64,000 bases of DNA from positions 1-64,000 of the forward strand of contig CALWJA010000032.1 in NCBI GenBank assembly GCA_944380875.1, given 5' to 3'. Both the position numbers and the translations under genes were made by a program. Below the pieces are notes generated by a model, which was given only the letters and a program-made list of their open reading frames with translations, did no database searches and was not told where the DNA came from. This DNA comes from an uncultured Clostridia bacterium. GTDB lineage: Bacteria; Bacillota; Clostridia; Oscillospirales; Acutalibacteraceae. Shown one piece after another: positions 1 through 64,000 of the stretch (the stretch's first letter is position 1; each line of letters starts with the position of its first letter).

Positions 1-511
1 GAGAAGACAAAGCGCTTGGATCATCGTTATCAGGGGCGGAAATGGTAGGATCCACTCCTGCATATGGGTCGGTGTTCGTCCCACTGGGTTTGCTGCCGGT
101 TTCCGGGCTCCAGCTGTAAACGGGCTCCGAGCTGGACTGCGGTTGACTCTGGGGCTTAGAAGAGCTTTCCGATCCACTGGAAGACCCTTCCTCTGAAGAA
201 GTTGATTCAGAAGATGAAGATGAGGAACTAGATTCAGAAGAAGAGGAAGACGAGGACATTTCAGAAGAGGAAGACGAAGTTTCTGACGATATTTCAGAAG
301 AGGAAGACGACGAAATTTCTGACGATACCTCTGAAGAAACCGAAGTCTCAGAAGATTGCGAACTCGAATTGCTCGTTTCCGGTGTGGAAACTTCTGCCGT
401 AGGAAGTATCTGGGAAGCAAACGCTGTCGTACCAAATACGGAACATGCAAAAAATATAGACAGGAACGCTACCGCCATCCTGCTGACAGGTCTTTTTACT
501 TTGCGTTTCAT
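1..511 (-). CDS. Secreted Ser/Glu-rich protein, C-terminus beyond window
   Basis: The frame is open from an ATG at 511 to the left edge (170 codons), with GGAGGG about 12 bases upstream. The N-terminus is a clear signal peptide: a basic start (MKRKVKRPVSR), a hydrophobic core (MAVAFLSIFFACSVFG) and a probable cut after AFA. After about 15 residues comes a stretch of more than 60 residues made almost only of Ser, Glu and Thr, then a Pro/Ser/Thr-rich stretch with Trp, Tyr and Asp. The DNA of the Ser-rich part contains imperfect direct repeats. This is the pattern of an exported protein with a flexible linker before a functional domain, which would lie outside the window. I do not recognise the family. 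Confidence 0.75.
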   Translation of the reverse strand, partial: MKRKVKRPVSRMAVAFLSIFFACSVFGTTAFASQILPTAEVSTPETSNSSSQSSETSVSSEVSSEISSSSSSEISSETSSSSSEMSSSSSSSESSSSSSSSESTSSEEGSSSGSESSSKPQSQPQSSSEPVYSWSPETGSKPSGTNTDPYAGVDPTISAPDNDDPSALSS

Positions 512-537
512 AAATAACGCACCCTCCTTATGAAATT

Positions 538-579
538 CCTTGTTCTTCAACCTTTTAGACAAAAGGTTGAAGAACAAGG
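538..579. repeat. Perfect 19-bp inverted repeat upstream of the Ser-rich gene
   Basis: A 19-base arm (538-556), a 4-base loop (AGAC) and an exactly complementary 19-base arm (561-579) form a near-perfect hairpin. In the leader of the minus-strand gene it ends about 10 bases before the GGAGGG site. Neither strand has a T-run after it, so it is not a standard terminator. It could stabilise the mRNA 5' end, be a protein-binding site, or be one copy of a dispersed palindromic element. Confidence 0.7.
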
Positions 580-892
580 CTGCTACAATACTATACCGAT
601 TAAATGCTACGAGCACAGGAACATTTTTGAAAATCCAAAGCTCAAAGGCTATTACATCATACCACAAGTCGTTAAGGAAATACAACACATATACTGTGAA
701 CAATTCTGTAATTTCATTGAAATTTTGTTTTTTTAATGGTATAATGATTATAGTCACTATGGATTTATTTGTTATACCCCTAAAACTAATTGCATATGTG
801 TTTTATCCCAGCGCAGTATGGAATGTTTAGGGGATAAACGTCTTTCAAAACACATGGCAACTGCAACCTATATGAAGGAGGATTTTTGGAAA

Positions 893-1738
893 ATGAATAA
901 GGTGAAAATTGTAGCGGACAGCACCTGTGATCTTAACAGCGGCCTGCTGCAGAAATATAATATTGAAACCATTGCGCTGCCTGTAAACCTGGGCGATAAA
1001 GCCTGTCTGGACGGCATCGATGTACATACGCCAGATCTTTTTGCTTATTATAAACAGTCTGGCAAGCTGCCTACTACCAGTGCTCCTACCCCCGCTTACT
1101 ATGAAGATTTTTATAAAAAATGGACGGATGAGGGCTATGAGGTAGTACATTTCAGCATCAGCGCCGAAATGACCGTAACCCCCAATATTGCAAAAATGGC
1201 TGCGGAACATTTTCCCAATGTCCATCCTATTGATTCCCGGAATGTTTCCTGCGGAATGGGCATTCTGGCTGTGTGTGCCGCTGAATTGCGGGATCAGGGT
1301 CTTTCCGCCGCCGAAATTGAGGAAAAGATTCTGCCCATGCGCGAAAAAGTGCGGACAGCTTTCGTTATCAGCACTCTGGAATATCTCCATAAGGGCGGCC
1401 GCTGCACAGGTGTGCAGGCTCTTGGAGCAAACCTGCTGAATTTGAAGCCCTGCATCGAAGTGCAGGACGGGAAAATGGACGTAACAAAAAAATATCGGGG
1501 AAAGCTGGAAAACGTGGCTCTCAATATGATTCAGGACAAACTGAGCGGCGATGAGGAAATCGATCTTTCCAAGCTGTATATTGCCTGCTATGATGTGCCG
1601 GATTCCATTTTAAACGCCTGTAAGGAAAAAATCCTTTCCCTGCGTAAATTCGAGGACCTGCAGATCAACATGACCGGCTGCTCTGTTTCCGTCCATTGCG
1701 GCCCCGGTACCATCGGTATCATTTATCTGGCTAAATAA
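893..1738 (+). CDS. DegV family fatty-acid-binding protein
   Basis: This 281-residue protein has the DegV layout. It starts MNKVKIVADSTCDL with the first lipid-contact Ser/Thr segment, carries the PTTSAPTPAYYEDFY segment near residue 60, and has a C-terminal domain with RCTGVQALGANLLNLKP. DegV (FakB-type) proteins bind fatty acids and present them to the kinase FakA for phospholipid synthesis; no fakA is visible here. An ATG at 818 is in frame, but AAGGAGG at 875-881 sits 11 bases before the ATG at 893, and the protein then has normal DegV length. The gene stands alone before a terminator. Confidence 0.93.
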   Translation: MNKVKIVADSTCDLNSGLLQKYNIETIALPVNLGDKACLDGIDVHTPDLFAYYKQSGKLPTTSAPTPAYYEDFYKKWTDEGYEVVHFSISAEMTVTPNIAKMAAEHFPNVHPIDSRNVSCGMGILAVCAAELRDQGLSAAEIEEKILPMREKVRTAFVISTLEYLHKGGRCTGVQALGANLLNLKPCIEVQDGKMDVTKKYRGKLENVALNMIQDKLSGDEEIDLSKLYIACYDVPDSILNACKEKILSLRKFEDLQINMTGCSVSVHCGPGTIGIIYLAK

Positions 1739-1756
1739 ACACAAAATACTGCATAC

Positions 1757-1794
1757 AAAAACCCTCTGATCTAAAAAAGATCAGAGGGTTTTTC
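1757..1794. terminator. Bidirectional terminator between degV and ilvC
   Basis: A stem of at least 11 bp (CCCTCTGATCT and its complement) with an A-rich loop is flanked by A-runs on the left and T-runs on the right. It can end both the plus-strand degV transcript and the minus-strand ilv operon. Confidence 0.9.
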
Positions 1795-1838
1795 TGTTAT
1801 GTTTCGGATATGCACCCGGTCAAAACACCGGCAAAAGC

Positions 1839-2942
<1,104 letters not shown>

Positions 2943-3437
2943 TTAGTTTTTCCGGGTAGGATCCGCGCCTTTTTCCAAAGCGATGGTTCCTGTCCGGCAG
3001 ATCTCCTTGATACCATAAGGATGCAGAAGATCTATCAAAGTAGCCGTCCGCTCCGCCGTATCGGCGGACTGCAGCGTCAGGCTGGTTGGGGTTACATCCA
3101 CAATACGGGCGTTCATCAGATCGGCAATATTGACAATTTCCACCCTTTGCTTGGGGCTGCAACTCACTTTGATGAGAGCCAATTCCCCGCTTATAAAGGC
3201 CCCCGGCTGCAAAACCTTCACCTTTATGACGGGAATCACCTTGTTGAGCTGTTTTTCCACCTGCTCCACAATATACTCGTCCCCGTTGACCACTATGGTC
3301 ATCCTGGATATAGCCGCATTTTCCGTAACACCTACGGCCAAGCTGTCAATATTGAATCCTCTTCGGGCAAACAGACCCGATACCTTGGAAAGGACGCCGG
3401 GCTGGTTTTCCACAAGAACAGAAAGCGTATATTTCAT
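2943..3437 (-). CDS. ilvN: Acetolactate synthase regulatory (small) subunit
   Basis: This 164-residue protein has an N-terminal ACT domain (MKYTLSVLVENQPGVLSKV, then FARRGFNIDSLAVG) and the usual C-terminal ALS small-subunit region. It binds the catalytic subunit and gives valine feedback control. AGGAGA lies upstream of the ATG, and ilvB ends only 18 bases before it, so the two are cotranscribed. The gene is also called ilvH in some genomes. Confidence 0.96.
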   Translation of the reverse strand: MKYTLSVLVENQPGVLSKVSGLFARRGFNIDSLAVGVTENAAISRMTIVVNGDEYIVEQVEKQLNKVIPVIKVKVLQPGAFISGELALIKVSCSPKQRVEIVNIADLMNARIVDVTPTSLTLQSADTAERTATLIDLLHPYGIKEICRTGTIALEKGADPTRKN

Positions 3438-3455
3438 CGTCCATTCTCCTTCCCG

Positions 3456-5075
3456 TCAAATCGTGGGGGTTTCAGGATCCACACTGCAAACCAGGATATA
3501 CGGCCCATCGCATTCCAGCATTTCGGCTGCCAGCTTCTTGGCCTCTTCGTTGCTCTTAGCCAGAGCGGAACGAATACCATATGCCCGGGCCAGCGCCACA
3601 AAATCCGGATCCCCATCTAAAATGGTAGCCATATGCCTGCCCTCGTAGATCCTGTCCTGCACCTCACGAACCATTCCCAGACGGCCGTTTTCCATGACAA
3701 TAATCTTTACAGGGACCTCATGCTGGCAGATCGTTCCCAATTCGCACATGCTCATCTGGAAGGAACCATCTCCGCAGACCGCCACCACCTGGCGGTGGGG
3801 TTTTGCAATTTTGGCTCCCATAGCCGCCGGAATGGAGTACCCCATGGTTCCCAAGCCGCCGGAAGTAAGGAACCGGCCTTCCTTAACATTGAAATTTCGA
3901 GCACACCAGATCTGGTTCTGCCCTACATCCGCCACGAGAATGGCGTCTTCCTCCATCATAGAGGACAAATCCCGGATAAAAACCCTGGGTTCCACAAAGT
4001 CCTCTCTGGCTTCCCCGCGAACGGGATACGTTTTCTTAAAACCAAAAACCTGATCCAGCCATTCCTGGGGAACCGAGTTCTTTACTTGAGCGGCCAGCTT
4101 CTGCAGAACCAATTTTACATCTCCCACAATGGGGATATCTACAGCCATGTTTTTTCCGATTTCCGCCGGATCCACATCTATATGGATTACTTTGGCTTTT
4201 TCGGCTATCTGCTGAGGAGCGGAAACAGCTCTGTCCCCCACTCTGGCGCCGCAGAGGATAACCAGATCCGCCTGCTGCATGGCCCGGTTAGCACCTGTGC
4301 GGCCGTGCATCCCGATCATTCCCAGGTAATACGGGCTATCCATGGGAATAACGCCGATGCCCATCATGGTAGCGCAAACAGGAATCCCGCTGTTTCGGGC
4401 AAATTCCACCATTTCGTCCCGGGCGTTAGCCAAAACCACTCCGCCGCCGCAACACAGAATAGGACGGTGAGCCTCCTCAATAGCTTTCAGAGCCTTTTTG
4501 ATCTGCATTACATGGCCTTCCGTCCTGGGCTTGTATCCGACTATTTCCGCCTTTTCCGGATATGTAAATTTCGGGATCTTCGCCTGCTGCACATCCATTG
4601 GCACATCAATAAGCACCGGTCCCGGTCTTCCGGTAGACGCAATGTGGAAGGCTTCTTTAAATACCCGGGGAAGCTCTGCCGGATCTTTTACAAGATAGGA
4701 ATGCTTTGTAAACGGCTCGCAGGCTCCCGTAATATCCGCCTCCTGAAATACATCTCTTCCCAGAAGCTCCGAATTCACCTGGCCGGTTATGGCAACCATA
4801 GGAATGCTGTCCATATACGCGGTAGCGATACCGGTAATCAGATTGGTAGCCCCGGGGCCGGAAGTCGCAATGCACACACCCGGTTTGCAGGCGGAACGGG
4901 CATAGCCGCTGGCTGCATGCGCCGCGTTCTGCTCTGAGCGAACAAGCACATGGCGAATCTCCGAACGATATAGATAATCATAAAAAGGGCAGATCGCCGC
5001 ACCGGGGTATCCAAAGGTTACGGAAACGCCCTCTTTCTCCAGGCATTTGACCATGATTTCTGCTCCGCTGATCAT
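3456..5075 (-). CDS. ilvB: Acetolactate synthase catalytic (large) subunit
   Basis: This 539-residue thiamine-diphosphate enzyme condenses pyruvate with pyruvate or 2-oxobutyrate. Visible motifs are the N-terminal catalytic-Glu region (RSEQNAAHAASGYAR, about residue 48), the central FAD/Rossmann domain, and the C-terminal ThDP-Mg motif starting GDGSFQMSMCELGT. AAGGAAGG precedes ATG 5075. It is first in the operon and lies directly behind a T-box leader, so expression should respond to charging of a branched-chain tRNA. It is slightly shorter than many IlvB proteins (about 550-570), but no motif is missing. Confidence 0.96.
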   Translation of the reverse strand: MISGAEIMVKCLEKEGVSVTFGYPGAAICPFYDYLYRSEIRHVLVRSEQNAAHAASGYARSACKPGVCIATSGPGATNLITGIATAYMDSIPMVAITGQVNSELLGRDVFQEADITGACEPFTKHSYLVKDPAELPRVFKEAFHIASTGRPGPVLIDVPMDVQQAKIPKFTYPEKAEIVGYKPRTEGHVMQIKKALKAIEEAHRPILCCGGGVVLANARDEMVEFARNSGIPVCATMMGIGVIPMDSPYYLGMIGMHGRTGANRAMQQADLVILCGARVGDRAVSAPQQIAEKAKVIHIDVDPAEIGKNMAVDIPIVGDVKLVLQKLAAQVKNSVPQEWLDQVFGFKKTYPVRGEAREDFVEPRVFIRDLSSMMEEDAILVADVGQNQIWCARNFNVKEGRFLTSGGLGTMGYSIPAAMGAKIAKPHRQVVAVCGDGSFQMSMCELGTICQHEVPVKIIVMENGRLGMVREVQDRIYEGRHMATILDGDPDFVALARAYGIRSALAKSNEEAKKLAAEMLECDGPYILVCSVDPETPTI

Positions 5076-5194
5076 ACGATCCTTCCTTTCTTCCGGCCCT
5101 TGTATCGGGCCTACTATATTTTTGCATTTTGCAGTCTCTTAATCTTCGTTTTGTTTCAAAAAGGGTAGCGCTCTTTTTTAATAAACAATATATA

Positions 5195-5548
5195 AAGAAA
5201 ACGGCTCGCCCCGAGCTTTCCGCTCAGGACGAACCGCAATAGTCCGTGGTACCACCTGGTTTCGGATAATCCCCGCAACTTTCGGGAATACTTCCGCACT
5301 CAACCGGCTGAAGCTTTTTCGGCACAAATGCGCCAAAAAATTCTAAGCCGCTTCCCTGTAACGGGGGAATCCGTTGAAGCCTACTAAGCTCCGCCTTTTC
5401 GGGCGGAAACCGTTCTCCATTCAAAGCTCGTGGGCCAGTTCCGCGCAGTCGTCACAAAGGCTTACACCAACCGCCTTTTCTCTTCGCTTCCGGCAAACGC
5501 ATACTATTCCCCGTCATAGCTTTCTGCTATTCTCTTATGTTAGTCTTA
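5195..5548 (-). promoter_or_regulatory. T-box leader of ilvBNC
   Basis: On the minus strand the leader contains the T-box core AGGTGGTACCACGG (about 5240-5255), which pairs with uncharged tRNA ends. It is followed by a G+C-rich stem (CGGTTCGTCCTGAGC with its near complement) and TTTTCTTT, the competing terminator at about 5197-5240. Upstream it has the CCGTTAC element of the stem IIA/B region (about 5360) and the GGTGTAAGCC-type distal stem I segment (about 5460-5475). I could not place the specifier codon with confidence, so leucine, isoleucine or valine is inferred from the operon only. Confidence 0.93.
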
Positions 5549-5577
5549 ATGATACCCCGGGAAAGGGCCGCTGTCAA
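5549..5577 (-). promoter_or_regulatory. Sigma-A promoter of the ilv T-box transcript
   Basis: TTGACA (5577-5572) and TATCAT (5554-5549) are separated by 17 bases. The transcript would start near 5542, at the beginning of the T-box leader. Confidence 0.88.
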
Positions 5578-5633
5578 GAGTAAAATGCAGGAAGAAGAGC
5601 CTTTGCCGTCTTTTTCTCTACTTTGAATAAAAT

Positions 5634-6227
5634 TTATGCCCTACTTGCCCTTACGGGGCTCTTTTCAGCAGGGAAAACCACATCCAGCACCCGGACGAGA
5701 ATAATGGCTACTACTGTAGAAATGATAGCCTCCGGAATCATGTAGGAACCGTTATACGTCAGAGAATAAAGCCATACAGGCATTCCCTCCGGCGCATAAG
5801 AGGTCCAAATAAGAGTGCCAGAAAGGAAACTGCAGAGATACCGAAGCATGCAGACTGCAAAAACACCTACGCCCACAGCCACGGAACGATGCTTCTTAAA
5901 GGGCGCCCCGATGATATACGAAAGGCCCAGGCAGGAAAAGGCCAGCACATAATCCAACAAAATGACCAAAAGAAAGGATATAAAATCGTTGGCCGGAGGG
6001 GGATAAAACCCCATAAGCATCTGCAGCAAACTATACGCAAAGGCTGCGCCCAAGCCCCATTTTGTGCCGTGCCGAAGAGCAATCATAGCTACCGGCACCA
6101 TTCCCGCCGCCGTAACGGAACCGCCTTGGGGCATATCCCAGATTTTCACCATGCTCAGCACAACGGAAAGCGCCATCAAAAGCGCGCATTCCACCAAAAT
6201 CATGGTTCTGCTTCGTTTTACACTCAT
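5634..6227 (-). CDS. thiT: Energy-coupled thiamine transporter ThiT
   Basis: This 197-residue membrane protein with about six hydrophobic segments matches the ThiT (YuaJ) family, the substrate-binding S component of an ECF transporter. Family-typical segments are KIWDMPQGGSVTAAGMVPV and the loop around GFYPPPANDF. It binds thiamine in the membrane and works with the shared EcfA/A'/T module, which is not in this window. GGAGGG precedes ATG 6227. A TPP riboswitch sits directly upstream, supporting the assignment and predicting shut-off when TPP is plentiful. Confidence 0.95.
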   Translation of the reverse strand: MSVKRSRTMILVECALLMALSVVLSMVKIWDMPQGGSVTAAGMVPVAMIALRHGTKWGLGAAFAYSLLQMLMGFYPPPANDFISFLLVILLDYVLAFSCLGLSYIIGAPFKKHRSVAVGVGVFAVCMLRYLCSFLSGTLIWTSYAPEGMPVWLYSLTYNGSYMIPEAIISTVVAIILVRVLDVVFPAEKSPVRASRA

Positions 6228-6311
6228 TATTGATTCCCTCCTATTTTCCGCCCGGATTCATACCCATTGCAATAGGACGGAAAACAATCAGCCGCTCTCA
6301 ACCGCTCTGCG

Positions 6312-6348
6312 CAAAAACAAAAAATGCTCCGCGCGCCGCGCAGAGCAT
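6312..6348 (-). terminator. Riboswitch expression-platform terminator
   Basis: On the minus strand, ATGCTC and GCGC arms pair with GCGC and GAGCAT, followed by TTTTTTGTTTTT. It lies between the TPP aptamer and thiT, where a TPP-dependent terminator is expected. Confidence 0.88.
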
Positions 6349-6363
6349 CCGTTTTCACGATAT

Positions 6364-6467
6364 CTTCCTACGCCGGCATTATCCGGATCAGGTTACGGGT
6401 TTCAGACGTCTGTGCCCTTTCCAAAAAGCACGCCGCCTTCTCTCAGCCGGGTATACCCAGCTCCCCT
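6364..6467 (-). promoter_or_regulatory. TPP (THI-box) riboswitch
   Basis: The minus strand carries the conserved THI-box pieces in order: GGGGAGCTGGG, CTGAGA, then ACCTGATCCGGATAATGCC and GCGTAGG. It controls the downstream thiamine transporter by transcription termination. Confidence 0.97.
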
Positions 6468-6529
6468 TTTTCTATTTTAGCATCCGCTCAAACCTGCAGG
6501 TATAAAGGCCTAGGCATTTGCCGATACTC

Positions 6530-6558
6530 AGTATAGCCGCTCTGTTGGATTTTGTCAA
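6530..6558 (-). promoter_or_regulatory. Promoter of the TPP riboswitch-thiT transcript
   Basis: TTGACA (6558-6553) and TATACT (6535-6530) have a 17-base spacer. The predicted start lies about 60 bases upstream of the aptamer. Confidence 0.9.
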
Positions 6559-6608
6559 TGCAAGGGGAAAAAGACTTCTCCCTTTTCCCCTATGTATCCC
6601 GAAGGAAA

Positions 6609-7286
6609 TCAGAGAAAAAGAAATTTCCCGATTTCTTCCGGATCCGCAGCCAATTTTTTCGCCCCTGCTTTGCGAAGTTCTTCTTCCCCACCGTAGCCGT
6701 ATAGAGCGCCTATAAAATCCACCTGGGCCAGAAGAGCGCCTTCGCAGTCAAAGCGGGTATCCCCCACCATAACGGCTTTTTCGGGAGATACTCCCATTTC
6801 CTTTAGGGCTTTTTGGATCAGCTGCACCTTTCCGGCGCCTTTTTCATCCTCCTGGTTGGCGGAAATACAATTCAGATAAGGCATAAAACCAAAATGCTCC
6901 AATACCCGTTTAGCCATGCTGCCCGGCTTTGCCGTTGCTACAGCCAGCTTTACATTTCTTTTTTTCAGCTCTTCCAGCAGAGGAAATATTCCCTCGTAAA
7001 CCGTACATTCAAATATTCCGTCCCGGTTATAATGGCGGCGGTAGCGCTCGATACCCTCTTCAGCCTCCCGCATGGTCATGCCGCAGAAGGTGGTAAAACT
7101 ATAGGCCAGAGGGGGGCCAATAAATTTCCGCAGAATCTCCGGAGGGGGAACCGGTTTCCCCATTTCCACAAGACCTCGCTTCACGCATTCCAGGATTCCT
7201 GGATGAGACTGGGTAAGGGTGCCGTCCAGATCAAACAGAACCGCCTCATACCGGCATGCTTCTTCCAATTTCTCCATATGTTCCAT
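6609..7286 (-). CDS. HAD-superfamily phosphatase, phosphoglycolate-phosphatase-like
   Basis: This 225-residue protein has all the HAD motifs: I, LFDLDGTL near residue 18; II, VATAKPG; III, the Lys in GAGKVQLIQ; and IV, VMVGDTRFDCEGA. The helical cap between motifs I and II is of the PGMB/Gph type. It should dephosphorylate a small phosphometabolite; the substrate cannot be read from sequence. It starts 17 bases after the thioesterase gene ends, so the two are probably one transcript. Detoxification or housecleaning is a possible shared role, but this is inference. Confidence 0.9.
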   Translation of the reverse strand: MEHMEKLEEACRYEAVLFDLDGTLTQSHPGILECVKRGLVEMGKPVPPPEILRKFIGPPLAYSFTTFCGMTMREAEEGIERYRRHYNRDGIFECTVYEGIFPLLEELKKRNVKLAVATAKPGSMAKRVLEHFGFMPYLNCISANQEDEKGAGKVQLIQKALKEMGVSPEKAVMVGDTRFDCEGALLAQVDFIGALYGYGGEEELRKAGAKKLAADPEEIGKFLFL

Positions 7287-7303
7287 ACCGTTCTCACCCG
7301 CCT

Positions 7304-7714
7304 TTACCGATTGCCTGCCAGGCGTGCGGCAGCTTTTTCCGCAAATGTGGCCTTTTTCACCGACACCCTCTCGTGGGTGCCTTTGGAAATTACGCCTGCA
7401 TTGTCGGAAGCTTCCAGGGAAAAGGAAAACTTTCTGCCTTCCCGTTTCTCCAAAACCGCCGTAACGGTGATAAGCGCTCCCAGAGGCGAAGGGGCGTCAT
7501 GGGTCATGGAAAGGGAAGTGCCCACTGTGGTGCAATCCATCTCCCCTGCTCCGTCCAGCTCCTGCTGGGCCAGAGCCGCCGCCGTATTTTCCATCATAGC
7601 CGCCACCATGGGGGTTGCCAAAACCTCCACACTGCCGCTGCCCACACTGGTTGCCAGCTTTTCCTGGGTTACTGTAAATGTGCGGGTAAGCTTCCCGTTA
7701 CAGGCTCTATCCAT
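7304..7714 (-). CDS. FlK-like hotdog-fold acyl-CoA thioesterase
   Basis: This 136-residue protein resembles the fluoroacetyl-CoA thioesterase (FlK-like) family. The segment LATPMVAAMMENTAAALA is followed by TTVGTSLSMTHDAPSPLGA and VEKKxTF-like residues at the C-terminus. Thr, Glu and His of the family active site are plausibly present (T in LATP, E in MMEN, H in THDAPSP). It probably hydrolyses a short acyl-CoA. AAAGGAG lies 9 bases before ATG 7714. The stretch 7715-7920 upstream is non-coding and AT-rich near 7740, and probably holds the promoters of this gene and of dusB. Confidence 0.85.
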   Translation of the reverse strand: MDRACNGKLTRTFTVTQEKLATSVGSGSVEVLATPMVAAMMENTAAALAQQELDGAGEMDCTTVGTSLSMTHDAPSPLGALITVTAVLEKREGRKFSFSLEASDNAGVISKGTHERVSVKKATFAEKAAARLAGNR

Positions 7715-7948
7715 TTGAAATTACTCCTTTTCTGATGTATTATGTAGTATACTATATTGTATAGGATGTATGGCATAAAACAGCCCTTAAAAGACCTGGT
7801 GTATCTTCCTTATCCTTGTGAATATCCGGGCCGCTTTCGGGCTTTCGCGATTCGCCCAATACAAAGTATAGCATAGAAACGCCGGGCTCCTCAAGGAAAG
7901 CGGCAGAGGATTTTCCCGGCAATCATGGAAAGAATATGGAGAGTTTAT

Positions 7949-8935
7949 ATGAAAATTGGAAACGTGGTTCTTCCCGGTAATGTATTCCTGGCCCCTATGG
8001 CGGGCGTTACAGATCAGGCCTTCCGGGAAATATGCGTCCGCTTCGGAGCCTCTTACGTGGTAACGGAAATGGTCAGCTCCAAGGCCTTGCAGTTTCAGGA
8101 CCGTAAATCCAGAGAATTGATGGCTCTGTCTGAGCAGGAAAGGCCCGCAGGCATCCAGATTTTCGGCAATGAACCGGAAATCATGGCTCTTGCCGCCCGC
8201 AAATGCATGGAATTTTCTCCCGACATCCTGGATATCAATATGGGATGCCCCGTTCCCAAAGTTAGCAACACAGGAAGCGGCAGCGCCCTTATGAAAGATC
8301 CCGCCTTATGCGGCAGGATCGTAGAAGCGGTAAAAAAGGCGGTCCCTGTTCCCGTCACGGTAAAAATACGCAAGGGATGGGATGCTTCCTCCGTCAACGC
8401 GGTGGAAGTAGCCAAGATCTGTGAGGCCGCCGGAGCCGACGCTATCACCGTCCATGGGCGGACAAGAGCGGAAATGTATGGCCCGCCTGCGGATTGGGAC
8501 TGTATCCGGCAGGTAAAGGAAGCGGTTTCCGTTCCCGTTATCGCCAATGGAGACATTACCGACGCAGCCGCTGCCGCCCGGTGTATGGCCGAGACTGGCT
8601 GCGACGGGCTGATGGTAGGGCGGGGCGCTTTGGGAAACCCCTGGGTATTCCAGCAGATCAACGCCTACCTGCGGGACGACTGCCGGATTTTGCCCCCTCC
8701 CGGCATAAACGAACGGCTCTTGGTTATGATCCAGCATATAAACCGGAGCTGCCAGCTGAAAACGGAAAAATTCGCCATGCGGGAAGCTAGGAAGCATGTG
8801 GCCTGGTATCTGAAAGGTATGCGGGGAGCCGCCGCATTCCGGAAAAGAGCGGGGGAACTTTGCACGATGGACGACCTGATTCTCCTTTGCCGGGATGTGC
8901 TTCTGGAAGCGGAAAAGAAGGATTCCGCTCTTTAA
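7949..8935 (+). CDS. dusB: tRNA-dihydrouridine synthase
   Basis: This 328-residue flavoenzyme reduces uridine to dihydrouridine in tRNA. It has the N-terminal FMN-binding segment (FLAPMAGVTDQAFRE), the catalytic Cys in DINMGCPVPKV, and the second phosphate-binding region GCDGLMVGRGALGNPW. An in-frame ATG at 7925 exists, but GGAGAG lies 6 bases before the ATG at 7949, where family similarity begins. The gene is alone between divergent and convergent neighbours. Confidence 0.95.
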   Translation: MKIGNVVLPGNVFLAPMAGVTDQAFREICVRFGASYVVTEMVSSKALQFQDRKSRELMALSEQERPAGIQIFGNEPEIMALAARKCMEFSPDILDINMGCPVPKVSNTGSGSALMKDPALCGRIVEAVKKAVPVPVTVKIRKGWDASSVNAVEVAKICEAAGADAITVHGRTRAEMYGPPADWDCIRQVKEAVSVPVIANGDITDAAAAARCMAETGCDGLMVGRGALGNPWVFQQINAYLRDDCRILPPPGINERLLVMIQHINRSCQLKTEKFAMREARKHVAWYLKGMRGAAAFRKRAGELCTMDDLILLCRDVLLEAEKKDSAL

Positions 8936-8970
8936 AACAGGAAACCATAAAATAGGCATTTGCTCTTTGT

Positions 8971-9007
8971 AAAAAGGCTCCCCGGTTTAAAACCGGGGAG
9001 CCTTTTT
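8971..9007. terminator. Bidirectional terminator after dusB
   Basis: A stem of about 15 bp (AAAGGCTCCCCGG and complement) is flanked by A-run and T-run. It serves dusB and the convergent ABC ATPase gene. Confidence 0.92.
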
Positions 9008-9017
9008 CTTTCTGTTT

Positions 9018-9698
9018 TCAAGTGCATATTTTGCCGTCCCGCATTTTTATCAGGCGGTGGGCGCTGCCCGCTATACGGGGATCGTGTGTGATAAGAATGA
9101 TGGTGCGCCCTTCCCGATGCAGTTCCCGAAGAATTTCCATTACCGCTTCCCCGGAAGCCGTATCCAGATTGCCGGTAGGTTCATCCGCAAGAATCACCGG
9201 GGGACGGGCCGCAATGGCCCTGGCTATTGCCACCCGCTGCTGTTGGCCTCCGCTCATCTGGCCGGGCTTATGTTCCATCCTAGAGGATAACCCCACCTGT
9301 TCCAGGGCCTCTTCTGCCAGCTTTTTTCTCTGGGCGGAACGTATTCCCCTGTATCGGAGGGGAAGTTCCACATTTTCTCTGGCCGTAAGCCCCGGTATCA
9401 GGTTGAACCCCTGAAATACAAACCCTATTTCCATATTCCGGATACGGGAAAGCCTGCGCTCCGGCAAATCAGACATCCGCATCCCCCAAAGGCGGTATTC
9501 CCCCGAAGTGGGTGTATCCAGACAGCCCAAAATATTCATTAGGGTAGACTTTCCCGAACCGCTCTGCCCTGCTATAGTTACAAATTCTCCCTTTTCCACC
9601 GTGAGAGAAACATGATCCAGGGCTTTTACCCGGGTTTCTCCCATTCCATACACCTTGCTGATATCCTGAAGGGTTATCCGGTTTTCCATATTTTCCAA
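9018..9698 (-). CDS. LolD/MacB-type ABC transporter ATP-binding protein, without a permease gene beside it
   Basis: The protein has Walker A (GQSGSGKST), the Q-loop, the signature MSGGQQQRVAIARA, Walker B (PVILADEPTGNLD) and the H-loop (ITHDPRI). This is the pattern of the MacB/LolD/FtsE family that energises FtsX-type permeases. Such genes nearly always sit next to their permease, but the neighbours here are dusB and a sugar-phosphate mutase on the other strand. The start is uncertain: a TTG at 9698 follows AAAAGGA with 8 bases between, an ATG lies at 9689, and longer in-frame ATGs (9707, 9731) lack a ribosome binding site. Confidence 0.88.
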   Translation of the reverse strand: MENMENRITLQDISKVYGMGETRVKALDHVSLTVEKGEFVTIAGQSGSGKSTLMNILGCLDTPTSGEYRLWGMRMSDLPERRLSRIRNMEIGFVFQGFNLIPGLTARENVELPLRYRGIRSAQRKKLAEEALEQVGLSSRMEHKPGQMSGGQQQRVAIARAIAARPPVILADEPTGNLDTASGEAVMEILRELHREGRTIILITHDPRIAGSAHRLIKMRDGKICT

Positions 9699-9823
9699 GG
9701 CTACCATCCTTTTCACTTTTATTTCCTGCATGGAACATATCCGCCCAGAACGCCAGGTTTCGGTTCTAGATCGAAACTGTCCGAGCCATTGCCTCTAAAA
9801 TTTTTCTTTCCTTCTCCCTGTTC

Positions 9824-9852
9824 TTTACAAAGGGCATCCCATCCTCTATAAT
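9824..9852 (+). promoter_or_regulatory. Promoter of the phosphohexomutase gene
   Basis: TTTACA and TATAAT are separated by 17 bases. The leader to the ATG at 9968 is about 105 bases. Confidence 0.82.
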
Positions 9853-9967
9853 GGGGTATAGTAAAGAAAAGCCGGGAAACGGGGAATTTTCTCCGGTCTT
9901 GTGAGCCTTTTCAAGTATACGCAATACTGAAAATATATCCTTATTCTTTGACTGGGAGGAAGAAATT

Positions 9968-11497
9968 ATGCTGGATTCTTACTGGAAACAATTTAAAAGC
10001 GGCACGGATATCCGCGGCGTGGCCAGTGAAGGCGTAGCCGGCCAGGAGATCAACCTGACGAATGAAAACATTGAAAAAATGGCTGCCGGATTTGTGCTCT
10101 GGCTCAGCGGCAAAACAGGGAAAAAGCCGTCGGAGCTGACGATTGCCCTTGGGCACGATTCCCGCATTTCGGCAGATCGTATCTGCGCCGCCGTTACAAG
10201 AGCGCTGACCGGTGCGGGCGTCCATGTTCTCTTCTGCGGGCTGGCCTCCACCCCCAGCATGTTTATGACAACTGTGGATCTGGGCTGCGAGGGCTCCGTT
10301 CAGGTTACCGCCAGCCATCATCCTTTCAACCGAAATGGTCTGAAATTTTTCACCAGGGACGGCGGTTTGGATTCTCCCGATATTGAAGAGATCCTCACCT
10401 ACTGCCAGGAAGGGAAAAAACCGGAAGCGGGGCAGGGTTCCGTTGAAAATGTAAATTACATGCAGCAATACAGCGCCCATCTCCGCCAGATGATCCAGAA
10501 AGGCGTAAACGCGGAAGACTATGAGCATCCCCTTAAGGGCTTCCATATAGTAGTGGATGCAGGTAACGGAGCCGGCGGCTTTTATGCCAAGGATGTTCTG
10601 GAACCTCTGGGCGCCGATGTTTCCGGCAGCCAGTTCCTGGATCCGGACGGGCGCTTCCCCAACCATATCCCCAATCCGGAAAATGCCGACGCTATGGCTT
10701 CCGTATGCAAGGCCACTGTAGCCGCTAAAGCCGATATGGGCGTTATCTTCGATACCGACGTAGACAGAGGCGGAGCCGTGGATCAGAGCGGGGAGGAAAT
10801 CAACCGGAACCGTCTTGTGGCCATTGCCAGCGCCATCGCTCTGGAAGGAAACGAAGGCGGAACCATTGTGACCGACTCCATCACTTCCAGCGGGCTGAAA
10901 CTGTATATTGAAAATACTCTGGGCGGTGTGCATCATCGGTTTAAAAGAGGATATAAAAACGTTATCAACGAGGCTATCCGCCTGAATAAGGAAGGGATAA
11001 ACTGCCCCCTTGCTATTGAAACTTCCGGCCATGCTGCTCTGCGGGAAAATTATTTTCTCGATGACGGCGCCTATCTGGTGACAAAAATTATCATCAAAAT
11101 GGCCGTTCTCCGCCGGGAAGGCAAAACTCTGGAAGATCTCCTTTCTTCTCTGCAGGAGCCCGTGGAGGCCACAGAAGTGCGCCTGCCTATTCTGGAAGAA
11201 AACTTCCGGGAATGCGGTGAAAAGGCTCTTCAGGAGCTGGAAGCCTATGCTGTCCGTGAAAATTGGAGCATTGCCCCGGATAATCGAGAGGGTATGCGCA
11301 TTTCCTTCCCCAAAGAGGATGGAGACGGCTGGTTCCTGCTGCGGCTGAGCGTCCATGATCCCATTATGCCCCTGAATGTGGAAAGCGATTCTGAAGGCGG
11401 CGTAAAAATCATTGCCAAAAAAGTGCTGCATGTGCTCAAGCACTATTGCACCGGGCTGGATCTGAGCCCCCTGGAAATATTCCTGGGCCAGCGGTAA
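9968..11497 (+). CDS. Phosphomannomutase/phosphoglucomutase
   Basis: This 509-residue alpha-D-phosphohexomutase interconverts hexose 1- and 6-phosphates. The phosphoserine loop is TASHHPFNRNGLKFF (about residue 115), the metal loop is DTDVDRGG, and the C-terminal part has the sugar-recognition segment ETSGHAALRENYFLDDGAY. GGGAGG precedes the ATG and a good promoter lies upstream. It could supply glucose-1-phosphate for UDP-glucose, which links to the galE/galT genes in this window. Sequence alone does not tell glucose from mannose specificity. Confidence 0.93.
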   Translation: MLDSYWKQFKSGTDIRGVASEGVAGQEINLTNENIEKMAAGFVLWLSGKTGKKPSELTIALGHDSRISADRICAAVTRALTGAGVHVLFCGLASTPSMFMTTVDLGCEGSVQVTASHHPFNRNGLKFFTRDGGLDSPDIEEILTYCQEGKKPEAGQGSVENVNYMQQYSAHLRQMIQKGVNAEDYEHPLKGFHIVVDAGNGAGGFYAKDVLEPLGADVSGSQFLDPDGRFPNHIPNPENADAMASVCKATVAAKADMGVIFDTDVDRGGAVDQSGEEINRNRLVAIASAIALEGNEGGTIVTDSITSSGLKLYIENTLGGVHHRFKRGYKNVINEAIRLNKEGINCPLAIETSGHAALRENYFLDDGAYLVTKIIIKMAVLRREGKTLEDLLSSLQEPVEATEVRLPILEENFRECGEKALQELEAYAVRENWSIAPDNREGMRISFPKEDGDGWFLLRLSVHDPIMPLNVESDSEGGVKIIAKKVLHVLKHYCTGLDLSPLEIFLGQR

Positions 11498-11542
11498 ACG
11501 CTTTTCATCCCCATTTCGTTCCATACGTAAGGATACAATATA

Positions 11543-11577
11543 CAAAAGGGTGTTTTCCTTCTGGAAAACACCCTTTT
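11543..11577. terminator. Bidirectional terminator
   Basis: A 15-bp stem (AAAAGGGTGTTTTCC with its complement and a TTCT loop) with flanking A and T runs. It ends the mutase transcript and the convergent xylanolytic operon. Confidence 0.92.
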
Positions 11578-11643
11578 TGCGTATGCTTTTTTGTTTTTCC
11601 CTATAAGCCTGGATTAAAAAGAGCGAATACAGCAAAAAAGCTT

Positions 11644-13173
11644 TTATACATGCAGGCAGCTATCCCGCAGGCCGAAAAATTCGTTTCTGTCAAACCCAAG
11701 ATACTCCTGCTTTTCTTCTGCGCGGGGAGTAATTTCGATCTTCAGGATCTCATTTCCCTCTACCCGGACACGCAACGCATACGATCCGTCCTTTTCTTCC
11801 AGCATACCGTGGGAATAGGCGGGTTCGGCGGCCTTCTTCAAAATGGAAACCTGTTTTTCCGTCAGGCTCCTGGGCATACCCATGTCATACCAGGCCTGCT
11901 CTGGATTTCCCACATTTTCGTTGACTCTTTCCTTCGTGAAAAAGGCCCTTCCCACAAAGGCGGGAAGAAGAATTTCTTTTTCATAGGGCGGAGGGGCTTC
12001 TGCGCCGTCTCTAGGATCATAAAAGCTCCAGGCGAGAATCACATACCGATTTTCATCGGCCGTTACAAGCATCTGCTCATCCCGATAAAGAAGCTCTTTT
12101 CCGGCCTCTCCAAAGAACCGGAAGGCATGGAAAACAGGCTTTTTGATTCCGTTCAGCGCTACCATCCCAAAACCACCTGCAAAGGGGGCTTTGGGCACGT
12201 CGCATTCCTCAAAGACGTCGCTGAATGTCCAATAAGAGTAGGAATCCGCATATTCCCCTGCCTCACTGAGGATCCGGGAAATATAGCCGGCGTTGAAAAC
12301 GCTGTCGTGAACAGGGCAGAGAGGATTATAGGAACTGTTGAACTCCGTAATGTGGAGGGGCAGGTCCTTCGTCAGGGGATAGCGGGACATGATCTCCCTG
12401 GTTTCTTTGAGCTCCTCTATCATAATTCGGGGATCCCTCATGGTATGATACAGATAATGCCCTTCGTTTCTGGGTGTATTGGCGGTGTAGCAATGGCGGG
12501 TTACAAAATCCAGAGGGACATTTTCCCGGCTGCAGAATTCAAAGAAAGATGTGAGCCAGCGTTCTACCTCTACTCCGCAGATGGAAGGGCCGCCTACCTG
12601 TATCTGCTCATCTACGCTCTTTACAGCCTTCACGGAACAGGCATACAACTGGAAATAACCTTCCAGGCCCCCAGTCCAGAACCCGATATTCGGTTCATTC
12701 CATACCTCTATGGGCCATTTGCGCACTTCATCCAATCCGTAACGATCCACACAGTGCTGAAGAGTCTGCCGGATCAGTTCTTCCCATTTTCCGTGGTCGG
12801 CCGGCGGGGTTACATTTCCCTTCCAGTAAAAAATGGTCTGTTCCCCGGAAGCCAGCTCCTCCGGCATGAAACCAAGCTCTATAAAAGGGCGGATCCCGTT
12901 TTTCAGGTAGGAATCGAAGATCCTATCCATATAGGTAAAATTATAGAAGGGGACTTTGCGCCCGTTCAGCTCGCATTCCCTATAAATTCCCACATCCCGG
13001 CAGAAAAGCCCGTGCCCCCGGATGTATTGGAACCGGATGGTATTCTGCACCAGCTCCAGATGCTCCTGGTATTCTTTCTGCAGAGCAAGGCCTATTCTGC
13101 CCGTTCCCACACAGTATTGGGCGTGGTTACGGAACGGAACCCCCTGCTTTTTGATCTCCAGCTTATTTTCCAT
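11644..13173 (-). CDS. GH39 beta-xylosidase, cytoplasmic
   Basis: This 509-residue protein matches GH39. The acid/base Glu lies in the segment WPIEVWNEPNIGFW (about residue 160), the nucleophile Glu in LHITEFNSSY (about residue 260), and the C-terminus is a small beta-rich domain. It releases xylose from non-reducing ends of xylo-oligosaccharides. There is no signal peptide. AGGAGG lies 7 bases before the ATG. It follows the GH10 gene by 18 bases, so the two form an operon that trims imported xylan fragments. Confidence 0.95.
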   Translation of the reverse strand: MENKLEIKKQGVPFRNHAQYCVGTGRIGLALQKEYQEHLELVQNTIRFQYIRGHGLFCRDVGIYRECELNGRKVPFYNFTYMDRIFDSYLKNGIRPFIELGFMPEELASGEQTIFYWKGNVTPPADHGKWEELIRQTLQHCVDRYGLDEVRKWPIEVWNEPNIGFWTGGLEGYFQLYACSVKAVKSVDEQIQVGGPSICGVEVERWLTSFFEFCSRENVPLDFVTRHCYTANTPRNEGHYLYHTMRDPRIMIEELKETREIMSRYPLTKDLPLHITEFNSSYNPLCPVHDSVFNAGYISRILSEAGEYADSYSYWTFSDVFEECDVPKAPFAGGFGMVALNGIKKPVFHAFRFFGEAGKELLYRDEQMLVTADENRYVILAWSFYDPRDGAEAPPPYEKEILLPAFVGRAFFTKERVNENVGNPEQAWYDMGMPRSLTEKQVSILKKAAEPAYSHGMLEEKDGSYALRVRVEGNEILKIEITPRAEEKQEYLGFDRNEFFGLRDSCLHV

Positions 13174-13191
13174 ATAAAAACCTCCTGTCTC

Positions 13192-14181
13192 TCAGAAATC
13201 CACCACAGCCCGGAAGGCTTCCTTGGGCTGATGGTTCTCGTCAAAAAGAAGCGGGTGGTTTGCCCGGTGGGGCTTAAAGAACCGATCCAGCCAGGTGTCG
13301 TCATCCGCCACACCCCAGAATGTAACCGATTGTATCACGTCTTTATACTCTCTGAAAATCCGGAAGATATCCCCATAAAGTTCCGTCTGCCGTTTCACAA
13401 GTTCCGCAGGCGCAGGCCCCGGCTGGGGCAGAGTGGGATCCGACTGCGCGTAGAGGGAGAGATCCATCTCCGTGATCTGCAGCTTCAGCCCCAGGGACGC
13501 ATACGCTTCTATGCTGCGGCGAATCTCATCGAGGGAAGGAGCCGTCACATTCCAATGGCCCTGCATGCCGAAACCGTCTATCGGCACGCCCTTTTCCAGA
13601 AGCCCCTTCAGTAGGGCGCAGATCTTCTCCCTTTTTTCCGGGACGCAGGTATTATAATCGTTATAAAAGAGCAGCGCATCCGGGACATTTTCCTTGGCAG
13701 CCCGGAACGCTTCCTCAATAAAGCTTTCTCCGGCGATCTCCAGCCAGGGGGAAGAACGAAGTACTGCGCTTCCCTTATCCTCCACCGCCTCATTCACCAC
13801 ATCCCAGCAGTAGATATCCGGGGAGAAATGGGAAGTAACCGTCCGGATATGTTCCCGTATAATAGCAAGAAGGCTTTCTTTCGTCCGGGCCTTCCCGTTT
13901 TCCGTAAACACCCATTGGGGCGTCTGGTTATGCCAAACCAGCGTATGCCCCCGCATACGCATCCCGTTTTCCTTGGCAAACCGAAGTAAAGCATCCGCTT
14001 CCCCGAAAACATAGGTATCCGGCTCCGGGTGAACGCTCTCGAATTTCATTTCGTTTTCTGCTGTTATGCTGTTGAAATGTTCTTTCAGCAAACCGGCATG
14101 GGTCACTACAGACCGGCTGTTTACAGCCGCCCCCATAAAGAAAAATTCTTCATAGGCGTTTTTTAAAGATTTCTGTTCCAT
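13192..14181 (-). CDS. GH10 endo-1,4-beta-xylanase, cytoplasmic
   Basis: This 329-residue protein is a single GH10 catalytic domain. Family segments in order are NSITAENEMKFE, GHTLVWHNQTPQW, the acid/base Glu in CWDVVNEAV, and the nucleophile Glu in LQITEMDLSLY. No signal peptide, binding module or anchor is present, so it probably acts on xylo-oligosaccharides inside the cell. The start is ATG 14181 after GGAGGA; the in-frame ATG at 14253 has no such site. It is first in the operon with GH39 and divergent from the GH8 gene. Confidence 0.95.
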   Translation of the reverse strand: MEQKSLKNAYEEFFFMGAAVNSRSVVTHAGLLKEHFNSITAENEMKFESVHPEPDTYVFGEADALLRFAKENGMRMRGHTLVWHNQTPQWVFTENGKARTKESLLAIIREHIRTVTSHFSPDIYCWDVVNEAVEDKGSAVLRSSPWLEIAGESFIEEAFRAAKENVPDALLFYNDYNTCVPEKREKICALLKGLLEKGVPIDGFGMQGHWNVTAPSLDEIRRSIEAYASLGLKLQITEMDLSLYAQSDPTLPQPGPAPAELVKRQTELYGDIFRIFREYKDVIQSVTFWGVADDDTWLDRFFKPHRANHPLLFDENHQPKEAFRAVVDF

Positions 14182-14337
14182 ACAAAGCTCCTCCAATCTA
14201 GGCATATCCAAATCGCCTGTCTGCATTTTACCCCCTATCGTGGAGTAAAGCAATGCTTTCTAAAAAGAAAATATTTCTTTTGTGATAAATATTTTTCCTT
14301 ATTCTTGTGCATTATGGCAATTCTCTTTAAACCCTTA

Positions 14338-14366
14338 TTGACCAATTCTATAAACAGTGCTATTCT
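14338..14366 (+). promoter_or_regulatory. Promoter of the GH8 gene
   Basis: TTGACC and TATTCT are spaced by 17 bases in the 290-base divergent region 14182-14471. The rest of that region is AT-rich; I could not define a minus-strand promoter or an operator in it. Confidence 0.72.
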
Positions 14367-14471
14367 AATTTGCAATTGATGATTTGGAAGATTATCGGAT
14401 GTTTTTAATGAGCGGTTATAATGCAGTCCTTTGCGGTTCTGCCGTGAAAGACTAAGAAAAGGAGGAGTTTT

Positions 14472-15590
14472 ATGCCACGGGAATATACCAATCTCTTTGC
14501 AAAATTGGGGATCACACAAGAGGAAATCGATAAAAAAATCGAAAATGTGTTCCAGACCATATTTTTTGATCCCTCGGAGCGTTTCTATTTTGAAACGGAT
14601 AACGGCATGGGATATATGCTGGATACAGGAAATATCGACGCCCGGACGGAAGGCATGAGCTACGGCATGATGATGGCTGTTCAAATGGACAGAAAAGATA
14701 TTTTCGATCGCCTTTGGCTGTTTTCCAAAACCTATATGTATCAGAAAGACGGCATATATAAGGGATACTTTGCCTGGTCCGTTAAACCGGACGGAACCCA
14801 TAATGCCGAAGGGCCCGCGCCGGACGGAGAAGAGTATTTTGCCATGGCTCTCTTTTTCGCCGGAGCCCGCTGGGGAGATGGGAAAGAACCCTTCAACTAT
14901 ACACAGCAGGCCCGGGACATTCTGCGCCACTGTCTCCATCAGGATACCCTGGTTAAGGGAGGAAGGGCCATGTGGGATCCGGAAAACGGATATATCCGTT
15001 TTGTCCCCGAGGCGGATTACAGCGACCCATCCTACCATCTGCCTCATTTTTATCAGCTTTTTGCGGAAAGAGCGGATGAAGGAGACCGGGAATTCTGGAA
15101 AAAAGCGGCTGCGGCCAGCCGCCGGTATATTGTAAAATCCTGCCACCCGAAAACGGGTATGGCTTCGGAATACGCCGAGTATGACGGCACCCCCAAGCTG
15201 CTCTTTAGGAAAAAAATGCAGTTTTATTCCGACGCCTACCGGGTCGCCATGAATATAGGGCTGGATGCCTCCTGGTTCGGCGGTTCGCCGGAAACGGCCG
15301 CCATCATCCAAAACCTGCAGGCCTTTTTCCGGGAGAATGTCCAAGGGGAGCAGTATATGTCCTATAACATAGACGGCACCGTCCTGGATGAGCCCGCCAT
15401 GCATCCTGTAGCTATCACCGCTACCCTGGCCGCCGGTTCCCTGGCCGCGCCGGAAGGAAAATACGCCGAAAGCTGGCTCAGGCAGTTCTGGGAGCTTCCC
15501 CTTCGAATCGGTAACCGCCGGTATTACGATAACTGCCTCTACTTCTTCTCTCTGCTTATGCTTTCCGGCAGATACCATATTTTTGAGTAA
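14472..15590 (+). CDS. GH8 reducing-end xylose-releasing exo-oligoxylanase
   Basis: This 372-residue protein is a GH8 enzyme of the Rex type (EC 3.2.1.156). It has the acid Glu in DARTEGMSYGMMM (residue 60), the segment GPAPDGEEYFAMALFF, and the catalytic Asp in QFYSDAYRV. Rex enzymes remove xylose from the reducing end of xylo-oligosaccharides, which complements the GH39 enzyme. There is no signal peptide, so it is cytoplasmic. GGAGGAG precedes the ATG. It is a single-gene transcript divergent from GH10-GH39. Confidence 0.94.
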   Translation: MPREYTNLFAKLGITQEEIDKKIENVFQTIFFDPSERFYFETDNGMGYMLDTGNIDARTEGMSYGMMMAVQMDRKDIFDRLWLFSKTYMYQKDGIYKGYFAWSVKPDGTHNAEGPAPDGEEYFAMALFFAGARWGDGKEPFNYTQQARDILRHCLHQDTLVKGGRAMWDPENGYIRFVPEADYSDPSYHLPHFYQLFAERADEGDREFWKKAAAASRRYIVKSCHPKTGMASEYAEYDGTPKLLFRKKMQFYSDAYRVAMNIGLDASWFGGSPETAAIIQNLQAFFRENVQGEQYMSYNIDGTVLDEPAMHPVAITATLAAGSLAAPEGKYAESWLRQFWELPLRIGNRRYYDNCLYFFSLLMLSGRYHIFE

Positions 15591-15612
15591 AAGATCTCCT
15601 TTTCATACAGAG

Positions 15613-15647
15613 AAAGCCGTCCCGCAAACCAAGCGGGACGGCTTTTT
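15613..15647. terminator. Terminator after GH8
   Basis: A 13-bp G+C-rich stem (AAAGCCGTCCCGC and its complement) is followed by TTTTT on the plus strand and by AAA-rich flanks usable on the other strand. Confidence 0.92.
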
Positions 15648-15751
15648 CCTTTTTCTGCAGGCTTATTTACCGTTCAAACCATTTAGCATACTGCCTTTCC
15701 CTTATAGAAAGTGCAAAACTAGGGGTTCCCCTCCTTAGAGGTTTGGTTTCT

Positions 15752-16771
15752 TTACGGATTCCCGCTCTCCAAAAAAATCAAATGGGAGATACCGGGAATG
15801 GATTCTCCCTGCTGGGTGGAAGTGGGGGACATAAGCGCGCCTGTAGCTGCAAACAAAACTTTCCGCAGCTTTTTTTCTTCCATTTCTTTCAAAATTATGG
15901 AACACAGGACACTGGCGGAACATCCGCAGCCAGAAGCGCCCGCGTGCACATCCTGCTTTTCCCGATCATAGAGCATGAGCCCACCGTCATTATGCTTTTG
16001 GCGGATCGTAACATTCTCTTTTTCCAGGAGGGTATACAAAAGATCGCTTCCCACTCTGCCCAGATCTCCTGTAAGGATCAGGTCAAAATCCTCGGGAGTT
16101 GTGTTCGTATCGCGGAAATATCCCAGAATGGTGGAAGCGGCCGCAGGTGCCATAGCTGCGCCCATATTGTTGGCATCGCTGATACCCAGATCGGTTATAC
16201 GTCCAAAGGAGACTTCCCGAACTCGAACCGGACCTAATCCCTCCCTGCCCAGAATAATAGCTCCGCTGGCGGTTGCCGTCCACTGAGCAGTGGGAGGCCG
16301 CTGGCCGCCGTATTCCAAAGGCATGCGGAACTGCCTTTCCGCCGAACAGAAATGGGAAGATGTAACCGCCGCAGCCCGGCGCGCTGCTCCGCTTTCCACA
16401 AACACAGCCGCCATCCCCAGCGCCTGGGCCATAGTGGAACAGGCTCCATACTGCCCTAAAAAAGGAATCTGCAGATCCCGCAATCCAAAAGTGGAGGATA
16501 TGCATTGATTTAAAAGATCCCCCGCAAAAATAAAATCCATATCTTCCGGCTCAAGGGATGCTTTCTGCAGGGCCACATTGATGGATTCCCCCTGCAAATG
16601 GCTTTCCGCCTGTTCCCAGCTTTTTCCTCCCAACGCTGTATCTTCATGGCAAACATCAAAATATCCGCCCAAAGGGCCTTCCGATTCCTTCTTTCCCGCC
16701 ACGGAAGCCCAGGAAAGAAGGCAGGGTCCCGTTTCAAAATGCAGGGTATTTTCCCCCACCCTCTGAATCAT
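15752..16771 (-). CDS. spoVAD: Stage V sporulation protein AD
   Basis: This 339-residue protein has the thiolase-like fold of SpoVAD, which binds dipicolinic acid and helps load it into the forespore. Conserved segments include FAGDLLNQCISSTFGLRDL, FLGQYGACSTMAQALG and DLILTGDLGRVGSD. It begins about 80 bases after spoVAC ends, with GGAGGA before the ATG. The usual third gene, spoVAE, does not follow; the next gene downstream is GH8 on the opposite strand. Confidence 0.96.
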   Translation of the reverse strand: MIQRVGENTLHFETGPCLLSWASVAGKKESEGPLGGYFDVCHEDTALGGKSWEQAESHLQGESINVALQKASLEPEDMDFIFAGDLLNQCISSTFGLRDLQIPFLGQYGACSTMAQALGMAAVFVESGAARRAAAVTSSHFCSAERQFRMPLEYGGQRPPTAQWTATASGAIILGREGLGPVRVREVSFGRITDLGISDANNMGAAMAPAAASTILGYFRDTNTTPEDFDLILTGDLGRVGSDLLYTLLEKENVTIRQKHNDGGLMLYDREKQDVHAGASGCGCSASVLCSIILKEMEEKKLRKVLFAATGALMSPTSTQQGESIPGISHLIFLESGNP

Positions 16772-16848
16772 GGAATTCCTCCTTTATCTATTTTTTCTTT
16801 ATATCTGTTTTGATAAAAGCCGCTGCCATTTACCCCGAATTTCATTTT

Positions 16849-17376
16849 TTAGGCCAGCCGGAAAATCCAGAGGATCAGCCCATATAGAACGGCCGCGCTT
16901 ATGCCATACACCAGAACGGGGCCTGCCACAATAAACATCTTTGCACCCATTCCTGTAATAAAGCCTTCGCTCTGAAACTCCATGGCGGGAGAAACAACGG
17001 AATTTGCAAATCCCGTTATAGGAACCAGTGTTCCCGCTCCCGCTACCCTGGCGATATTGTCGTAAACACCAAAAGCGGTCAGCAATGCGCTGATTCCCAC
17101 AAGGGTTACGGAAACAAGAGCCCTTGCACTCTTTTCCTCTATACCCCCCTGCATATACATCTGCGCCAATACCTCTCCCAGGCAGCAAATGGCTCCTCCT
17201 ATCAAAAAAGCCATCAGGGCATTTTTTAAAAACGGAGAAGGGGGAGATGCCTTTTCCGCCATGGTCTTATATTCTTCCTTTGTCACCTTGGGAGCGGAAG
17301 GATTTTCAGGGCCTTTAAGTCCTCCCTCAGACTGGGATTCCACGCTTTTTTCCGGAGCCGATCCATTCTTCTGCAT
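16849..17376 (-). CDS. spoVAC: Stage V sporulation protein AC
   Basis: This 175-residue membrane protein matches SpoVAC. It has a soluble N-terminal extension rich in Ser, Glu and Pro, then KEEYKTMAEKASPPSPFLKN and about four or five hydrophobic helices with AFLIGGAICCLGEV and PITGFANSVVSPAMEF. SpoVA proteins form the forespore channel for calcium-dipicolinate. The start at 17376 follows AAGGAAG; an in-frame ATG at 17433 lacks a site. A sigma-G promoter was not found by eye in 17377-17560. Confidence 0.94.
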   Translation of the reverse strand: MQKNGSAPEKSVESQSEGGLKGPENPSAPKVTKEEYKTMAEKASPPSPFLKNALMAFLIGGAICCLGEVLAQMYMQGGIEEKSARALVSVTLVGISALLTAFGVYDNIARVAGAGTLVPITGFANSVVSPAMEFQSEGFITGMGAKMFIVAGPVLVYGISAAVLYGLILWIFRLA

Positions 17377-17593
17377 ACAGGACACTTCCTTTTCTTTGCA
17401 GGATTCCCCGGTTTTATATGTGTATACAAGCAAAGACTAGCAAGCTGAAGCCTACTCAAATTTTTCCTGCACTCTTTGATCGGAGAATCCTGACTAAAAT
17501 TCTGTTTTAGGTTGCCCGAAAAAAGCAGATTCATTCTTTTCTCCTCTGGCGGCAAAAAGCTTCTTTCCGAAGATCCAGATTTCGGATGCCCAA

Positions 17594-17630
17594 ATAAAAA
17601 CCTCCCTTTTGAAAAATCAAAAGGGAGGTT
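17594..17630 (-). terminator. Terminator of the M20 peptidase gene
   Basis: A 14-bp stem (AACCTCCCTTTTGA and complement) is followed on the minus strand by TTTTTATTT. It separates the peptidase transcript from spoVAC. Confidence 0.9.
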
Positions 17631-17674
17631 GAACCGCTTTGTAAACGCTTCTTACTGTTTCATGCAAAAGAATT

Positions 17675-18988
17675 TTATAAATTTTTGAGAAATTCCCTGT
17701 AATATTCCACGGATTCATACAGGGAACGGACGTCTATCCGTTCGTTCTTGCCATGCACGCCGGAGCCCTGCTCTTTGCGTATATAGATGGGGCTGAAACG
17801 GACAGCCTCCTGAGCGATCTTCAGAAAATGACGGCTGTCGGTTCCCCCGCCCAAAACAAAGGGGATTACAGGCATTCCTGGAAACACCCTTCCCAAAATT
17901 TCTTCCGTATACCGATATGCCCAGCCATCCACAGAGGTGACGGCGGAAGCATCCCGCCCTCCGCACAGCTTAACCGAAACATCAAATTTTCCTGCCCTTT
18001 CTTCCAGAAGCCGGGTCACATCCTTTTCCGGCTGGGAGGCCGGCACCCGCACATTCATGGTAAGAACGGCTTTTTCCGGCAACACGTTGGCGGAATGACC
18101 TCCTTCGATCTTCGTAAAAGCAACCGTAACCCCAAGGCGGGCGTCCGCATCGTCGCAGATTGTATGAAGGATGGGGTATGCGGGATCCTGCTCCTCCGCG
18201 GCGGCGGCAAATTTTTCCGCTTTCTCCCCCTGCATATACCGGGCAGCAGCCCGTAAACAGGCCCTTTGCTCCTCAGGAAGTTCCCGAAGAAATGGTGGAT
18301 TTTCCTCCAGACTGCAAATAAAAGCGGCCAGCCTGGCAATAGCGGTGCCGGATCCGGGATTGGCGGAATGGCCCCCTTTTCCCAAAGCCGTAACCTCATA
18401 GGTAAGAGACCCTTTTTCCGCTATGGCAATCACGGCGGATCTACCGGGAATACAATCCATATATTCTTCCGCCAAGGTTCCCCCTTCGTCAAAAACAGCC
18501 TGAAGGCGCACACCTTTTTCTTTTAAGTATTCTACCGCACTGCAGGTTATATCCCCGCCTACCTCTTCATCGCAGGAAAGATAAACATAGAGAGTCCTCT
18601 CCGGTGTTTCCCCTTTTCTGCATTTTTCTTCCAACGCATACAGGAACGCGCATTGGGCTCCCTTCATATCCAGAGTGCCCCGGCCCCAAACCTGATTCTC
18701 CGCAATAACCCCTTCAAAGGGAGGATATTCCCAACCTTCTCCGTCGGCATCCACCACATCCATATGGCCGGAAAGTAAAACCGGAAGCTGAGAAGGATCT
18801 TTCCCTTCCCATTTCAGAAGCAGCGCTTCTTCAATGGGTGTTTTTTCCATAACAGAGAATACATGAGGAAACTCTTCTTCCAGCAGAGCCCTATATGCGG
18901 CCATCTTGTATTTCTCCGACACACCCCTCACAGTGGGGATCCGGATCATTTCCGACAAAATCGTTTCCACTTTCTTTTGCCCTTCCAC
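17675..18988 (-). CDS. M20 family metallopeptidase, carboxypeptidase/deacylase-like
   Basis: This 437-residue protein follows the M20 pattern. It has the metal-binding His-Asp (LLSGHMDVVDADG), the second Asp in WGRGTLDMKGA, the catalytic Glu pair in SCDEEVGG, a dimerisation-domain segment GKGGHSANPGSG, and the C-terminal metal-binding His in QGSGVHGKNERI. It resembles the CPS1/ArgE/acetylornithine-deacetylase branch. The substrate is probably an N-acylated amino acid or dipeptide and is not determined. The best start is GTG 18988, with GGGAGG 7 bases upstream; the frame stays open to 19288 but this would run into the rubrerythrin gene. Confidence 0.9.
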   Translation of the reverse strand: MEGQKKVETILSEMIRIPTVRGVSEKYKMAAYRALLEEEFPHVFSVMEKTPIEEALLLKWEGKDPSQLPVLLSGHMDVVDADGEGWEYPPFEGVIAENQVWGRGTLDMKGAQCAFLYALEEKCRKGETPERTLYVYLSCDEEVGGDITCSAVEYLKEKGVRLQAVFDEGGTLAEEYMDCIPGRSAVIAIAEKGSLTYEVTALGKGGHSANPGSGTAIARLAAFICSLEENPPFLRELPEEQRACLRAAARYMQGEKAEKFAAAAEEQDPAYPILHTICDDADARLGVTVAFTKIEGGHSANVLPEKAVLTMNVRVPASQPEKDVTRLLEERAGKFDVSVKLCGGRDASAVTSVDGWAYRYTEEILGRVFPGMPVIPFVLGGGTDSRHFLKIAQEAVRFSPIYIRKEQGSGVHGKNERIDVRSLYESVEYYREFLKNL

Positions 18989-19262
18989 TACTATTCCTCC
19001 CTTTTGCCTTATCTTCCCCATGAAGCAGGAAGAGAAGATGTGCTTCAATCTGATAATATGACTAATCATATTAAATGTCAAGAATATTTTCCAGCCTGCA
19101 TCTTTTCCCTTACGGTTTCCGCTTTCTAAAAATATGTTTATTCTCAAGGCGCCGAATAGTAGATTGCGCCCTTTCACCCCATTCGCCGCAAAACAAAAGA
19201 CGCGCCCGGTTTCGGGCGCGTCCACCAAATTTCCGCTACAATGAGGCGATACGGACAAAAAC

Positions 19263-19802
19263 TCAGTAATTCTCCGCTCTGCGCTCAAAATATGCCTGAG
19301 GATGCTTACATGCAGGGCACATAGCGGGAGCAGATGTACCGATATGGATATAGCCGCAGTTCCGGCATACCCACACTGTCTCTTCTCCTGCTTTGAAAAC
19401 TATGTCATCTTCCAAATTCTGGAGAAGCTTTCTATATCTCTCCTCATGGGATTTCTCAACGGACGCAATTAACCGCATGGTGGCGGCAATCTGGGTAAAT
19501 CCCTCTTCGTCGGCTACGTCGGCAAATTCTTTATACATTTCGGTCCATTCATAATTCTCGCCGGCGGCTGCGTCCTTCAGATTCTCGGCAGTTGCGGGAA
19601 TTCCACCGTCATGCAGGAGTTTGAACCAAAGCTTTGCATGCTCTTTTTCATTATTGGCGGTTTCTTCAAATATGGCAGCGATCTGCTCATATCCATCTTT
19701 CTTAGCGCGGGAGGCATAATAGGTATACTTGTTTCTTGCCTGGGACTCGCCTGCAAATGCTGCAAGCAAATTTGCTTCTGTTCTGCTACCTTTCAGTTCC
19801 AT
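19263..19802 (-). CDS. Rubrerythrin
   Basis: This 179-residue non-heme diiron peroxidase protects anaerobes from hydrogen peroxide. The N-terminal four-helix domain carries the iron ligands ([37 protein letters not shown]). The C-terminal rubredoxin-like domain has the two CxxC pairs ([10 protein letters not shown] and CPACKHP). GGAGG precedes ATG 19802. It has its own promoter and no obvious operon partner. Confidence 0.97.
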
Positions 19803-19885
19803 TTTTATTTCCTCCTTCTCTCTTCCGCAATTCTCAGGCTCTATAAAACCAAAGCCGGGAAGAATACGATAATGATACTGCATTC

Positions 19886-19914
19886 AGTATACCCAAAAGC
19901 TACCTAATTATCAA
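19886..19914 (-). promoter_or_regulatory. Rubrerythrin promoter
   Basis: TTGATA (19914-19909) and TATACT (19891-19886) are separated by 17 bases. No PerR-type palindrome was recognised by eye. Confidence 0.85.
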
Positions 19915-20007
19915 TGGATTTTCTATGAACAGTACGGCTATTTGAAAAAAAGTGCATAGTTATTTCTATTCTCTTTTCACAATTTTTGATTTTTTTCAGG
20001 AAACCTC

Positions 20008-20036
20008 TTGTCAATTCTCTGGAAAAACAGTATGCT
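20008..20036 (+). promoter_or_regulatory. Promoter of the first GH51 gene
   Basis: TTGTCA and TATGCT have a 17-base spacer. The predicted start near 20043 lies just before the palindrome at 20062-20087. Confidence 0.75.
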
Positions 20037-20061
20037 AAGGGAAGTGAGAGTTGTACATACA

Positions 20062-20087
20062 ACCAATTTGAAAAGCTTCAAATTGGT
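20062..20087. promoter_or_regulatory. Inverted repeat, candidate operator of the first GH51 gene
   Basis: ACCAATTTGAA and TTCAAATTGGT form perfect 11-bp arms around AAGC, about 20-45 bases downstream of the predicted transcription start. The position fits a repressor roadblock or an mRNA hairpin. It has no T-run, so it is not a terminator. Confidence 0.6.
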
Positions 20088-20124
20088 ATTTACAATTTAC
20101 TTAACAAGAATGTGAGGGATTACT

Positions 20125-21594
20125 GTGAGCAAAATGGTCATCAACACTCTGAAAAAAAAGAGCAAGATCAACAAAGAAATCTATGGCCACTTTTCCGAGC
20201 ATCTGGGCCGCTGCATCTATGAAGGCCTGTATGTAGGGGAAAACTCTCCCATTCCGAACACCAACGGAATGCGCAACGATGTGGTCGAAGCTCTGAAGAA
20301 CATCAAAATTCCCGTGCTCCGCTGGCCGGGCGGCTGCTTTGCAGATGAATACCACTGGAAAGACGGCATCGGCCCCAAGGAAAACCGTAAAAAGATGATC
20401 AACACCCATTGGGGCGGCGTTGTGGAAGACAACTCCTTCGGCACCCATGAATTCATGGAGCTCTGCCGTCAGCTGGGCTGCGAACCCTATATCAACGGCA
20501 ACGTGGGAAGCGGCACCGTTCAGGAAATGCAGGAATGGGTTGAATACATGACCTTCGACGGCGTATCTCCCATGGCAAATCTCCGTGCCGAAAACGGCCA
20601 TCCGGAACCCTGGAAGGTAAAATATTTCGGTGTAGGCAACGAGAACTGGGGCTGCGGCGGCAACATGCGCCCTGAATTCTATGCCGATACATATCGCCGG
20701 TATCAGACCTATGTGCGCAATTACAGCGGCAACAAGATTTTCAAAATTGCCTGCGGACCCAATGTGGCAGACTATGAGTGGACCGACGGCGTTATGAAGG
20801 TAGCCGGCCGCTACTGCGACGCTATCTCTCTGCATTATTATACCCATCCCGGCGGCTGGGATCATAAGGGCAGTGCTCTGGATTTCTCTGAAGAGGAATA
20901 CTACCGCACCCTGAAGCTGACCCTTCGCATGGAAGAATTGATCCAGCATCACACCGCTATTATGGATAAATATGACAATGAGCACAGAGTGGGCCTGATC
21001 GTGGACGAATGGGGCACTTGGTTCGACGTAGAGCCCGGCACTAACCCCGGTTTCCTCTATCAGCAGAACACCATGCGCGACGCTCTGGTAGCCGCTATCA
21101 ACCTGAACATCTTCAACCAGCACAGTGACCGTGTAGTCATGGCCAACATTGCGCAGATGGTTAACGTGCTCCAGGCTGTGATTCTCACAGACGGCGAAAA
21201 AATGATCAAGACGCCTACCTATCATGTATTTGATCTGTTCAAGGATCATCAGGAAGCCACCCTGCTGGAAAGCTCTCTGGAGACAGAAGAGATCGGCGGC
21301 GAAAATTCTGTGCCGAATCTGACGCAGTCCGTTTCCATCGATGAAAACGGCGTTATGCATATCACCGTGGGCAACCTTTCTCTGGATCAGGCATATCCCG
21401 TGGAATGCACCATCGTGGGCAAGAAGGCTTCCAAGGTTACCGGCCGCATCGTGACAGGCGCTATGGCTGCTCATAATACTTTTGAGAATCCTGACGCTGT
21501 GAAAACGGAAGACTTCACCGATGCTTCCGTTACCGCCGACGGTATCAGCTTTACCATCCCTGCCTGCAGCGTAATCGCTCTGACTGTGGAATAA
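20125..21594 (+). CDS. GH51 alpha-L-arabinofuranosidase
   Basis: This 489-residue intracellular GH51 enzyme removes arabinose side chains from arabinoxylan or arabinan oligosaccharides. The acid/base Glu lies in [12 protein letters not shown] (about residue 173), the nucleophile Glu in [15 protein letters not shown] (about residue 293), and the segment [17 protein letters not shown] is typical of the family. There is no signal peptide. The start is GTG 20125 with GAGGGA about 6 bases upstream; an in-frame ATG three codons later is too far from that site. It is only about 35% similar by eye to the second GH51 in the window. Confidence 0.96.
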
Positions 21595-21612
21595 TCCTGC
21601 CGGATCATCGGT

Positions 21613-21867
21613 ATGAAAATCCGCGAATGCAAACGCTGTCTTCTGAAGGATATGGATACACAGGAATATTTCCACACTATAAGCGAATATGTGGAAAGTC
21701 TGGATCCAGACCTTCGGGCGCCGAAAGCGGAATATGAGCGCCGGCTTTCCCTTTGCCGGGAATGCGACTGCCTGATAAACGGTATGTGCAGGCTCTGCGG
21801 TTGCTTTGTAGAAGCCAGAGCAGCTAAAACCTCCAATTATTGCCCGGGTACACCCCGGCGTTGGTAA
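21613..21867 (+). CDS. DUF6171 small Cys-rich protein
   Basis: This 84-residue protein has the DUF6171 pattern: an N-terminal CKRCLL motif, then CRECDCLINGMCRLCGCFVEAR and a final NYCP. The eight or nine Cys in CxxC-like pairs suggest a zinc or iron-sulfur site. It begins 18 bases after GH51 and shares its transcript, but many relatives occur as stand-alone housekeeping genes, so a sugar role is not implied. The ribosome binding site is weak, so translation may depend on coupling. The function is unknown. Confidence 0.82.
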   Translation: MKIRECKRCLLKDMDTQEYFHTISEYVESLDPDLRAPKAEYERRLSLCRECDCLINGMCRLCGCFVEARAAKTSNYCPGTPRRW

Positions 21868-21893
21868 TCCGCCATACAGCAACTCAAAAAGAG

Positions 21894-21936
21894 AACAGGC
21901 CGTGTAAGCACGAAACAGTGTGCTTTACACGGTCTG
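21894..21936 (+). terminator. Terminator after GH51-DUF6171
   Basis: AACAGGCCGTGTAA pairs with TTTACACGGTCTGTT with an inner GCAC/GTGC extension, followed by TTTT and a T-rich stretch. Confidence 0.85.
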
Positions 21937-22077
21937 TTTTATATTTTTGTATATTTGTATACTACTATGTTCATGCAAAAAGAATATATTCTTCTTTCTT
22001 GTGATTTTCCCCTCTTAATTTGGTATACTAGCCAGTAAACACAGACGTAACGTTTTCCACACCTGGGAGGTGTTCTG

Positions 22078-22974
22078 TTGAAAAAACATTTGTTTCGGCT
22101 TATTTCCCTCCGTTCTGAAAATTCCATACTGCAAAACCTAATCAAACGGTATTTTAGCCACAATGTAGGGCGCTCGGCGGCAGCTTTGGCCTACTATCTG
22201 ATTTTTTCCATCTTTCCCTTTCTCATTTTATTGAGCTCTATTTTGAGTTTTCTGGATCTGCCCCTTCTAACCGAAGAAAATTTAAAGGGAATTGTTCCAG
22301 TCGATGTGATTGATATTGCCAACTCCTACCTTTCCCATATATCGGAAATCAAAAACGCGTCTCTTCTTTTCTTTGGTTTTGTCTTCACTATTTATTTTAC
22401 TATGCGAGCTGTGAACTGCCTGCTGGAATCCATCCACCGGGCATACCGGGTTACAACCCGATATCCCTTTTGGCGCCATCAGCTGCATATACTATTATCC
22501 ACATTGTTCCTGATCGTTATTATCTTTTTCGCCTTAGCTGTGGTAACTCTTGGGCAGACGGTTTTAACCTGGCTTTCCGGCTGGATCCCTATGGAAAAGA
22601 GCTCCATCCATATATGGAATATGCTCCGTTTTGTTTGCCTGGCAGCCGTTTTATTTGCCGTTCTTCTCTTGATGTATTATCTCGTGCCCCATCGCCGGTA
22701 TTCTATACGGCAGGTGCTGCCAGGCACCTTGGTGGCGCTTCTTTCCTGGCTGGTCTTTTCCATCGGTTTTGCATTCTATGTAGAAAATATGGGCCGTTAT
22801 TCGGTAGTATACGGTTCCATCGGCGCTGTTATCGTTCTGCTCCTTTGGCTGTATTTCAGCGCTATCACTATTATTATGGGCGCGGAACTCAATTTCCTTC
22901 TGGCAAACCGAATCCAAAAAGCTTCGAGACAAACAAAGGAAGGATCTGCTAAAGGAAGCAGCCGGAAAGCCTGA
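22078..22974 (+). CDS. YihY/BrkB family inner-membrane protein
   Basis: This 298-residue protein has about six hydrophobic segments and the YihY signature near the start (SHNVGRSAAALAYYLIFSIFPFL), GYFV-like sequence in the middle, and FYVENMGRYSVVYGSIGAVIVLLLWLY near the end. Family members were once misnamed ribonuclease BN; their role is unclear, possibly transport. The start is TTG 22078 after GGGAGG (7 bases). A TATACT at 22025-22030 could be a -10 box, but its -35 box is poorly spaced. Confidence 0.9.
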   Translation: MKKHLFRLISLRSENSILQNLIKRYFSHNVGRSAAALAYYLIFSIFPFLILLSSILSFLDLPLLTEENLKGIVPVDVIDIANSYLSHISEIKNASLLFFGFVFTIYFTMRAVNCLLESIHRAYRVTTRYPFWRHQLHILLSTLFLIVIIFFALAVVTLGQTVLTWLSGWIPMEKSSIHIWNMLRFVCLAAVLFAVLLLMYYLVPHRRYSIRQVLPGTLVALLSWLVFSIGFAFYVENMGRYSVVYGSIGAVIVLLLWLYFSAITIIMGAELNFLLANRIQKASRQTKEGSAKGSSRKA

Positions 22975-23022
22975 AGCTGACCGGATGCTTCCTTGGGCGT
23001 CCGGCTATCCGGCCAGGCTTTC

Positions 23023-23346
23023 TTATATATTCCTCCCCAAGGACGGATAGGCATATCCTACCACCCTGCCCAACCGGTTTCTGGCCTTTTTTAAATGCCG
23101 GGAAACGGTTGCAGCCGTAATCCCCATTTCCTGTGCGATCTCTTCTTGGGAAAAACCTTCAAAATAGTAGCGCCGAAGGCAGTCTTTCTGCCTTTGCGTG
23201 AGTTCCCCTTCCATGGCTTTCTGCAGGGTTTGGATCAACCTTTTCCGGTTCTGCCGCTCTTCTTCCTCCTGATCGGAACTTATGGGAACAACTGCGGCAG
23301 GAAGTCTTTCCTGGAAAAGATCCAGGCTCAAATTTCTCCCCCTCAT
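23023..23346 (-). CDS. Sigma-70 region-4-like HTH protein
   Basis: This 107-residue protein has one recognisable part, a sigma region 4 helix-turn-helix in its second half (LTQRQKDCLRRYYFEGFSQEEIAQEMGI then TAATVSRHLKKARNRL). There is no region 2, so it cannot be a normal complete sigma factor. It may bind the partner protein or core polymerase, or act as a DNA-binding regulator. Its ATG overlaps the stop of the upstream gene (ATGA), so the two proteins are translationally coupled and probably interact. I do not know a named family for the pair. Confidence 0.8.
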   Translation of the reverse strand: MRGRNLSLDLFQERLPAAVVPISSDQEEEERQNRKRLIQTLQKAMEGELTQRQKDCLRRYYFEGFSQEEIAQEMGITAATVSRHLKKARNRLGRVVGYAYPSLGRNI

Positions 23347-23657
23347 GCCACATCCTCTTTTCCGCAGGGAAATTCTGGATTTTTGCTAGTTTTTAATTCT
23401 GTGTCCCCTGCCCTTTTCCATTCTTTTCGGCTACGCGAGGAAAAACGTTCCGCTAATAGCTGGCCCGTATGCAGGCAATCCAGATACATGCTATAAAGCA
23501 TGGCAGCTCTCCAACTTAATTTGTCCGCTTCATCGCTGTTTTTTGTTTCCTGTGCTTCTTTACGGATCTGCTCCACTCTTTGCTTGATTACAGCTGCTTC
23601 CTGCATATATTCCGCGCTCCATGTGTTATATTCTATCTGTTCCGTTCGCTTGTTCAT
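23343..23657 (-). CDS. Helical protein coupled to the sigma-like gene
   Basis: This 104-residue protein is predicted mostly helical and charged. The middle (AVIKQRVEQIRKEAQETKNSDEADKLSWRAAML) has coiled-coil-like spacing and is followed by YSMYLDCLHTGQLLAER. It has no signal peptide or membrane segment. ATG 23657 follows GGGAG by 7 bases; an upstream in-frame ATG at 23702 has no site. The architecture, a small helical protein followed by a region-4-only sigma relative, suggests a split sigma factor or a sigma with its regulator. The family was not recognised. Confidence 0.72.
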   Translation of the reverse strand: MNKRTEQIEYNTWSAEYMQEAAVIKQRVEQIRKEAQETKNSDEADKLSWRAAMLYSMYLDCLHTGQLLAERFSSRSRKEWKRAGDTELKTSKNPEFPCGKEDVA

Positions 23658-23711
23658 TCTGCTTTCTCCCTTCGTTTTCCTCTGCTGCAAATATGGCAGC
23701 ATATATTTGTT

Positions 23712-23783
23712 CTACAGGGTCTCAATTTCTCCACAGAAGTACCCTGAAACAAAGGAAAAGACAAAGGCGAGAGGTCCTTTCAT
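23712..23783 (-). CDS. Possible 23-residue hydrophobic leader peptide
   Basis: A short frame begins MKGPLAFVFSFVSGYF and ends CGEIETL before a TAG, 54 bases upstream of the helical-protein gene. GGAGG lies 4 bases before the ATG, which is short, and the predicted transcript start is almost at that GGAGG. It could be a membrane micropeptide, or a chance frame in the leader. Confidence 0.25.
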   Translation of the reverse strand: MKGPLAFVFSFVSGYFCGEIETL

Positions 23784-23798
23784 CCATCCTCCACTTTA

Positions 23799-23850
23799 AT
23801 ATTAGCACATACGTTCGATTATTGCAACGTTTTTTTAGAACAAATGTTTT
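23799..23850 (-). promoter_or_regulatory. Promoter with two LexA-like boxes before the sigma-like pair
   Basis: TTGCAA (23827-23822) and TAATAT (23804-23799) have a 17-base spacer. Inside the spacer is CGAACGTATGTGCT (23817-23804), with a perfect CGAAC half-site and a degenerate second half. Just upstream is GAACAAATGTTT (23838-23849), which fits the GAAC-N4-GTTT/C core described for Firmicutes LexA boxes. The placement is what LexA repression needs. No lexA gene is in the window. Confidence 0.5.
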
Positions 23851-24045
23851 ATTTTTGTGCTATATTTTTATAATGGAAATATTTACATCCTTCTTTCAAC
23901 CATTTATTTCTATACTGGATATATAATATTTTTATTCTCCGATACAATGTAGAAAATGATTGTGAATATTTTTCTCTTTTACAATTTTTCATTTTCGTTT
24001 TTATGGACTGAAATACTATACTGGATACTATCGGAGGTACATACC

Positions 24046-24444
24046 ATGACGCATAAAAATCGAGCTTTTTCTATCCCGGGAAGAAAAAAACAAACTCTAT
24101 ATGCTTTCTCCTTTTTGCTCTTTTTCCTTCTGTTTTTCACCGGCTGTATGGCCCAAGGAAAGGATTCCTTTTCCGATCAAGAAACGCCTTCCTCCCAAAC
24201 GGAGATTATTGGAGCATGGCGGGATGAAAGCGGCCTTCTGGAATTCATTTTTGAAAAGGATGGATCCCTTCAAATAAAACCTTTGGCAGGCCCGTCTTTT
24301 TCCGGAACATACATAATACAGGAAGATCAGCTTTTCCTTTCGTATTCCCTACCCTTTTTCCAATCAAAAGAAACTTTTTCCTATGGTTTTTCAGGAGATG
24401 GAACCGTTCTGAAAATCGGAAATGCCCGGTATCAACGGCTGTAA
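24046..24444 (+). CDS. Small lipoprotein of unknown function
   Basis: This 132-residue protein has a signal peptide with a lipobox (LLFFTGC), so it should be anchored outside the membrane. The mature part is a repeated beta pattern (IIGAWRDESGLLEFIFEKDG, FSGTYIIQEDQLFLSYSL, FSYGFSGDGTVLKIG), like a small lipocalin-type or DUF5640-like barrel. GGAGG lies 8 bases before ATG 24046; the frame is open further upstream but without a start. It stands alone before a terminator. The function is unknown. Confidence 0.78.
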   Translation: MTHKNRAFSIPGRKKQTLYAFSFLLFFLLFFTGCMAQGKDSFSDQETPSSQTEIIGAWRDESGLLEFIFEKDGSLQIKPLAGPSFSGTYIIQEDQLFLSYSLPFFQSKETFSYGFSGDGTVLKIGNARYQRL

Positions 24445-24475
24445 TACTAGGATAAGCTCCTGAAGCAGAAAAATT

Positions 24476-24522
24476 CAAAAACCCGGCGTTCCCCATCGTT
24501 TTAGGGGAACCGCCGGGTTTTT
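24476..24522. terminator. Terminator after the small lipoprotein
   Basis: A long stem (AAAAACCCGGCG plus an inner TTCCCC/GGGGAA) is followed by TTTTT. Symmetric flanks would also work on the other strand. Confidence 0.88.
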
Positions 24523-24640
24523 AAGTTTTATACTATTTCGTTCGCTGAAATTCACTGAAAATAAAAAAAGTATGCCTGTATTGGGACAAAACCGCCGGCT
24601 CTATTGTATAGTATAATTAGTACGGGAGGAGGGGAGAGCC

Positions 24641-25111
24641 ATGCACACACCGGAGGAAATGGGAAGAATCGTGGAAGAATACACCTCTTGCCTTTTGCGG
24701 GCCTCCTATTCCCTTTTGAAAAATCGGGAGGATGCAGAAGACGCCGTGCAGGAAACTTTCCTTCGCTACATGGAAAAGGCCCCAAAATTTGCTTCCGGAG
24801 ACCATGAAAAAGCCTGGCTTCTCCGTGTAGACATAAATATATGCAAAAATCATCTGGCTTCCGCCTGGATCCGGAAACGGGCGGATCTTCAGGAGGATAT
24901 TCCCTGCCTGGAACAGGAAGAAAGAGAAGTGCTGGAATCCGTACTGAAACTTCCCGCAAAATACAGGGCCGTCATCCATCTGTATTACTACGAAGGGTAC
25001 TCTCTGCCGGAAATCGCACAGATTGTCCGCTCCCCTCTTTCCACCGTTACCACTCGTCTCAGCCGTGCACGAAAAAGGCTGGAGCTTCTTTTAAAGGAGG
25101 ATGCAGAATGA
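24641..25111 (+). CDS. ECF sigma factor
   Basis: This 156-residue protein has sigma region 2 (SYSLLKNREDAEDAVQETFLRYME, AWLLRVDINICKNHL) and region 4 (LPAKYRAVIHLYYYEGYSLPEIA, STVTTRLSRARKRL). Its stop codon overlaps the start of the next gene (ATGA), the usual arrangement of an ECF sigma with its membrane anti-sigma factor. TATAGT at 24607-24612 could be a promoter element, but no good -35 box was found. The target regulon cannot be read from the sequence. Confidence 0.93.
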   Translation: MHTPEEMGRIVEEYTSCLLRASYSLLKNREDAEDAVQETFLRYMEKAPKFASGDHEKAWLLRVDINICKNHLASAWIRKRADLQEDIPCLEQEEREVLESVLKLPAKYRAVIHLYYYEGYSLPEIAQIVRSPLSTVTTRLSRARKRLELLLKEDAE

Positions 25112-26178
25112 AACAAAAGAATGAACAAAAGCTGCGGCAGGCATACTCCAGAGGAATTAGTCGTCTCTGCCCAGAGCCTGCCTTGCGGGAGCGCATTCTG
25201 GATGTCCTTCATAAGCAACAGGAAAAAGGGGGGAAAAGAAGAATATGGAAATGGGCTCCCGCTCTATGCGCCTGCGTTTGTGTAGGCTGCCTTATTATGA
25301 TGCTTTCCTCACTGCTGCCCCTTTTGCAGCAAAGCCTGGCCGCAAAAGCTCCCGGGGAAGCCGATCCGGCTGTTTCCTCCAGCAAGGAAGATAACAGCTC
25401 CGTTAACGGCGTCTTTATTATAACCATACAGGAAGATAACGGCCGTGTATGGGGCTCCATAGAATGGGATCTCCCTGAAAGTTCCCAGGATGATGCTTCT
25501 CCCGGCCTAAAAACGAAAACAAGCACATCTCTCCCATTGGGGAAACTGCAAACCAAACTTCTGAAAAGCGCATATTCCGGCATTCTTTTCATAGACACCG
25601 GCGCCCTTTCGGCGCAAGAGAGCCTGCAGGAAATTGCCCTGTTCCTTACCTCTTTGGAAGACTCCAACCGCTTTACCATCCTTACCACACTCCAAAACCA
25701 AGGAGGAGAGTCCCCAGAGAAGGAAAAAGCATGGGCGCAGGCAGCCTTGATTCCTTATGTCAAGGGTGCAGAAACTATCTTGCTGGAAAGCAATTCTCCA
25801 CAGGTCACCATATATCCCCTGCTGCAGGAAATGTACCCCCTCTCCAACAGCTTTGGGCTTCCCAATGAAGACGGGCTTTTGCATACAGGCGTGGACTATT
25901 CGGTCCCGAAAGGGGAAACACTGTTTTCCCCGCTGGACGGAACAGTCGTCTATGTGGAAAAAGGGTGTGCCGTTATCTGCCAAGGTAATATATACGCAGC
26001 CTTCAGCGGAGCCGAAACTCTCTTCTTGGAGGAAGGGCAGGAAGTCTCCGCCGGGGAAGTTGTGGGAACCACGGCGGAAGGAACCCTTCATCTGAGCATC
26101 CTTTCCGACGGCCGTTTCCTGGATCCTGTTCTTTGCCTATCCCAATCTGAATCTGCCCTGTATGAGGCAGGGCAGTAG
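25108..26178 (+). CDS. ECF-linked membrane protein with degenerate LytM (M23) domain
   Basis: This 356-residue protein has a basic cytoplasmic N-terminus of about 48 residues, one membrane helix (about residues 50-72), a Ser/Glu-rich linker, a middle domain, and a C-terminal LytM-like domain from about residue 250. The first LytM metal motif HxxxD is kept (LLHTGVDYSVPKG), but the second, normally HxH, reads LHLSIL, so catalysis is doubtful. SpoIIQ-type LytM proteins that lost catalysis act in binding. The ATGA overlap with the ECF sigma gene suggests an anti-sigma or sensor that reads the cell wall. AAAGGAGG precedes the ATG. Confidence 0.82.
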   Translation: MKQKNEQKLRQAYSRGISRLCPEPALRERILDVLHKQQEKGGKRRIWKWAPALCACVCVGCLIMMLSSLLPLLQQSLAAKAPGEADPAVSSSKEDNSSVNGVFIITIQEDNGRVWGSIEWDLPESSQDDASPGLKTKTSTSLPLGKLQTKLLKSAYSGILFIDTGALSAQESLQEIALFLTSLEDSNRFTILTTLQNQGGESPEKEKAWAQAALIPYVKGAETILLESNSPQVTIYPLLQEMYPLSNSFGLPNEDGLLHTGVDYSVPKGETLFSPLDGTVVYVEKGCAVICQGNIYAAFSGAETLFLEEGQEVSAGEVVGTTAEGTLHLSILSDGRFLDPVLCLSQSESALYEAGQ

Positions 26179-26228
26179 CCTTTTCCATACTACCGTCCGC
26201 TAAAAAGAATCCTTCCGGTTTAAGATAC

Positions 26229-26265
26229 GAAATCCCCGCTGTGTTTTTAAGACAGCGGGGATTTC
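26229..26265. terminator. Terminator after the ECF pair
   Basis: GAAATCCCCGCTGT pairs with ACAGCGGGGATTTC across a 9-base loop. The following T-run is short (TTTC, then ATTT). Confidence 0.75.
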
Positions 26266-26319
26266 ATTTGGAAAATTAAAATTTTACAGGTTTTTTCTTT
26301 CCCCAATCCGCCTGTTCTC

Positions 26320-26348
26320 TTGTCTTTCTCCATGCCCTATGCTATAGT
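26320..26348 (+). promoter_or_regulatory. Promoter of the M24 peptidase gene
   Basis: TTGTCT and TATAGT have a 17-base spacer. The leader to ATG 26455 is about 100 bases and shows no strong structure. Confidence 0.75.
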
Positions 26349-26454
26349 GTAATCGATTCTCGTAATACGTCTTTTTCCAAATAAAAAGCATGGAAATAAG
26401 GCTTTATACCACCAAATTGTATGACATTGTTTTTTAGAAAGAAGGCCGCAAATC

Positions 26455-27708
26455 ATGGAAAAATCCTTTCATCAGGGGAACCGCAACCGGCTTTACGATG
26501 GGATGAAAACGGATTCCCTGCTGGTTCTTTTCTCCGGAACAGAGCTTCGCAAAACCAACGATGAATACTATCCTTTTTTCACAGATCGGAATTTCTACTA
26601 TCTGACTGGGCTGGACAGCAAAAATTTTGTCCTCCTTGCCATGAAAGGTTCCGATGGCAGCGTGGAAGAAAGGATATACATACTTCCTCCCGACCCCATG
26701 CAGGAACGCTGGACCGGAACCCGGATTAAACCCCAGGAGGCGGAAGATCTCTCCGGTATCCGGGACGTCCGCTTTGTGGATGCTTTCTCGGACGATTTCC
26801 ACAAACTGGCGGTGTGCGGCCGCTATGGAAACCTGTATTTGGATCTGTTCCGCATCAGTCCTCAGGATATAGACCGACCTGCCCACAGGTTCCTCCGGGA
26901 AGTGCAGAAGGAATATCCCTTCCTGCAGGTGCAGAACGCCAACGTGCTGATCCGCAGCCTGCGGACTATCAAGCAGCCCTGTGAAATCGAAGCAATCCGG
27001 AAAGCGGAAACCATAACGAGAGACGGAATTGTGGCTATGATGAAGGCTTCCCGGCCCGGCATGTATGAATACCAGTATAAGGCGGAATTTGACCGGGCTA
27101 TCGGCCAGTATGGCCCCCAGGGACCCGGTTTCCCCTCCATTATTTCCGCCGGCAAAAACAATTTCTGCATTCACTATTATTCCTATAAAGGGCAGGCCCA
27201 GGACGGCGACATGGTTTTAAACGATGTGGGAGCCCAATACGACAGCCTTATGACAGACGTTTCCCGGGGATGGCCCTGCAACGGCCGATATTCCGATAAG
27301 CAGCGCCTGCTTTATACCTGCGCGCTCGACACTTCCAACCACATGTTTGAAATCATCCGGCCCGGCATGAAAATGGCAGATGTGGATGCCACCATCCGCC
27401 GGTATAACGCCGAGCAGCTGAAGGATGCGGGCGTTTTGGATTCTGTTGATCATATCGCTACCTATATGTGGCACGGCGGAGCCCATCATGTTGGCTATGA
27501 CGTGCACGACGCCGTAGAGACCCCCGAGGTTATTGGCCCCGGTATGGTTTTCTGCGTAGATGTAGGTATTTACCATGAAGAATGGGGGATTGGCTTCCGC
27601 CTGGAAGACAACTGCCTTGTTACGGAAGACGGATGCGAAAATCTTTCCGTTATCACCCCCAGAACTATAGAAGAAATCGAGGATACTATGCGCAAAGGAA
27701 TACGGTAA
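26455..27708 (+). CDS. Xaa-Pro aminopeptidase (M24B)
   Basis: This 417-residue protein has an N-terminal creatinase-like domain (residues 1-170) and a C-terminal pita-bread domain. The metal ligands are visible: Asp in VLNDVGAQY, Asp in SLMTDVSRGW, His in WHGGAHHVGYDVHD, Glu near YHEEWGIGFRLED. It removes the N-terminal residue before proline. The YYLTGLDSKNFVLL segment is typical of aminopeptidase P. EutH follows after about 60 bases, possibly on the same transcript, without an evident functional link. Confidence 0.94.
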   Translation: MEKSFHQGNRNRLYDGMKTDSLLVLFSGTELRKTNDEYYPFFTDRNFYYLTGLDSKNFVLLAMKGSDGSVEERIYILPPDPMQERWTGTRIKPQEAEDLSGIRDVRFVDAFSDDFHKLAVCGRYGNLYLDLFRISPQDIDRPAHRFLREVQKEYPFLQVQNANVLIRSLRTIKQPCEIEAIRKAETITRDGIVAMMKASRPGMYEYQYKAEFDRAIGQYGPQGPGFPSIISAGKNNFCIHYYSYKGQAQDGDMVLNDVGAQYDSLMTDVSRGWPCNGRYSDKQRLLYTCALDTSNHMFEIIRPGMKMADVDATIRRYNAEQLKDAGVLDSVDHIATYMWHGGAHHVGYDVHDAVETPEVIGPGMVFCVDVGIYHEEWGIGFRLEDNCLVTEDGCENLSVITPRTIEEIEDTMRKGIR

Positions 27709-27769
27709 TACGCAGCCGTATATAGGCGCGGATTGAGCTGTATTCGGATGCATGGGATGGTGAACATGG

Positions 27770-28909
27770 ATGGAACAGGCTATTATGTGGATCATGGCGG
27801 CCGGAGCCGTTATCGGCGGGCTGGACAGGCTCTTCGGCGGAAAGCTGGGTCTTGGAGGAAAATTTGAAGAAGGGTTTCTGTATCTGGGGCCCACGGCCCT
27901 TTCCATGGCGGGGATCATCTGTTTAGCTCCTCTTCTATCTGCAGGGTTACAGGGCTCGGTAGCGCCTTTATGCAGGTATATAGGGGTGGATCCCGCCATA
28001 TTGGGCGGTCTTTTAGCCATCGATATGGGAGGCTATCAGCTTTCCGTGGATTTGGCGCAGGATCCCCTTATAGGAGCCTATACCGGTATTGTGGTTGCAG
28101 CTATTTTCGGCTGCACCATTACCTTTACCATTCCTATGGGTATCGGTATCATAGATTCTGAGGACCGTCCTCTTTTCGCCAAAGGAATCCTGCTTGGCCT
28201 TGCAGCCATGCCCGTAGCACTCGTTACAGGCGGCCTGCTCTGCGGTCTTTCCCCTAAAAGCATCCTTTTCCAGAACCTTCCCATCGTATTTTTGGCTGTG
28301 CTTTTCCTTTTGGGTATATGGAAAATACCGGAACACATGATCCGGGGCTTCTCCATATTCGCTTCCTGTATCCGGTTCCTGATTACGGTAGGGCTGATCC
28401 TGGGCGCTGTTCAATACATGACGGGGTTTGCCATCCTTCCGGGCATAGCGCCTTTGGAGGACGCCATGAAAGTGGTTTCCTCCATTGGGATTGTGATGCT
28501 GGGCAGCCTGCCCGTCTCCGAGATTCTGCAAAGGATCCTGCGGCGGCCGTTTTCCTGGGCAGGCAGAAAAGTGGGGATCAACGACGCCAGCGTAGCCGGA
28601 TTGTTGATCGGTACTGTCAGCGTCATCCCCGCCCTTACCATGCTGCACCAGATGGATACCCGGGGGAAAGTAGTCAATGTGGCTTTCCTGGTAAGCGCAG
28701 CCTCTGCCCTTGCGGCTCATCTTGGTTTTACAATGGGAACGGAGCCGCAGCTGGCCGTTCCCCTTCTGGCAGCAAAATGGATTGGGGGAATTGCCGGCGC
28801 CCTGCTGGCTCTTGCGGTAACCAGGCCAAAAAAGGTCTCCACTTCCGCTGGAGCAGAGGAAGATGCGGATTCTTCCTCTCTATGCGCAGATAAAGCGGCT
28901 TCTCTGTAA
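27770..28909 (+). CDS. eutH: EutH-type ethanolamine transporter, orphan
   Basis: This 379-residue protein has about ten membrane segments and EutH family features: LGLGGKFEEGFLYLGPTALSMAGI, LAIDMGGYQLSVDLA and LPVSEILQRILRRPF. EutH imports ethanolamine, a product of membrane-lipid breakdown. The catabolic genes (eutABC, shell proteins, eutVW) are absent here, and the neighbours are an M24 peptidase and arabinose genes. It may serve an unlinked eut operon or carry a related amine. A nearby ribosome binding site is weak (ATGGTGAACATGG context). Confidence 0.9.
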   Translation: MEQAIMWIMAAGAVIGGLDRLFGGKLGLGGKFEEGFLYLGPTALSMAGIICLAPLLSAGLQGSVAPLCRYIGVDPAILGGLLAIDMGGYQLSVDLAQDPLIGAYTGIVVAAIFGCTITFTIPMGIGIIDSEDRPLFAKGILLGLAAMPVALVTGGLLCGLSPKSILFQNLPIVFLAVLFLLGIWKIPEHMIRGFSIFASCIRFLITVGLILGAVQYMTGFAILPGIAPLEDAMKVVSSIGIVMLGSLPVSEILQRILRRPFSWAGRKVGINDASVAGLLIGTVSVIPALTMLHQMDTRGKVVNVAFLVSAASALAAHLGFTMGTEPQLAVPLLAAKWIGGIAGALLALAVTRPKKVSTSAGAEEDADSSSLCADKAASL

Positions 28910-28984
28910 GCTTTTGCATTTTCCTTATAGCGTTGCAAAAAGCCTTTGCGCTTTTGTATATCCAAAAACTCGATATTTTGCTTT

Positions 28985-29024
28985 TAAAGGCGAGCGTATC
29001 CGGGAAGGATACGCTCGCCTTTTC
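28985..29024 (+). terminator. Terminator after eutH
   Basis: A 16-bp stem (AAAGGCGAGCGTATCC and its complement) is followed by TTTTCTTTT. Confidence 0.93.
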
Positions 29025-29098
29025 TTTTAGAAAATACCTTTCGCTCAGCGTAATGCGAAATGCCTAAAAAAACAGAGTTTTTTTCTCTGCCGGTTCCC

Positions 29099-29128
29099 TT
29101 GACTTTCTTTTTGCCGGTGTGGTAAAGT
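29099..29128 (+). promoter_or_regulatory. Promoter of the second GH51 gene
   Basis: TTGACT and TAAAGT have an 18-base spacer. Transcription would start near 29135, just before the overlapping inverted repeats. Confidence 0.72.
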
Positions 29129-29140
29129 CTTAATGAAATT

Positions 29141-29193
29141 GTTAAGAATCCAATACAATGTTAATTTTTTTCTTAACTAAACCTTGGATTCTT
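29141..29193. promoter_or_regulatory. Overlapping inverted repeats in the GH51 leader
   Basis: GTTAAGAA (29141-29148) is exactly complementary to TTCTTAAC (29170-29177), while the overlapping AAGAATCCAA (29144-29153) is exactly complementary to TTGGATTCTT (29184-29193). The two pairings exclude each other. They could be alternative mRNA hairpins, or a set of related binding sites for the regulator encoded downstream at 30837. Confidence 0.6.
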
Positions 29194-29225
29194 CCCTACA
29201 TACAGTTTAAAGGAGGAGTACTCTC

Positions 29226-30716
29226 GTGCAGCAGGCAAAAATGCATATTGAGAAAAATTTTAAATTGGCCGAAGTGGATAAACGCATTTACAGCTCCTTT
29301 TTGGAGCATCTTGGGCGGGCTATTTACACCGGTATCTATGAGCCGGGCCATCCGGCAGCCGATGAAAACGGCTTCCGCAAGGATGTTTTGGAGCTGATTC
29401 GGGAATTAAACGTATCCCATGTGCGGTATCCCGGCGGCAATTTCCTTTCCGGATACAGCTGGAAAGACGGTATCGGCCCCAAGGAAGACCGTCCCCGCCG
29501 GCTGGATCTGGCCTGGCATACCATTGAAAGCAACCAGTTCGGCATTGATGAGTTTGTGGATTGGTCCAAAAAATCCGGAACGGCCATCATGGGCGCCGTA
29601 AATATGGGCACCGGCACTCCCAAGGAAGCCGGCGAGCTTCTGGAATACTGCAACTATCCGGGCGGCACCTATTGGAGCGACCTGCGCGCCAAAAACGGCC
29701 ACAAGGAGCCCCACAATATTAAACTCTGGTGCATCGGAAACGAAATGGACGGCTCCTGGCAGATCTGCCATCTGGATGCAGATGATTACGGCAAAAAAGC
29801 GTTGGAAACAGCAAAGATTATGAAATGGATCGATCCTGAGGTGGAACTGGTAGTCTGCGGCAGCGCCACCACCCTGCAGGATACTTTCCCGGAATGGGAT
29901 CGTAAGGTCTTGGAATACACCTATGAAAAAGCCGATTATCTCTCTCTCCACCGCTACTATGAAAACGAAGGCAACGATTTCGACTTCCTTTCTTCTTTTG
30001 TGGACATGGATCGCTTCATTAACACCATCGCCGGTACTGCCGACTATGTGAAAGCCCTGAAGCGCAGCGACAAAACCATGTATCTTTCCTTCGACGAATG
30101 GAATGTGTGGTATCAGCACAACCAGAAGGAACACGACTGGATGGAAGCTCCCGAGATCCTGGAAGATCACTATTCTCTTCTGGACGCCCTGGTTTTCTCC
30201 GGCATGGGCATGACCCTTATCAACCATGCGGACCGGGTAAAAATTTCCTGCCTGGCCCAGCTGGTAAACGTAATCGCTCCCATATTTACGGAGAAAAACG
30301 GCCGTGTCATTAAACAGACCATTTTCTATCCCTTCCAGTATCTTTCCACCTATGGCCGCGGTATGGCGCTGAAGCCCGTTGTTGTAGCGCCCACCGCCCA
30401 GAGCCGTTACGGCGAAACGCCCCTGCTCCATTCCAGTGTCGTATTTGACGAGGAGAAAAAGCAGGTGAACGTATTCTGCCTGAATCTTTCCGACGATGAA
30501 ATGGAACTGGATCTGGACATGCGTTCCTTCGGCAAACTCTCCATGATCGAGCACCTGGAGCTTTCCGGCCCCGATCTGAATGCTGTCAATACCTTTGATA
30601 AACCCGATACGGTAACCATGAAGGCGAAAGAAAACCTTGCCGGCTCCTTTGATAACTGCAAGCTTGTTCTTCCTTCTTACTCCTGGCATGTGCTCCGTTT
30701 CCAGTGTGAAGAATAA
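29226..30716 (+). CDS. GH51 alpha-L-arabinofuranosidase (second copy)
   Basis: This 496-residue GH51 enzyme is intracellular. The acid/base Glu lies in LWCIGNEMDGSW (about residue 174) and the nucleophile Glu in LSFDEWNVWYQ (about residue 294). RYPGGNFLSGYSWKDGIGP is the conserved N-terminal segment. The start is GTG 29226, with AGGAGGAG 7 bases upstream. Its sequence differs clearly from the first GH51, so the two probably prefer different substrates or linkages. A terminator-like hairpin separates it from its ArsR-type regulator. Confidence 0.96.
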   Translation: MQQAKMHIEKNFKLAEVDKRIYSSFLEHLGRAIYTGIYEPGHPAADENGFRKDVLELIRELNVSHVRYPGGNFLSGYSWKDGIGPKEDRPRRLDLAWHTIESNQFGIDEFVDWSKKSGTAIMGAVNMGTGTPKEAGELLEYCNYPGGTYWSDLRAKNGHKEPHNIKLWCIGNEMDGSWQICHLDADDYGKKALETAKIMKWIDPEVELVVCGSATTLQDTFPEWDRKVLEYTYEKADYLSLHRYYENEGNDFDFLSSFVDMDRFINTIAGTADYVKALKRSDKTMYLSFDEWNVWYQHNQKEHDWMEAPEILEDHYSLLDALVFSGMGMTLINHADRVKISCLAQLVNVIAPIFTEKNGRVIKQTIFYPFQYLSTYGRGMALKPVVVAPTAQSRYGETPLLHSSVVFDEEKKQVNVFCLNLSDDEMELDLDMRSFGKLSMIEHLELSGPDLNAVNTFDKPDTVTMKAKENLAGSFDNCKLVLPSYSWHVLRFQCEE

Positions 30717-30747
30717 GGAACGATCCCAGAATACAGAATCGGAATGG

Positions 30748-30780
30748 GCAAAAGCCGTTTCCCGGCTTTTGCCTGTTTTG
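30748..30780 (+). terminator. Terminator or attenuator between GH51 and its regulator
   Basis: GGCAAAAGCCG and CGGCTTTTGCC form an 11-bp stem followed by TGTTTTGT. It may be leaky, letting some transcripts continue into the regulator gene. Confidence 0.7.
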
Positions 30781-30836
30781 TATCGTAAAAGAAGGCGGCT
30801 TAAAGGAAAACGACCTGCAAAAAGAAGGTGCATACA

Positions 30837-31769
30837 ATGCGGGAACTTGTGAATACAGAGGAAACTGTACGTTTCTGCAAAGCGCTCAGCTCTCCCCTGC
30901 GGGTGGAGATGCTTCAATATATCCTGGCCCATGAGGAAACCAGCCCCAATGATCTGGCCGAGGCTTTCGGCGTAAGCCGGGCTGCCGTTACACAAAACCT
31001 GCGTCTTTTGGCGGAAGCCGAGCTTGTAAACCTTTCTTCCTATAACAGCCGCGCCAGCCAGAAAAAGGCCTGTTTCCTCCGGGATAACAAATTTGTTATC
31101 ACACTGGGAGAGCATTTCGGGGCGGATACCGTCTATCAGACGGAAATCCCCATCGGCCAGTATACGGACTATCAGGTTTTTCCCACCTGCGGTATTGCCA
31201 CTCCCGATTTCCTCATCGGTCATTTGGATGATCCCCGCTATTTTGATTCTCCCCAGCGGACAGAGGCCGGAATCCTGTGGCTGATGAAGGGCTATGTGGA
31301 ATACCGGCTTCCCAATTACCTGAAGGAAAACCAGAAGCCCACAGAGCTGCAGATTTCCCTGGAGCTTTCCTCAGAGGCCCCGGGTGTTTCTTCCAACTGG
31401 CCCAGTGATATTTCCTTCTGGCTCAACGATACTCTTCTGTGCAGCTGGACCAGCCCTGGCGATTTTGGAGAAAAACGCGGTATTTTCGCCCCGGACTGGT
31501 GGAGCTCCGGCTGGAATCAATACGGCCTTTTAAAGCTTCTCACAGTCAATCGGGATGGAACGTTTATGGATGGACACAAAATGAGCGATCTTACCATAGA
31601 GGATCTCTCCCTTTCCTATACCAGCGAAATGCGTTTCCGTATCGGCGTGCCGGATTCAGCCAAAAATATTGGCGGCATGACCATCTTCGGGAAAGGCTTT
31701 GGAAACTACGATCAAAATATCCGCATGCGGATGATTTTTGAAACCCCCAAGGAAGAAAAAACACAGTAG
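30837..31769 (+). CDS. ArsR-type HTH regulator with large C-terminal beta domain
   Basis: This 310-residue protein has an N-terminal winged helix of the ArsR/SmtB type (about residues 10-80: ALSSPLRVEMLQYILAHEE, PNDLAEAFGVSRAAVTQNLRLL). It has no Cys metal site in the recognition helix. The remaining 220 residues look beta-rich with many aromatic residues (SFWLNDTLLCSWTSPGDFG, FAPDWWSSGWNQYGLLKLL), plausibly a sugar-sensing domain. The location right after GH51 suggests control of arabinoside use. ATG 30837 follows AAGAAGG by 8 bases; the GTG at 30828 is too close to that site. Confidence 0.85.
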   Translation: MRELVNTEETVRFCKALSSPLRVEMLQYILAHEETSPNDLAEAFGVSRAAVTQNLRLLAEAELVNLSSYNSRASQKKACFLRDNKFVITLGEHFGADTVYQTEIPIGQYTDYQVFPTCGIATPDFLIGHLDDPRYFDSPQRTEAGILWLMKGYVEYRLPNYLKENQKPTELQISLELSSEAPGVSSNWPSDISFWLNDTLLCSWTSPGDFGEKRGIFAPDWWSSGWNQYGLLKLLTVNRDGTFMDGHKMSDLTIEDLSLSYTSEMRFRIGVPDSAKNIGGMTIFGKGFGNYDQNIRMRMIFETPKEEKTQ

Positions 31770-31781
31770 CCTTTAAAAAAC

Positions 31782-31825
31782 AAAACAGCCGTTCGTGCCT
31801 TTTTAGAGCAAGAACGGCTGTTTTT
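31782..31825. terminator. Bidirectional terminator
   Basis: AAAACAGCCGTTC pairs with GAACGGCTGTTTT, with A-run before and T-run after. It serves the regulator gene and the convergent lipoprotein gene. Confidence 0.9.
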
Positions 31826-31832
31826 ATTTTCT

Positions 31833-32783
31833 TTATCCTACCGCTTCCGTGGAAGAGGCGTTTTGGGCTTCCTCCGGCAGATCCGGGAAAGTTCCGCCTT
31901 CTATTTCCGTAAAGCCCCCGGAAATTTTGCATTCCCCGATGGTCACGCCGTTTTCGGCTCCATCTATAGAAGAAAAGGTTTTCTGAAGAATGTTCCCTCC
32001 GTCAATTTCCAACTTTGCCAGCAGTCCGGAATCTTTTTCAATCCAGCAATAGCCCCTTACAGCGTCACCGTCTTCCCGGTTGGAAAGGCTCTCCACCAAA
32101 AGCCCCGAAAGGCCGCTGCCAGAGCTATCCATTCCAGAGACCGAAACCACCGTTTCCACAACATTCCGAAGGGCTTCCCCGCTGAAGGTTACTTCCAGCT
32201 TATGGCACAGTATGCCGTCCAGTTCTTCCTCCCTAAGATAACTTTGGGATGTGGACTCCGACAGAAGCTTCAAAAGTTCTACTTGAGATGCGGGATCCGT
32301 ATCCATTTGGGCCCCGGAAGATTTTGTCCATCCGTCTCCGGAAGAAGTATAGAAAAGATATTCATTTTCACCCTCTACAATATACGTTTCCATGGAGCCG
32401 GGAATCCCTGCGGTATTGGAAACGGAAACCGTATACAGCCCGAAGGGATCTTTGCGGTATACAGTATCGCTCCGCATGGAGTAGGACTGTTCCCCTTCGG
32501 CTGCTTCCGCAGAATCTCCGGCAGATTCTTCCGTAAGAGCGGATAAGCCGCTGGGCGAAAAGGAAAAATTGCTTTCATACCAGGATGTACTGCCCGAGGC
32601 CGCTTCTGCCTTGGCATACGCCTCCCGGAAAATAGCTCCCCCATCCGGCTGGGAACCACCCTGACAGCCCGCAAACAGGAGCCCCGGCAATACACAAACA
32701 GCCAGCAAAAAAGCCTTTTTGCCACAACCTTTTGCATTGGATATCCTTAACTTTTCTTTTTTCTGTTTCTGAATTGGCTGCAT
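31833..32783 (-). CDS. Lipoprotein, LolA/LppX-like fold (DUF6612-like)
   Basis: This 316-residue protein has a basic N-terminus, a hydrophobic segment and a lipobox (LPGLLFAGC). The mature part, after a Gly/Ser-rich start, shows long alternating beta segments (YRKDPFGLYTVSV, METYIVEGENEYLFY, YCWIEKDSGLLAKLEIDG), as in DUF6612/LppX-like lipoproteins that bind hydrophobic ligands. The start at 32783 follows GGGAAGAG; the frame is open upstream to 32978 but crosses the promoter. It is monocistronic and divergent from the DUF815 gene. The function is unknown. Confidence 0.8.
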   Translation of the reverse strand: MQPIQKQKKEKLRISNAKGCGKKAFLLAVCVLPGLLFAGCQGGSQPDGGAIFREAYAKAEAASGSTSWYESNFSFSPSGLSALTEESAGDSAEAAEGEQSYSMRSDTVYRKDPFGLYTVSVSNTAGIPGSMETYIVEGENEYLFYTSSGDGWTKSSGAQMDTDPASQVELLKLLSESTSQSYLREEELDGILCHKLEVTFSGEALRNVVETVVSVSGMDSSGSGLSGLLVESLSNREDGDAVRGYCWIEKDSGLLAKLEIDGGNILQKTFSSIDGAENGVTIGECKISGGFTEIEGGTFPDLPEEAQNASSTEAVG

Positions 32784-32853
32784 TCTATCTCTTCCCTTTC
32801 TGAACCATCCTAATAAAACATTTGCAAACAATCGCATCCTTGTTATATTTCCT

Positions 32854-32882
32854 AGTATACCGGATATCCCCTTTTCCCGCAA
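32854..32882 (-). promoter_or_regulatory. Promoter of the lipoprotein gene
   Basis: TTGCGG (32882-32877) and TATACT (32859-32854) are 17 bases apart. Confidence 0.72.
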
Positions 32883-32971
32883 GGGTGCCGTTAGAGGGAA
32901 TCTGTGGGAGAGCATCTTCCTTACGTCTGGGGCATTTCCGTTGTGAAAAAAATGTAAACCTTCCCCTAAGC

Positions 32972-33001
32972 TTGACACAAACTGCCGGAAAAGGGTACAA
33001 T
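32972..33001 (+). promoter_or_regulatory. Promoter of the DUF815 operon
   Basis: TTGACA and TACAAT have an 18-base spacer, giving a leader of about 80 bases before ATG 33087. Confidence 0.85.
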
Positions 33002-33086
33002 AACGTATAGAATACAGTATGGAAGCCAGCAGCTTCCGATCTGTAAAAATCCCGCGCTATGCGCTGTGGAGGGAGTTCTTGCATTT

Positions 33087-34334
33087 ATGAGTAAACGAAA
33101 AGAGGCCGCCATGAAAATGGCTTCCCTTTCAATTTATAAGGGGATCTTGAACCGTACTGTCCCGGCCGCGTTTTACCGGCTTCTGCGGGCTGGGGACGAA
33201 GAAGAATTTTTAAAAGCCTGGGGCAATTTTTTTGCTGTTCTGTGTGAACGGGGATTAAGCGAAAGCTTTGCGGATTGTCTTACCGGCACAGCCCTGTTTG
33301 ATGAAAACGCCTTTTCCCTGGCAGCTGCCGCGGGAAACACGCAGTTTTCCCCGGCTATGCTTGCAGGTGTGGAACGGGATCTGCGTATTATTCTGGAGCT
33401 ATCCGCTATCACTCCGGAAGATCTTCTTTATGATGCACCCGTCGAAAACCCGGAAGCCCTGCATCTTCCCCAGTGGAAAACAGGCAGCCCGGTGAAAGTG
33501 CTGCAAGGGGATCTGAAAAGCTGTATCGTATCCATGGCGGAATATTATAGAAATAATGGCTGCGGCATGTACGCCCGTTATAGAGCCTTTATCTGGCGAG
33601 ATTCCTCCATCCAGCCTGTAGCTTTCCCGGATAAAACACGTCTTTCTGATTTGAAGGGCTATGAAATCCAGCGGCAGATGGCCATTGATAACACACTGGC
33701 ATTTCTGGAAGGGCTTCCTGCCAATAACTGCCTCCTGTATGGAGACAGGGGTACAGGCAAATCCTCCACCATTAAAGCCATGCTCAACGAATTTTATCCA
33801 AGAGGGCTTCGAGTGATTGAGATGCCCAAGGAATCCCTGATGGATTTTCCCAAGCTTGTGGATCAAATTGCAGCCATCCCCATGAAATTTATTATCTTTA
33901 TTGACGACCTGTCTTTTTCCAAGGAAACCGATACGTATGCGGCTTTAAAAGCGGTTTTGGAAGGAGGCTTGGCGGTTAGGCCGGAAAATTCCCTGATTTA
34001 CGCCACCTCCAACCGGCGCCACTTGATCCGGGAAACTTTTTCCGACCGAGATGGAGACGAAGTCCATCGGGGAGATACGATTCAGGAAACTCTTTCCCTG
34101 GCGGACCGTTTCGGCCTTTCCATCAATTTCATGCTCCCGGATAAAGCCAGGTATCTGGAAATTGTCCGGCAGCTTGCCAAATATAGAGGGCTTGAGGAAT
34201 ATGTTTCTATGGAGGAGGTAGAAGCTGCGGCGGAGCGCTGGGCCACCACCAGAGGAGGCCGTTCTCCCCGTTGTGCCAGACAGTTTATCGACGACGCAGA
34301 GGCCAGAGTAAAGCGCGGCATGGCTCTGGAATAA
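33087..34334 (+). CDS. DUF815 family AAA ATPase
   Basis: This 415-residue protein has an N-terminal helical part and a C-terminal AAA domain matching DUF815. Visible motifs are Walker A (LLYGDRGTGKSSTIKAML), Walker B with IIFIDDLSFSKET, sensor 1 (LIYATSNRRHL) and an Arg-rich end (WATTRGGRSPRCARQFIDD). Relatives are widespread in bacteria with no settled function. The GGAGGG before the ATG is 11 bases away, a little far, and an in-frame GTG at 33066 is less likely. It is in an operon with the binding protein 20 bases downstream. Confidence 0.9.
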   Translation: MSKRKEAAMKMASLSIYKGILNRTVPAAFYRLLRAGDEEEFLKAWGNFFAVLCERGLSESFADCLTGTALFDENAFSLAAAAGNTQFSPAMLAGVERDLRIILELSAITPEDLLYDAPVENPEALHLPQWKTGSPVKVLQGDLKSCIVSMAEYYRNNGCGMYARYRAFIWRDSSIQPVAFPDKTRLSDLKGYEIQRQMAIDNTLAFLEGLPANNCLLYGDRGTGKSSTIKAMLNEFYPRGLRVIEMPKESLMDFPKLVDQIAAIPMKFIIFIDDLSFSKETDTYAALKAVLEGGLAVRPENSLIYATSNRRHLIRETFSDRDGDEVHRGDTIQETLSLADRFGLSINFMLPDKARYLEIVRQLAKYRGLEEYVSMEEVEAAAERWATTRGGRSPRCARQFIDDAEARVKRGMALE

Positions 34335-34353
34335 CTCGGAACAGGAGCTTCTT

Positions 34354-35619
34354 ATGAAATCTATGGAATCCATAAAAAAAATGAATACGAAAAAAAGCCC
34401 TAGCCGGAAACCAGTTTTGCTGGGAAAGGCGCTCTGCTGCCTTCTATGTTTTCTTATGACTCTTTCTCTCTTACCCGCCTGCAAAGGCAACAACGATGTA
34501 ACCTCCGGGGCGGGGGTTACGGATTTCCCCGTAACCATTAACGGTGTCACCATTTCGTCGGAACCGCAGGGAGTAGCGGTGCTTTCGCCCAACCTGGCCG
34601 AGATCGTGCTGGCCTTGGGATATGAAACCAAGCTGAAAGCGCGCTGCGCGGAATGCACCACGGAAGAATTAAGTCCCCTTCCTGCTGTGTCGGCAGGAGA
34701 TGCCCAGGCTATTAAAGACACCGGCTCCACACTGGTCTTGGCCGACGAAACTTTAACGGAAGAACAAAAGGAAACTCTCAGCAGTTCCGGGCTTACCGTG
34801 CTTATTATTTCCTCCGCAAAGGATAGGGAGGATCTGAAACGGCTCTATTCCCAGGTGGGCGCTGCTCTGATGGGCGGTGCTACCGGCTATGAAAAAGGAG
34901 AAAGGGTCGCCAACAACGTGCTTATTACCCTGGATGACATCGAACGCGTCATTCCCTCTTCGGATACGCCTGTTACCGCCTGCTATCTTACCGATCTGAA
35001 CGGCGGCGCTATTACGGGAGACAGCATCCAGAGCCGGATTTTTGAATCCGCGGGCCTTGTAAATGTGGCTACTGATTCCAAAGACGGCACCATTTCCGAC
35101 GAAAGCTTGAAAGCTTCCAATCCCAACTATATTTTCTGTATAACAGGCCTGAAGGATACCCTGATGGAATCCGATAAATATAAGGATCTTACGGCTGTGA
35201 AGGAAGGGCAGGTATATGAAATGCCCTATTCCTATATCGCCTACCAGGGAAGGGGCATGATCCGCGCGGCTACCTTTATGGCCGGAACGGCCTATCCGGA
35301 GCTTTTGGAAAGCGACACCCTCTCCTCTGTTCCTTCCTCCTCTTCTTCCGCCTCCAGCGGCAGCGGGGATCCTTCCGATTATACTACTTTGAAAAGCGGA
35401 GATTCCGGCGACGCTGTTATGCGGCTGCAGGAAAGGCTGGCGGAATTAGGGTATTTCTATGTAAACCCAACGGGCAATTATTTGGATGTGACCGTCCAGT
35501 GTGTGAAAGACTTCCAGCTATTGAACGGAATGGCTACAACCGGCATTGCAGACGAAGAGACCCAAGCGCTTCTCTTCTCGGATAAAGCTGTTCCCAGAAA
35601 TGCATCTTCGGAAGGCTGA
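34354..35619 (+). CDS. TroA/BtuF-like binding lipoprotein fused to a peptidoglycan-binding domain
   Basis: This 421-residue protein starts with a signal peptide and lipobox (LSLLPACKG). Residues about 55-320 look like a class III substrate-binding protein of the iron/cobalamin type (GVAVLSPNLAEIVLALGYETKL at the start; KEGQVYEMPYSYIAYQGRG at the end). After a Ser-rich linker (about 325-345), residues about 350-410 are a PG_binding_1 domain (LKSGDSGDAVMRLQERLAELGYF, VKDFQLLNGMATTGIADEET). No ABC permease or ATPase is adjacent. The fusion suggests a cell-wall-bound ligand scavenger or sensor. Confidence 0.85.
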   Translation: MKSMESIKKMNTKKSPSRKPVLLGKALCCLLCFLMTLSLLPACKGNNDVTSGAGVTDFPVTINGVTISSEPQGVAVLSPNLAEIVLALGYETKLKARCAECTTEELSPLPAVSAGDAQAIKDTGSTLVLADETLTEEQKETLSSSGLTVLIISSAKDREDLKRLYSQVGAALMGGATGYEKGERVANNVLITLDDIERVIPSSDTPVTACYLTDLNGGAITGDSIQSRIFESAGLVNVATDSKDGTISDESLKASNPNYIFCITGLKDTLMESDKYKDLTAVKEGQVYEMPYSYIAYQGRGMIRAATFMAGTAYPELLESDTLSSVPSSSSSASSGSGDPSDYTTLKSGDSGDAVMRLQERLAELGYFYVNPTGNYLDVTVQCVKDFQLLNGMATTGIADEETQALLFSDKAVPRNASSEG

Positions 35620-35678
35620 GAAAACAAATACGTTTTCTGTGCTTTTCCGAATCTCTGCAATTTTCGAAAGAAAAGATA

Positions 35679-35717
35679 AAAAACCTCTCCGGATTTTCAC
35701 AATCCGGAGAGGTTTTT
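35679..35717. terminator. Bidirectional terminator
   Basis: A 17-bp stem (AAAAACCTCTCCGGATT and complement) has A and T runs on both sides. It separates the DUF815 operon from the convergent murein-recycling cluster. Confidence 0.93.
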
Positions 35718-35788
35718 CTTTTTTGATTATCAGTGTATCAGATACCTTTACGAAACACCTGGCAAGCCCCAATCAGAAAACAAATCCT

Positions 35789-36607
35789 TTAGAATATGCT
35801 GCCTACCGCCGTAATATGGCTCCGCAGATCTTCCCTATACAAAGGATCTTTCGGATCGAGACTGTTAATGGTTACGCCGTGGGTGCCCATATGGCCGGTG
35901 GAATGAATAAACCGATTTCCGCCTATATACATGGCCACATGCCCCGGGAAGAAAAGGAGATCCCCTTTTTTGATCTCGGAAAGAGAGATCTCATGCATGG
36001 GAAATCCTTCTTTAATGGATGCATCCCGGTAAATCACAACACCGTTCAAAAGATACGCCATGGAACAAAGACCGCTGCAATCGATTCCTTCCGGCGTTTT
36101 CCCACCCCAACGATACTGGGTGCCCTGGTAAAGCATAGCTGTATTTACCAGCGCATCCCGGAAGGCCTCCTCATCCTCAGGAGTTTGCCTAGTATTATAT
36201 TCCCCCAGGAATTCATCCGGGGTGAATCCTTCCCGGCCGTCCGGCAGAAGAACCTTTCTCCAGCCTTCTTCCGGCTCACCCAAAGGCGCAAGCAATCCAC
36301 CCCGCCATACCGTCTGCAGAATAGCTCCCTGCACACGAGGTTCTTTCAATATATCTGCGCAGCGAAACCATACAGCCTTTTTCTCCATTTTTTCCCATTT
36401 TCTTATACAAACGGGATCTTTTTCCAAGCACCCCTCATGCATCCACCCTTCATACCGGTATGGGGTGCGAATATAATTCCAGGCTCCCTGCTGTTCCAGC
36501 ACCTCTACGGTCATGCCGCAGAGAGCTTCATCCGTAAGCGCCTCTGTATGAAGAGGGGATTCCACCAAAGGAGCTATGGAACGAATTACCAATGCTTTTG
36601 TTTTCAT
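35789..36607 (-). CDS. NlpC/P60 endopeptidase, YkfC-like, cytoplasmic
   Basis: This 272-residue protein has two SH3b-like domains (residues about 1-130) and a C-terminal NlpC/P60 domain. The catalytic Cys lies in EGIDCSGLCSMAYLLNG and the His in FFPGHVAMYIGGNRFIHSTG. It lacks a signal peptide. This matches YkfC-type gamma-D-glutamyl-L-diamino acid endopeptidases, which cut murein peptides after import. ATG 36607 follows GGTAGGT-like sequence. It is the last gene of the cluster, about 100 bases after the LD-carboxypeptidase gene, which supports the recycling role. Confidence 0.88.
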   Translation of the reverse strand: MKTKALVIRSIAPLVESPLHTEALTDEALCGMTVEVLEQQGAWNYIRTPYRYEGWMHEGCLEKDPVCIRKWEKMEKKAVWFRCADILKEPRVQGAILQTVWRGGLLAPLGEPEEGWRKVLLPDGREGFTPDEFLGEYNTRQTPEDEEAFRDALVNTAMLYQGTQYRWGGKTPEGIDCSGLCSMAYLLNGVVIYRDASIKEGFPMHEISLSEIKKGDLLFFPGHVAMYIGGNRFIHSTGHMGTHGVTINSLDPKDPLYREDLRSHITAVGSIF

Positions 36608-36706
36608 ACCTACCGGATTCCTTTCTTCTAAAGCTATATTCAAATTATGGAAGCTTGCTCTCATCTATGCAGCTTCCTTGCATCTCAAAGAAAATTCCTG
36701 CCTGGA

Positions 36707-37696
36707 TCAGCTTTCCGCTCCCTGCAAAAAGGTGATTTCTCCCGTATCCGCGTCCATCTCAACCATGGCTCCCAAGGGCAGGCTCATGGTGGGCAGAGAG
36801 TGCCCGCATGCCAAATTTTCCAAAATAGGGATATTTTGAGGCAAAAGCTCCCGCAGAACTTCTTCTAAAGACAGGGAACCTTCTTCACAGGCATCGCAAT
36901 CAGTCCACCAGCCAAGGAGAATGCCGGCGCAGTCCCGGAATTTTTCCGCATTTTTCATCTGGGTCAGCATACGGTCAATGCGGTAAGGGGACTCATCCAC
37001 ATCCTCCAGGAAGAGAATACGGCCCCGGGTATCAATTTCCCAAGGGGTTCCAAGAGAAGAGGAGACAAGGGAAAGATTTCCCCCGCAAAGAATGCCCTGA
37101 GCCTTCCCGGGCGAAAAGCTCCGCAAAGCCTTTTCCGGCGGATTCTTAACAGGCCCGGAAGGAATTTCAAACAGAACAGAGCGAAAGGATTCCAGGGTAT
37201 ACCCATCCAATTCCCCGGAAAGAGCTTTATACAGTTCCGTGGAAGGCATGGGCGTATGATAGGTGCAGAAACCGCAAATCTGATTCAACACCGTATGCAG
37301 CGCGGTCACGTCGCTGTAACCGGCGAAAAATTTGGGATGTTCCCGGATAGCGGCGTAATCCAGCTGGTCCAGAAAGCGCTGGGCTCCGTATCCGCCCCGG
37401 ATACACAAAATTCCATCTATAGTGGGATCCAAAAAAGCCTGGTTTACATCCCGAGCGCGAAGATCGTCCTCACCGGCTAAATATCCGTGGCGGGCGCGGC
37501 AGCTTTCGTATATAACGGGCTCCAAGCCAAAATAGCGTACAGCTTCCTCTGCCGGCTGAAGCCTTTCCTCCGGAACAGGGCCCGAAGGCGCGATAAGCGC
37601 AACCCTTGCCCCCGGAAAAAGCGGTTTTACAGGCCGGGGCACTTTTCCATTCCAAGGAGCAGAACATGTAGGTGACAGGTTCATGGGATTTCGCAT
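36707..37696 (-). CDS. S66 LD-carboxypeptidase (LdcA/YkfA-like)
   Basis: This 329-residue protein has the S66 catalytic set: nucleophile Ser in FFAGYSDVTALH, Glu in RILFLEDVDESPYRID, His in NLACGHSLPTMSLPLG. Such enzymes remove the terminal D-Ala from murein tetrapeptides in the cytoplasm; some relatives (MccF) give microcin resistance. Placement between the oligopeptide transporter and NlpC/P60 favours murein recycling. ATG 37696 follows AAGG with 6 bases; ATG 37684 is an alternative. The frame is open to 37876 without a good site. Confidence 0.9.
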   Translation of the reverse strand: MRNPMNLSPTCSAPWNGKVPRPVKPLFPGARVALIAPSGPVPEERLQPAEEAVRYFGLEPVIYESCRARHGYLAGEDDLRARDVNQAFLDPTIDGILCIRGGYGAQRFLDQLDYAAIREHPKFFAGYSDVTALHTVLNQICGFCTYHTPMPSTELYKALSGELDGYTLESFRSVLFEIPSGPVKNPPEKALRSFSPGKAQGILCGGNLSLVSSSLGTPWEIDTRGRILFLEDVDESPYRIDRMLTQMKNAEKFRDCAGILLGWWTDCDACEEGSLSLEEVLRELLPQNIPILENLACGHSLPTMSLPLGAMVEMDADTGEITFLQGAES

Positions 37697-37886
37697 TCCT
37701 TTCCTTTTAATTTCATACCCGGATTTCCAGGGATTTTCTGTCTTTTTCCGGTTGGACATAAATATGAAACAGAAGCGGCAAGAACCGCAAAGCTCTGAAA
37801 TACACCATATGCATCCCGCCATAGGAATATGCCGCATTCCCTTTTTTTCGCAAAAATTCCTATGCACCTTCTGCAAAAGGCAGAAA

Positions 37887-37919
37887 CCGCCGCTGCGGAG
37901 CCATTCCGTCAGCGGCGGC
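37887..37919 (-). terminator. Hairpin between oppF and ldcA
   Basis: On the minus strand CCGCCGCTG and CAGCGGCGG arms with an inner CGGA/TCCG extension form a strong stem, but only TTTC follows, so it is a weak terminator or processing site. The rest of 37697-37983 shows no gene. Confidence 0.6.
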
Positions 37920-37983
37920 CTATTCCAATATTGATTCTGGCATAGATAGCAAGAAAATCGTCTTTTCCCTTGCCCCTGCGGTG

Positions 37984-38928
37984 TTATCCAAGCTTTTCAA
38001 GCTGACGCCGGTATTTTTCCAGCTCCGGCTCATTGGCCAAAATGAAATGGCCAGGCTCGATCTCCGTCCATGTAGGCGGATTATCTTCATATTTATGGAT
38101 GGAGGGATCATATACCAGAAGTTTTTTCTTCTTTTCCGATATGGGATCCGGCAAGGGAATAGCAGAAAGAAGCGCTTGCGTATAGGGATGCAAAGGCGCT
38201 GCAAACAGCCTCTCCGTATCGCAGAGTTCCACAAGACGTCCCTTATGGATTACAGCGATCCGGTCGGTGATAAACCGCATAACGGAAAGGTCATGGGCAA
38301 TGAAAAGATACGTAAGCCCTCTTTCCTTCTGCAGACGGGAAAGAAGATTCAACACCTGCGCGCGGATAGAAACATCCAAAGCGGAAATGGGTTCGTCTGC
38401 AATGATAAATTCCGGTTCCATGATGAGAGCCCGGGCAATACCGATTCTCTGCCGCTGCCCGCCGGAAAATTCATGGGGGAACCGGCTGGAAAACTCGGGA
38501 AGAAGGCCTACGTCTGAAAGGGATTCTTCCACCGCTTTTTTCCGATCTCCCTCAGAGGGACGGTGTTCTCCGCTGTAAAGCCCTTCGGAGACAATATAGT
38601 CCACTTTGGCCCGTTCGTTCAAAGAGGCCATAGGATCCTGGAAAATCATCTGGATCTGCCTGGTCAGGGCTTTGTCTTTCTTTCGGGAAATCTTGCCGCT
38701 GATACGTTCGCCCTTATAGAGGATCTCTCCCCCGGAAATGGGGTTGATGCGGATAATAGCCCTTCCGATGGTGGTCTTGCCGGAACCGGATTCACCTACA
38801 AGCCCAAAGGTTTCCCCTTTATATATATCAAACGATACATCGTCCACAGCCCGGAATTTATGGGAACGGTTTCCAAAGGTTACCTCCAGGTGCTTCACCT
38901 GGAGCAAAAGCTCTTTTTTCTCATTCAT
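37984..38928 (-). CDS. oppF: Oligopeptide ABC transporter ATP-binding protein OppF
   Basis: This 314-residue ATPase has Walker A ([17 protein letters not shown]), the Q-loop ([13 protein letters not shown]), the signature [26 protein letters not shown] and Walker B ([12 protein letters not shown]), plus the C-terminal oligopeptide-transporter extension ([16 protein letters not shown]). ATG 38928 overlaps the end of oppD and has GGAGG 8 bases upstream. With OppD it drives peptide import. Confidence 0.95.
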
Positions 38929-40009
38929 CGGAAGCACCTCCTGCGGCCGTTTTTACAAAATCGGGATTCAAAAGGGGCTTCAGATTCCGTATATTCCGGA
39001 TGGATTCCGGCGGTTCCACCTTGGGCGCCCTGGGATCCAGAAGCCAGGTTCTGGCTTTATGGGTGGGGCTCACCTCAAAATAAGGCGGCCTCTCTTTAAA
39101 ATCAATATTAAGAGCCTGGGGGTTACGAGGCGCAAAAGCGTCCCCTTCCACATGGTAGAAAAGGTTTGGCGGAGTCCCCTTGATGGAGAAAAGCTCCTGT
39201 CCCTTAACACCAAGCTGCGGAAGGCTGGAAAGAAGCGCCCAGGTATAGGGATGCTGAGGATTATAAAAAACTTCCTCGCATGTGCCGATTTCTACGATAT
39301 CGCCTGCATACATAACGGCAATGCGGTCTGCCACATTGGCCACCACACCCAGATCATGGGTGATATAAATGGTTGTCAGATCATATTTTTCCTTCAGTTC
39401 CTTCAGCAAATGGAGAATCTGTGCCTGGATGGTCACATCCAAAGCCGTAGTCGGTTCATCGCAAATCAAAATCTTCGGATTACAGGCCACAGCAATGGCA
39501 ATAACGACCCTCTGCCGCATACCTCCGGAAAATTCGTGGGGATACTGGGAAAAACGCTTTTCAGGCTCAGGAATTCCCACGTCCCGAAGAATCTCGATAG
39601 CTGCATCCTTCATCTGCTTTTTAGGCATGTTTCTATGAAGCTTCAAAGCCTCGCATATCTGCTTTCCTACCGTTTTAAGCGGGTTCAGGCTGGTCATGGG
39701 ATCCTGCAAAACCATGGCGATTTGGCCGCCGCGGATATTTCTCCATTGTTTGTCCTGGGTATACTGGGCCAGATTTTTCCCATCGTATTCTATACTGCCG
39801 CCGGAAACATATCCGTTGGAATCCAGCAGACCCATAAACGTTTTAACAAAAACGGATTTTCCGGAACCGGATTCTCCCACTATTGCCAGGCTTTCGCCTT
39901 TATATAGATCCAGGGAAACTCCCCGGATCGCATGCAGAACCTTTCCCCGCAGATTGAATTTTACCTCCAAATCCCGGACAGAGAGGATCACTTCCTGTTT
40001 CGTATCCAT
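38921..40009 (-). CDS. oppD: Oligopeptide ABC transporter ATP-binding protein OppD
   Basis: This 362-residue ATPase has Walker A ([19 protein letters not shown]), the signature [17 protein letters not shown] and Walker B ([12 protein letters not shown]). The C-terminal extension has the conserved Cys/Pro-type oligopeptide region, here [20 protein letters not shown]. It begins 12 bases after oppC and its last codons overlap oppF, so translation of the two ATPases is coupled. Confidence 0.95.
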
Positions 40010-40021
40010 AGCAATTCCTCC

Positions 40022-41020
40022 TTACCGGTGATTCTTGGGATCAGCCGCATCCGCAAAAGCATTTCCTACAATGTAGAAAGCGATGGTAACGATGGAAAGA
40101 ACCACCGTTGGGAAAATCAGCTGATAGCGGAGTGTGGGGTCCATCATAAGTTTTCGGCCTTCATTAATCAAATTTCCCAGTGAAGGCGTATAGGGAGGAA
40201 CGCCCAAACCTATATATGTAATGAAAACCTCATTGGATATGGCTGAAGGGATGGTCAGAGCAATCCGCAGCATGATGACGGAAACCAGATACGGAAGCAG
40301 GTTCCGAAAAATGATTCGGAAGGTAGGGGTTCCCAAACACCGGGAAGCCAAATTGTAATCCCTGTCCCGTATAATAATAATCTGGTTGCGGATAAAACGC
40401 GCCATCTGCAGCCAGCTTGTCAGACACATGGCAAAAATCAGCGTGGAGATGCTCGGCTTCATAATATAGGAAATCAATATTAAAAGGATTGTCTGCGGAA
40501 TATTGTCAAATACATTGTAAAGCTCTGTAAAAAGGAAATCCAGCTTGCGCACATATCCCCATAAAACGCCAACCAGGATGCCCAATACCACTTCAACACC
40601 CGCAACGGCAAACCCGATAAAGAGCGATGTGCGGGTACCGCTCCAAATACGGCTCCACATATCACGGCCGATAGAATCTGTACCAAACCAAAACTCTCCA
40701 TTAGGAGAAAGGTTTGCAAGCCTGTTGCCTTCTGCATCCTCATAAATCAGCAGCGGATCCTTTTGGTTGGGGAGAATCGGCTGAATAAAGGTAAACAAAA
40801 GCAGGATCGCCACTACAAACACAAAAAATACTGCTACTTTGTTCTTTTTAAAGGCCTGCACCGTGCTTCGCCAATAGGAATAGTTGGAATACCCTCCCCG
40901 TTCAGCATCCGCCTCATCATGGTGAGCAAAAGCGAAAGCTTCCTCAGGAGCAAAAGAGGATTGCATATGCGCTTCTATACTATCCTGCAGGATTTTGGTT
41001 TTCTTGTTCCGATAAGCCAT
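40022..41020 (-). CDS. oppC: Oligopeptide ABC transporter permease OppC
   Basis: This 332-residue permease has a charged N-terminal extension, a first helix (KVAVFFVFVVAILLLFTFI) and five further helices. The EAA loop contains SNEVFITYIGLGVPPYTPSLGNLI. The segment FWFGTDSIGRDMWSRIWSGTR is typical of the OppC/DppC family. The gene starts 3 bases after oppB. Confidence 0.95.
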   Translation of the reverse strand: MAYRNKKTKILQDSIEAHMQSSFAPEEAFAFAHHDEADAERGGYSNYSYWRSTVQAFKKNKVAVFFVFVVAILLLFTFIQPILPNQKDPLLIYEDAEGNRLANLSPNGEFWFGTDSIGRDMWSRIWSGTRTSLFIGFAVAGVEVVLGILVGVLWGYVRKLDFLFTELYNVFDNIPQTILLILISYIMKPSISTLIFAMCLTSWLQMARFIRNQIIIIRDRDYNLASRCLGTPTFRIIFRNLLPYLVSVIMLRIALTIPSAISNEVFITYIGLGVPPYTPSLGNLINEGRKLMMDPTLRYQLIFPTVVLSIVTIAFYIVGNAFADAADPKNHR

Positions 41021-41023
41021 TTC

Positions 41024-42049
41024 TCAGCGCGCCTCCTCTTTCTTGCCCAATTTAATACGGGGATCCGCAATACTCATAAGGATATCACCCAGGATCAGGG
41101 CAACAATACTGATGACAGAATAAATCAACACCAATGCCTGAACCATAGTGTTATCCTGCCGCTGGATGACATTTACCAGCAAGCCGCCCATTCCCGGAAT
41201 ACTGTAAAGACTTTCCACATATATGGATCCCATCACTGTAAAAAGAATGGAACCCGGCAGATATTGAATCATAGGGACAAACGCATTGCGGAATACATGC
41301 CGGAACATAATTCCAGAGCTGCTGACACCTTTCGCCTTGGCCAGCTGCACATAATCCTTGTTTATTTCGTCCGTCATATACCGGCGCAGCCACATAGCAT
41401 AATAGGCGATGTTGCCTAAAGCCAAAGATACTACCGGCAGAATCCATGTGGCATAATTATTTTTATTAAACAAGGTAGGGATACCGAATAGATCCGTCCC
41501 GTAAAGCTGAATAAAAAGGTAATAAACAGCCGAAGGCACAGCCTGGATTACCACAATAAAAATTGTGCCGATCTTTTCCCATATGGTAGCAAAAAACATT
41601 CCCACTGCATCCATACAGCGGCGCAGAGGTGTTCTTTTAACCAATGCAGGCACACCTTTTTTCTGCCTGGCCAGAGATGCCAGTGCCATGCCCACACCCA
41701 ACGGGATTCCAACCAGCAGACTCAAACCCACGGAGAGAAGCCCAAGCTCTATAGAGACAGGAGCTTTTTCCGCAATGATCTGCGTAATAGGCACATTTAC
41801 CCGATACACAAGGGAGGTTCCCAGATCCCCCTGGAAAACGCCGCTGATAAAATTCCACAGCTGCACGGGAAGAGGATCCAACAGGCCCATACTGGTCAGG
41901 CTGGCCTGGATCTGCCCGGGACTGAGCTTATCATAGTTGGGAAAATATCCCTCAATAGGCATCAGCCGCAGCAAGGAAAAGATGATGGTTATAACTATCG
42001 CCAATGTAACAAGCGACCGCAAAAGGCGCTTGGCAATATATTTCAGCAT
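41024..42049 (-). CDS. oppB: Oligopeptide ABC transporter permease OppB
   Basis: This 341-residue permease has an OppB-type start (MLKYIAKRLLRSLVTLAIVITIIFSLLRL, in part), a central EAA region with VESLYSIPGMGGLLVNVI, and about six helices. It has an extra hydrophilic insert after the second helix (ASLARQKKGVPALVKRTPLRR) compared with standard OppB. AAGGAG precedes the ATG. It follows a 316-base structured gap after oppA. Confidence 0.94.
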   Translation of the reverse strand: MLKYIAKRLLRSLVTLAIVITIIFSLLRLMPIEGYFPNYDKLSPGQIQASLTSMGLLDPLPVQLWNFISGVFQGDLGTSLVYRVNVPITQIIAEKAPVSIELGLLSVGLSLLVGIPLGVGMALASLARQKKGVPALVKRTPLRRCMDAVGMFFATIWEKIGTIFIVVIQAVPSAVYYLFIQLYGTDLFGIPTLFNKNNYATWILPVVSLALGNIAYYAMWLRRYMTDEINKDYVQLAKAKGVSSSGIMFRHVFRNAFVPMIQYLPGSILFTVMGSIYVESLYSIPGMGGLLVNVIQRQDNTMVQALVLIYSVISIVALILGDILMSIADPRIKLGKKEEAR

Positions 42050-42290
42050 AGCACCGGCTCCTTTTTGATAAATTAGCCCCTTAGGGCCAGCAAATTCCGA
42101 CAGCCGTTTTCAAAAAACGGCCCCCTCCCTTATCTTTCGCCTGAGACACAAAGTTTACGAGCCCATACGAATTCCAGCCGCGCAGAACATTTTCCGTGTG
42201 GGGTCGTAAACCTTGTGCTGCCTGCGCTGTAAAATCAGCTTTTCATGTGGGTTGCATCTTAAAGTATGTGCCACTTTCTGGTCCAGTCAA
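42050..42290 (-). promoter_or_regulatory. Internal promoter and structured leader of oppB
   Basis: TTGACT (42290-42285) and TACTTT (42266-42261) have an 18-base spacer. Downstream, 14-base arms CACAAAGTTTACGA (42147-42160) and TCGTAAACCTTGTG (42204-42217), with one G-U type mismatch, can close a 43-base domain. A second hairpin CCGTTTT/AAAACGG lies near 42100-42120. No known riboswitch core was recognised. Confidence 0.5.
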
Positions 42291-42313
42291 GACGCCATTT
42301 GAAAACGGGAACG

Positions 42314-42334
42314 GGGCGGAGGTATCCTCCGCCC
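42314..42334 (-). terminator. Attenuating hairpin after oppA
   Basis: GGGCGGAGG and CCTCCGCCC form a perfect 9-bp stem with a TAT loop; only CGTTCCCGTTTTC follows on the minus strand. It probably reduces read-through so that the binding protein is made in excess over the membrane parts. Confidence 0.7.
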
Positions 42335-42365
42335 TTCTTTCCCGCGGGAAATTTCCCGACATACA

Positions 42366-44273
42366 TTATTCTTCGCTTGCCTGTGCCTTTTCTCTTCCAG
42401 CCTGCCACTCTTCATAGGCTTTGTTGTATTCTTCTTCGCTCATAGATTTTTCCATCAGCTTTTTTCCCTTATAGCGATGAATGGCAATTCCGTAAGGAGC
42501 ATACTGGCCGTCAAAAGGATTCAGTGTAGAAGCGATGTAATTGCCGCCATCCAGAGAATACGGCACTACAATGGCATGATCCAGAAGCATAGCTTCCGCC
42601 TCTGCAAAGAGAGTATACCGTTTCTCTATATCGGAAACTTCTTTAACCGCTTCCTGAACCTTGGCATAGTATTCGTCTATAACAGCCTTGGTGGCACTAT
42701 CTTCGCTCTTATCCACAAAGTTGTAGCTGTTATCAACTGCAAAGGGAACCGTCCAGGTCTCCGGATCCTCATAGTCGCAGCCCCAGTTGCACTTCATCAG
42801 CGCATATTTGCCGCTGCGGCGGATAGATCCCAGGAAATCTGTAGCAGGGCCGGCTTCGCAGATAACATCAATAAAGTCGCTTCCCAGCACTTCTTCCAAC
42901 TGCTGCTCAATAACCGTGCATTCCTTATCCCAATCGGTAACCTGGGGGTTATATGTAAAGAGAACCTTAATGGGGAAGGTAGCGCCGGCAGCTTCCAGTT
43001 CCTTCTTGGCAGCGTCCTTATACTCCTTGGCTGCCGCCTCATCGTAAAAATCCCCATCCGTATAGGCTTTCAGAGGCTCCAGCTGGGTATAATCCGTTCC
43101 GTTTACGGAACAGAAGTCCGGAGGTGTAATGGTATTGATTACCATGGAATCCGCGTTCATGGGGTTGGAAACCTTTTTGGCTTCCAGACGGTTCAGAGCT
43201 GCCATAACCGCCTTGCGGAAATTCTCGTTGTTTACAGCCAGTTTCCAGTTTTCCGGCTCATAGGAAGCATCAAACTGGGGATCAAAGTTGAACGCAAAGA
43301 AATAGGAATAGGAAGCGTCTGCACGGGTAGGATGTACCAGATCCGCCGTTTCGCTGTCATTCATCCAGCTGTTGAGAATCTGAGAGCCGATAGTGGCCTC
43401 ATCGGTCTCACCGCGCTTGAACATTTCAGGAGCCAGCGTTGTGGCTTCCGCATTGTAGGTAGCTACAATCTGCTCGATATATACCTTGTCCTTATCCCAA
43501 TAGAGCGGGTTCTTAGTAAGGACGCGCTGGGTCTGAGGAGAAAGCTCGCTCAGATAATATGCGCCGCAGTAAAGGAGCTTAGTATTATCCGTACCGAAAA
43601 GATCGCCGCATTCTGTCAGGAAAGGCTCATACGCCGGCAGATAGCAGCCATAGGAAAGAACGGTTAGAAAATAGGGGGTCGGCTTCTCGAGAGTAAACTG
43701 CAGGGTATAGTCGTCAACAGCCTTTACACCCACATCCTCGAATTTGACTTCTTCCACTTTTTCAATGGGATTGCCTTCTTCATCCACGGTCTTTTTCCCA
43801 TTATCGCTTACTACCAGATACGTAGTATAAGCTAGATACTCGGATGCGTTTTTCACGATACCTTCATACATATAGTTGGTGCTGGATTCGTTTTTGGCAT
43901 CAAGAGCGTATTTAGCCGCTGCTACAAAGTCGTTTGCTGTTACATCGGCAACCTCTGCGCCAGTATTATCCACCCATTTCACACCCTTACGGATATGGAA
44001 TGTCCAGGTTGTCTGGTCTTCTGTTTCCCAGCTTTCCGCAATAGATGGCTGGATTCCGCCGTATTCGTCATACTCTATCAAGCAGTCGATGAAATTAGCG
44101 GCCAGACCCATTTCATTTGTGTTACCTGTAACCAGATAATTCAGGGTGGTAACTTCTCCGGAATACAGATATCTGTACGTACTGGAAGAGTCTCCTGAAT
44201 TGTTTCCCTGACAGGAGGTCATTATGCCCAACAGCATAACTGCACTCAGCAACAGAGAAATTACTCTTTTCAT
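42366..44273 (-). CDS. oppA: Oligopeptide-binding lipoprotein OppA
   Basis: This 635-residue SBP_bac_5 protein has a short signal peptide and lipobox (MLLGIMTSCQG). Family features are GGIQPSIAESWETEDQTTWTFHIRKGVKWVDNTG and, later, the central NPLYWDKDKVYIEQI segment (listed in part). It is longer than most OppA proteins (about 540), mainly through Lys/Glu-rich inserts near residue 155. The ATG at 44273 has AGAGG at about 9 bases; ATG 44282 is an alternative. Linked to epimerase and murein peptidase genes, it probably binds cell-wall peptides. Confidence 0.93.
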   Translation of the reverse strand: MKRVISLLLSAVMLLGIMTSCQGNNSGDSSSTYRYLYSGEVTTLNYLVTGNTNEMGLAANFIDCLIEYDEYGGIQPSIAESWETEDQTTWTFHIRKGVKWVDNTGAEVADVTANDFVAAAKYALDAKNESSTNYMYEGIVKNASEYLAYTTYLVVSDNGKKTVDEEGNPIEKVEEVKFEDVGVKAVDDYTLQFTLEKPTPYFLTVLSYGCYLPAYEPFLTECGDLFGTDNTKLLYCGAYYLSELSPQTQRVLTKNPLYWDKDKVYIEQIVATYNAEATTLAPEMFKRGETDEATIGSQILNSWMNDSETADLVHPTRADASYSYFFAFNFDPQFDASYEPENWKLAVNNENFRKAVMAALNRLEAKKVSNPMNADSMVINTITPPDFCSVNGTDYTQLEPLKAYTDGDFYDEAAAKEYKDAAKKELEAAGATFPIKVLFTYNPQVTDWDKECTVIEQQLEEVLGSDFIDVICEAGPATDFLGSIRRSGKYALMKCNWGCDYEDPETWTVPFAVDNSYNFVDKSEDSATKAVIDEYYAKVQEAVKEVSDIEKRYTLFAEAEAMLLDHAIVVPYSLDGGNYIASTLNPFDGQYAPYGIAIHRYKGKKLMEKSMSEEEYNKAYEEWQAGREKAQASEE

Positions 44274-44393
44274 GGTGTTCATCCTCTCTCTTTTTGATTT
44301 ATCCATGAATCCCATATACGAAACTCCAATCCTCATAGACATATACGGGAATCAAGATTCCTTAGGTGAAATATACTGTACGCCTATCCAACC

Positions 44394-44422
44394 TATATAC
44401 ACGATGCACGTGCAAAGACCAA
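44394..44422 (-). promoter_or_regulatory. Promoter of oppA with palindrome in its spacer
   Basis: TTGGTC (44422-44417) and TATATA (44399-44394) have a 17-base spacer that contains the perfect palindrome TGCACGTGCA (44405-44414), a possible operator. Confidence 0.6.
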
Positions 44423-44457
44423 CTCGTTTCTATATCTCAAAACCAAAAATATTCCCT

Positions 44458-45540
44458 TTAAAATGAAGCCGGTATGCCCTCTATGCCCAGGCCGGGCGCA
44501 TCGGTCATCACAATGCGGTTTTCAAGGAACAGGGGCCCCCCTTCAAAAGGATCCTCCTTACAAAGGGAAGGTCCATCCAAATCTGCCCGGGTAATAATGG
44601 ATTTAGCCGCCGCCAGATGTGCCCCTGCCGTAACTGCAAGCTTGCTTTCCAGCATACAGCCAATCATACACTCCACACCAAAAGCCTCTGCAATGGAGCA
44701 GATTTTCAGTGCTCCCCAGATGCCACCTGTTTTCATCAGCTTAATATTGATAAGGTCTGCCGCCCGCTCCCGGATGATTGTCACAGCGTCTTCCGCAGAA
44801 AACACGCTTTCATCAGCCAATATGGGCGTATATACCGCCCCTGTAACCAGTTTCATACCCATAAGGTCGTGGGCGTTTACAGGCTGTTCTACCAAATCAA
44901 TATCCAGCCCCTTATCTTCCATGGCCCGGATGATCCGCACAGCTTCCTTAGCGTTCCAGCCCTGGTTGGCATCCACCCGCAAAGCGATATCCGGCCCTAC
45001 AGCTTTCCGGATCTCTTCTATGCGTTTTACATCTTTCAGGCCTTCCCGGCCTACTTTTACTTTCAGGATGGAATATCCGCGTCTAACGGCATCTACGCTA
45101 TCCCGCACCATTTCATCCACAGGATTTACACTGATGGTAATATCCGTTTCAAATTCCCTGCGGCTGCCACCTAAAAGGCGGTATACAGGTGCTTTATACA
45201 GCTTGCCCCACAGATCATACAAAGCCATATCCACAGCAGCCTTGGCGCTGGTATTTTTTTGTATACAGCTATGGAGCTTGGTCATCACCGCATCCAGGTC
45301 GGCTATATCCATTCCCAAAAGGGCCGGACGGATAAACTCCTCTATAGCACACCGGATGGAGCCTTTTGTGTCCCCTGTGATAACGGCTGTGGGAGGAGCT
45401 TCTCCGTATCCCACTTCCCCCGTATCCGCAGTGATACGAACCACTATATCTTCCACATTTTCAACGGTACGGAGAGCCGTCTTAAACGGCACTGCCAGAG
45501 GAATGAAAATCTCATCTGTCCGTATATCCGCAATTTTCAA
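44458..45540 (-). CDS. Dipeptide (L-Ala-D/L-Glu) epimerase, YkfB-like
   Basis: This 360-residue enolase-superfamily protein has a capping domain and a barrel. The catalytic Lys lies in YSILKVKVGREG; the metal ligands are Asp in LRVDANQGW, Glu in DLVEQPV and Asp in ILADESVFS; the second Lys is in INIKLMKTGG. It converts L-Ala-D-Glu from murein peptides to L-Ala-L-Glu for use as nutrient. The start is TTG 45540, with GGAGGG 6 bases upstream. Its own promoter lies near 45670. Dipeptide specificity is inferred from family and neighbours. Confidence 0.92.
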   Translation of the reverse strand: MKIADIRTDEIFIPLAVPFKTALRTVENVEDIVVRITADTGEVGYGEAPPTAVITGDTKGSIRCAIEEFIRPALLGMDIADLDAVMTKLHSCIQKNTSAKAAVDMALYDLWGKLYKAPVYRLLGGSRREFETDITISVNPVDEMVRDSVDAVRRGYSILKVKVGREGLKDVKRIEEIRKAVGPDIALRVDANQGWNAKEAVRIIRAMEDKGLDIDLVEQPVNAHDLMGMKLVTGAVYTPILADESVFSAEDAVTIIRERAADLINIKLMKTGGIWGALKICSIAEAFGVECMIGCMLESKLAVTAGAHLAAAKSIITRADLDGPSLCKEDPFEGGPLFLENRIVMTDAPGLGIEGIPASF

Positions 45541-45656
45541 AGTTAACCCTCCAACCTGCTTTCAGTTAACCCAAACTGGGAAAACTGATTCGTTCTTACA
45601 AAGTTTAAAATGCAGTTTAAAATTTAAAAATTTCAAATCTTATTATTTTAGGGAAA

Positions 45657-45685
45657 ATTATACCACCAATATTGTGGCCTGTAAA
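45657..45685 (-). promoter_or_regulatory. Promoter of the epimerase gene
   Basis: TTTACA (45685-45680) and TATAAT (45662-45657) have a 17-base spacer. The spacer contains CAATATTG inside a nearly symmetric CCAC/GTGG frame, a candidate operator. The leader to the TTG start is AT-rich with two copies of AGTTTAAAAT. Confidence 0.8.
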
Positions 45686-45752
45686 GATATTCGAACCATA
45701 AAATGAATTTTTTTGAAGTGAAAGATTCATTTTTGCATCATATACTCTTAAT

Positions 45753-46571
45753 TTAGCCCTGCGCTTTCAGCCAGCGATAAATTCCCAAGGAAATATCCTG
45801 CATAAATCTTTCAAATAAAGGTACATCCGTTTTGTTGCCGCAAAAACAAAGAATAAAAGGCGTTTCTCCATATATAATGCCTACATCATGGGTGATGCCG
45901 CTGTCTTCACCTGTTTTGTGGGCCACGGGAACCCCCATTCCATGGAGGAAAAAAGGTATCTTTCCATTGAGACGCTGGTTTTTCAGGATTTGAAGCATCT
46001 TTTCCGAAGCCTTTCGGGAAACCAGTTCTCCTCGGAAAATTTTTTCTAAAAGGAATGCCATCTCACCGGCTGCAATTTGATTTTCCAACCCTTTTGCAGC
46101 AGCCTCCCCATCAAACAACAGGCGGTTCACCGTTGTAATAGAAAGGCCCAAAGACCGCATTCTGCGGTTGACAGCTTCCATTGTAAACTTTTTCAGAAGG
46201 ATATTGGTGGCCGTATTATCGCTGTGGATAATCATGGCCGTATACAAATCCTCCATGGTCACGTTAAGGCCTGTGTGCATATATGTAAGCGCCCCGCAGG
46301 AAGGAAGCTTGTCCTCTTCCTGCAGCACATATTCTGTCTGTGGATCCAAAGTTCCCTCTTCTATGCGAAAAAAAGCTTCCGTCAGAACCGCCAGCTTAAT
46401 AACACTGGCTGCGCAGAGGGATTTGTTTTCCTCATAGGAAACCGTTTCCCCAGTAAGCAGGTTGCGATATAAAAAAGATATTTCTCCCGGCAGCCGGCTG
46501 GCCGCCATAGAAGCTTGCTCAGGAGAAATACCTTCCAGGCTATTCATGTCTATCCTTAAATCACTGGCCAT
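45753..46571 (-). CDS. Class A beta-lactamase-fold serine hydrolase, cytoplasmic
   Basis: This 272-residue protein keeps the class A motifs: SxxK in CAASVIKLAVL (about residue 56), SDN in IIHSDNTATNIL, and KTG in VAHKTGEDSGITHDVG. It has no signal peptide or lipobox, so it cannot meet penicillin in the usual place. A peptidase or esterase acting on imported cell-wall fragments is more likely, given the recycling genes just downstream. The omega-loop Glu of true class A enzymes (ExxLN) is not obvious. GGAGG precedes the ATG by 7 bases. Confidence 0.87.
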   Translation of the reverse strand: MASDLRIDMNSLEGISPEQASMAASRLPGEISFLYRNLLTGETVSYEENKSLCAASVIKLAVLTEAFFRIEEGTLDPQTEYVLQEEDKLPSCGALTYMHTGLNVTMEDLYTAMIIHSDNTATNILLKKFTMEAVNRRMRSLGLSITTVNRLLFDGEAAAKGLENQIAAGEMAFLLEKIFRGELVSRKASEKMLQILKNQRLNGKIPFFLHGMGVPVAHKTGEDSGITHDVGIIYGETPFILCFCGNKTDVPLFERFMQDISLGIYRWLKAQG

Positions 46572-46792
46572 TCCGGTTCCTCCCCATCAGGATTCCTATT
46601 TTCTATTTTCTTTGTATAGGCATTTTATACAAATACAAATCTGTAAACAACGCAAAAAGTATATAGTAATGATTATATACGAAAATTGCCATGCAAACAA
46701 GTTAAAATTTTATAAATGATGAAAAAATACTCGCTGTATCCCCTGTGCAGTGTTGTTTCATACACCCTATTGCAGCCCGTATTTTTGAGTAA

Positions 46793-46829
46793 AAAAAGGG
46801 TTTCCGCTCTACCGAGGGAAACCCTTTTT
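46793..46829. terminator. Bidirectional terminator after galE
   Basis: AAAAGGGTTTCC pairs with GGAAACCCTTTT across a 10-base loop, with A-run and T-run flanks. The rest of 46572-46904 is AT-rich, holds the promoter region of the serine hydrolase, and shows no gene. Confidence 0.9.
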
Positions 46830-46904
46830 CATGGATGCTTCAGCAGATCACAAATAATTTAGCCTGTTACAGCGTTATCATATTCCATCTTTGCAAGAAT
46901 TGTA

Positions 46905-47912
46905 TCACATCTGCTGAGATTTTACAATGTAATTCCACGAATCCGCGCACATTTTTTCCAACGAGCACTTCGCTTCCCAATGAAGCTCCTCTTTTGCCCG
47001 GGATACATCTGCGTAGCATTCGGCTATATCCCCTGCCCGACGGGGAGCAAGTACATACGGAACCTTTCTGCCGCTGGCCTTTTCAAAGGCATGGACAACC
47101 TCCAGAACGGAACTGCCCTGGCCGGTTCCCAGGTTCCAGGCCCGGGCCCCTTCGATATGATCCAGCTGTTCCAGCGCTTTCAAATGGCCTGCCGCCAAAT
47201 CGCATACATGGATATAATCCCGCACGCCTGTTCCATCGGGAGTGGGATAATCATCCCCATATACGCTGAGTTTTTCAAGCTGCCCTGCAGCTACACGGAC
47301 AATATACGGCATCAGGTTATTGGGTATCCCCTTGGGATTCTCCCCAATCAGCCCGCTCTCGTGAGCTCCCACGGGGTTAAAATACCGGAGCAGGGCAATT
47401 TTCCAGGTAGGATCGGCAAAGGCCAGATCCTGCAGCATCTGCTCAATGAAGAATTTGGTGGTGCCATAGGGATTGGTGGTGCCTCCAATGGGCATATCCT
47501 CCCGGAAAGGCACCGGGTTATTCATGCCATATACGGTAGCGGAGGAACTGAACACCAGTTTTTTCACGCCGTATTCCCGCATAAGACGCAGGAGATTCAA
47601 AGTGCCCGACAAATTGTTATGATAGTATTCCAGAGGTTTTTCTACGCTCTCTCCAACTGCCTTCAGCCCTGCGAAATGAATGACAGCATCCAGCTTGTTT
47701 TCCTCAAAAATTTTCTTAAAGCCGTCATAATCCAACATGTCGCACTCATAAAAAGGAAAATCCTTGCCGGTAATGGATTTTATGGCCTCTACAGCTTCTG
47801 GAGTGGAGTTGCAGAAATTATCCATTACAACAATTTCCACATTATTTTCCAAAAGCTCCACACATGTGTGGGAACCGATGAAACCGGCTCCGCCTGTAAT
47901 CAATACCTTCAT
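46905..47912 (-). CDS. galE: UDP-glucose 4-epimerase
   Basis: This 335-residue SDR enzyme interconverts UDP-galactose and UDP-glucose. It has the NAD motif GGAGFIGSHTCVELLE at the start, the Ser in VFSSSATVYG, the catalytic Tyr/Lys pair in NPYGTTKFFIEQML, and the UDP-sugar segment GDDYPTPDGTGVRDYIHVCDLA. AAAGGAGG precedes the ATG. It is the last gene of galK-galT-galE. Confidence 0.97.
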   Translation of the reverse strand: MKVLITGGAGFIGSHTCVELLENNVEIVVMDNFCNSTPEAVEAIKSITGKDFPFYECDMLDYDGFKKIFEENKLDAVIHFAGLKAVGESVEKPLEYYHNNLSGTLNLLRLMREYGVKKLVFSSSATVYGMNNPVPFREDMPIGGTTNPYGTTKFFIEQMLQDLAFADPTWKIALLRYFNPVGAHESGLIGENPKGIPNNLMPYIVRVAAGQLEKLSVYGDDYPTPDGTGVRDYIHVCDLAAGHLKALEQLDHIEGARAWNLGTGQGSSVLEVVHAFEKASGRKVPYVLAPRRAGDIAECYADVSRAKEELHWEAKCSLEKMCADSWNYIVKSQQM

Positions 47913-47983
47913 GTAAAATAACCTCCTTTATACGCTGCAGAATTTTCTGAGGCGGTTTAACAACACTTGCAATATAAGGAACA

Positions 47984-48970
47984 TCAATCCCTTTCGATCG
48001 TTTTCTCCGATTCCTTATACCGCTCATAGGCCGCCCGCAGTTCCTTGGACGTTTCCTCCGGGCAGGTGGGATTGCAGCTTGCCCAGGCCCCAGTCTCGCT
48101 GGAAGCGTTGAATTTCTGCTTATCCGCGCTGCGCATAGGCGGGAAAAATTCAATATGGAAATGATAATCCTTGGAATAATCGCCGCTGTTGACAGGGGCG
48201 TTGTGCATACACATCATATAGGGGAACCGATAACCGAAAAGGCTGTCCAGCATACCAACCGTATCCCGGATGGTAAGCCCCAGGCTAACACGCTCCTCTT
48301 CTGTGAAATCCAGAAGGGTCTGCTTATGATTATTGGCAAAAATATACACTCCATAAGGATATTCCGTAAAGAAAGGAAGAAACACGGTAAAATATTCATT
48401 TTTAAATATGATCCGGCGTCCGTCCTTTAATTCATGCTCCAGCATGTCGCAGAAAAGACATTTCCCGTTTTTCTCATAGTATTCCCTGGCGGAAGCCGTT
48501 TCCAGCTGCAATTTTTTGGGAATAACCGAATAGCCATACATCTGGCCATGGGGATGGGGCATGGTAACGCCTACAGCTTCTCCTCTGTTTTCAAAAGGAA
48601 ACACATATTTGATCTTTTCGTCGCTTTTCATATACGCAAACCGGTCACACCAAAGATCCACCAGCTTTTTCATGTGGCTGTCGGAAAGCTCCGTGACCGC
48701 CGTAGTATGGCCCGGGGAATAGAGGATTACCTCGCATTTGCCGTAAGAAGGACGCACTTTAAAGAAGTCGTCCGCCACATCATCGGGTTCGGGAGGATTC
48801 TGAGAAAGAGCCGGAAAATCATTGTCGTATTCCAGCACCTCATACTCCGGCACATTTCCGAATGAAGGGCAAAAAGGGCAATAATCTTTAGGCATCTGGG
48901 GGCGCCCCTGGCGGTTTCCCGCGATCATCACCCAGTCTTGAATCAAAGGATGCCAACGAAGTTCTGCCAT
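47984..48970 (-). CDS. galT: Galactose-1-phosphate uridylyltransferase
   Basis: This 328-residue HIT-superfamily enzyme exchanges UMP between UDP-glucose and galactose-1-phosphate. The active-site His triad lies in GVTMPHPHGQMYGYSVIP; zinc ligands include the Cys pair in YCPFCPSFG, and a second pair in CLFCDML. It is the classic GalT type 1. AGGAGG precedes the ATG. It sits about 70 bases before galE and 160 after galK. Confidence 0.96.
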   Translation of the reverse strand: MAELRWHPLIQDWVMIAGNRQGRPQMPKDYCPFCPSFGNVPEYEVLEYDNDFPALSQNPPEPDDVADDFFKVRPSYGKCEVILYSPGHTTAVTELSDSHMKKLVDLWCDRFAYMKSDEKIKYVFPFENRGEAVGVTMPHPHGQMYGYSVIPKKLQLETASAREYYEKNGKCLFCDMLEHELKDGRRIIFKNEYFTVFLPFFTEYPYGVYIFANNHKQTLLDFTEEERVSLGLTIRDTVGMLDSLFGYRFPYMMCMHNAPVNSGDYSKDYHFHIEFFPPMRSADKQKFNASSETGAWASCNPTCPEETSKELRAAYERYKESEKTIERD

Positions 48971-49129
48971 ATCTATAACCTCCTGTTACCTGCCCGGCAG
49001 CTCCGGGTATTGCTGATACATATATCTTCCTGCCAGTTACCTGCCGCATACTGTTCTATATGTAGAATAAAACAAACAAAAATCAAGCCGCTTTTCCAGC
49101 CCCGTTTCCAGAGCTGCCAGAGCCCGCCA

Positions 49130-50416
49130 TCAGAAAATCTGCACACCGCCCACAGGCCGGACAGCCAGGGTATAGCAGCTTCCTTTTCCGAAAACATCCT
49201 CCATAACGGAACGGAATTCTTCTGTAAAATCAGCGGGAACAAAAGCCTGCACTGTCCCTGCGAAACCGCCACCATGGACACGCCAAGCGCCCTTCCTGGG
49301 CTCCAGAAGCTGTCTGCAGATGGCGAGGGCCAGGGAAATTTCCTGCCGCTCCGGATGCAGAGTGGAAAACACGTTTTGCAGATACATACTGGAAGAATTG
49401 CCCGATTCTACCACCAGGGCGCGGAACGTATCGAAATCGCCCCTGCGAAGAGCCGCTACCTGCTGGGGAACCCGGTCGTTATCCCCAAAGAAATGGATGG
49501 CCCGCAGAATAGCCCGGTCGCTTACTTTCCCCCGCAGGGAAGGCAGCTTTGCGAAAAATTCCTTGGGATCCACTTCCCGCAGCACTTCCTTGCCAAAGCA
49601 GGCAGCCACACTCCGCATCTCTGCGGGAATAGCTGCATAATCGGGAGTAAGATCCGCATGGTCGCCGTGGGTATCCACAATGCAGAGATTATAGCCGCAG
49701 CCGGCAAAATCAAATTCCACCTGCTCCACTTTCGGATTTTCCTTATCCTCGAAATCAATGGTGATAAAGCTTCCGATACTGCTTGCAGCCTGATCCATCA
49801 GGCCGCAGGGTTTACCAAAATACTCGTTTTCCGCATACTGACCGATCTGGGCGATCTTCAGAGCGCTCACCTCTCCTTTGCAGTAAAGGCCGTTCAAAAT
49901 GGTGCCCAGCAGAACCTCAAAGGCCGCAGAAGAGGAAAGGCCGGAACCGGTCAGCACATCCGAAGTGGTATACGCGTCAAACCCGCCCAAGGTATAGCCC
50001 ATGTCCTTAAATGCGGCGCACACGCCCCGCAGAAGCGCATTGGAAGTGTTCTTTTCTTCCGGATGCATCTGGGTATCGGCACAGTCCACTACGTCCTCCG
50101 CGTGTCCCTCACTCTTCACGCGAATGGTGGTATCCTCATTTTTTGCCACAATTGCAATTACATCCAAGTTAACGCCGGCGGCCAGCACCCGGCCCCGCTG
50201 ATGATCCGTATGGTTGCCGCCCACCTCTGTCCGTCCCGGAGCGCTGAAAAGGAACAATTCCCTGTTTTCCCCATAGAGGGATTCAAAAACATCCACTGCT
50301 TTCAAAGCCCGGCGGACATACTTTTCCGCCTCCTTCTTGCTGCAGACATAGATATGTGCCAATTTCTCATTCAATTTACCAGTTTCAAGCGCTGTGCGCA
50401 GAGCAGAAGCTCCCAT
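49130..50416 (-). CDS. galK: Galactokinase
   Basis: This 428-residue GHMP kinase phosphorylates galactose at C1. It has the GalK signature GRTEVGGNHTDHQRGRV (normally GRVNLIGEHTDY, here Gly and Asn replace Ile-Gly-Glu), the ATP loop TGSGLSSSAAFEV, and the C-terminal GHMP motif RVHGGGFAGTVQAFV. It is longer than typical GalK (about 390) through an N-terminal extension of about 45 residues. GGAGGG precedes the ATG. The variant signature occurs in some Clostridia and may alter specificity. Confidence 0.92.
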   Translation of the reverse strand: MGASALRTALETGKLNEKLAHIYVCSKKEAEKYVRRALKAVDVFESLYGENRELFLFSAPGRTEVGGNHTDHQRGRVLAAGVNLDVIAIVAKNEDTTIRVKSEGHAEDVVDCADTQMHPEEKNTSNALLRGVCAAFKDMGYTLGGFDAYTTSDVLTGSGLSSSAAFEVLLGTILNGLYCKGEVSALKIAQIGQYAENEYFGKPCGLMDQAASSIGSFITIDFEDKENPKVEQVEFDFAGCGYNLCIVDTHGDHADLTPDYAAIPAEMRSVAACFGKEVLREVDPKEFFAKLPSLRGKVSDRAILRAIHFFGDNDRVPQQVAALRRGDFDTFRALVVESGNSSSMYLQNVFSTLHPERQEISLALAICRQLLEPRKGAWRVHGGGFAGTVQAFVPADFTEEFRSVMEDVFGKGSCYTLAVRPVGGVQIF

Positions 50417-50870
50417 GGTTATCCCTCCGTTTTCTGTAAATTCCGCATCTTTTTCCGCAATTGAGCGGATATCTTTATGCTTTTATACTAACAGTGCAGA
50501 CGCTCTTCTGCAATACATTTCTTTCCCTTAATTATGGATTTTTGTTGCAAATCCTTTTTTCTTTGAAATTGCCGGGAAATCTTTTCTCTGCTGAGAAAAG
50601 GAGCCGCTCCGTTTCTCTTAAAAAAGCTTTCTTATTCCTTTTATGCTTCTGTTTTCAGTATCCGGATTTCCCCCGGCAAATAGCTCTTATATTCCCCTAT
50701 TTTTTGATTTGATACGGCTTTTTTCATGGAAGTCCGCAGGTAAACTCTGGAAATCCTATAGAATGCATGGAATTTCCTATGTCCTATTTCCTGCAGAAAG
50801 CACCCCTGGGAAAATTCAACAAAAACGTCATATAATTTTCTCAATTTCATATAGATAAATTCAAAATATC
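50417..50870. other. Non-coding region upstream of galK and the LacI gene
   Basis: I see no convincing gene here. On the galK side, TATAAA near 50485 and a GCAGA/TCTGC inverted repeat (about 50497-50512) may be promoter and operator parts, but no well-spaced -35 box was found. The rest is AT-rich. Confidence 0.5.
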
Positions 50871-50873
50871 CTG

Positions 50874-50902
50874 TTGACTTTACCTTCCTCTAGGCCTATA
50901 CT
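50874..50902 (+). promoter_or_regulatory. Promoter of the LacI-xylulokinase operon
   Basis: TTGACT and TATACT are separated by 17 bases. The palindromic operator begins 18 bases after the -10 box. Confidence 0.88.
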
Positions 50903-50919
50903 ACGAATTAAAGGGAGTA

Positions 50920-50933
50920 TGTGCTCGAGCACA
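50920..50933. promoter_or_regulatory. LacI-type operator
   Basis: TGTGCTCGAGCACA is a perfect 14-bp palindrome with the central CG and even symmetry typical of LacI-family sites. It lies just after the transcription start and immediately before the regulator gene, so it is probably the autoregulatory site. An adjacent CACGTG follows at 50932-50937. Confidence 0.8.
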
Positions 50934-50970
50934 CGTGCACACAAAATGTTTCAGAAAAGAGGGAGAATCC

Positions 50971-52053
50971 ATGGCTGTTACCATTAAGGATATTGCACAG
51001 GCAGCCGGTGTCTCCCGTGGAACGGTGGATCGTGTGCTGAACGGCCGGGGAAAAGTGCGCCCCCAGGTGGCAGAAAAAGTGCGCCGTCTGGCGCGGGAAA
51101 TGAACTACCTTCCCAACCGTGCCGGAAGAGAGCTGGCAGCTATCAAACGTTCCCTTCGGATCGGGTTCCTTCTTCCCGGCGTGGACAACGGCTTTTTTGA
51201 CGACATTCTCCGGGGAGCCCGGGCGGCGGAACAGAATCTTTCCGATTTCGGCGTTTCCCTTCTGATCCGGCAGGTAAAAGGATACGACCCCAAAACCCAC
51301 GCCCGTGCTCTGGAAGCCCTGCGGGAAGAGGGACTTTCGGGCCTCTGTGTCACCACGGTAGACGTCCCTGAAACCAGGCGGGTAGTGGAGGAAATCCAAA
51401 AAAGCGGTATACCCCTTATCGCCACCAATACGGACCTTCCCGGCACCGGCCGGCTGTCTTATGTAGGCTGTGATTACCTGGAAACAGGGCGTACGGCAGG
51501 AGGGCTTTTCTCTCTTTTGCGGATCCCGGATCCCCGGGTTCTGATTGTCACCGGTTCCGAAGAAATCGAAGGACATAACCAACGGATACAGGGATTTAGG
51601 GATGTTCTCAGGGAAAAAAACATATCTATCCATGAGACAGGCTTTCTCATCTGCCAGGACGATGATGCTCTTGCTTATCGGCTTACAAAGGAACATCTTC
51701 TTTCCCTGCCCAGGGAAAAAGCTCCCAACTGCATATTTGTGGCGGGCGCGGGTGTAAATGGCGTATGCCGCGCTGCGGAAGAGTTCGGCTCTTCGCCGGA
51801 AGAACCTCTTGTCCTTCCCTTCGACGATATTCCTGCTACTAGGGAATATATCCGAAAAGGGCGTATCCCCGCGACGGTGTGCCAGGAGCCTTTCGAGCAG
51901 GGGTACCGCTCTGTTAAGCTTCTTTTTGACTATCTGGTGAGAGGTCTCCGCCCACCGGATCAATATATCACGAGAACCGTAATCAAGCTTCTGGAAAATC
52001 TGGAGGAACCCCGGCCATTCCTGGAAGCTTCTGAAGATACTCAAGATACATAA
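50971..52053 (+). CDS. LacI family transcriptional regulator
   Basis: This 360-residue protein has a LacI N-terminal HTH with hinge (VTIKDIAQAAGVSRGTVDRVLNGRG, in part) and a type I periplasmic-binding-like sensor domain (LRIGFLLPGVDNGFFDDILRGA). The sensor resembles ribose-type binding domains (VIATNTDLPG, LIVTGSEEIEGHNQRIQGF), which suggests a pentose or pentitol effector. GAGGGAG precedes ATG 50971. It is first in a probable operon with DUF4867, xylB and the isomerase, and is likely autoregulated through the palindrome at 50920. Confidence 0.94.
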   Translation: MAVTIKDIAQAAGVSRGTVDRVLNGRGKVRPQVAEKVRRLAREMNYLPNRAGRELAAIKRSLRIGFLLPGVDNGFFDDILRGARAAEQNLSDFGVSLLIRQVKGYDPKTHARALEALREEGLSGLCVTTVDVPETRRVVEEIQKSGIPLIATNTDLPGTGRLSYVGCDYLETGRTAGGLFSLLRIPDPRVLIVTGSEEIEGHNQRIQGFRDVLREKNISIHETGFLICQDDDALAYRLTKEHLLSLPREKAPNCIFVAGAGVNGVCRAAEEFGSSPEEPLVLPFDDIPATREYIRKGRIPATVCQEPFEQGYRSVKLLFDYLVRGLRPPDQYITRTVIKLLENLEEPRPFLEASEDTQDT

Positions 52054-52169
52054 TCGGCAGTCCTATTTGCCGAGTAATACCGGCAGATGACCATATAACA
52101 AACACAGGCTTTTATTTTTGGTTCAGTATTAGTCAGAACAAAATACACGTATGTAAGGAGATGCTCAAA

Positions 52170-52799
52170 ATGAAACGGTTTACAGTCAACGATCCCGAAT
52201 TCCGGAAATACGGGCATGTTATTGAAGGATACGACCTGAGCGGCGTATTGGAGGGCATGGAAAAGACACCTTGCCCCGATTCCGTGGTGTATGTGCCCTC
52301 TTCCCCGGAACTGGAAGCCCTGCCCTTTTTCAAAGAAGTAACTGAACGGGAATTCGGCGGCCTGCCGGCTCAGTTCGGATACTGCAACGGAAAAAACAAA
52401 CTTCTGAACGCTCTGGAATATCACCGCTCCTCCGAAATTAATATTGCCTGCACGGATCTGGTGCTGATTCTGGGCATGGAGCAGGATATCGACCCCAAAA
52501 CCTATACATATGATACCTCCAAGGCTGAAGCTTTCTTCGTTCCCAAGGGAACCATGCTGGAAGTCTACGGTACTACCCTGCATTATGCCCCCTGCAATAC
52601 AGAAGAAAGCGGTTTCCGCTGCGTAGTATTGCTGCATAAGGATACAAACCTTCCTCTGGAAACAAAGCCTGCTCCTGTTGGGGAAGACCGGCTTCTCTTT
52701 GCCAGAAACAAATGGCTCATCGCCCATGAGGAAGCCGCCTCGGAAATCGAACAGGGCGCGTTTGCAGGGCTTATAGGCGAAAATCTTTCCATTGAATGA
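52170..52799 (+). CDS. DUF4867 family protein in a pentose operon
   Basis: This 209-residue protein matches DUF4867. It is soluble, without signal peptide, with a cupin-like beta-rich centre (VLILGMEQDIDPKTYTYDTSKAEAFFVPKGTMLEVYGTTLHYAPC). The His in TLHYAPC and the Glu/Lys near FFVPKG could form a metal or sugar site. AAGGAG lies 9 bases before ATG 52170. It sits between the LacI regulator and xylulokinase, so a role in pentose isomerisation, anomer handling or sensing is plausible but unproven. Confidence 0.85.
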   Translation: MKRFTVNDPEFRKYGHVIEGYDLSGVLEGMEKTPCPDSVVYVPSSPELEALPFFKEVTEREFGGLPAQFGYCNGKNKLLNALEYHRSSEINIACTDLVLILGMEQDIDPKTYTYDTSKAEAFFVPKGTMLEVYGTTLHYAPCNTEESGFRCVVLLHKDTNLPLETKPAPVGEDRLLFARNKWLIAHEEAASEIEQGAFAGLIGENLSIE

Positions 52800-52870
52800 T
52801 TACCGGATGAAAAGTATAAAACGGGAAAACACCTTTGCCGTATAGGCTTAAGGAAAAGGAGGAAACAACC

Positions 52871-54406
52871 GTGAGCAATCAAAAAGAATATCTTCTGGGT
52901 ATCGATCTGGGTACTTCCGGCACTAAGACCGTCCTTTTCGACACAGACGGAAATGCCGTAGCATCCGCCCTCATCGAATATCCCATGTATCAGCCTCAGA
53001 ACGGCTGGGCTGAGCAGGATCCCCGGGACTGGTGGAACGCCGCCAGAGACACCATCCGTCAGGTGCTTACCGATTCAGGCGTAAATCCCGCTGATGTAAA
53101 GGGACTGGGAATCTCCGGCCAGATGCACGGCCTGGTTATGCTGGATGAAAACGGAGAAGTTCTTCGCAATTCCATTATCTGGTGCGATCAGCGCACCCAG
53201 GCGGAATGCGACGAGATTACCGAAAAGATCGGCAAAGACCGTCTCATTGAGATTACCGCCAATCCGGCGCTGACAGGCTTTACCGCAGGAAAAATCCTGT
53301 GGGTGCGGAAACACGAGCCGGAAATTTACGCCAAATGCCGCCACATCCTTTTGCCCAAGGACTATGTCCGCTATATGCTGACCGGCGAGTTTGCAACGGA
53401 AGTCAGCGATGCTTCCGGTATGCAGCTTCTGGATGTAAAGAACCGCTGCTGGAGCGCGGAGGTTCTGGAAAAACTGGAAATCGACCCGGCTTTGCTGGCT
53501 AAAATGTATGAATCTCCTGAGGTAACAGGCACAGTTACGGCTGAGGCCGCCGCTCTTACCGGCCTCATGGAAGGCACTCCCGTTGTGGGAGGCGCCGGCG
53601 ACAACGCCGCCGCCGCTGTTGGAACCGGTGTTGTGGAAGAAGGAAAAGCCTTCACCACCCTGGGAACCTCCGGCGTGGTATTCGCCCATTCCGACAGTGT
53701 TACCATCGACCCCAAAGGCCGTGTACACACCTTCTGTTCCGCCGTTCCCGGCTGCTGGACGGTAATGAGCTGCACCCTTTCCGCAGGTCTTTCCCTGAAA
53801 TGGTTCCGGGACACTTTCTGCGGCGAAGAAAAAGCCGTTGCCGTAGGAATGGATGTGGATCCGTATTATATCATGGATAAGCAGGCGGAAAAATCCCCCA
53901 TCGGTGCAAACCGCCTTGTTTACCTCCCCTATCTGATGGGCGAACGTTCTCCCCTGCTGGATCCTTCCGCACGTGGCGTATTCTTTGGTCTTTCCGCAAT
54001 TCATACCAAATACGATATGCTGAGAGCCGTTATGGAAGGCGTTATCTATTCCCAGAGAGAATGCCTGGACATTCTCCGTGGCATGGGCGTAGTTTCCAGC
54101 GAGATGCTGGCCTGCGGCGGCGGCGGAAGCAGCCCCTTCTGGCGGCAGATGATGGCCGACGTTTACGGCTTGCCTGTTAAGACCGTTGCCAACAAGGAAG
54201 GCCCCGCTCTGGGTGTTGCCATCCTGGCCGGTGTGGGCGCTGGTATCTATGAAAGCGTGCCGGAAGCCTGCCGCAAGGTTATCAAGGTAAATCCTGCCCA
54301 GCCGCCCATTGGCGAAAACCACTGGCAGTATGAAAAATACTATGAGATCTACCGTTCCCTGTATCCTGCTCTGAAGGATACCTTTGCTTCTCTGGCCTCT
54401 CTGTAA
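52871..54406 (+). CDS. xylB: Xylulokinase
   Basis: This 511-residue FGGY kinase phosphorylates D-xylulose. Visible features are the phosphate loop LLGIDLGTSGTKTVLFD, the XylB substrate segment GLGISGQMHGLVMLD, the catalytic Asp in SIIWCDQRTQ or GGAGDNAAAAVG, and the adenosine motif ACGGGGSSPFWRQMMADV. The start is GTG 52871, with AGGAGG 8 bases upstream. It feeds pentose into the phosphoketolase or pentose-phosphate route. Confidence 0.95.
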   Translation: MSNQKEYLLGIDLGTSGTKTVLFDTDGNAVASALIEYPMYQPQNGWAEQDPRDWWNAARDTIRQVLTDSGVNPADVKGLGISGQMHGLVMLDENGEVLRNSIIWCDQRTQAECDEITEKIGKDRLIEITANPALTGFTAGKILWVRKHEPEIYAKCRHILLPKDYVRYMLTGEFATEVSDASGMQLLDVKNRCWSAEVLEKLEIDPALLAKMYESPEVTGTVTAEAAALTGLMEGTPVVGGAGDNAAAAVGTGVVEEGKAFTTLGTSGVVFAHSDSVTIDPKGRVHTFCSAVPGCWTVMSCTLSAGLSLKWFRDTFCGEEKAVAVGMDVDPYYIMDKQAEKSPIGANRLVYLPYLMGERSPLLDPSARGVFFGLSAIHTKYDMLRAVMEGVIYSQRECLDILRGMGVVSSEMLACGGGGSSPFWRQMMADVYGLPVKTVANKEGPALGVAILAGVGAGIYESVPEACRKVIKVNPAQPPIGENHWQYEKYYEIYRSLYPALKDTFASLASL

Positions 54407-54591
54407 TATTTTTCTTAAATTTTACTGATTGTATGTTGTTTGTTTTGGATGGGGCGGTGTTGCCCTTTTAGGAACCCCGCTCCCATTCATTCCATATGCG
54501 GGCAGCTCTCGCTTTTTGTCTGAAAGTGAAGCTTTCCCAAAACTGCAAAATACAGCACACACTGCTGAAAAAATGAAAGGATGGAAGGAAA

Positions 54592-56082
54592 ATGAACCAG
54601 ATCAAAAATATCCCCGACGTAAAGCTGGGCCTGATCGCTGTCAGCCGTGACTGCTTCGTCATCTCCCTTTCCGAGCGCCGCAGAGCCGAAGTGGCTGCTG
54701 CATACGCAAAAAAAGGCGGAGACATCTACGAATGTAAGGTAACCGTGGAAAATGAGCTGGATATGCTCAAGGCTGTTGAGGATGTAAAAGCCGCAGGCTG
54801 CAACGCTCTCGTAGTCTTCCTGGGCAACTTCGGCCCCGAGACCCCCGAAACCCTGATCGCCAAAAACTTTGACGGCCCCGTGATGTATGCTGCTGCCGCC
54901 GAGGAACACGGCGACGATTTGATTAACGGCCGCGGCGACGCATACTGCGGCGTGCTCAACTGCTCCTATAACCTGGGCCTGCGGAAAATCAAGGCCTATA
55001 TGCCGGAGTATCCTGTTGGCACCGCAGAAGACGTAGCCGACATGATCGCTGATTTTGTTCCCGTAGCCCGCACCCTGATCGGTGTTTCCAATCTGAAGAT
55101 CATTACTTTCGGCCCTCGTCCGCAGGACTTCTTTGCCTGCAACGCTCCCATCAAGCCTTTGTATGACATTGGTGTGGAAATTCAGGAAAACTCTGAGCTG
55201 GATCTTCTGGTGGCTTATAAAGAGCACGCAAACGACCCCCGCATCCAGGAAGTTGTGGAAGAGATGGCAGCGGAACTGGGCGTTGGCAACCAGTATCCCG
55301 ACCTGCTGCCCCGTATGGCACAGTTTGAGATCACCCTGCTGGATTGGGCAGAGCAGAACAAGGGTTCCCGCAAATATGTGGCTTTTGCCGATAAATGCTG
55401 GCCCGCATTCCCCTCTCAGTTCGGCTTTGAGCCCTGCTATGTAAACAGCCGTCTGGTCACTAAGGGAATCCCTGTGGCCTGCGAAGTGGATATTTACGGC
55501 GCTTTGAGCGAGTATATCGGCATGTGCGCTTCCGGCGACGCCGTAACTCTGCTGGACATCAACAACTCTGTGCCCAGAGATATGTTTGATGCTGAAATCA
55601 AGGGTAAATACGATTACACCCTGAAGGACACCTTCATGGGCTTCCACTGCGGCAACACTCCTCTCTGCAAGCTGAGCCAGGGCGCTGTTAAATATCAGCT
55701 GATCCAGAACCGTCTGCTGGAAGACGGCAATGAGCCCGACATCACCCGCGGTACTCTGGAAGGCGACATTGCTCCCGGTGAAATCACCTTCTACCGCATC
55801 CACGGCTCTGCGGAAGGAAATCTGCAGGCTTACATCGCTCAGGGCGAGGTTCTGCCTGTTGCTACCCGTTCCTTCGGCGGCATCGGCGTATTCGCTATTC
55901 CGGAAATGGGCCGCTTCTATCGCCATGTGCTGATCAGCAAGCATTATCCCCATCATGGCGCTGTGGCCTTCTCGCATATTGGCAAAGCTCTTTACAGCAT
56001 CTTCCAGTATCTGGGTGTGCCGGATATCGCATTTAACCAGCCCAAGGGTATGCTCTATAAGGACGAAAATCCCTTCGCTTAA
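54592..56082 (+). CDS. L-fucose/L-arabinose isomerase family protein
   Basis: This 496-residue protein belongs to the FucI-related family (COG2407). It has an N-terminal Rossmann-like domain (LGLIAVSRDCFVISLSERRR, VVFLGNFGPETPE), the metal-binding region with Glu and Asp in VACEVDIYGALSEYIGMC and LDINN, and a His in FMGFHCGNTP. The family includes isomerases for fucose, arabinose and other sugars; the substrate is not readable. Pairing with xylulokinase and absence of xylA or araA here suggest it makes xylulose or another ketopentose. GGAAGG precedes the ATG. Confidence 0.88.
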   Translation: MNQIKNIPDVKLGLIAVSRDCFVISLSERRRAEVAAAYAKKGGDIYECKVTVENELDMLKAVEDVKAAGCNALVVFLGNFGPETPETLIAKNFDGPVMYAAAAEEHGDDLINGRGDAYCGVLNCSYNLGLRKIKAYMPEYPVGTAEDVADMIADFVPVARTLIGVSNLKIITFGPRPQDFFACNAPIKPLYDIGVEIQENSELDLLVAYKEHANDPRIQEVVEEMAAELGVGNQYPDLLPRMAQFEITLLDWAEQNKGSRKYVAFADKCWPAFPSQFGFEPCYVNSRLVTKGIPVACEVDIYGALSEYIGMCASGDAVTLLDINNSVPRDMFDAEIKGKYDYTLKDTFMGFHCGNTPLCKLSQGAVKYQLIQNRLLEDGNEPDITRGTLEGDIAPGEITFYRIHGSAEGNLQAYIAQGEVLPVATRSFGGIGVFAIPEMGRFYRHVLISKHYPHHGAVAFSHIGKALYSIFQYLGVPDIAFNQPKGMLYKDENPFA

Positions 56083-56131
56083 GTTACATATTTTGCTTTT
56101 CGGTCGTAGATAAAGCGCGAAAGCTTCTAAG

Positions 56132-56171
56132 AAAGCAGCCCTGTACCAAAGGTATGGGGCTGCTTTTATTT
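56132..56171 (+). terminator. Terminator of the pentose operon
   Basis: AAAGCAGCCC pairs with GGGGCTGCTTT with an inner GTACC/GGTAT pairing, followed by TATTTTT. Confidence 0.88.
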
Positions 56172-56255
56172 TTCCTTTTCCCTAAATTATGTCCTCTTTT
56201 GCACCTTTTTTATCCTTTTATCAAAAATATTTTTTATTATTCAAATACAGAATCA

Positions 56256-56416
56256 AGGTCGAATCGACCTATTTTAAAGTTAAAATATTCCTTTAGAATA
56301 TCTACGTATACTATAAAAAATTCCTGAGTTCGTCAAAATATGCGCGACCAGGGAAGTTAAATGGAATAAAATGTCAATATTAGGCCTCAATAAATAATAT
56401 TACTGATATTATTTAT
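56256..56416. repeat. Two palindromes upstream of the XRE regulator
   Basis: AGGTCGA-A-TCGACCT (56256-56270) and an AT-only inverted repeat with 11-bp arms ATAAATAATAT and ATATTATTTAT (56390-56416) occur in the 370-base gap before the XRE gene. A TATACT (56308-56313) lies between them. They may be operators of that regulator; no gene is seen in the gap. Confidence 0.5.
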
Positions 56417-56544
56417 ATGTACCTTTATCGCCGATACTGGATACACGTAAGTTGATCGAACCCCTGCTCCAGGCTGAACCCCAAAGCTGCCTTTTAAGCC
56501 ATATTCGGAACCAATTCAAGACAAAATCGGGAGGAAATATTGTA

Positions 56545-56883
56545 ATGGTAATGAAGGAGAGTTATGTGGAATTCCGAAGAATTGTTCGGAAAGAATTTGC
56601 GGAACGCCTAAAGCTTCTGCGAAAAAGCAAAGGCTTTACCCAGAGGGAAATAGCTGCGCTGCTTCAGGTGGATCGTTCCGCATACGCTTGCTATGAAATA
56701 GGAAAAAGTCAACCAGATCTCAGCGGGCTTATTGTACTGGCGGATTTTTATGGAGTCTCCCTGGATGAACTTCTGGGAAGACGAGATAACCGAATATTGG
56801 AATATAAAGATAAGGCTTACGGAAAAGTCTCCCATACGCCGGACAGGATCCGAAAAAAAGAGAAAGAAATAGAAGAAAATTAA
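56545..56883 (+). CDS. XRE family HTH regulator
   Basis: This 112-residue protein has a Cro/CI-type helix-turn-helix (about residues 18-72: AERLKLLRKSKGFTQREIAALLQVDRSAYACYEIG, DLSGLIVLADFYGVSLDELLG in part) and a short Lys/Glu-rich tail. GGGAGG lies 10 bases before ATG 56545; the frame is open upstream to 56452 without a site. There is no partner gene or phage context, so it is probably a chromosomal regulator of unknown target. Confidence 0.88.
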   Translation: MVMKESYVEFRRIVRKEFAERLKLLRKSKGFTQREIAALLQVDRSAYACYEIGKSQPDLSGLIVLADFYGVSLDELLGRRDNRILEYKDKAYGKVSHTPDRIRKKEKEIEEN

Positions 56884-57043
56884 AAAATGACACCGGTAAT
56901 TCCGGAAAAGAGAGACTGTATAGAAAAAGCAGAAGCAACAAACTGGGATAGCATAGACAAAGATACAAAATAACTTTATTCTTGAAAACAGCGAAAAAGG
57001 CAGCGGGGATCTAACATTTAAAAGGCAAAAAACACATCTATCC

Positions 57044-57091
57044 AAAAGGATCCGGACCGTCGGTATATGCCGACGGTCCGGATCCTTTTTA
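57044..57091. terminator. Very strong bidirectional terminator
   Basis: Arms of about 20 bp (AAAAGGATCCGGACCGTCGG and complement) with a TATATG loop and flanking A and T runs. It separates the XRE gene from the convergent ybaK. The rest of 56884-57178 shows no gene. Confidence 0.93.
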
Positions 57092-57178
57092 TTTTCTTTT
57101 TGTTTCCTAGCAAATTTCAAGCTGCGGCAGCAGAAAGAACGGAAGGGTCTAATAAAGACATCAAAATCAAGCCATCCA

Positions 57179-57679
57179 TTAAACAGCTACAGGAGCGGTT
57201 TTTCCGCCTGTAAGCTGAAGAAGAGCAGCGGGAGAAAGCTCCACCTGCGTACCGATTTTGCCGCCGCTCACAAGGATGGTCTCAAAAGAAAGGCAGCTTT
57301 CATGGAAAAAAGTAGGAAACAGCTTTTTCATGCCCAGAGGGGAACATCCGCCCCGGATATATCCCGTAGTCTTCAAAAGCTCGTTTACATGAAGCATCTC
57401 TATACTTTTTACCCCCGCCGCCCGGGCGGCAGCCTTCAGATCCAGCTCCATTCCCACCGGGATTACAAACACAAAAAAACCGTTGCCGCCTCTTGTAACC
57501 AGGGTTTTAAATACCTGCTCCGGATTTTGGCCGGTCTGCTTTGCCACCGAAAGGCCGTCTACAGCCTCATCCCCATGTTCATAAAAATGGCAGACATAGG
57601 GAACTCCCTCTGCCTCCAACATACGCATAACATTGGTTTTTTCACCCTGTTCCTTATTTTTCCCTTTTGCTTTTCCCAT
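57179..57679 (-). CDS. ybaK: Cys-tRNA(Pro)/Cys-tRNA(Cys) deacylase YbaK
   Basis: This 166-residue YbaK/EbsC protein hydrolyses Cys wrongly attached to tRNA-Pro. Features are the central KTLVTRGGNGFFVFVIPVGMELDLKAAA (in part), with the conserved Lys, and the GGCSPLGMKK loop. It lies about 200 bases downstream of cysS on the same strand, behind a probable terminator, and fits the cysteine theme of this locus. Confidence 0.93.
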   Translation of the reverse strand: MGKAKGKNKEQGEKTNVMRMLEAEGVPYVCHFYEHGDEAVDGLSVAKQTGQNPEQVFKTLVTRGGNGFFVFVIPVGMELDLKAAARAAGVKSIEMLHVNELLKTTGYIRGGCSPLGMKKLFPTFFHESCLSFETILVSGGKIGTQVELSPAALLQLTGGKTAPVAV

Positions 57680-57841
57680 ACTGTAAACTCTTTCCTTTCT
57701 GTTTCCCAGGATCTTTAAACTTTCCCTTTTCCATTCTTCTAATTTCCGGTCTTATTCCCAGAGAAGTATTCTGTCTCTTCCGTTTCGCTGCAAAAACTGC
57801 AGAATTCCATTTCATATAAAAATAAGAGATAGAAATGCAGA

Positions 57842-57871
57842 AACAGCCAGCCTTCAAGAGGTCTGGCTGTT
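57842..57871 (-). terminator. Terminator after cysS
   Basis: On the minus strand AACAGCCAG and CTGGCTGTT arms with an inner CCT/AGG pairing form a stem, followed by TTC and few Ts. It is probably a modest terminator. Confidence 0.6.
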
Positions 57872-57884
57872 CAGGAATTTCACT

Positions 57885-59291
57885 TTATTCCTCAATGCTC
57901 CATTTTACGCCCTGTGGGGTATCCTTCAGGACAATATGCCGGGCTTTCAGTTCGTCGCGAATAGCGTCGGCAGTGGCCCAGTCCTTATTTTTCCGAGCCT
58001 CAGCACGCTTTTCAATAAGAGCTTCTATTTCCGCATCCAGGGAATCTTCCTTTTTCTGATACAGAAGGCCCAGAACATCGGCCAGTTCCGTATACAGCTT
58101 CAGGGATTTCTCCAAAAAATCACGGCTTGGCTGGGCTTCAGCCGTCATAGCGGAGTTGATATCTCTGGCCAGATCGAAGAGGCAGGAGAGAGCGTCCGCC
58201 GTGTTGAGATCGTCTTCCATGGCTTCGATGAAGCGGTCTCTGTGGGAAAGGAAACGATTAAAGGCTTCCTCTTCCCCTTCCTTCATCCCCTCCTGACCGT
58301 GGGCAAGAAGGAATTCCATATTTTCTTTGCAGTTATAGAGGCGGTCAAGCCCTGCTTTGCACTGCTCGATAACCTCGGCACTGTAATTGATAGGAGTACG
58401 GTAATGGGAGGCCACCATCAAATAGCGGATAGGCTCATATCCGTATTTTTCCGCCACATCCCGGACGGTGAAGAAATTATTGAGGCTTTTGCTCATCTTC
58501 CGGTTATCTACGTTGATGTAACCGTTATGCATCCAGTAACGGGCAAAGGGAACCCCATTGCAGCACTCGCTCTGGGCGATCTCATTTTCATGGTGGGGGA
58601 ATATCAGATCCTGGCCGCCGCAGTGAATATCAATGGTCTTTCCCAAATACCGGCGGGCCATTGCGGAACACTCGATATGCCAACCGGGACGTCCGTCGCT
58701 CCAGGGGGAAGGCCAGCTGGGTTCGCCAGGCTTGGCTGCCTTCCAGAGGGCAAAATCCATGGCGTCTTCCTTGATCTCGCCGGTAGCAATTCGGGCTCCG
58801 GCCTGCAGCTCCTCCAAAGGCTGATGGGAAAGTTTTCCGTATTCCGCATCCTTCAGAGTACGGAAATACACATCCCCGTTTTCAGCAGCATATGCGTACC
58901 CTTTTTCCACCAAGGTGGAAATAATGCTGATGATCTCATCTATATTCTCCGTAGCCTTGGGATGGATGGTAGCGGGCTTTACATTTAGCCCCTGGGCATC
59001 CTTTTTATATTCCTCAATAAAGCGGCGGGAAACTGTGAGATAATCGCTTCCCTCTTCATTGGCTTTGCGGATGATCTTATCGTCAATATCCGTAAAGTTC
59101 TGCACAAATTTAACCTTCATGCCCCGATATTCCATATAGCGGCGCAAAACGTCGAACACGCAAATGGGGCGGGCATTTCCAATATGGATGTAATTGTATA
59201 CAGTGGGGCCGCAAGCGTAAATCAGGGGTTCATTCTCGTGCAGGGGGACAAATTCTTCCTTCTGCCTTGTGAGGGTATTATAGATCTTCAT
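57885..59291 (-). CDS. cysS: Cysteinyl-tRNA synthetase
   Basis: This 468-residue class I synthetase has the zinc Cys and HIGH motif in YACGPTVYNYIHIGNARP, the second zinc region with Cys and HH in DIHCGGQDLIFPHHENEIAQSE, and KMSKS in NRKMSKSLNNFF. ATG 59291 has GGAGA 8 bases upstream. The frame is open in the same phase up to an ATG at 59498, so the last repeat-unit peptide frame runs into cysS without a stop, but the N-terminal family boundary is at 59291. It is downstream of cysE. Confidence 0.96.
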   Translation of the reverse strand: MKIYNTLTRQKEEFVPLHENEPLIYACGPTVYNYIHIGNARPICVFDVLRRYMEYRGMKVKFVQNFTDIDDKIIRKANEEGSDYLTVSRRFIEEYKKDAQGLNVKPATIHPKATENIDEIISIISTLVEKGYAYAAENGDVYFRTLKDAEYGKLSHQPLEELQAGARIATGEIKEDAMDFALWKAAKPGEPSWPSPWSDGRPGWHIECSAMARRYLGKTIDIHCGGQDLIFPHHENEIAQSECCNGVPFARYWMHNGYINVDNRKMSKSLNNFFTVRDVAEKYGYEPIRYLMVASHYRTPINYSAEVIEQCKAGLDRLYNCKENMEFLLAHGQEGMKEGEEEAFNRFLSHRDRFIEAMEDDLNTADALSCLFDLARDINSAMTAEAQPSRDFLEKSLKLYTELADVLGLLYQKKEDSLDAEIEALIEKRAEARKNKDWATADAIRDELKARHIVLKDTPQGVKWSIEE

Positions 59292-59434
59292 GCTGCTGGT
59301 CTCCTTTTTCCAGATTTTATTTAATTCTTTTTTCCTTACTGTATCCGGCCTGTCTTTGCTCTCTAAGGCAGACACGCCATTTCGCTTCTTTGAGCGTTGT
59401 GGATTGTATTCCCAAAACTCTATTTTGCAATAAA

Positions 59435-59839
59435 GGAATCCTTTCCGGATTTCCTCTGGTATTCGATTTGCATAGGGAACATGGATTCCTGCGCACATTA
59501 CCTCTTAAGCAGCCATAGCTGCTAAATCCTTGCCTGCGAATGCTGAAGGAATCCCTTCCGGATTTCCTTTGGCATTCGACTTGCACAGGAGCATAGGGTT
59601 CCTGCGCACATTACCTCTTAAGCAGCCATAGCTGCTAAATCCTTGCCTGCGAATGCTGAAGGAATCCTTTCCGGATTTCCTTTGGCATTCGACTTGCGCA
59701 GGAACATAGGGTTCCTGCGCACATTACCTCTTAAGCAGCCATAGCTGCTAAATCCTTGCCTGCGAATGCTGAAGGAATCCTTTCTGGATTTCCTTTGGCA
59801 TTCGACTTGCGCAGGAACATAGGGTTCCTGCGCACATTA
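59435..59839. repeat. 113-bp tandem repeat array between cysE and cysS
   Basis: Units start at 59435, 59548, 59661 and 59774, exactly 113 bp apart; the fourth is partial (66 bases) and the first is diverged in its first half. Each intact unit holds three hairpins: CGAATGC with GCATTCG; GCGCAGGAAC with GTTCCTGCGC; AGCAGC with GCTGCT. On the minus strand each carries a 29-codon frame starting MCAGTLCSC and ending HSQARI; copies 2 and 3 follow AAGAGG. TATAAT overlaps the copy-4 start codon. Confidence 0.95.
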
Positions 59840-59950
59840 TACCACAAAAGAAGAGAAACAAAACACAAATTTTGCCTTCTTCTTTTTCTGAACACTTTTT
59901 GGAAATGAAATATTCCAAAAAAGCCCCTACGCTTCCTTTTTTAGAAAGCA

Positions 59951-60628
59951 TTAGGCATCGGGATGATTTTCGCCCGCGCCTTGCCGGCAGGATGCCGGAT
60001 CCTGCCCCAACACCTTTTGAAGCCTTTCCAGGTCCATATGCAGGCGGCAGAACTCCTGAGCCACAGGGTCGCCAACATGGATCTGATCCAGATTGACGGA
60101 CGCCGGTTTTTCCCCGTTCAGCCGCACAATTCTGGCAGGGACACCCACCGCAGTGGCATTGGGCGGCACTTCATCCAGCACGACAGCGCCCGCAGCCACC
60201 CGGGCATTATCGCCCACCGTAAAAGGCCCAAGCACCTTGGCGCCAGCGCCCACCATCACGTTATTTCCCAATGTGGGATGGCGCTTTCCCTGGTCTTTTC
60301 CCGTTCCTCCCAGGGTTACGCCCTGATATAGCGTACAGTTATCGCCGATCTCGGTAGTTTCCCCAATGACTACGCCCATCCCGTGGTCGATAAATAAGCC
60401 CTTTCCGATGGTGGCTCCGGGATGAATCTCAATACCGGTTTTATGACGGGCCCTCTGGCTGATCCAGCGGGCGATAAACGGGTGACCATGGGTATGAAAC
60501 CAGTGCGCACGGCGATAGGAGCGGACCGCCTTAAACCCGGAATAGAGAAAATATACCTCCAAGCGGCTTCTGGCCGCCGGGTCCCGGTCCATGAAAGAAT
60601 CCAGTTCTTCCTTCAACTTTTGAAACAT
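59951..60628 (-). CDS. cysE: Serine O-acetyltransferase
   Basis: This 225-residue enzyme makes O-acetylserine for cysteine synthesis. The N-terminal helical region (LDSFMDRDPAARSRLEVYFLY) is followed by left-handed beta-helix repeats with the catalytic His in LFIDHGMGVVIGETTEIGDN and GVTLGGTGKDQGKRHPTLG. The ATG at 60628 follows AGGTG by about 6 bases; ATG 60643 is an alternative. The T-box leader upstream and cysS downstream predict cysteine-responsive expression. The 250 bases between the T-box and the start contain no clear gene. Confidence 0.95.
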   Translation of the reverse strand: MFQKLKEELDSFMDRDPAARSRLEVYFLYSGFKAVRSYRRAHWFHTHGHPFIARWISQRARHKTGIEIHPGATIGKGLFIDHGMGVVIGETTEIGDNCTLYQGVTLGGTGKDQGKRHPTLGNNVMVGAGAKVLGPFTVGDNARVAAGAVVLDEVPPNATAVGVPARIVRLNGEKPASVNLDQIHVGDPVAQEFCRLHMDLERLQKVLGQDPASCRQGAGENHPDA

Positions 60629-60879
60629 AACTTTCACCTGCATCCTTTTTCCTTGCCTCCGCTTTTGAGGCCGAGGCGGGTTTTCGGGCATATACGGAAT
60701 ATTCCCGGATTTGCGGACTGCTCCCCCGGGAGAAACCGTAAAGAGAACTTGCAAACGCCCCCAAAAAATGCCTTTCCGCAATTTCTGCCCAGGGCGGTAT
60801 CTTCCCGCAACACGGTATATTCTCACTATATGCCGCAGCTTTCAGTTCGGAAACCTCTTTGAGGAAAAGAACGGAAACA

Positions 60880-61127
60880 AAAACCGCCCCCGTCCTCAGA
60901 AAGGACGGAGGCGGTATACTTCTATCCCGCGGTTCCACTCCGTATTTTTACTCTTTACGGCCTTTAACGGTGCCAGCCGGACGGGCATTTGACCCGCCTG
61001 CTCCCGGGCGCATTTCACCAGTCATTCCGCGAAAAGCGCTTCCAGCCTATGGCGCTTTCTCTCTGTCGAAGTCCGTTCCGGCTACTTCTCCCGTTCTCAG
61101 CATTTCAGCAGAAAACCTGCAGATGTT
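60880..61127 (-). promoter_or_regulatory. T-box leader of cysE-cysS
   Basis: On the minus strand the leader has GAGTGGAACCGCGG (60940-60926), the T-box core, followed by a terminator (ACCGCCTCCGTCC with GGACGGGGGCGGT, then TTTTTGTTT, about 60915-60876). Upstream is a long stem I with AGAGAGAAAGCGCC and GGCTGGAAGCGC. The specifier codon was not placed with confidence; cysteine is inferred from the operon. Confidence 0.93.
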
Positions 61128-61133
61128 GCCATT

Positions 61134-61162
61134 AGTATATACCAGAAACGGGCAAATGTAAA
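61134..61162 (-). promoter_or_regulatory. Promoter of the cysE T-box transcript
   Basis: TTTACA (61162-61157) and TATACT (61139-61134) have a 17-base spacer directly before the T-box leader. Confidence 0.88.
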
Positions 61163-61256
61163 GAGCCGTAAGGAGAAGAAAGGAAAAAAGCACCAGGTTT
61201 TCCTTTCAGAATAGGGTCTTTCTGTTCCCTTATTTCCCAAAAAATTGCTTCATCTT

Positions 61257-61727
61257 TTAGGCGCCTACGCAGCAGCGCGGCATTTGGGGCACCTGCACCG
61301 TATGCTCCTGAGGGCAAAGATGATACACAATGCCGTCCCGGGAAACCATGGAAATGGGCAGTTTGGGAAGAAGCTGATGGAATATGTCTACAAAACCTCG
61401 AACAGGGGCTTCTGCCACCCCGGTTATAACCTGAATCGCTCCAACATGTTTGGCAAATCCGGCTGCTGCCAGCGCAGGATCGTTATAAAAATATACGGTC
61501 ATTTCGGCTCCGGCTTCCTTTGCAATCTGGCGAAGGTCTTCCAGCTCCCGGCAAACCTGCTGAAAGATCTGCTGTTCCTCTTTCGTTTGAAACGACGGCA
61601 CAGGCTGTACGCACAGCACCTGCAGGGAAACACCCATTTGACGGGCCTCTTTCTCCCCTTCTCGGATAAGCCTTTCCGAATCTTTTTGCCCTGTTACACA
61701 AACCAGAACCGACTTTTGGCGTTTCAC
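61257..61727 (-). CDS. Universal-stress-protein-like protein
   Basis: This 156-residue protein resembles the USP domain, including the type found in KdpD. It starts with SVLVCVTGQKDSERLIREG and VLCVQPVPSF, contains an alpha/beta pattern through VYFYNDPALAAAGFAKHVGAIQVITGVAE, and ends with a short Cys-Cys tail (MPRCCVGA). The ATP-binding GxxG motif of true UspA is not clear. The start is GTG 61727, with AAAGGAGG 7 bases upstream; the frame is open to 61913 but without a site. The role is unknown. Confidence 0.72.
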   Translation of the reverse strand: MKRQKSVLVCVTGQKDSERLIREGEKEARQMGVSLQVLCVQPVPSFQTKEEQQIFQQVCRELEDLRQIAKEAGAEMTVYFYNDPALAAAGFAKHVGAIQVITGVAEAPVRGFVDIFHQLLPKLPISMVSRDGIVYHLCPQEHTVQVPQMPRCCVGA

Positions 61728-62004
61728 AAGTATGCCTCCTTTCGCCGTTCCGTCGGGCACGTTATACTCCCGGACAGGTGGATTTCTCTCCACGATTGTA
61801 GTATACCTCTTTTCCTCTCCCGGGGTGATAACTAGGAATGTATAGTTCATAAAGAATGTGTGAACGCTGAAAACGACAATTTGCGGCAACCGAGATACAA
61901 AAAGTTCTCCCATGGAGGTTTTTCCCGGTTTTCCTATATCTGCGAGAAAACACTGGATGTAACCCCCTGCTGATTTTTTCTTGTCCCAGGCTATATAAGC
62001 AAAA

Positions 62005-62036
62005 TTCCCTCCCGCCGGAATCCCCGGTGGGAGGGA
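62005..62036. terminator. Terminator of the second ECF operon
   Basis: TTCCCTCCCGCCGG pairs with CCGGTGGGAGGGAA (one mismatch). On the minus strand TTTTGC follows. Confidence 0.85.
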
Positions 62037-62078
62037 AAAATCGCGTAAACCGAAAATGAAAAGAGAAAGTCCTTATTC

Positions 62079-63203
62079 TTAGTATCCGCACCGGCTTTCC
62101 AGGAATTCCTGCAATTCCGGTGTGGCCGCATACCGGGAAAGGAATCCAATTCTGGGATAATACCAGAATTCCATCATAAGCCCAGAAGGAACGGTGATCC
62201 GCACACAGACCGAATCGTCCAAGGCATGGCTTCCTTCGCTTCCCGGGCTGAAAGAAGCTGTGCCGCCTTCTTCCCCGGCGCCTTGCTGCGTTTGTATTTC
62301 CACGCCCAGGGCACTGGAAGTGCTAACTCCTGATTCTTCTTCCGTATCCTCAACGGAATTTGTTTCCCCGTCATAGGAGGAAAGCGCTTTAAAATACGCT
62401 GCGCTCCCGTCCTTCAGATTGGAGAACATGTCGTAAAATTCCTCCGTTTCCCTTTCACTCAAAACGCCCAGGGACCGCTCAACGCCGTCTGCCGGATATT
62501 GGATCAGCTCCACGGAAACAAAATCCTCCGCGCTTTCCACTCCATATACCTTTAGATATTCCGCCGCATCCTCTTCTCCGTTTTCCTCATAGGAAACAAA
62601 CATATAAAAAACATACAACCGGTATTCTCCATCCCGCTCTGCCGCCAAAAGGGCTTGGCTTTCTCCGGGAGCATACACATAAGCGGTCTTCCCTTCCAGT
62701 TCTCCTCCTCCCTCAATGGTTCCAGCAGGTTCCCCCAGATCTTTCTCGGGGACTACCGAGGGAAGGGGTTTCCCCATCCAATCCGCATTGCCGGGAGGCA
62801 CTTCCGTATAGATTTTTCCTTCTACAATAAACCTATCTTCCGCTGCTACCACATACGTTTCTGAAGTCGCGCCGGAAGCAAAAGACTCCGTGCTGCCCCC
62901 AAAGGGATCCCCCCATGCAGTTCCGAGAAATTTCTCCAGCCCCATCCCGGCGCCTACCAGGCATACCGCGGCCGCGCAGCAAACCGCAGGGATCCATCTG
63001 CGCCGGCGGCTGCTGGGTTCTCTCCTGTTTTTTACACTTTCTTCCCCTTTTCTGTTTGTCTCTTCCCGCATATTCTTCTCCACTCCTTCCCATATCCGGC
63101 GCCGGGAATCTTCTTCCAGGCCAATGGCGCCTACATTGCGGCGGAACATTTCCTGAAGGTTTCTTTCTTCCTCATCAAAATTTTCCTTTTTTACAGTACG
63201 CAT
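62079..63203 (-). CDS. Membrane anti-sigma factor, single-pass
   Basis: This 374-residue protein has a charged cytoplasmic N-terminus (about 70 residues with LQEMFRRNVGAIGLEEDSRRRIWEGVEKN), one membrane helix (about residues 72-95, WIPAVCCAAAVCLVGAGMGLEKFLG), and a large extracellular part. That part is beta-rich with Gly/Ser/Glu stretches and no recognised enzyme motif. It starts 3 bases after the ECF sigma gene ends, the usual sigma/anti-sigma arrangement, and shows no similarity by eye to the LytM-type partner at 25108. The signal sensed is unknown. Confidence 0.85.
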   Translation of the reverse strand: MRTVKKENFDEEERNLQEMFRRNVGAIGLEEDSRRRIWEGVEKNMREETNRKGEESVKNRREPSSRRRRWIPAVCCAAAVCLVGAGMGLEKFLGTAWGDPFGGSTESFASGATSETYVVAAEDRFIVEGKIYTEVPPGNADWMGKPLPSVVPEKDLGEPAGTIEGGGELEGKTAYVYAPGESQALLAAERDGEYRLYVFYMFVSYEENGEEDAAEYLKVYGVESAEDFVSVELIQYPADGVERSLGVLSERETEEFYDMFSNLKDGSAAYFKALSSYDGETNSVEDTEEESGVSTSSALGVEIQTQQGAGEEGGTASFSPGSEGSHALDDSVCVRITVPSGLMMEFWYYPRIGFLSRYAATPELQEFLESRCGY

Positions 63204-63206
63204 TTC

Positions 63207-63740
63207 TTATTCGGCGCCTCCTTTCAGATATTCTTGAAGCTTTCTTCGTCCTCTGAGAAGAAGGCTCCGAACCGTGCCGTTTTTCTTTCCCAGCATCCGG
63301 GCGATCTCCTCACAGGAATACCCCTCGTAATAATATAGATACAGGGGAATTTTATATAGGTCGGGAAGTTTTAGCAGAAGTTCCAGGGTTTCATCCTGTT
63401 TTTCTTCTGCCTCCCCATTCCAGCCGCGCCCCAGTATTCGGAATATTTTATCCGGCTCCTCCGGATATGCCTTTCTGGCCCGCAGCATATCTATGCAGCA
63501 GTTTGCGGCCGTTTTCAAAAGCCAGGCTTTCCTATGCTCTTCCTCCCGAAAAAGGGGATTGGAACGGAAAAGCTGCAAAAAAACCGTCTGAACGGCGTCT
63601 TCCGCATCCGCTCTGTTTTGCAGATAGAATATGCTCAACCTGTAAATGCTTTCCCCATAGTTTCGGAAGGCTTCCTCCACCTGTTCCGGTTCGGCAAAAT
63701 TCCCAGCCCCCCGCGGCGCAGAATCCGTTTTCCGCCTCAT
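63207..63740 (-). CDS. ECF sigma factor
   Basis: This 177-residue protein has region 2 (YGESIYRLSIFYLQNRADAEDAVQTVFLQLF, in part; AWLLKTAANCCIDMLR) and region 4 (LPDLYKIPLYLYYYEGYSCEEIARMLG, GTVRSLLLRGRRKL). GGGAGGGAG precedes ATG 63740. It is cotranscribed with the anti-sigma gene. Its own ECF-type promoter lies 85 bases upstream, suggesting autoregulation. Confidence 0.93.
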   Translation of the reverse strand: MRRKTDSAPRGAGNFAEPEQVEEAFRNYGESIYRLSIFYLQNRADAEDAVQTVFLQLFRSNPLFREEEHRKAWLLKTAANCCIDMLRARKAYPEEPDKIFRILGRGWNGEAEEKQDETLELLLKLPDLYKIPLYLYYYEGYSCEEIARMLGKKNGTVRSLLLRGRRKLQEYLKGGAE

Positions 63741-63823
63741 GCATCTCCCTCCCTATACCCAGCCTGAAAATCCGGCGCCCCCGTTACCCTTCCGCGCCTT
63801 TACCGGGATCTCTCTTCATCTTA

Positions 63824-63852
63824 TACACGTTTATGAAAACCCATATGTTGCA
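63824..63852 (-). promoter_or_regulatory. Candidate ECF-type promoter of the sigma/anti-sigma operon
   Basis: TGCAAC (63852-63847) and CGTGTA (63829-63824) have a 17-base spacer, close to the TGAAAC-N16/17-CGT pattern of Firmicutes ECF promoters. It is not a sigma-A sequence. Confidence 0.5.
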
Positions 63853-63881
63853 GTATTTTTGAAATATTTTTATGCCCTTTT

Positions 63882-64000
63882 CTATTCTTCCAAATATTCC
63901 GAAAGGCTCTCCCTTTCCGAAGCTGCCTGTATTTCTTTAAGCAGAGCCGCGTAAAATTTTTCCGCTGTTTCTTTCCGTTTTTCTGCCATCTTGGCTCCCG
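63882..64000 (-). CDS. C-terminal end of a gene, or a 35-residue small protein
   Basis: The frame ends at TAG 63884-63882 and reads MAEKRKETAEKF at 63989 through a charged helix to a C-terminus ESLSEYLEE. It stays open to the window edge. GGGAG lies 5 bases before ATG 63989, so this may be a complete small protein or the tail of a longer one. The family is not recognised. Confidence 0.4.
   Translation of the reverse strand, partial: GAKMAEKRKETAEKFYAALLKEIQAASERESLSEYLEE

Follow-up and report, generated by a model that had tools for sequence, protein, structure and literature searches.

A tandem array between cysE and cysS of an uncultured Clostridia bacterium, probably the local amplification of a dispersed hairpin repeat associated with promoter −10 boxes

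The intergenic gap between cysE and cysS in a stretch of 64,000 nucleotides from an uncultured Clostridia bacterium, which we call the window, holds a tandem repeat in which short Cys-rich reading frames can be found. What is this array, and does it serve the Cys operon in which it lies? A preliminary description of the same DNA offered two answers, a Cys-codon leader peptide that stalls ribosomes ahead of cysS, or a dispersed palindromic repeat family that amplified here. The features of the locus are collected in Table 1. The period is exactly 113 bp, and overlapping 181-nt copies share 92% identity. The four units reported between the two genes are thus right in period and position, but the fourth is not full-length, and the covariance model describes an array of three full units and one truncated. 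The outer end lies a few bases past 59839 and reaches an extended −10 box. The proposed setting in a Cys T-box operon is borne out by a covariance-model match upstream of cysE, with a score slightly below the Rfam gathering score of 93 and a specifier for Cys. The window has a second T-box leader at 5222–5526 on the minus strand, which at 93.3 bits is above the gathering score.

Table 1. Features of the cysE–cysS locus; positions are those of the window.
Feature	Positions	Strand	Remarks
Array, four head-to-tail units, last truncated	59433..59843	−	in the cysE–cysS gap
Extended −10 box TGGTATAAT	59836..59844	−	outer (5′) array end; hairpin 1 begins 2 nt later; motif also fronts intact single copies
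Unit 1, 115 nt including TATAAT, three hairpins	59729..59843	−	covariance model, 124.9 bits
Hairpin 1 of unit 1, TGCGCAGGAA/TTCCTGCGCA	59808..59834	−	
Hairpin 2 of unit 1, CGAATGC-CA-AAGGAAATCC / GGATTCCTT-CA-GCATTCG	59763..59804	−	
Hairpin 3 of unit 1, AGCAGC/GCTGCT	59734..59749	−	
Unit 2, 113 nt, −10 reduced to GGTAATG	59616..59728	−	covariance model, 114.3 bits
Unit 3, 113 nt	59503..59615	−	covariance model, 108.7 bits
Unit 4, degenerate, truncated within 3′ arm of hairpin 2	59433..59502	−	homology stops at ~59433
cysS, downstream gene	57885..59291	−	own start codon 59289–59291 behind AGGAG
cysE, upstream gene	59951..60643	−	name from the sequence and the preliminary description
T-box leader, UGC (Cys) specifier, upstream of cysE	60904..61107	−	83.9 bits, E 3e-18

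The two answers differ in where else the unit should occur. With the unit as a DNA query, its own genome (G000) contains eight places at E < 1e-8, two of which are the window array. The others lie before ksgA/rsmA (three units, contig C55), parA (three units, C21), rlmD (C14), a YgjP-type metallopeptidase gene (C50), a gene without a family match (C76) and an RluA-family pseudouridine synthase gene (C58). A covariance model based on 13 units locates 14 in this genome, at seven well-preserved places including the window, plus a decayed one on C19, and in a congener, G001, it finds the unit at about 12 places, several of them decayed. The third congener, G002, gives a single weak match. Among 200 genomes of the family the unit is convincing only in the two species G000 and G001, and across the GTDB collection the pattern of its 5′ end matches contigs of G001 only. 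Neighbouring genes in G000 and G001 include ksgA, parA, rlmD, trmB, an RluA-type gene and bgaA, and are mostly unrelated to Cys; the unit is not confined to genes of one amino acid. Names for rlmD, trmB, trmL, rlmL, holB and the RluA-type, UDG family 4, YgjP, BglII, YfhO and GH42 genes come from Pfam/NCBIfam, and those of ksgA, parA, cysS, cysE, rpoD and the G077 genes are our own reading of the sequence. A small interspersed repeat is defined by numerous short, non-coding copies spread over intergenic sites that are unrelated, and this is what the genome and its congener show; the scatter supports the dispersed family. An origin from a phage or plasmid was considered and dropped, as phage and plasmid records hold no similar DNA and no viral contig carries the pattern. 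A known RNA family was likewise dropped, the best Rfam scores for the unit being at chance level.

Almost every locus is placed 5′ of a gene and oriented towards it; one copy between convergent genes is a clear exception. Between co-directional genes the element always points the same way as the genes, the decayed C19 copy excepted, and between divergent genes its orientation carries little weight. Genes for RNA modification and translation are frequent among the neighbors (rsmA, rlmD, the RluA family, trmB, trmL, rlmL and cysS, with TlyA- and RlmB-like genes in G077, a genome of another genus); this holds for loci L089, L091, L094, L096, L105, L107, L109 and the window, also L188 and L193, against a rough expectation of less than one among about 20 loci, and is a post hoc observation. 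At another locus, L097 on C31 of G001, a BglII-type restriction endonuclease gene stands immediately 3′ of a two-unit copy.

What the copies have in common at their 5′ end is a promoter element. Intact single copies and the outermost units of arrays start TGGTATAAT|GTGC, which is the extended −10 consensus, the one exception being a G001 copy on C13 that lies between convergent genes and has GGTATGTGC. Inner units have lost the box in various ways: GGTAATG in the window and on C21, GGCTATG and GACTATG on C55, GGTAAGTG on C63 of G001 and GGTGGTG on C31 of G001. The ksgA promoter is shared by G002, which lacks the element there (ggtattcccgcattttctgTGGTATAATaaaag versus ggtattccaggattttctaTGGTATAATGTGCGC); the 30-odd bases preceding TGGTATAAT do not differ between G000 and G001 and can still be recognized in G002. 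No intact element stands behind TGGTATAAT, GGTATACT or TTATACT at the orthologues parA (G002), UDG (G000), trmB (G000 and G002), rlmD (G001), ygjP (G001) and trmL (G000), some of which could conceal very old remnants. In the G001 copy L099, ATGGTATAAT flanks both sides, a candidate target-site duplication, and another G001 copy (C1:45230) precedes an older, decayed unit that retained its own box. The three species yield no clean pair of empty and filled sites at base resolution because their intergenic DNA is too diverged, and the site of a copy at a G001 response-regulator gene had no match in G000 or G002. In 400-kb samples, hairpins directly follow any extended −10 box in 2 of 112 cases in G077, 1 of 166 in G001 and 0 of 103 in G002; the elements are therefore few, and promoters of this type are not generally followed by hairpins.

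The fold of a unit consists of three hairpins: TGC..GCA, CGAAT..ATTCG (interrupted by a CA/CA internal loop) and GCAGC..GCTGC. Its z-scores are −5.6 to −6.3 as RNA and −8.0 as DNA. The stems covary between loci and species. Double changes occur at 14 of 30 pairs and fill 42 cells, compared with 14.1 in shuffles, none of 500 of which was as high, and slid controls drop to 0–4 pairs. The feet of hairpins 1 and 2 and the linkers AGT and CAGGCGAGG largely retain their sequence. Hairpin 2 has GCC in G000 and in degenerate G001 copies (the parA, UDG and holB loci), and CTC in intact G001 copies, a shift that looks like a succession of mobile-element subfamilies under structural constraint. About half of the 5′ arm of hairpin 1 comes after the −10 box but before the start site expected from it; a promoter in front would therefore not transcribe that half, yet the pairs there covary. 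Hairpin 1 of intact units has eight A-C and three G-T mismatches, small counts in which A-C is not the rarer, unlike in an RNA stem of this strand; hairpin 1 alone was used because many G-T cells of hairpin 2 come from one loop-closing column. Because the covarying half precedes the start site and the mismatches do not favor G-T over A-C, we infer that the structural constraint acts on DNA, for example on single-stranded DNA that folds in the course of transfer.

The same observations bear on whether the host has domesticated the unit as a cis-acting 5′-leader RNA, whose hairpins at the start of the mRNA would control its stability or its expression, RNA-modification genes being one example. 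Such a leader would have a covarying fold, would sit directly behind a promoter and read into the gene, as the unit does, and the many rRNA and tRNA modification genes downstream are in keeping with it. That G000 and G001 have elements in matching positions at cysS, ksgA and parA could also mean functional long-term retention, and this is a point that counts against a mobile repeat; however, the G001 copies at the cysS and parA positions are decayed, and G002 is without the element altogether. The genes are otherwise unrelated, and neither the covarying part of hairpin 1 that the front promoter leaves untranscribed nor its A-C mismatches are expected of a leader. We therefore regard this explanation as unlikely, though it keeps some real weight. 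An array of small RNA genes with one promoter each is far less plausible, for although TGGTATAAT is followed by a stable fold and the units stand in tandem, the internal units have lost their −10 boxes in several ways, hairpin 3 has no terminator-like T tract behind it and Rfam offers no match.

The leader peptide fares worst. Units 1–3 do contain the 29-residue frames with three Cys codons each that were reported for the intact units of this Cys operon. The AAGAGG noted ahead of copies 2 and 3 is present, and in unit 4 as well, but only 2 nt separate it from the ATG. In the last unit the frame does continue in phase into cysS (ORF 57885–59498), but cysS has its own start codon behind AGGAG. 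That three of four differences between copies are synonymous is a correct count and weak evidence (P = 0.04–0.11 under random change). The frame that begins ATGTGC.. reads MCAGTLCSCASRMPKEI.. in the window array, MCAGNHVSCAGRMPKEI.. at ksgA, MCKENFVFLASRMPKEI.. at parA and MCAETLFPRKSNLKTNP.. in G001, where it is a different frame after hairpin 1. It is shifted in all G001 units, which have a single Cys there, and at the G001 cysE–cysS position it shrinks to MGRK and a stop codon, so the regulatory codons are not conserved at the orthologous locus. Paired units of the ksgA and parA arrays differ by several nonsynonymous changes, the only constant Cys is owed to the foot of hairpin 1, a TGC, and the ATG of unit 1 overlaps with the final two bases of TATAAT. 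With the unit also at non-Cys genes, its frame shifted between species and the operon already equipped with a Cys T-box, control of cysS by ribosome stalling has almost nothing left in its favor, and on these comparisons we consider the leader peptide refuted and the MCAGTLCSC frame a by-product of the repeat.

A dispersed repeat that lies behind −10 boxes has parallels outside the genus. In G077 a weak match to the model pointed to a unit of different sequence with about 20 copies, most of them immediately downstream of a −10 box (TGGTAAAAT, TGATATACT, TGATATAAT, TGGTATACT, TGGTATAAT and others). These copies have compensated hairpin-1 stems, and a second −10 box often lies behind the element. 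Within a copy, the box variant at one end matches that at the other, as a target-site duplication would make it: 5 of 11 pairs, which were picked by eye, are identical over 11 bases, and the mismatches add up to 20, where permutation gives 29.1 (P 6e-4; for identity P is 1.5e-5). One element-free promoter was found among congeners of G077, in G195 at the gene of locus L180 (TATGATAGAAT); the other sites were unalignable. Neither this arrangement in another genus, nor the covarying three-hairpin fold, nor the −10 box in front of intact copies was part of the preliminary description. This second family of hairpin repeats flanked by −10 boxes (L130–L149 and L180–L195) is unrelated to that of the window, and a further type of module, GGAAGAATCC..GGATTCTTC..GGAACCGGTGTA, is nested inside it or replaces it. 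G223, a congener of G077, carries a third unit, ATGGTACAAT + GACCACGGCCCAACG.., in about 40 copies (L270–L299); the unit, again directly after −10 boxes, is not found in the sisters of G223 and is joined to other modules at ATGGTACAAT. Most of its copies share the box TACAAT, and for this reason the box is probably carried along by the element there. The copies of this third family start ATGGTACAATGACCACGGCC and are joined in tandem and, at −10 junctions, also to a module GCAGGAAATC..GATTTCCTGC.

Bacterial small hairpin repeats are usually described as scattered. REP and REPIN sequences, associated with RAYT (Y1) transposases, are dispersed palindromes kept by their structure; the present repeat differs in having three different hairpins per unit, in its tie to −10 boxes and in a genome without a Y1 transposase. 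Y1 transposase (PF01797) is absent from G000 and G002 and present once in G001, in draft assemblies that could miss it, and with none in G000 a Y1 partner was dropped. Terminal inverted repeats were not seen by eye in the aligned copies, so this is not a classical MITE. BOX of Streptococcus pneumoniae is a small interspersed hairpin repeat with a variable number of tandem modules, restricted to a few species, with incidental open frames and in one case a position between the T-boxes of a leader region (PMC3049150). By description we set the present repeat beside BOX, which it resembles in all of these respects, down to the T-box neighborhood. However, BOX has terminal inverted repeats and is over-represented between convergent genes (PMC3049150), and pneumococcal hairpin repeats favor the space behind genes, whereas the present repeat lies 5′ of genes and begins immediately behind a −10 box. 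In Neisseria, Correia repeat enclosed elements are small and mobile, can place a promoter at their ends and can alter neighboring expression (PMC2649163). That is the likeness; they differ in having inverted repeats, the −10 boxes here being direct repeats and the ksgA promoter existing in a species free of the element. T-boxes and amino-acid leader-peptide attenuators share the operon and the Cys codons with the array, but the T-box stands apart, about 1 kb upstream of the array, and the peptide frame is not conserved. The repeat belongs to the broad kind of small interspersed repeats, working like BOX, RUP and Correia elements, with no family found that fits it. What deserves further attention is its placement at −10 boxes, together with the parallel in another genus.

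The best reading of these results is a small non-coding repeat of the BOX, RUP or Correia kind, probably mobile and non-autonomous, that inserts at promoter −10 boxes or travels with them, and we think it probable that the array in the window is a local tandem amplification of such a three-hairpin element. On insertion at the extended −10 box of a promoter, the outer copy of the box would remain in front and a fresh insertion would have a second copy behind. The target may be the melted or nearly melted promoter region, and duplication of the box would leave a promoter on both sides. Between cysE and cysS, ordinary tandem duplication would then have produced four units, whose internal −10 boxes were later lost. 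Such an element would need no host function. No transposase or recombinase was found linked to the elements in these draft assemblies.

We speculate more tentatively that a class of hairpin modules in this family of Clostridia homes to the extended −10 box of promoters and duplicates it, leaving the gene a promoter on either side of the insert, each species having a module family of its own and modules concatenating at −10 junctions; this is a possibility that we would not yet favor. Homing could possibly use the single-stranded DNA of the open complex. A search for repeats aimed at the −10 box found none in the literature covered, which proves little. A family placed exactly behind the −10 box, before housekeeping genes, with other sequences arranged alike in another genus, points to promoter targeting. 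If the duplicated −10 box is a real target-site duplication, it would give a handle on the movement of elements that have no known transposases, and odd structured leaders of gut Clostridia would be explained without regulation. Should the homing of hairpin modules prove true, it would be a strategy by which mobile elements target the promoter box itself.
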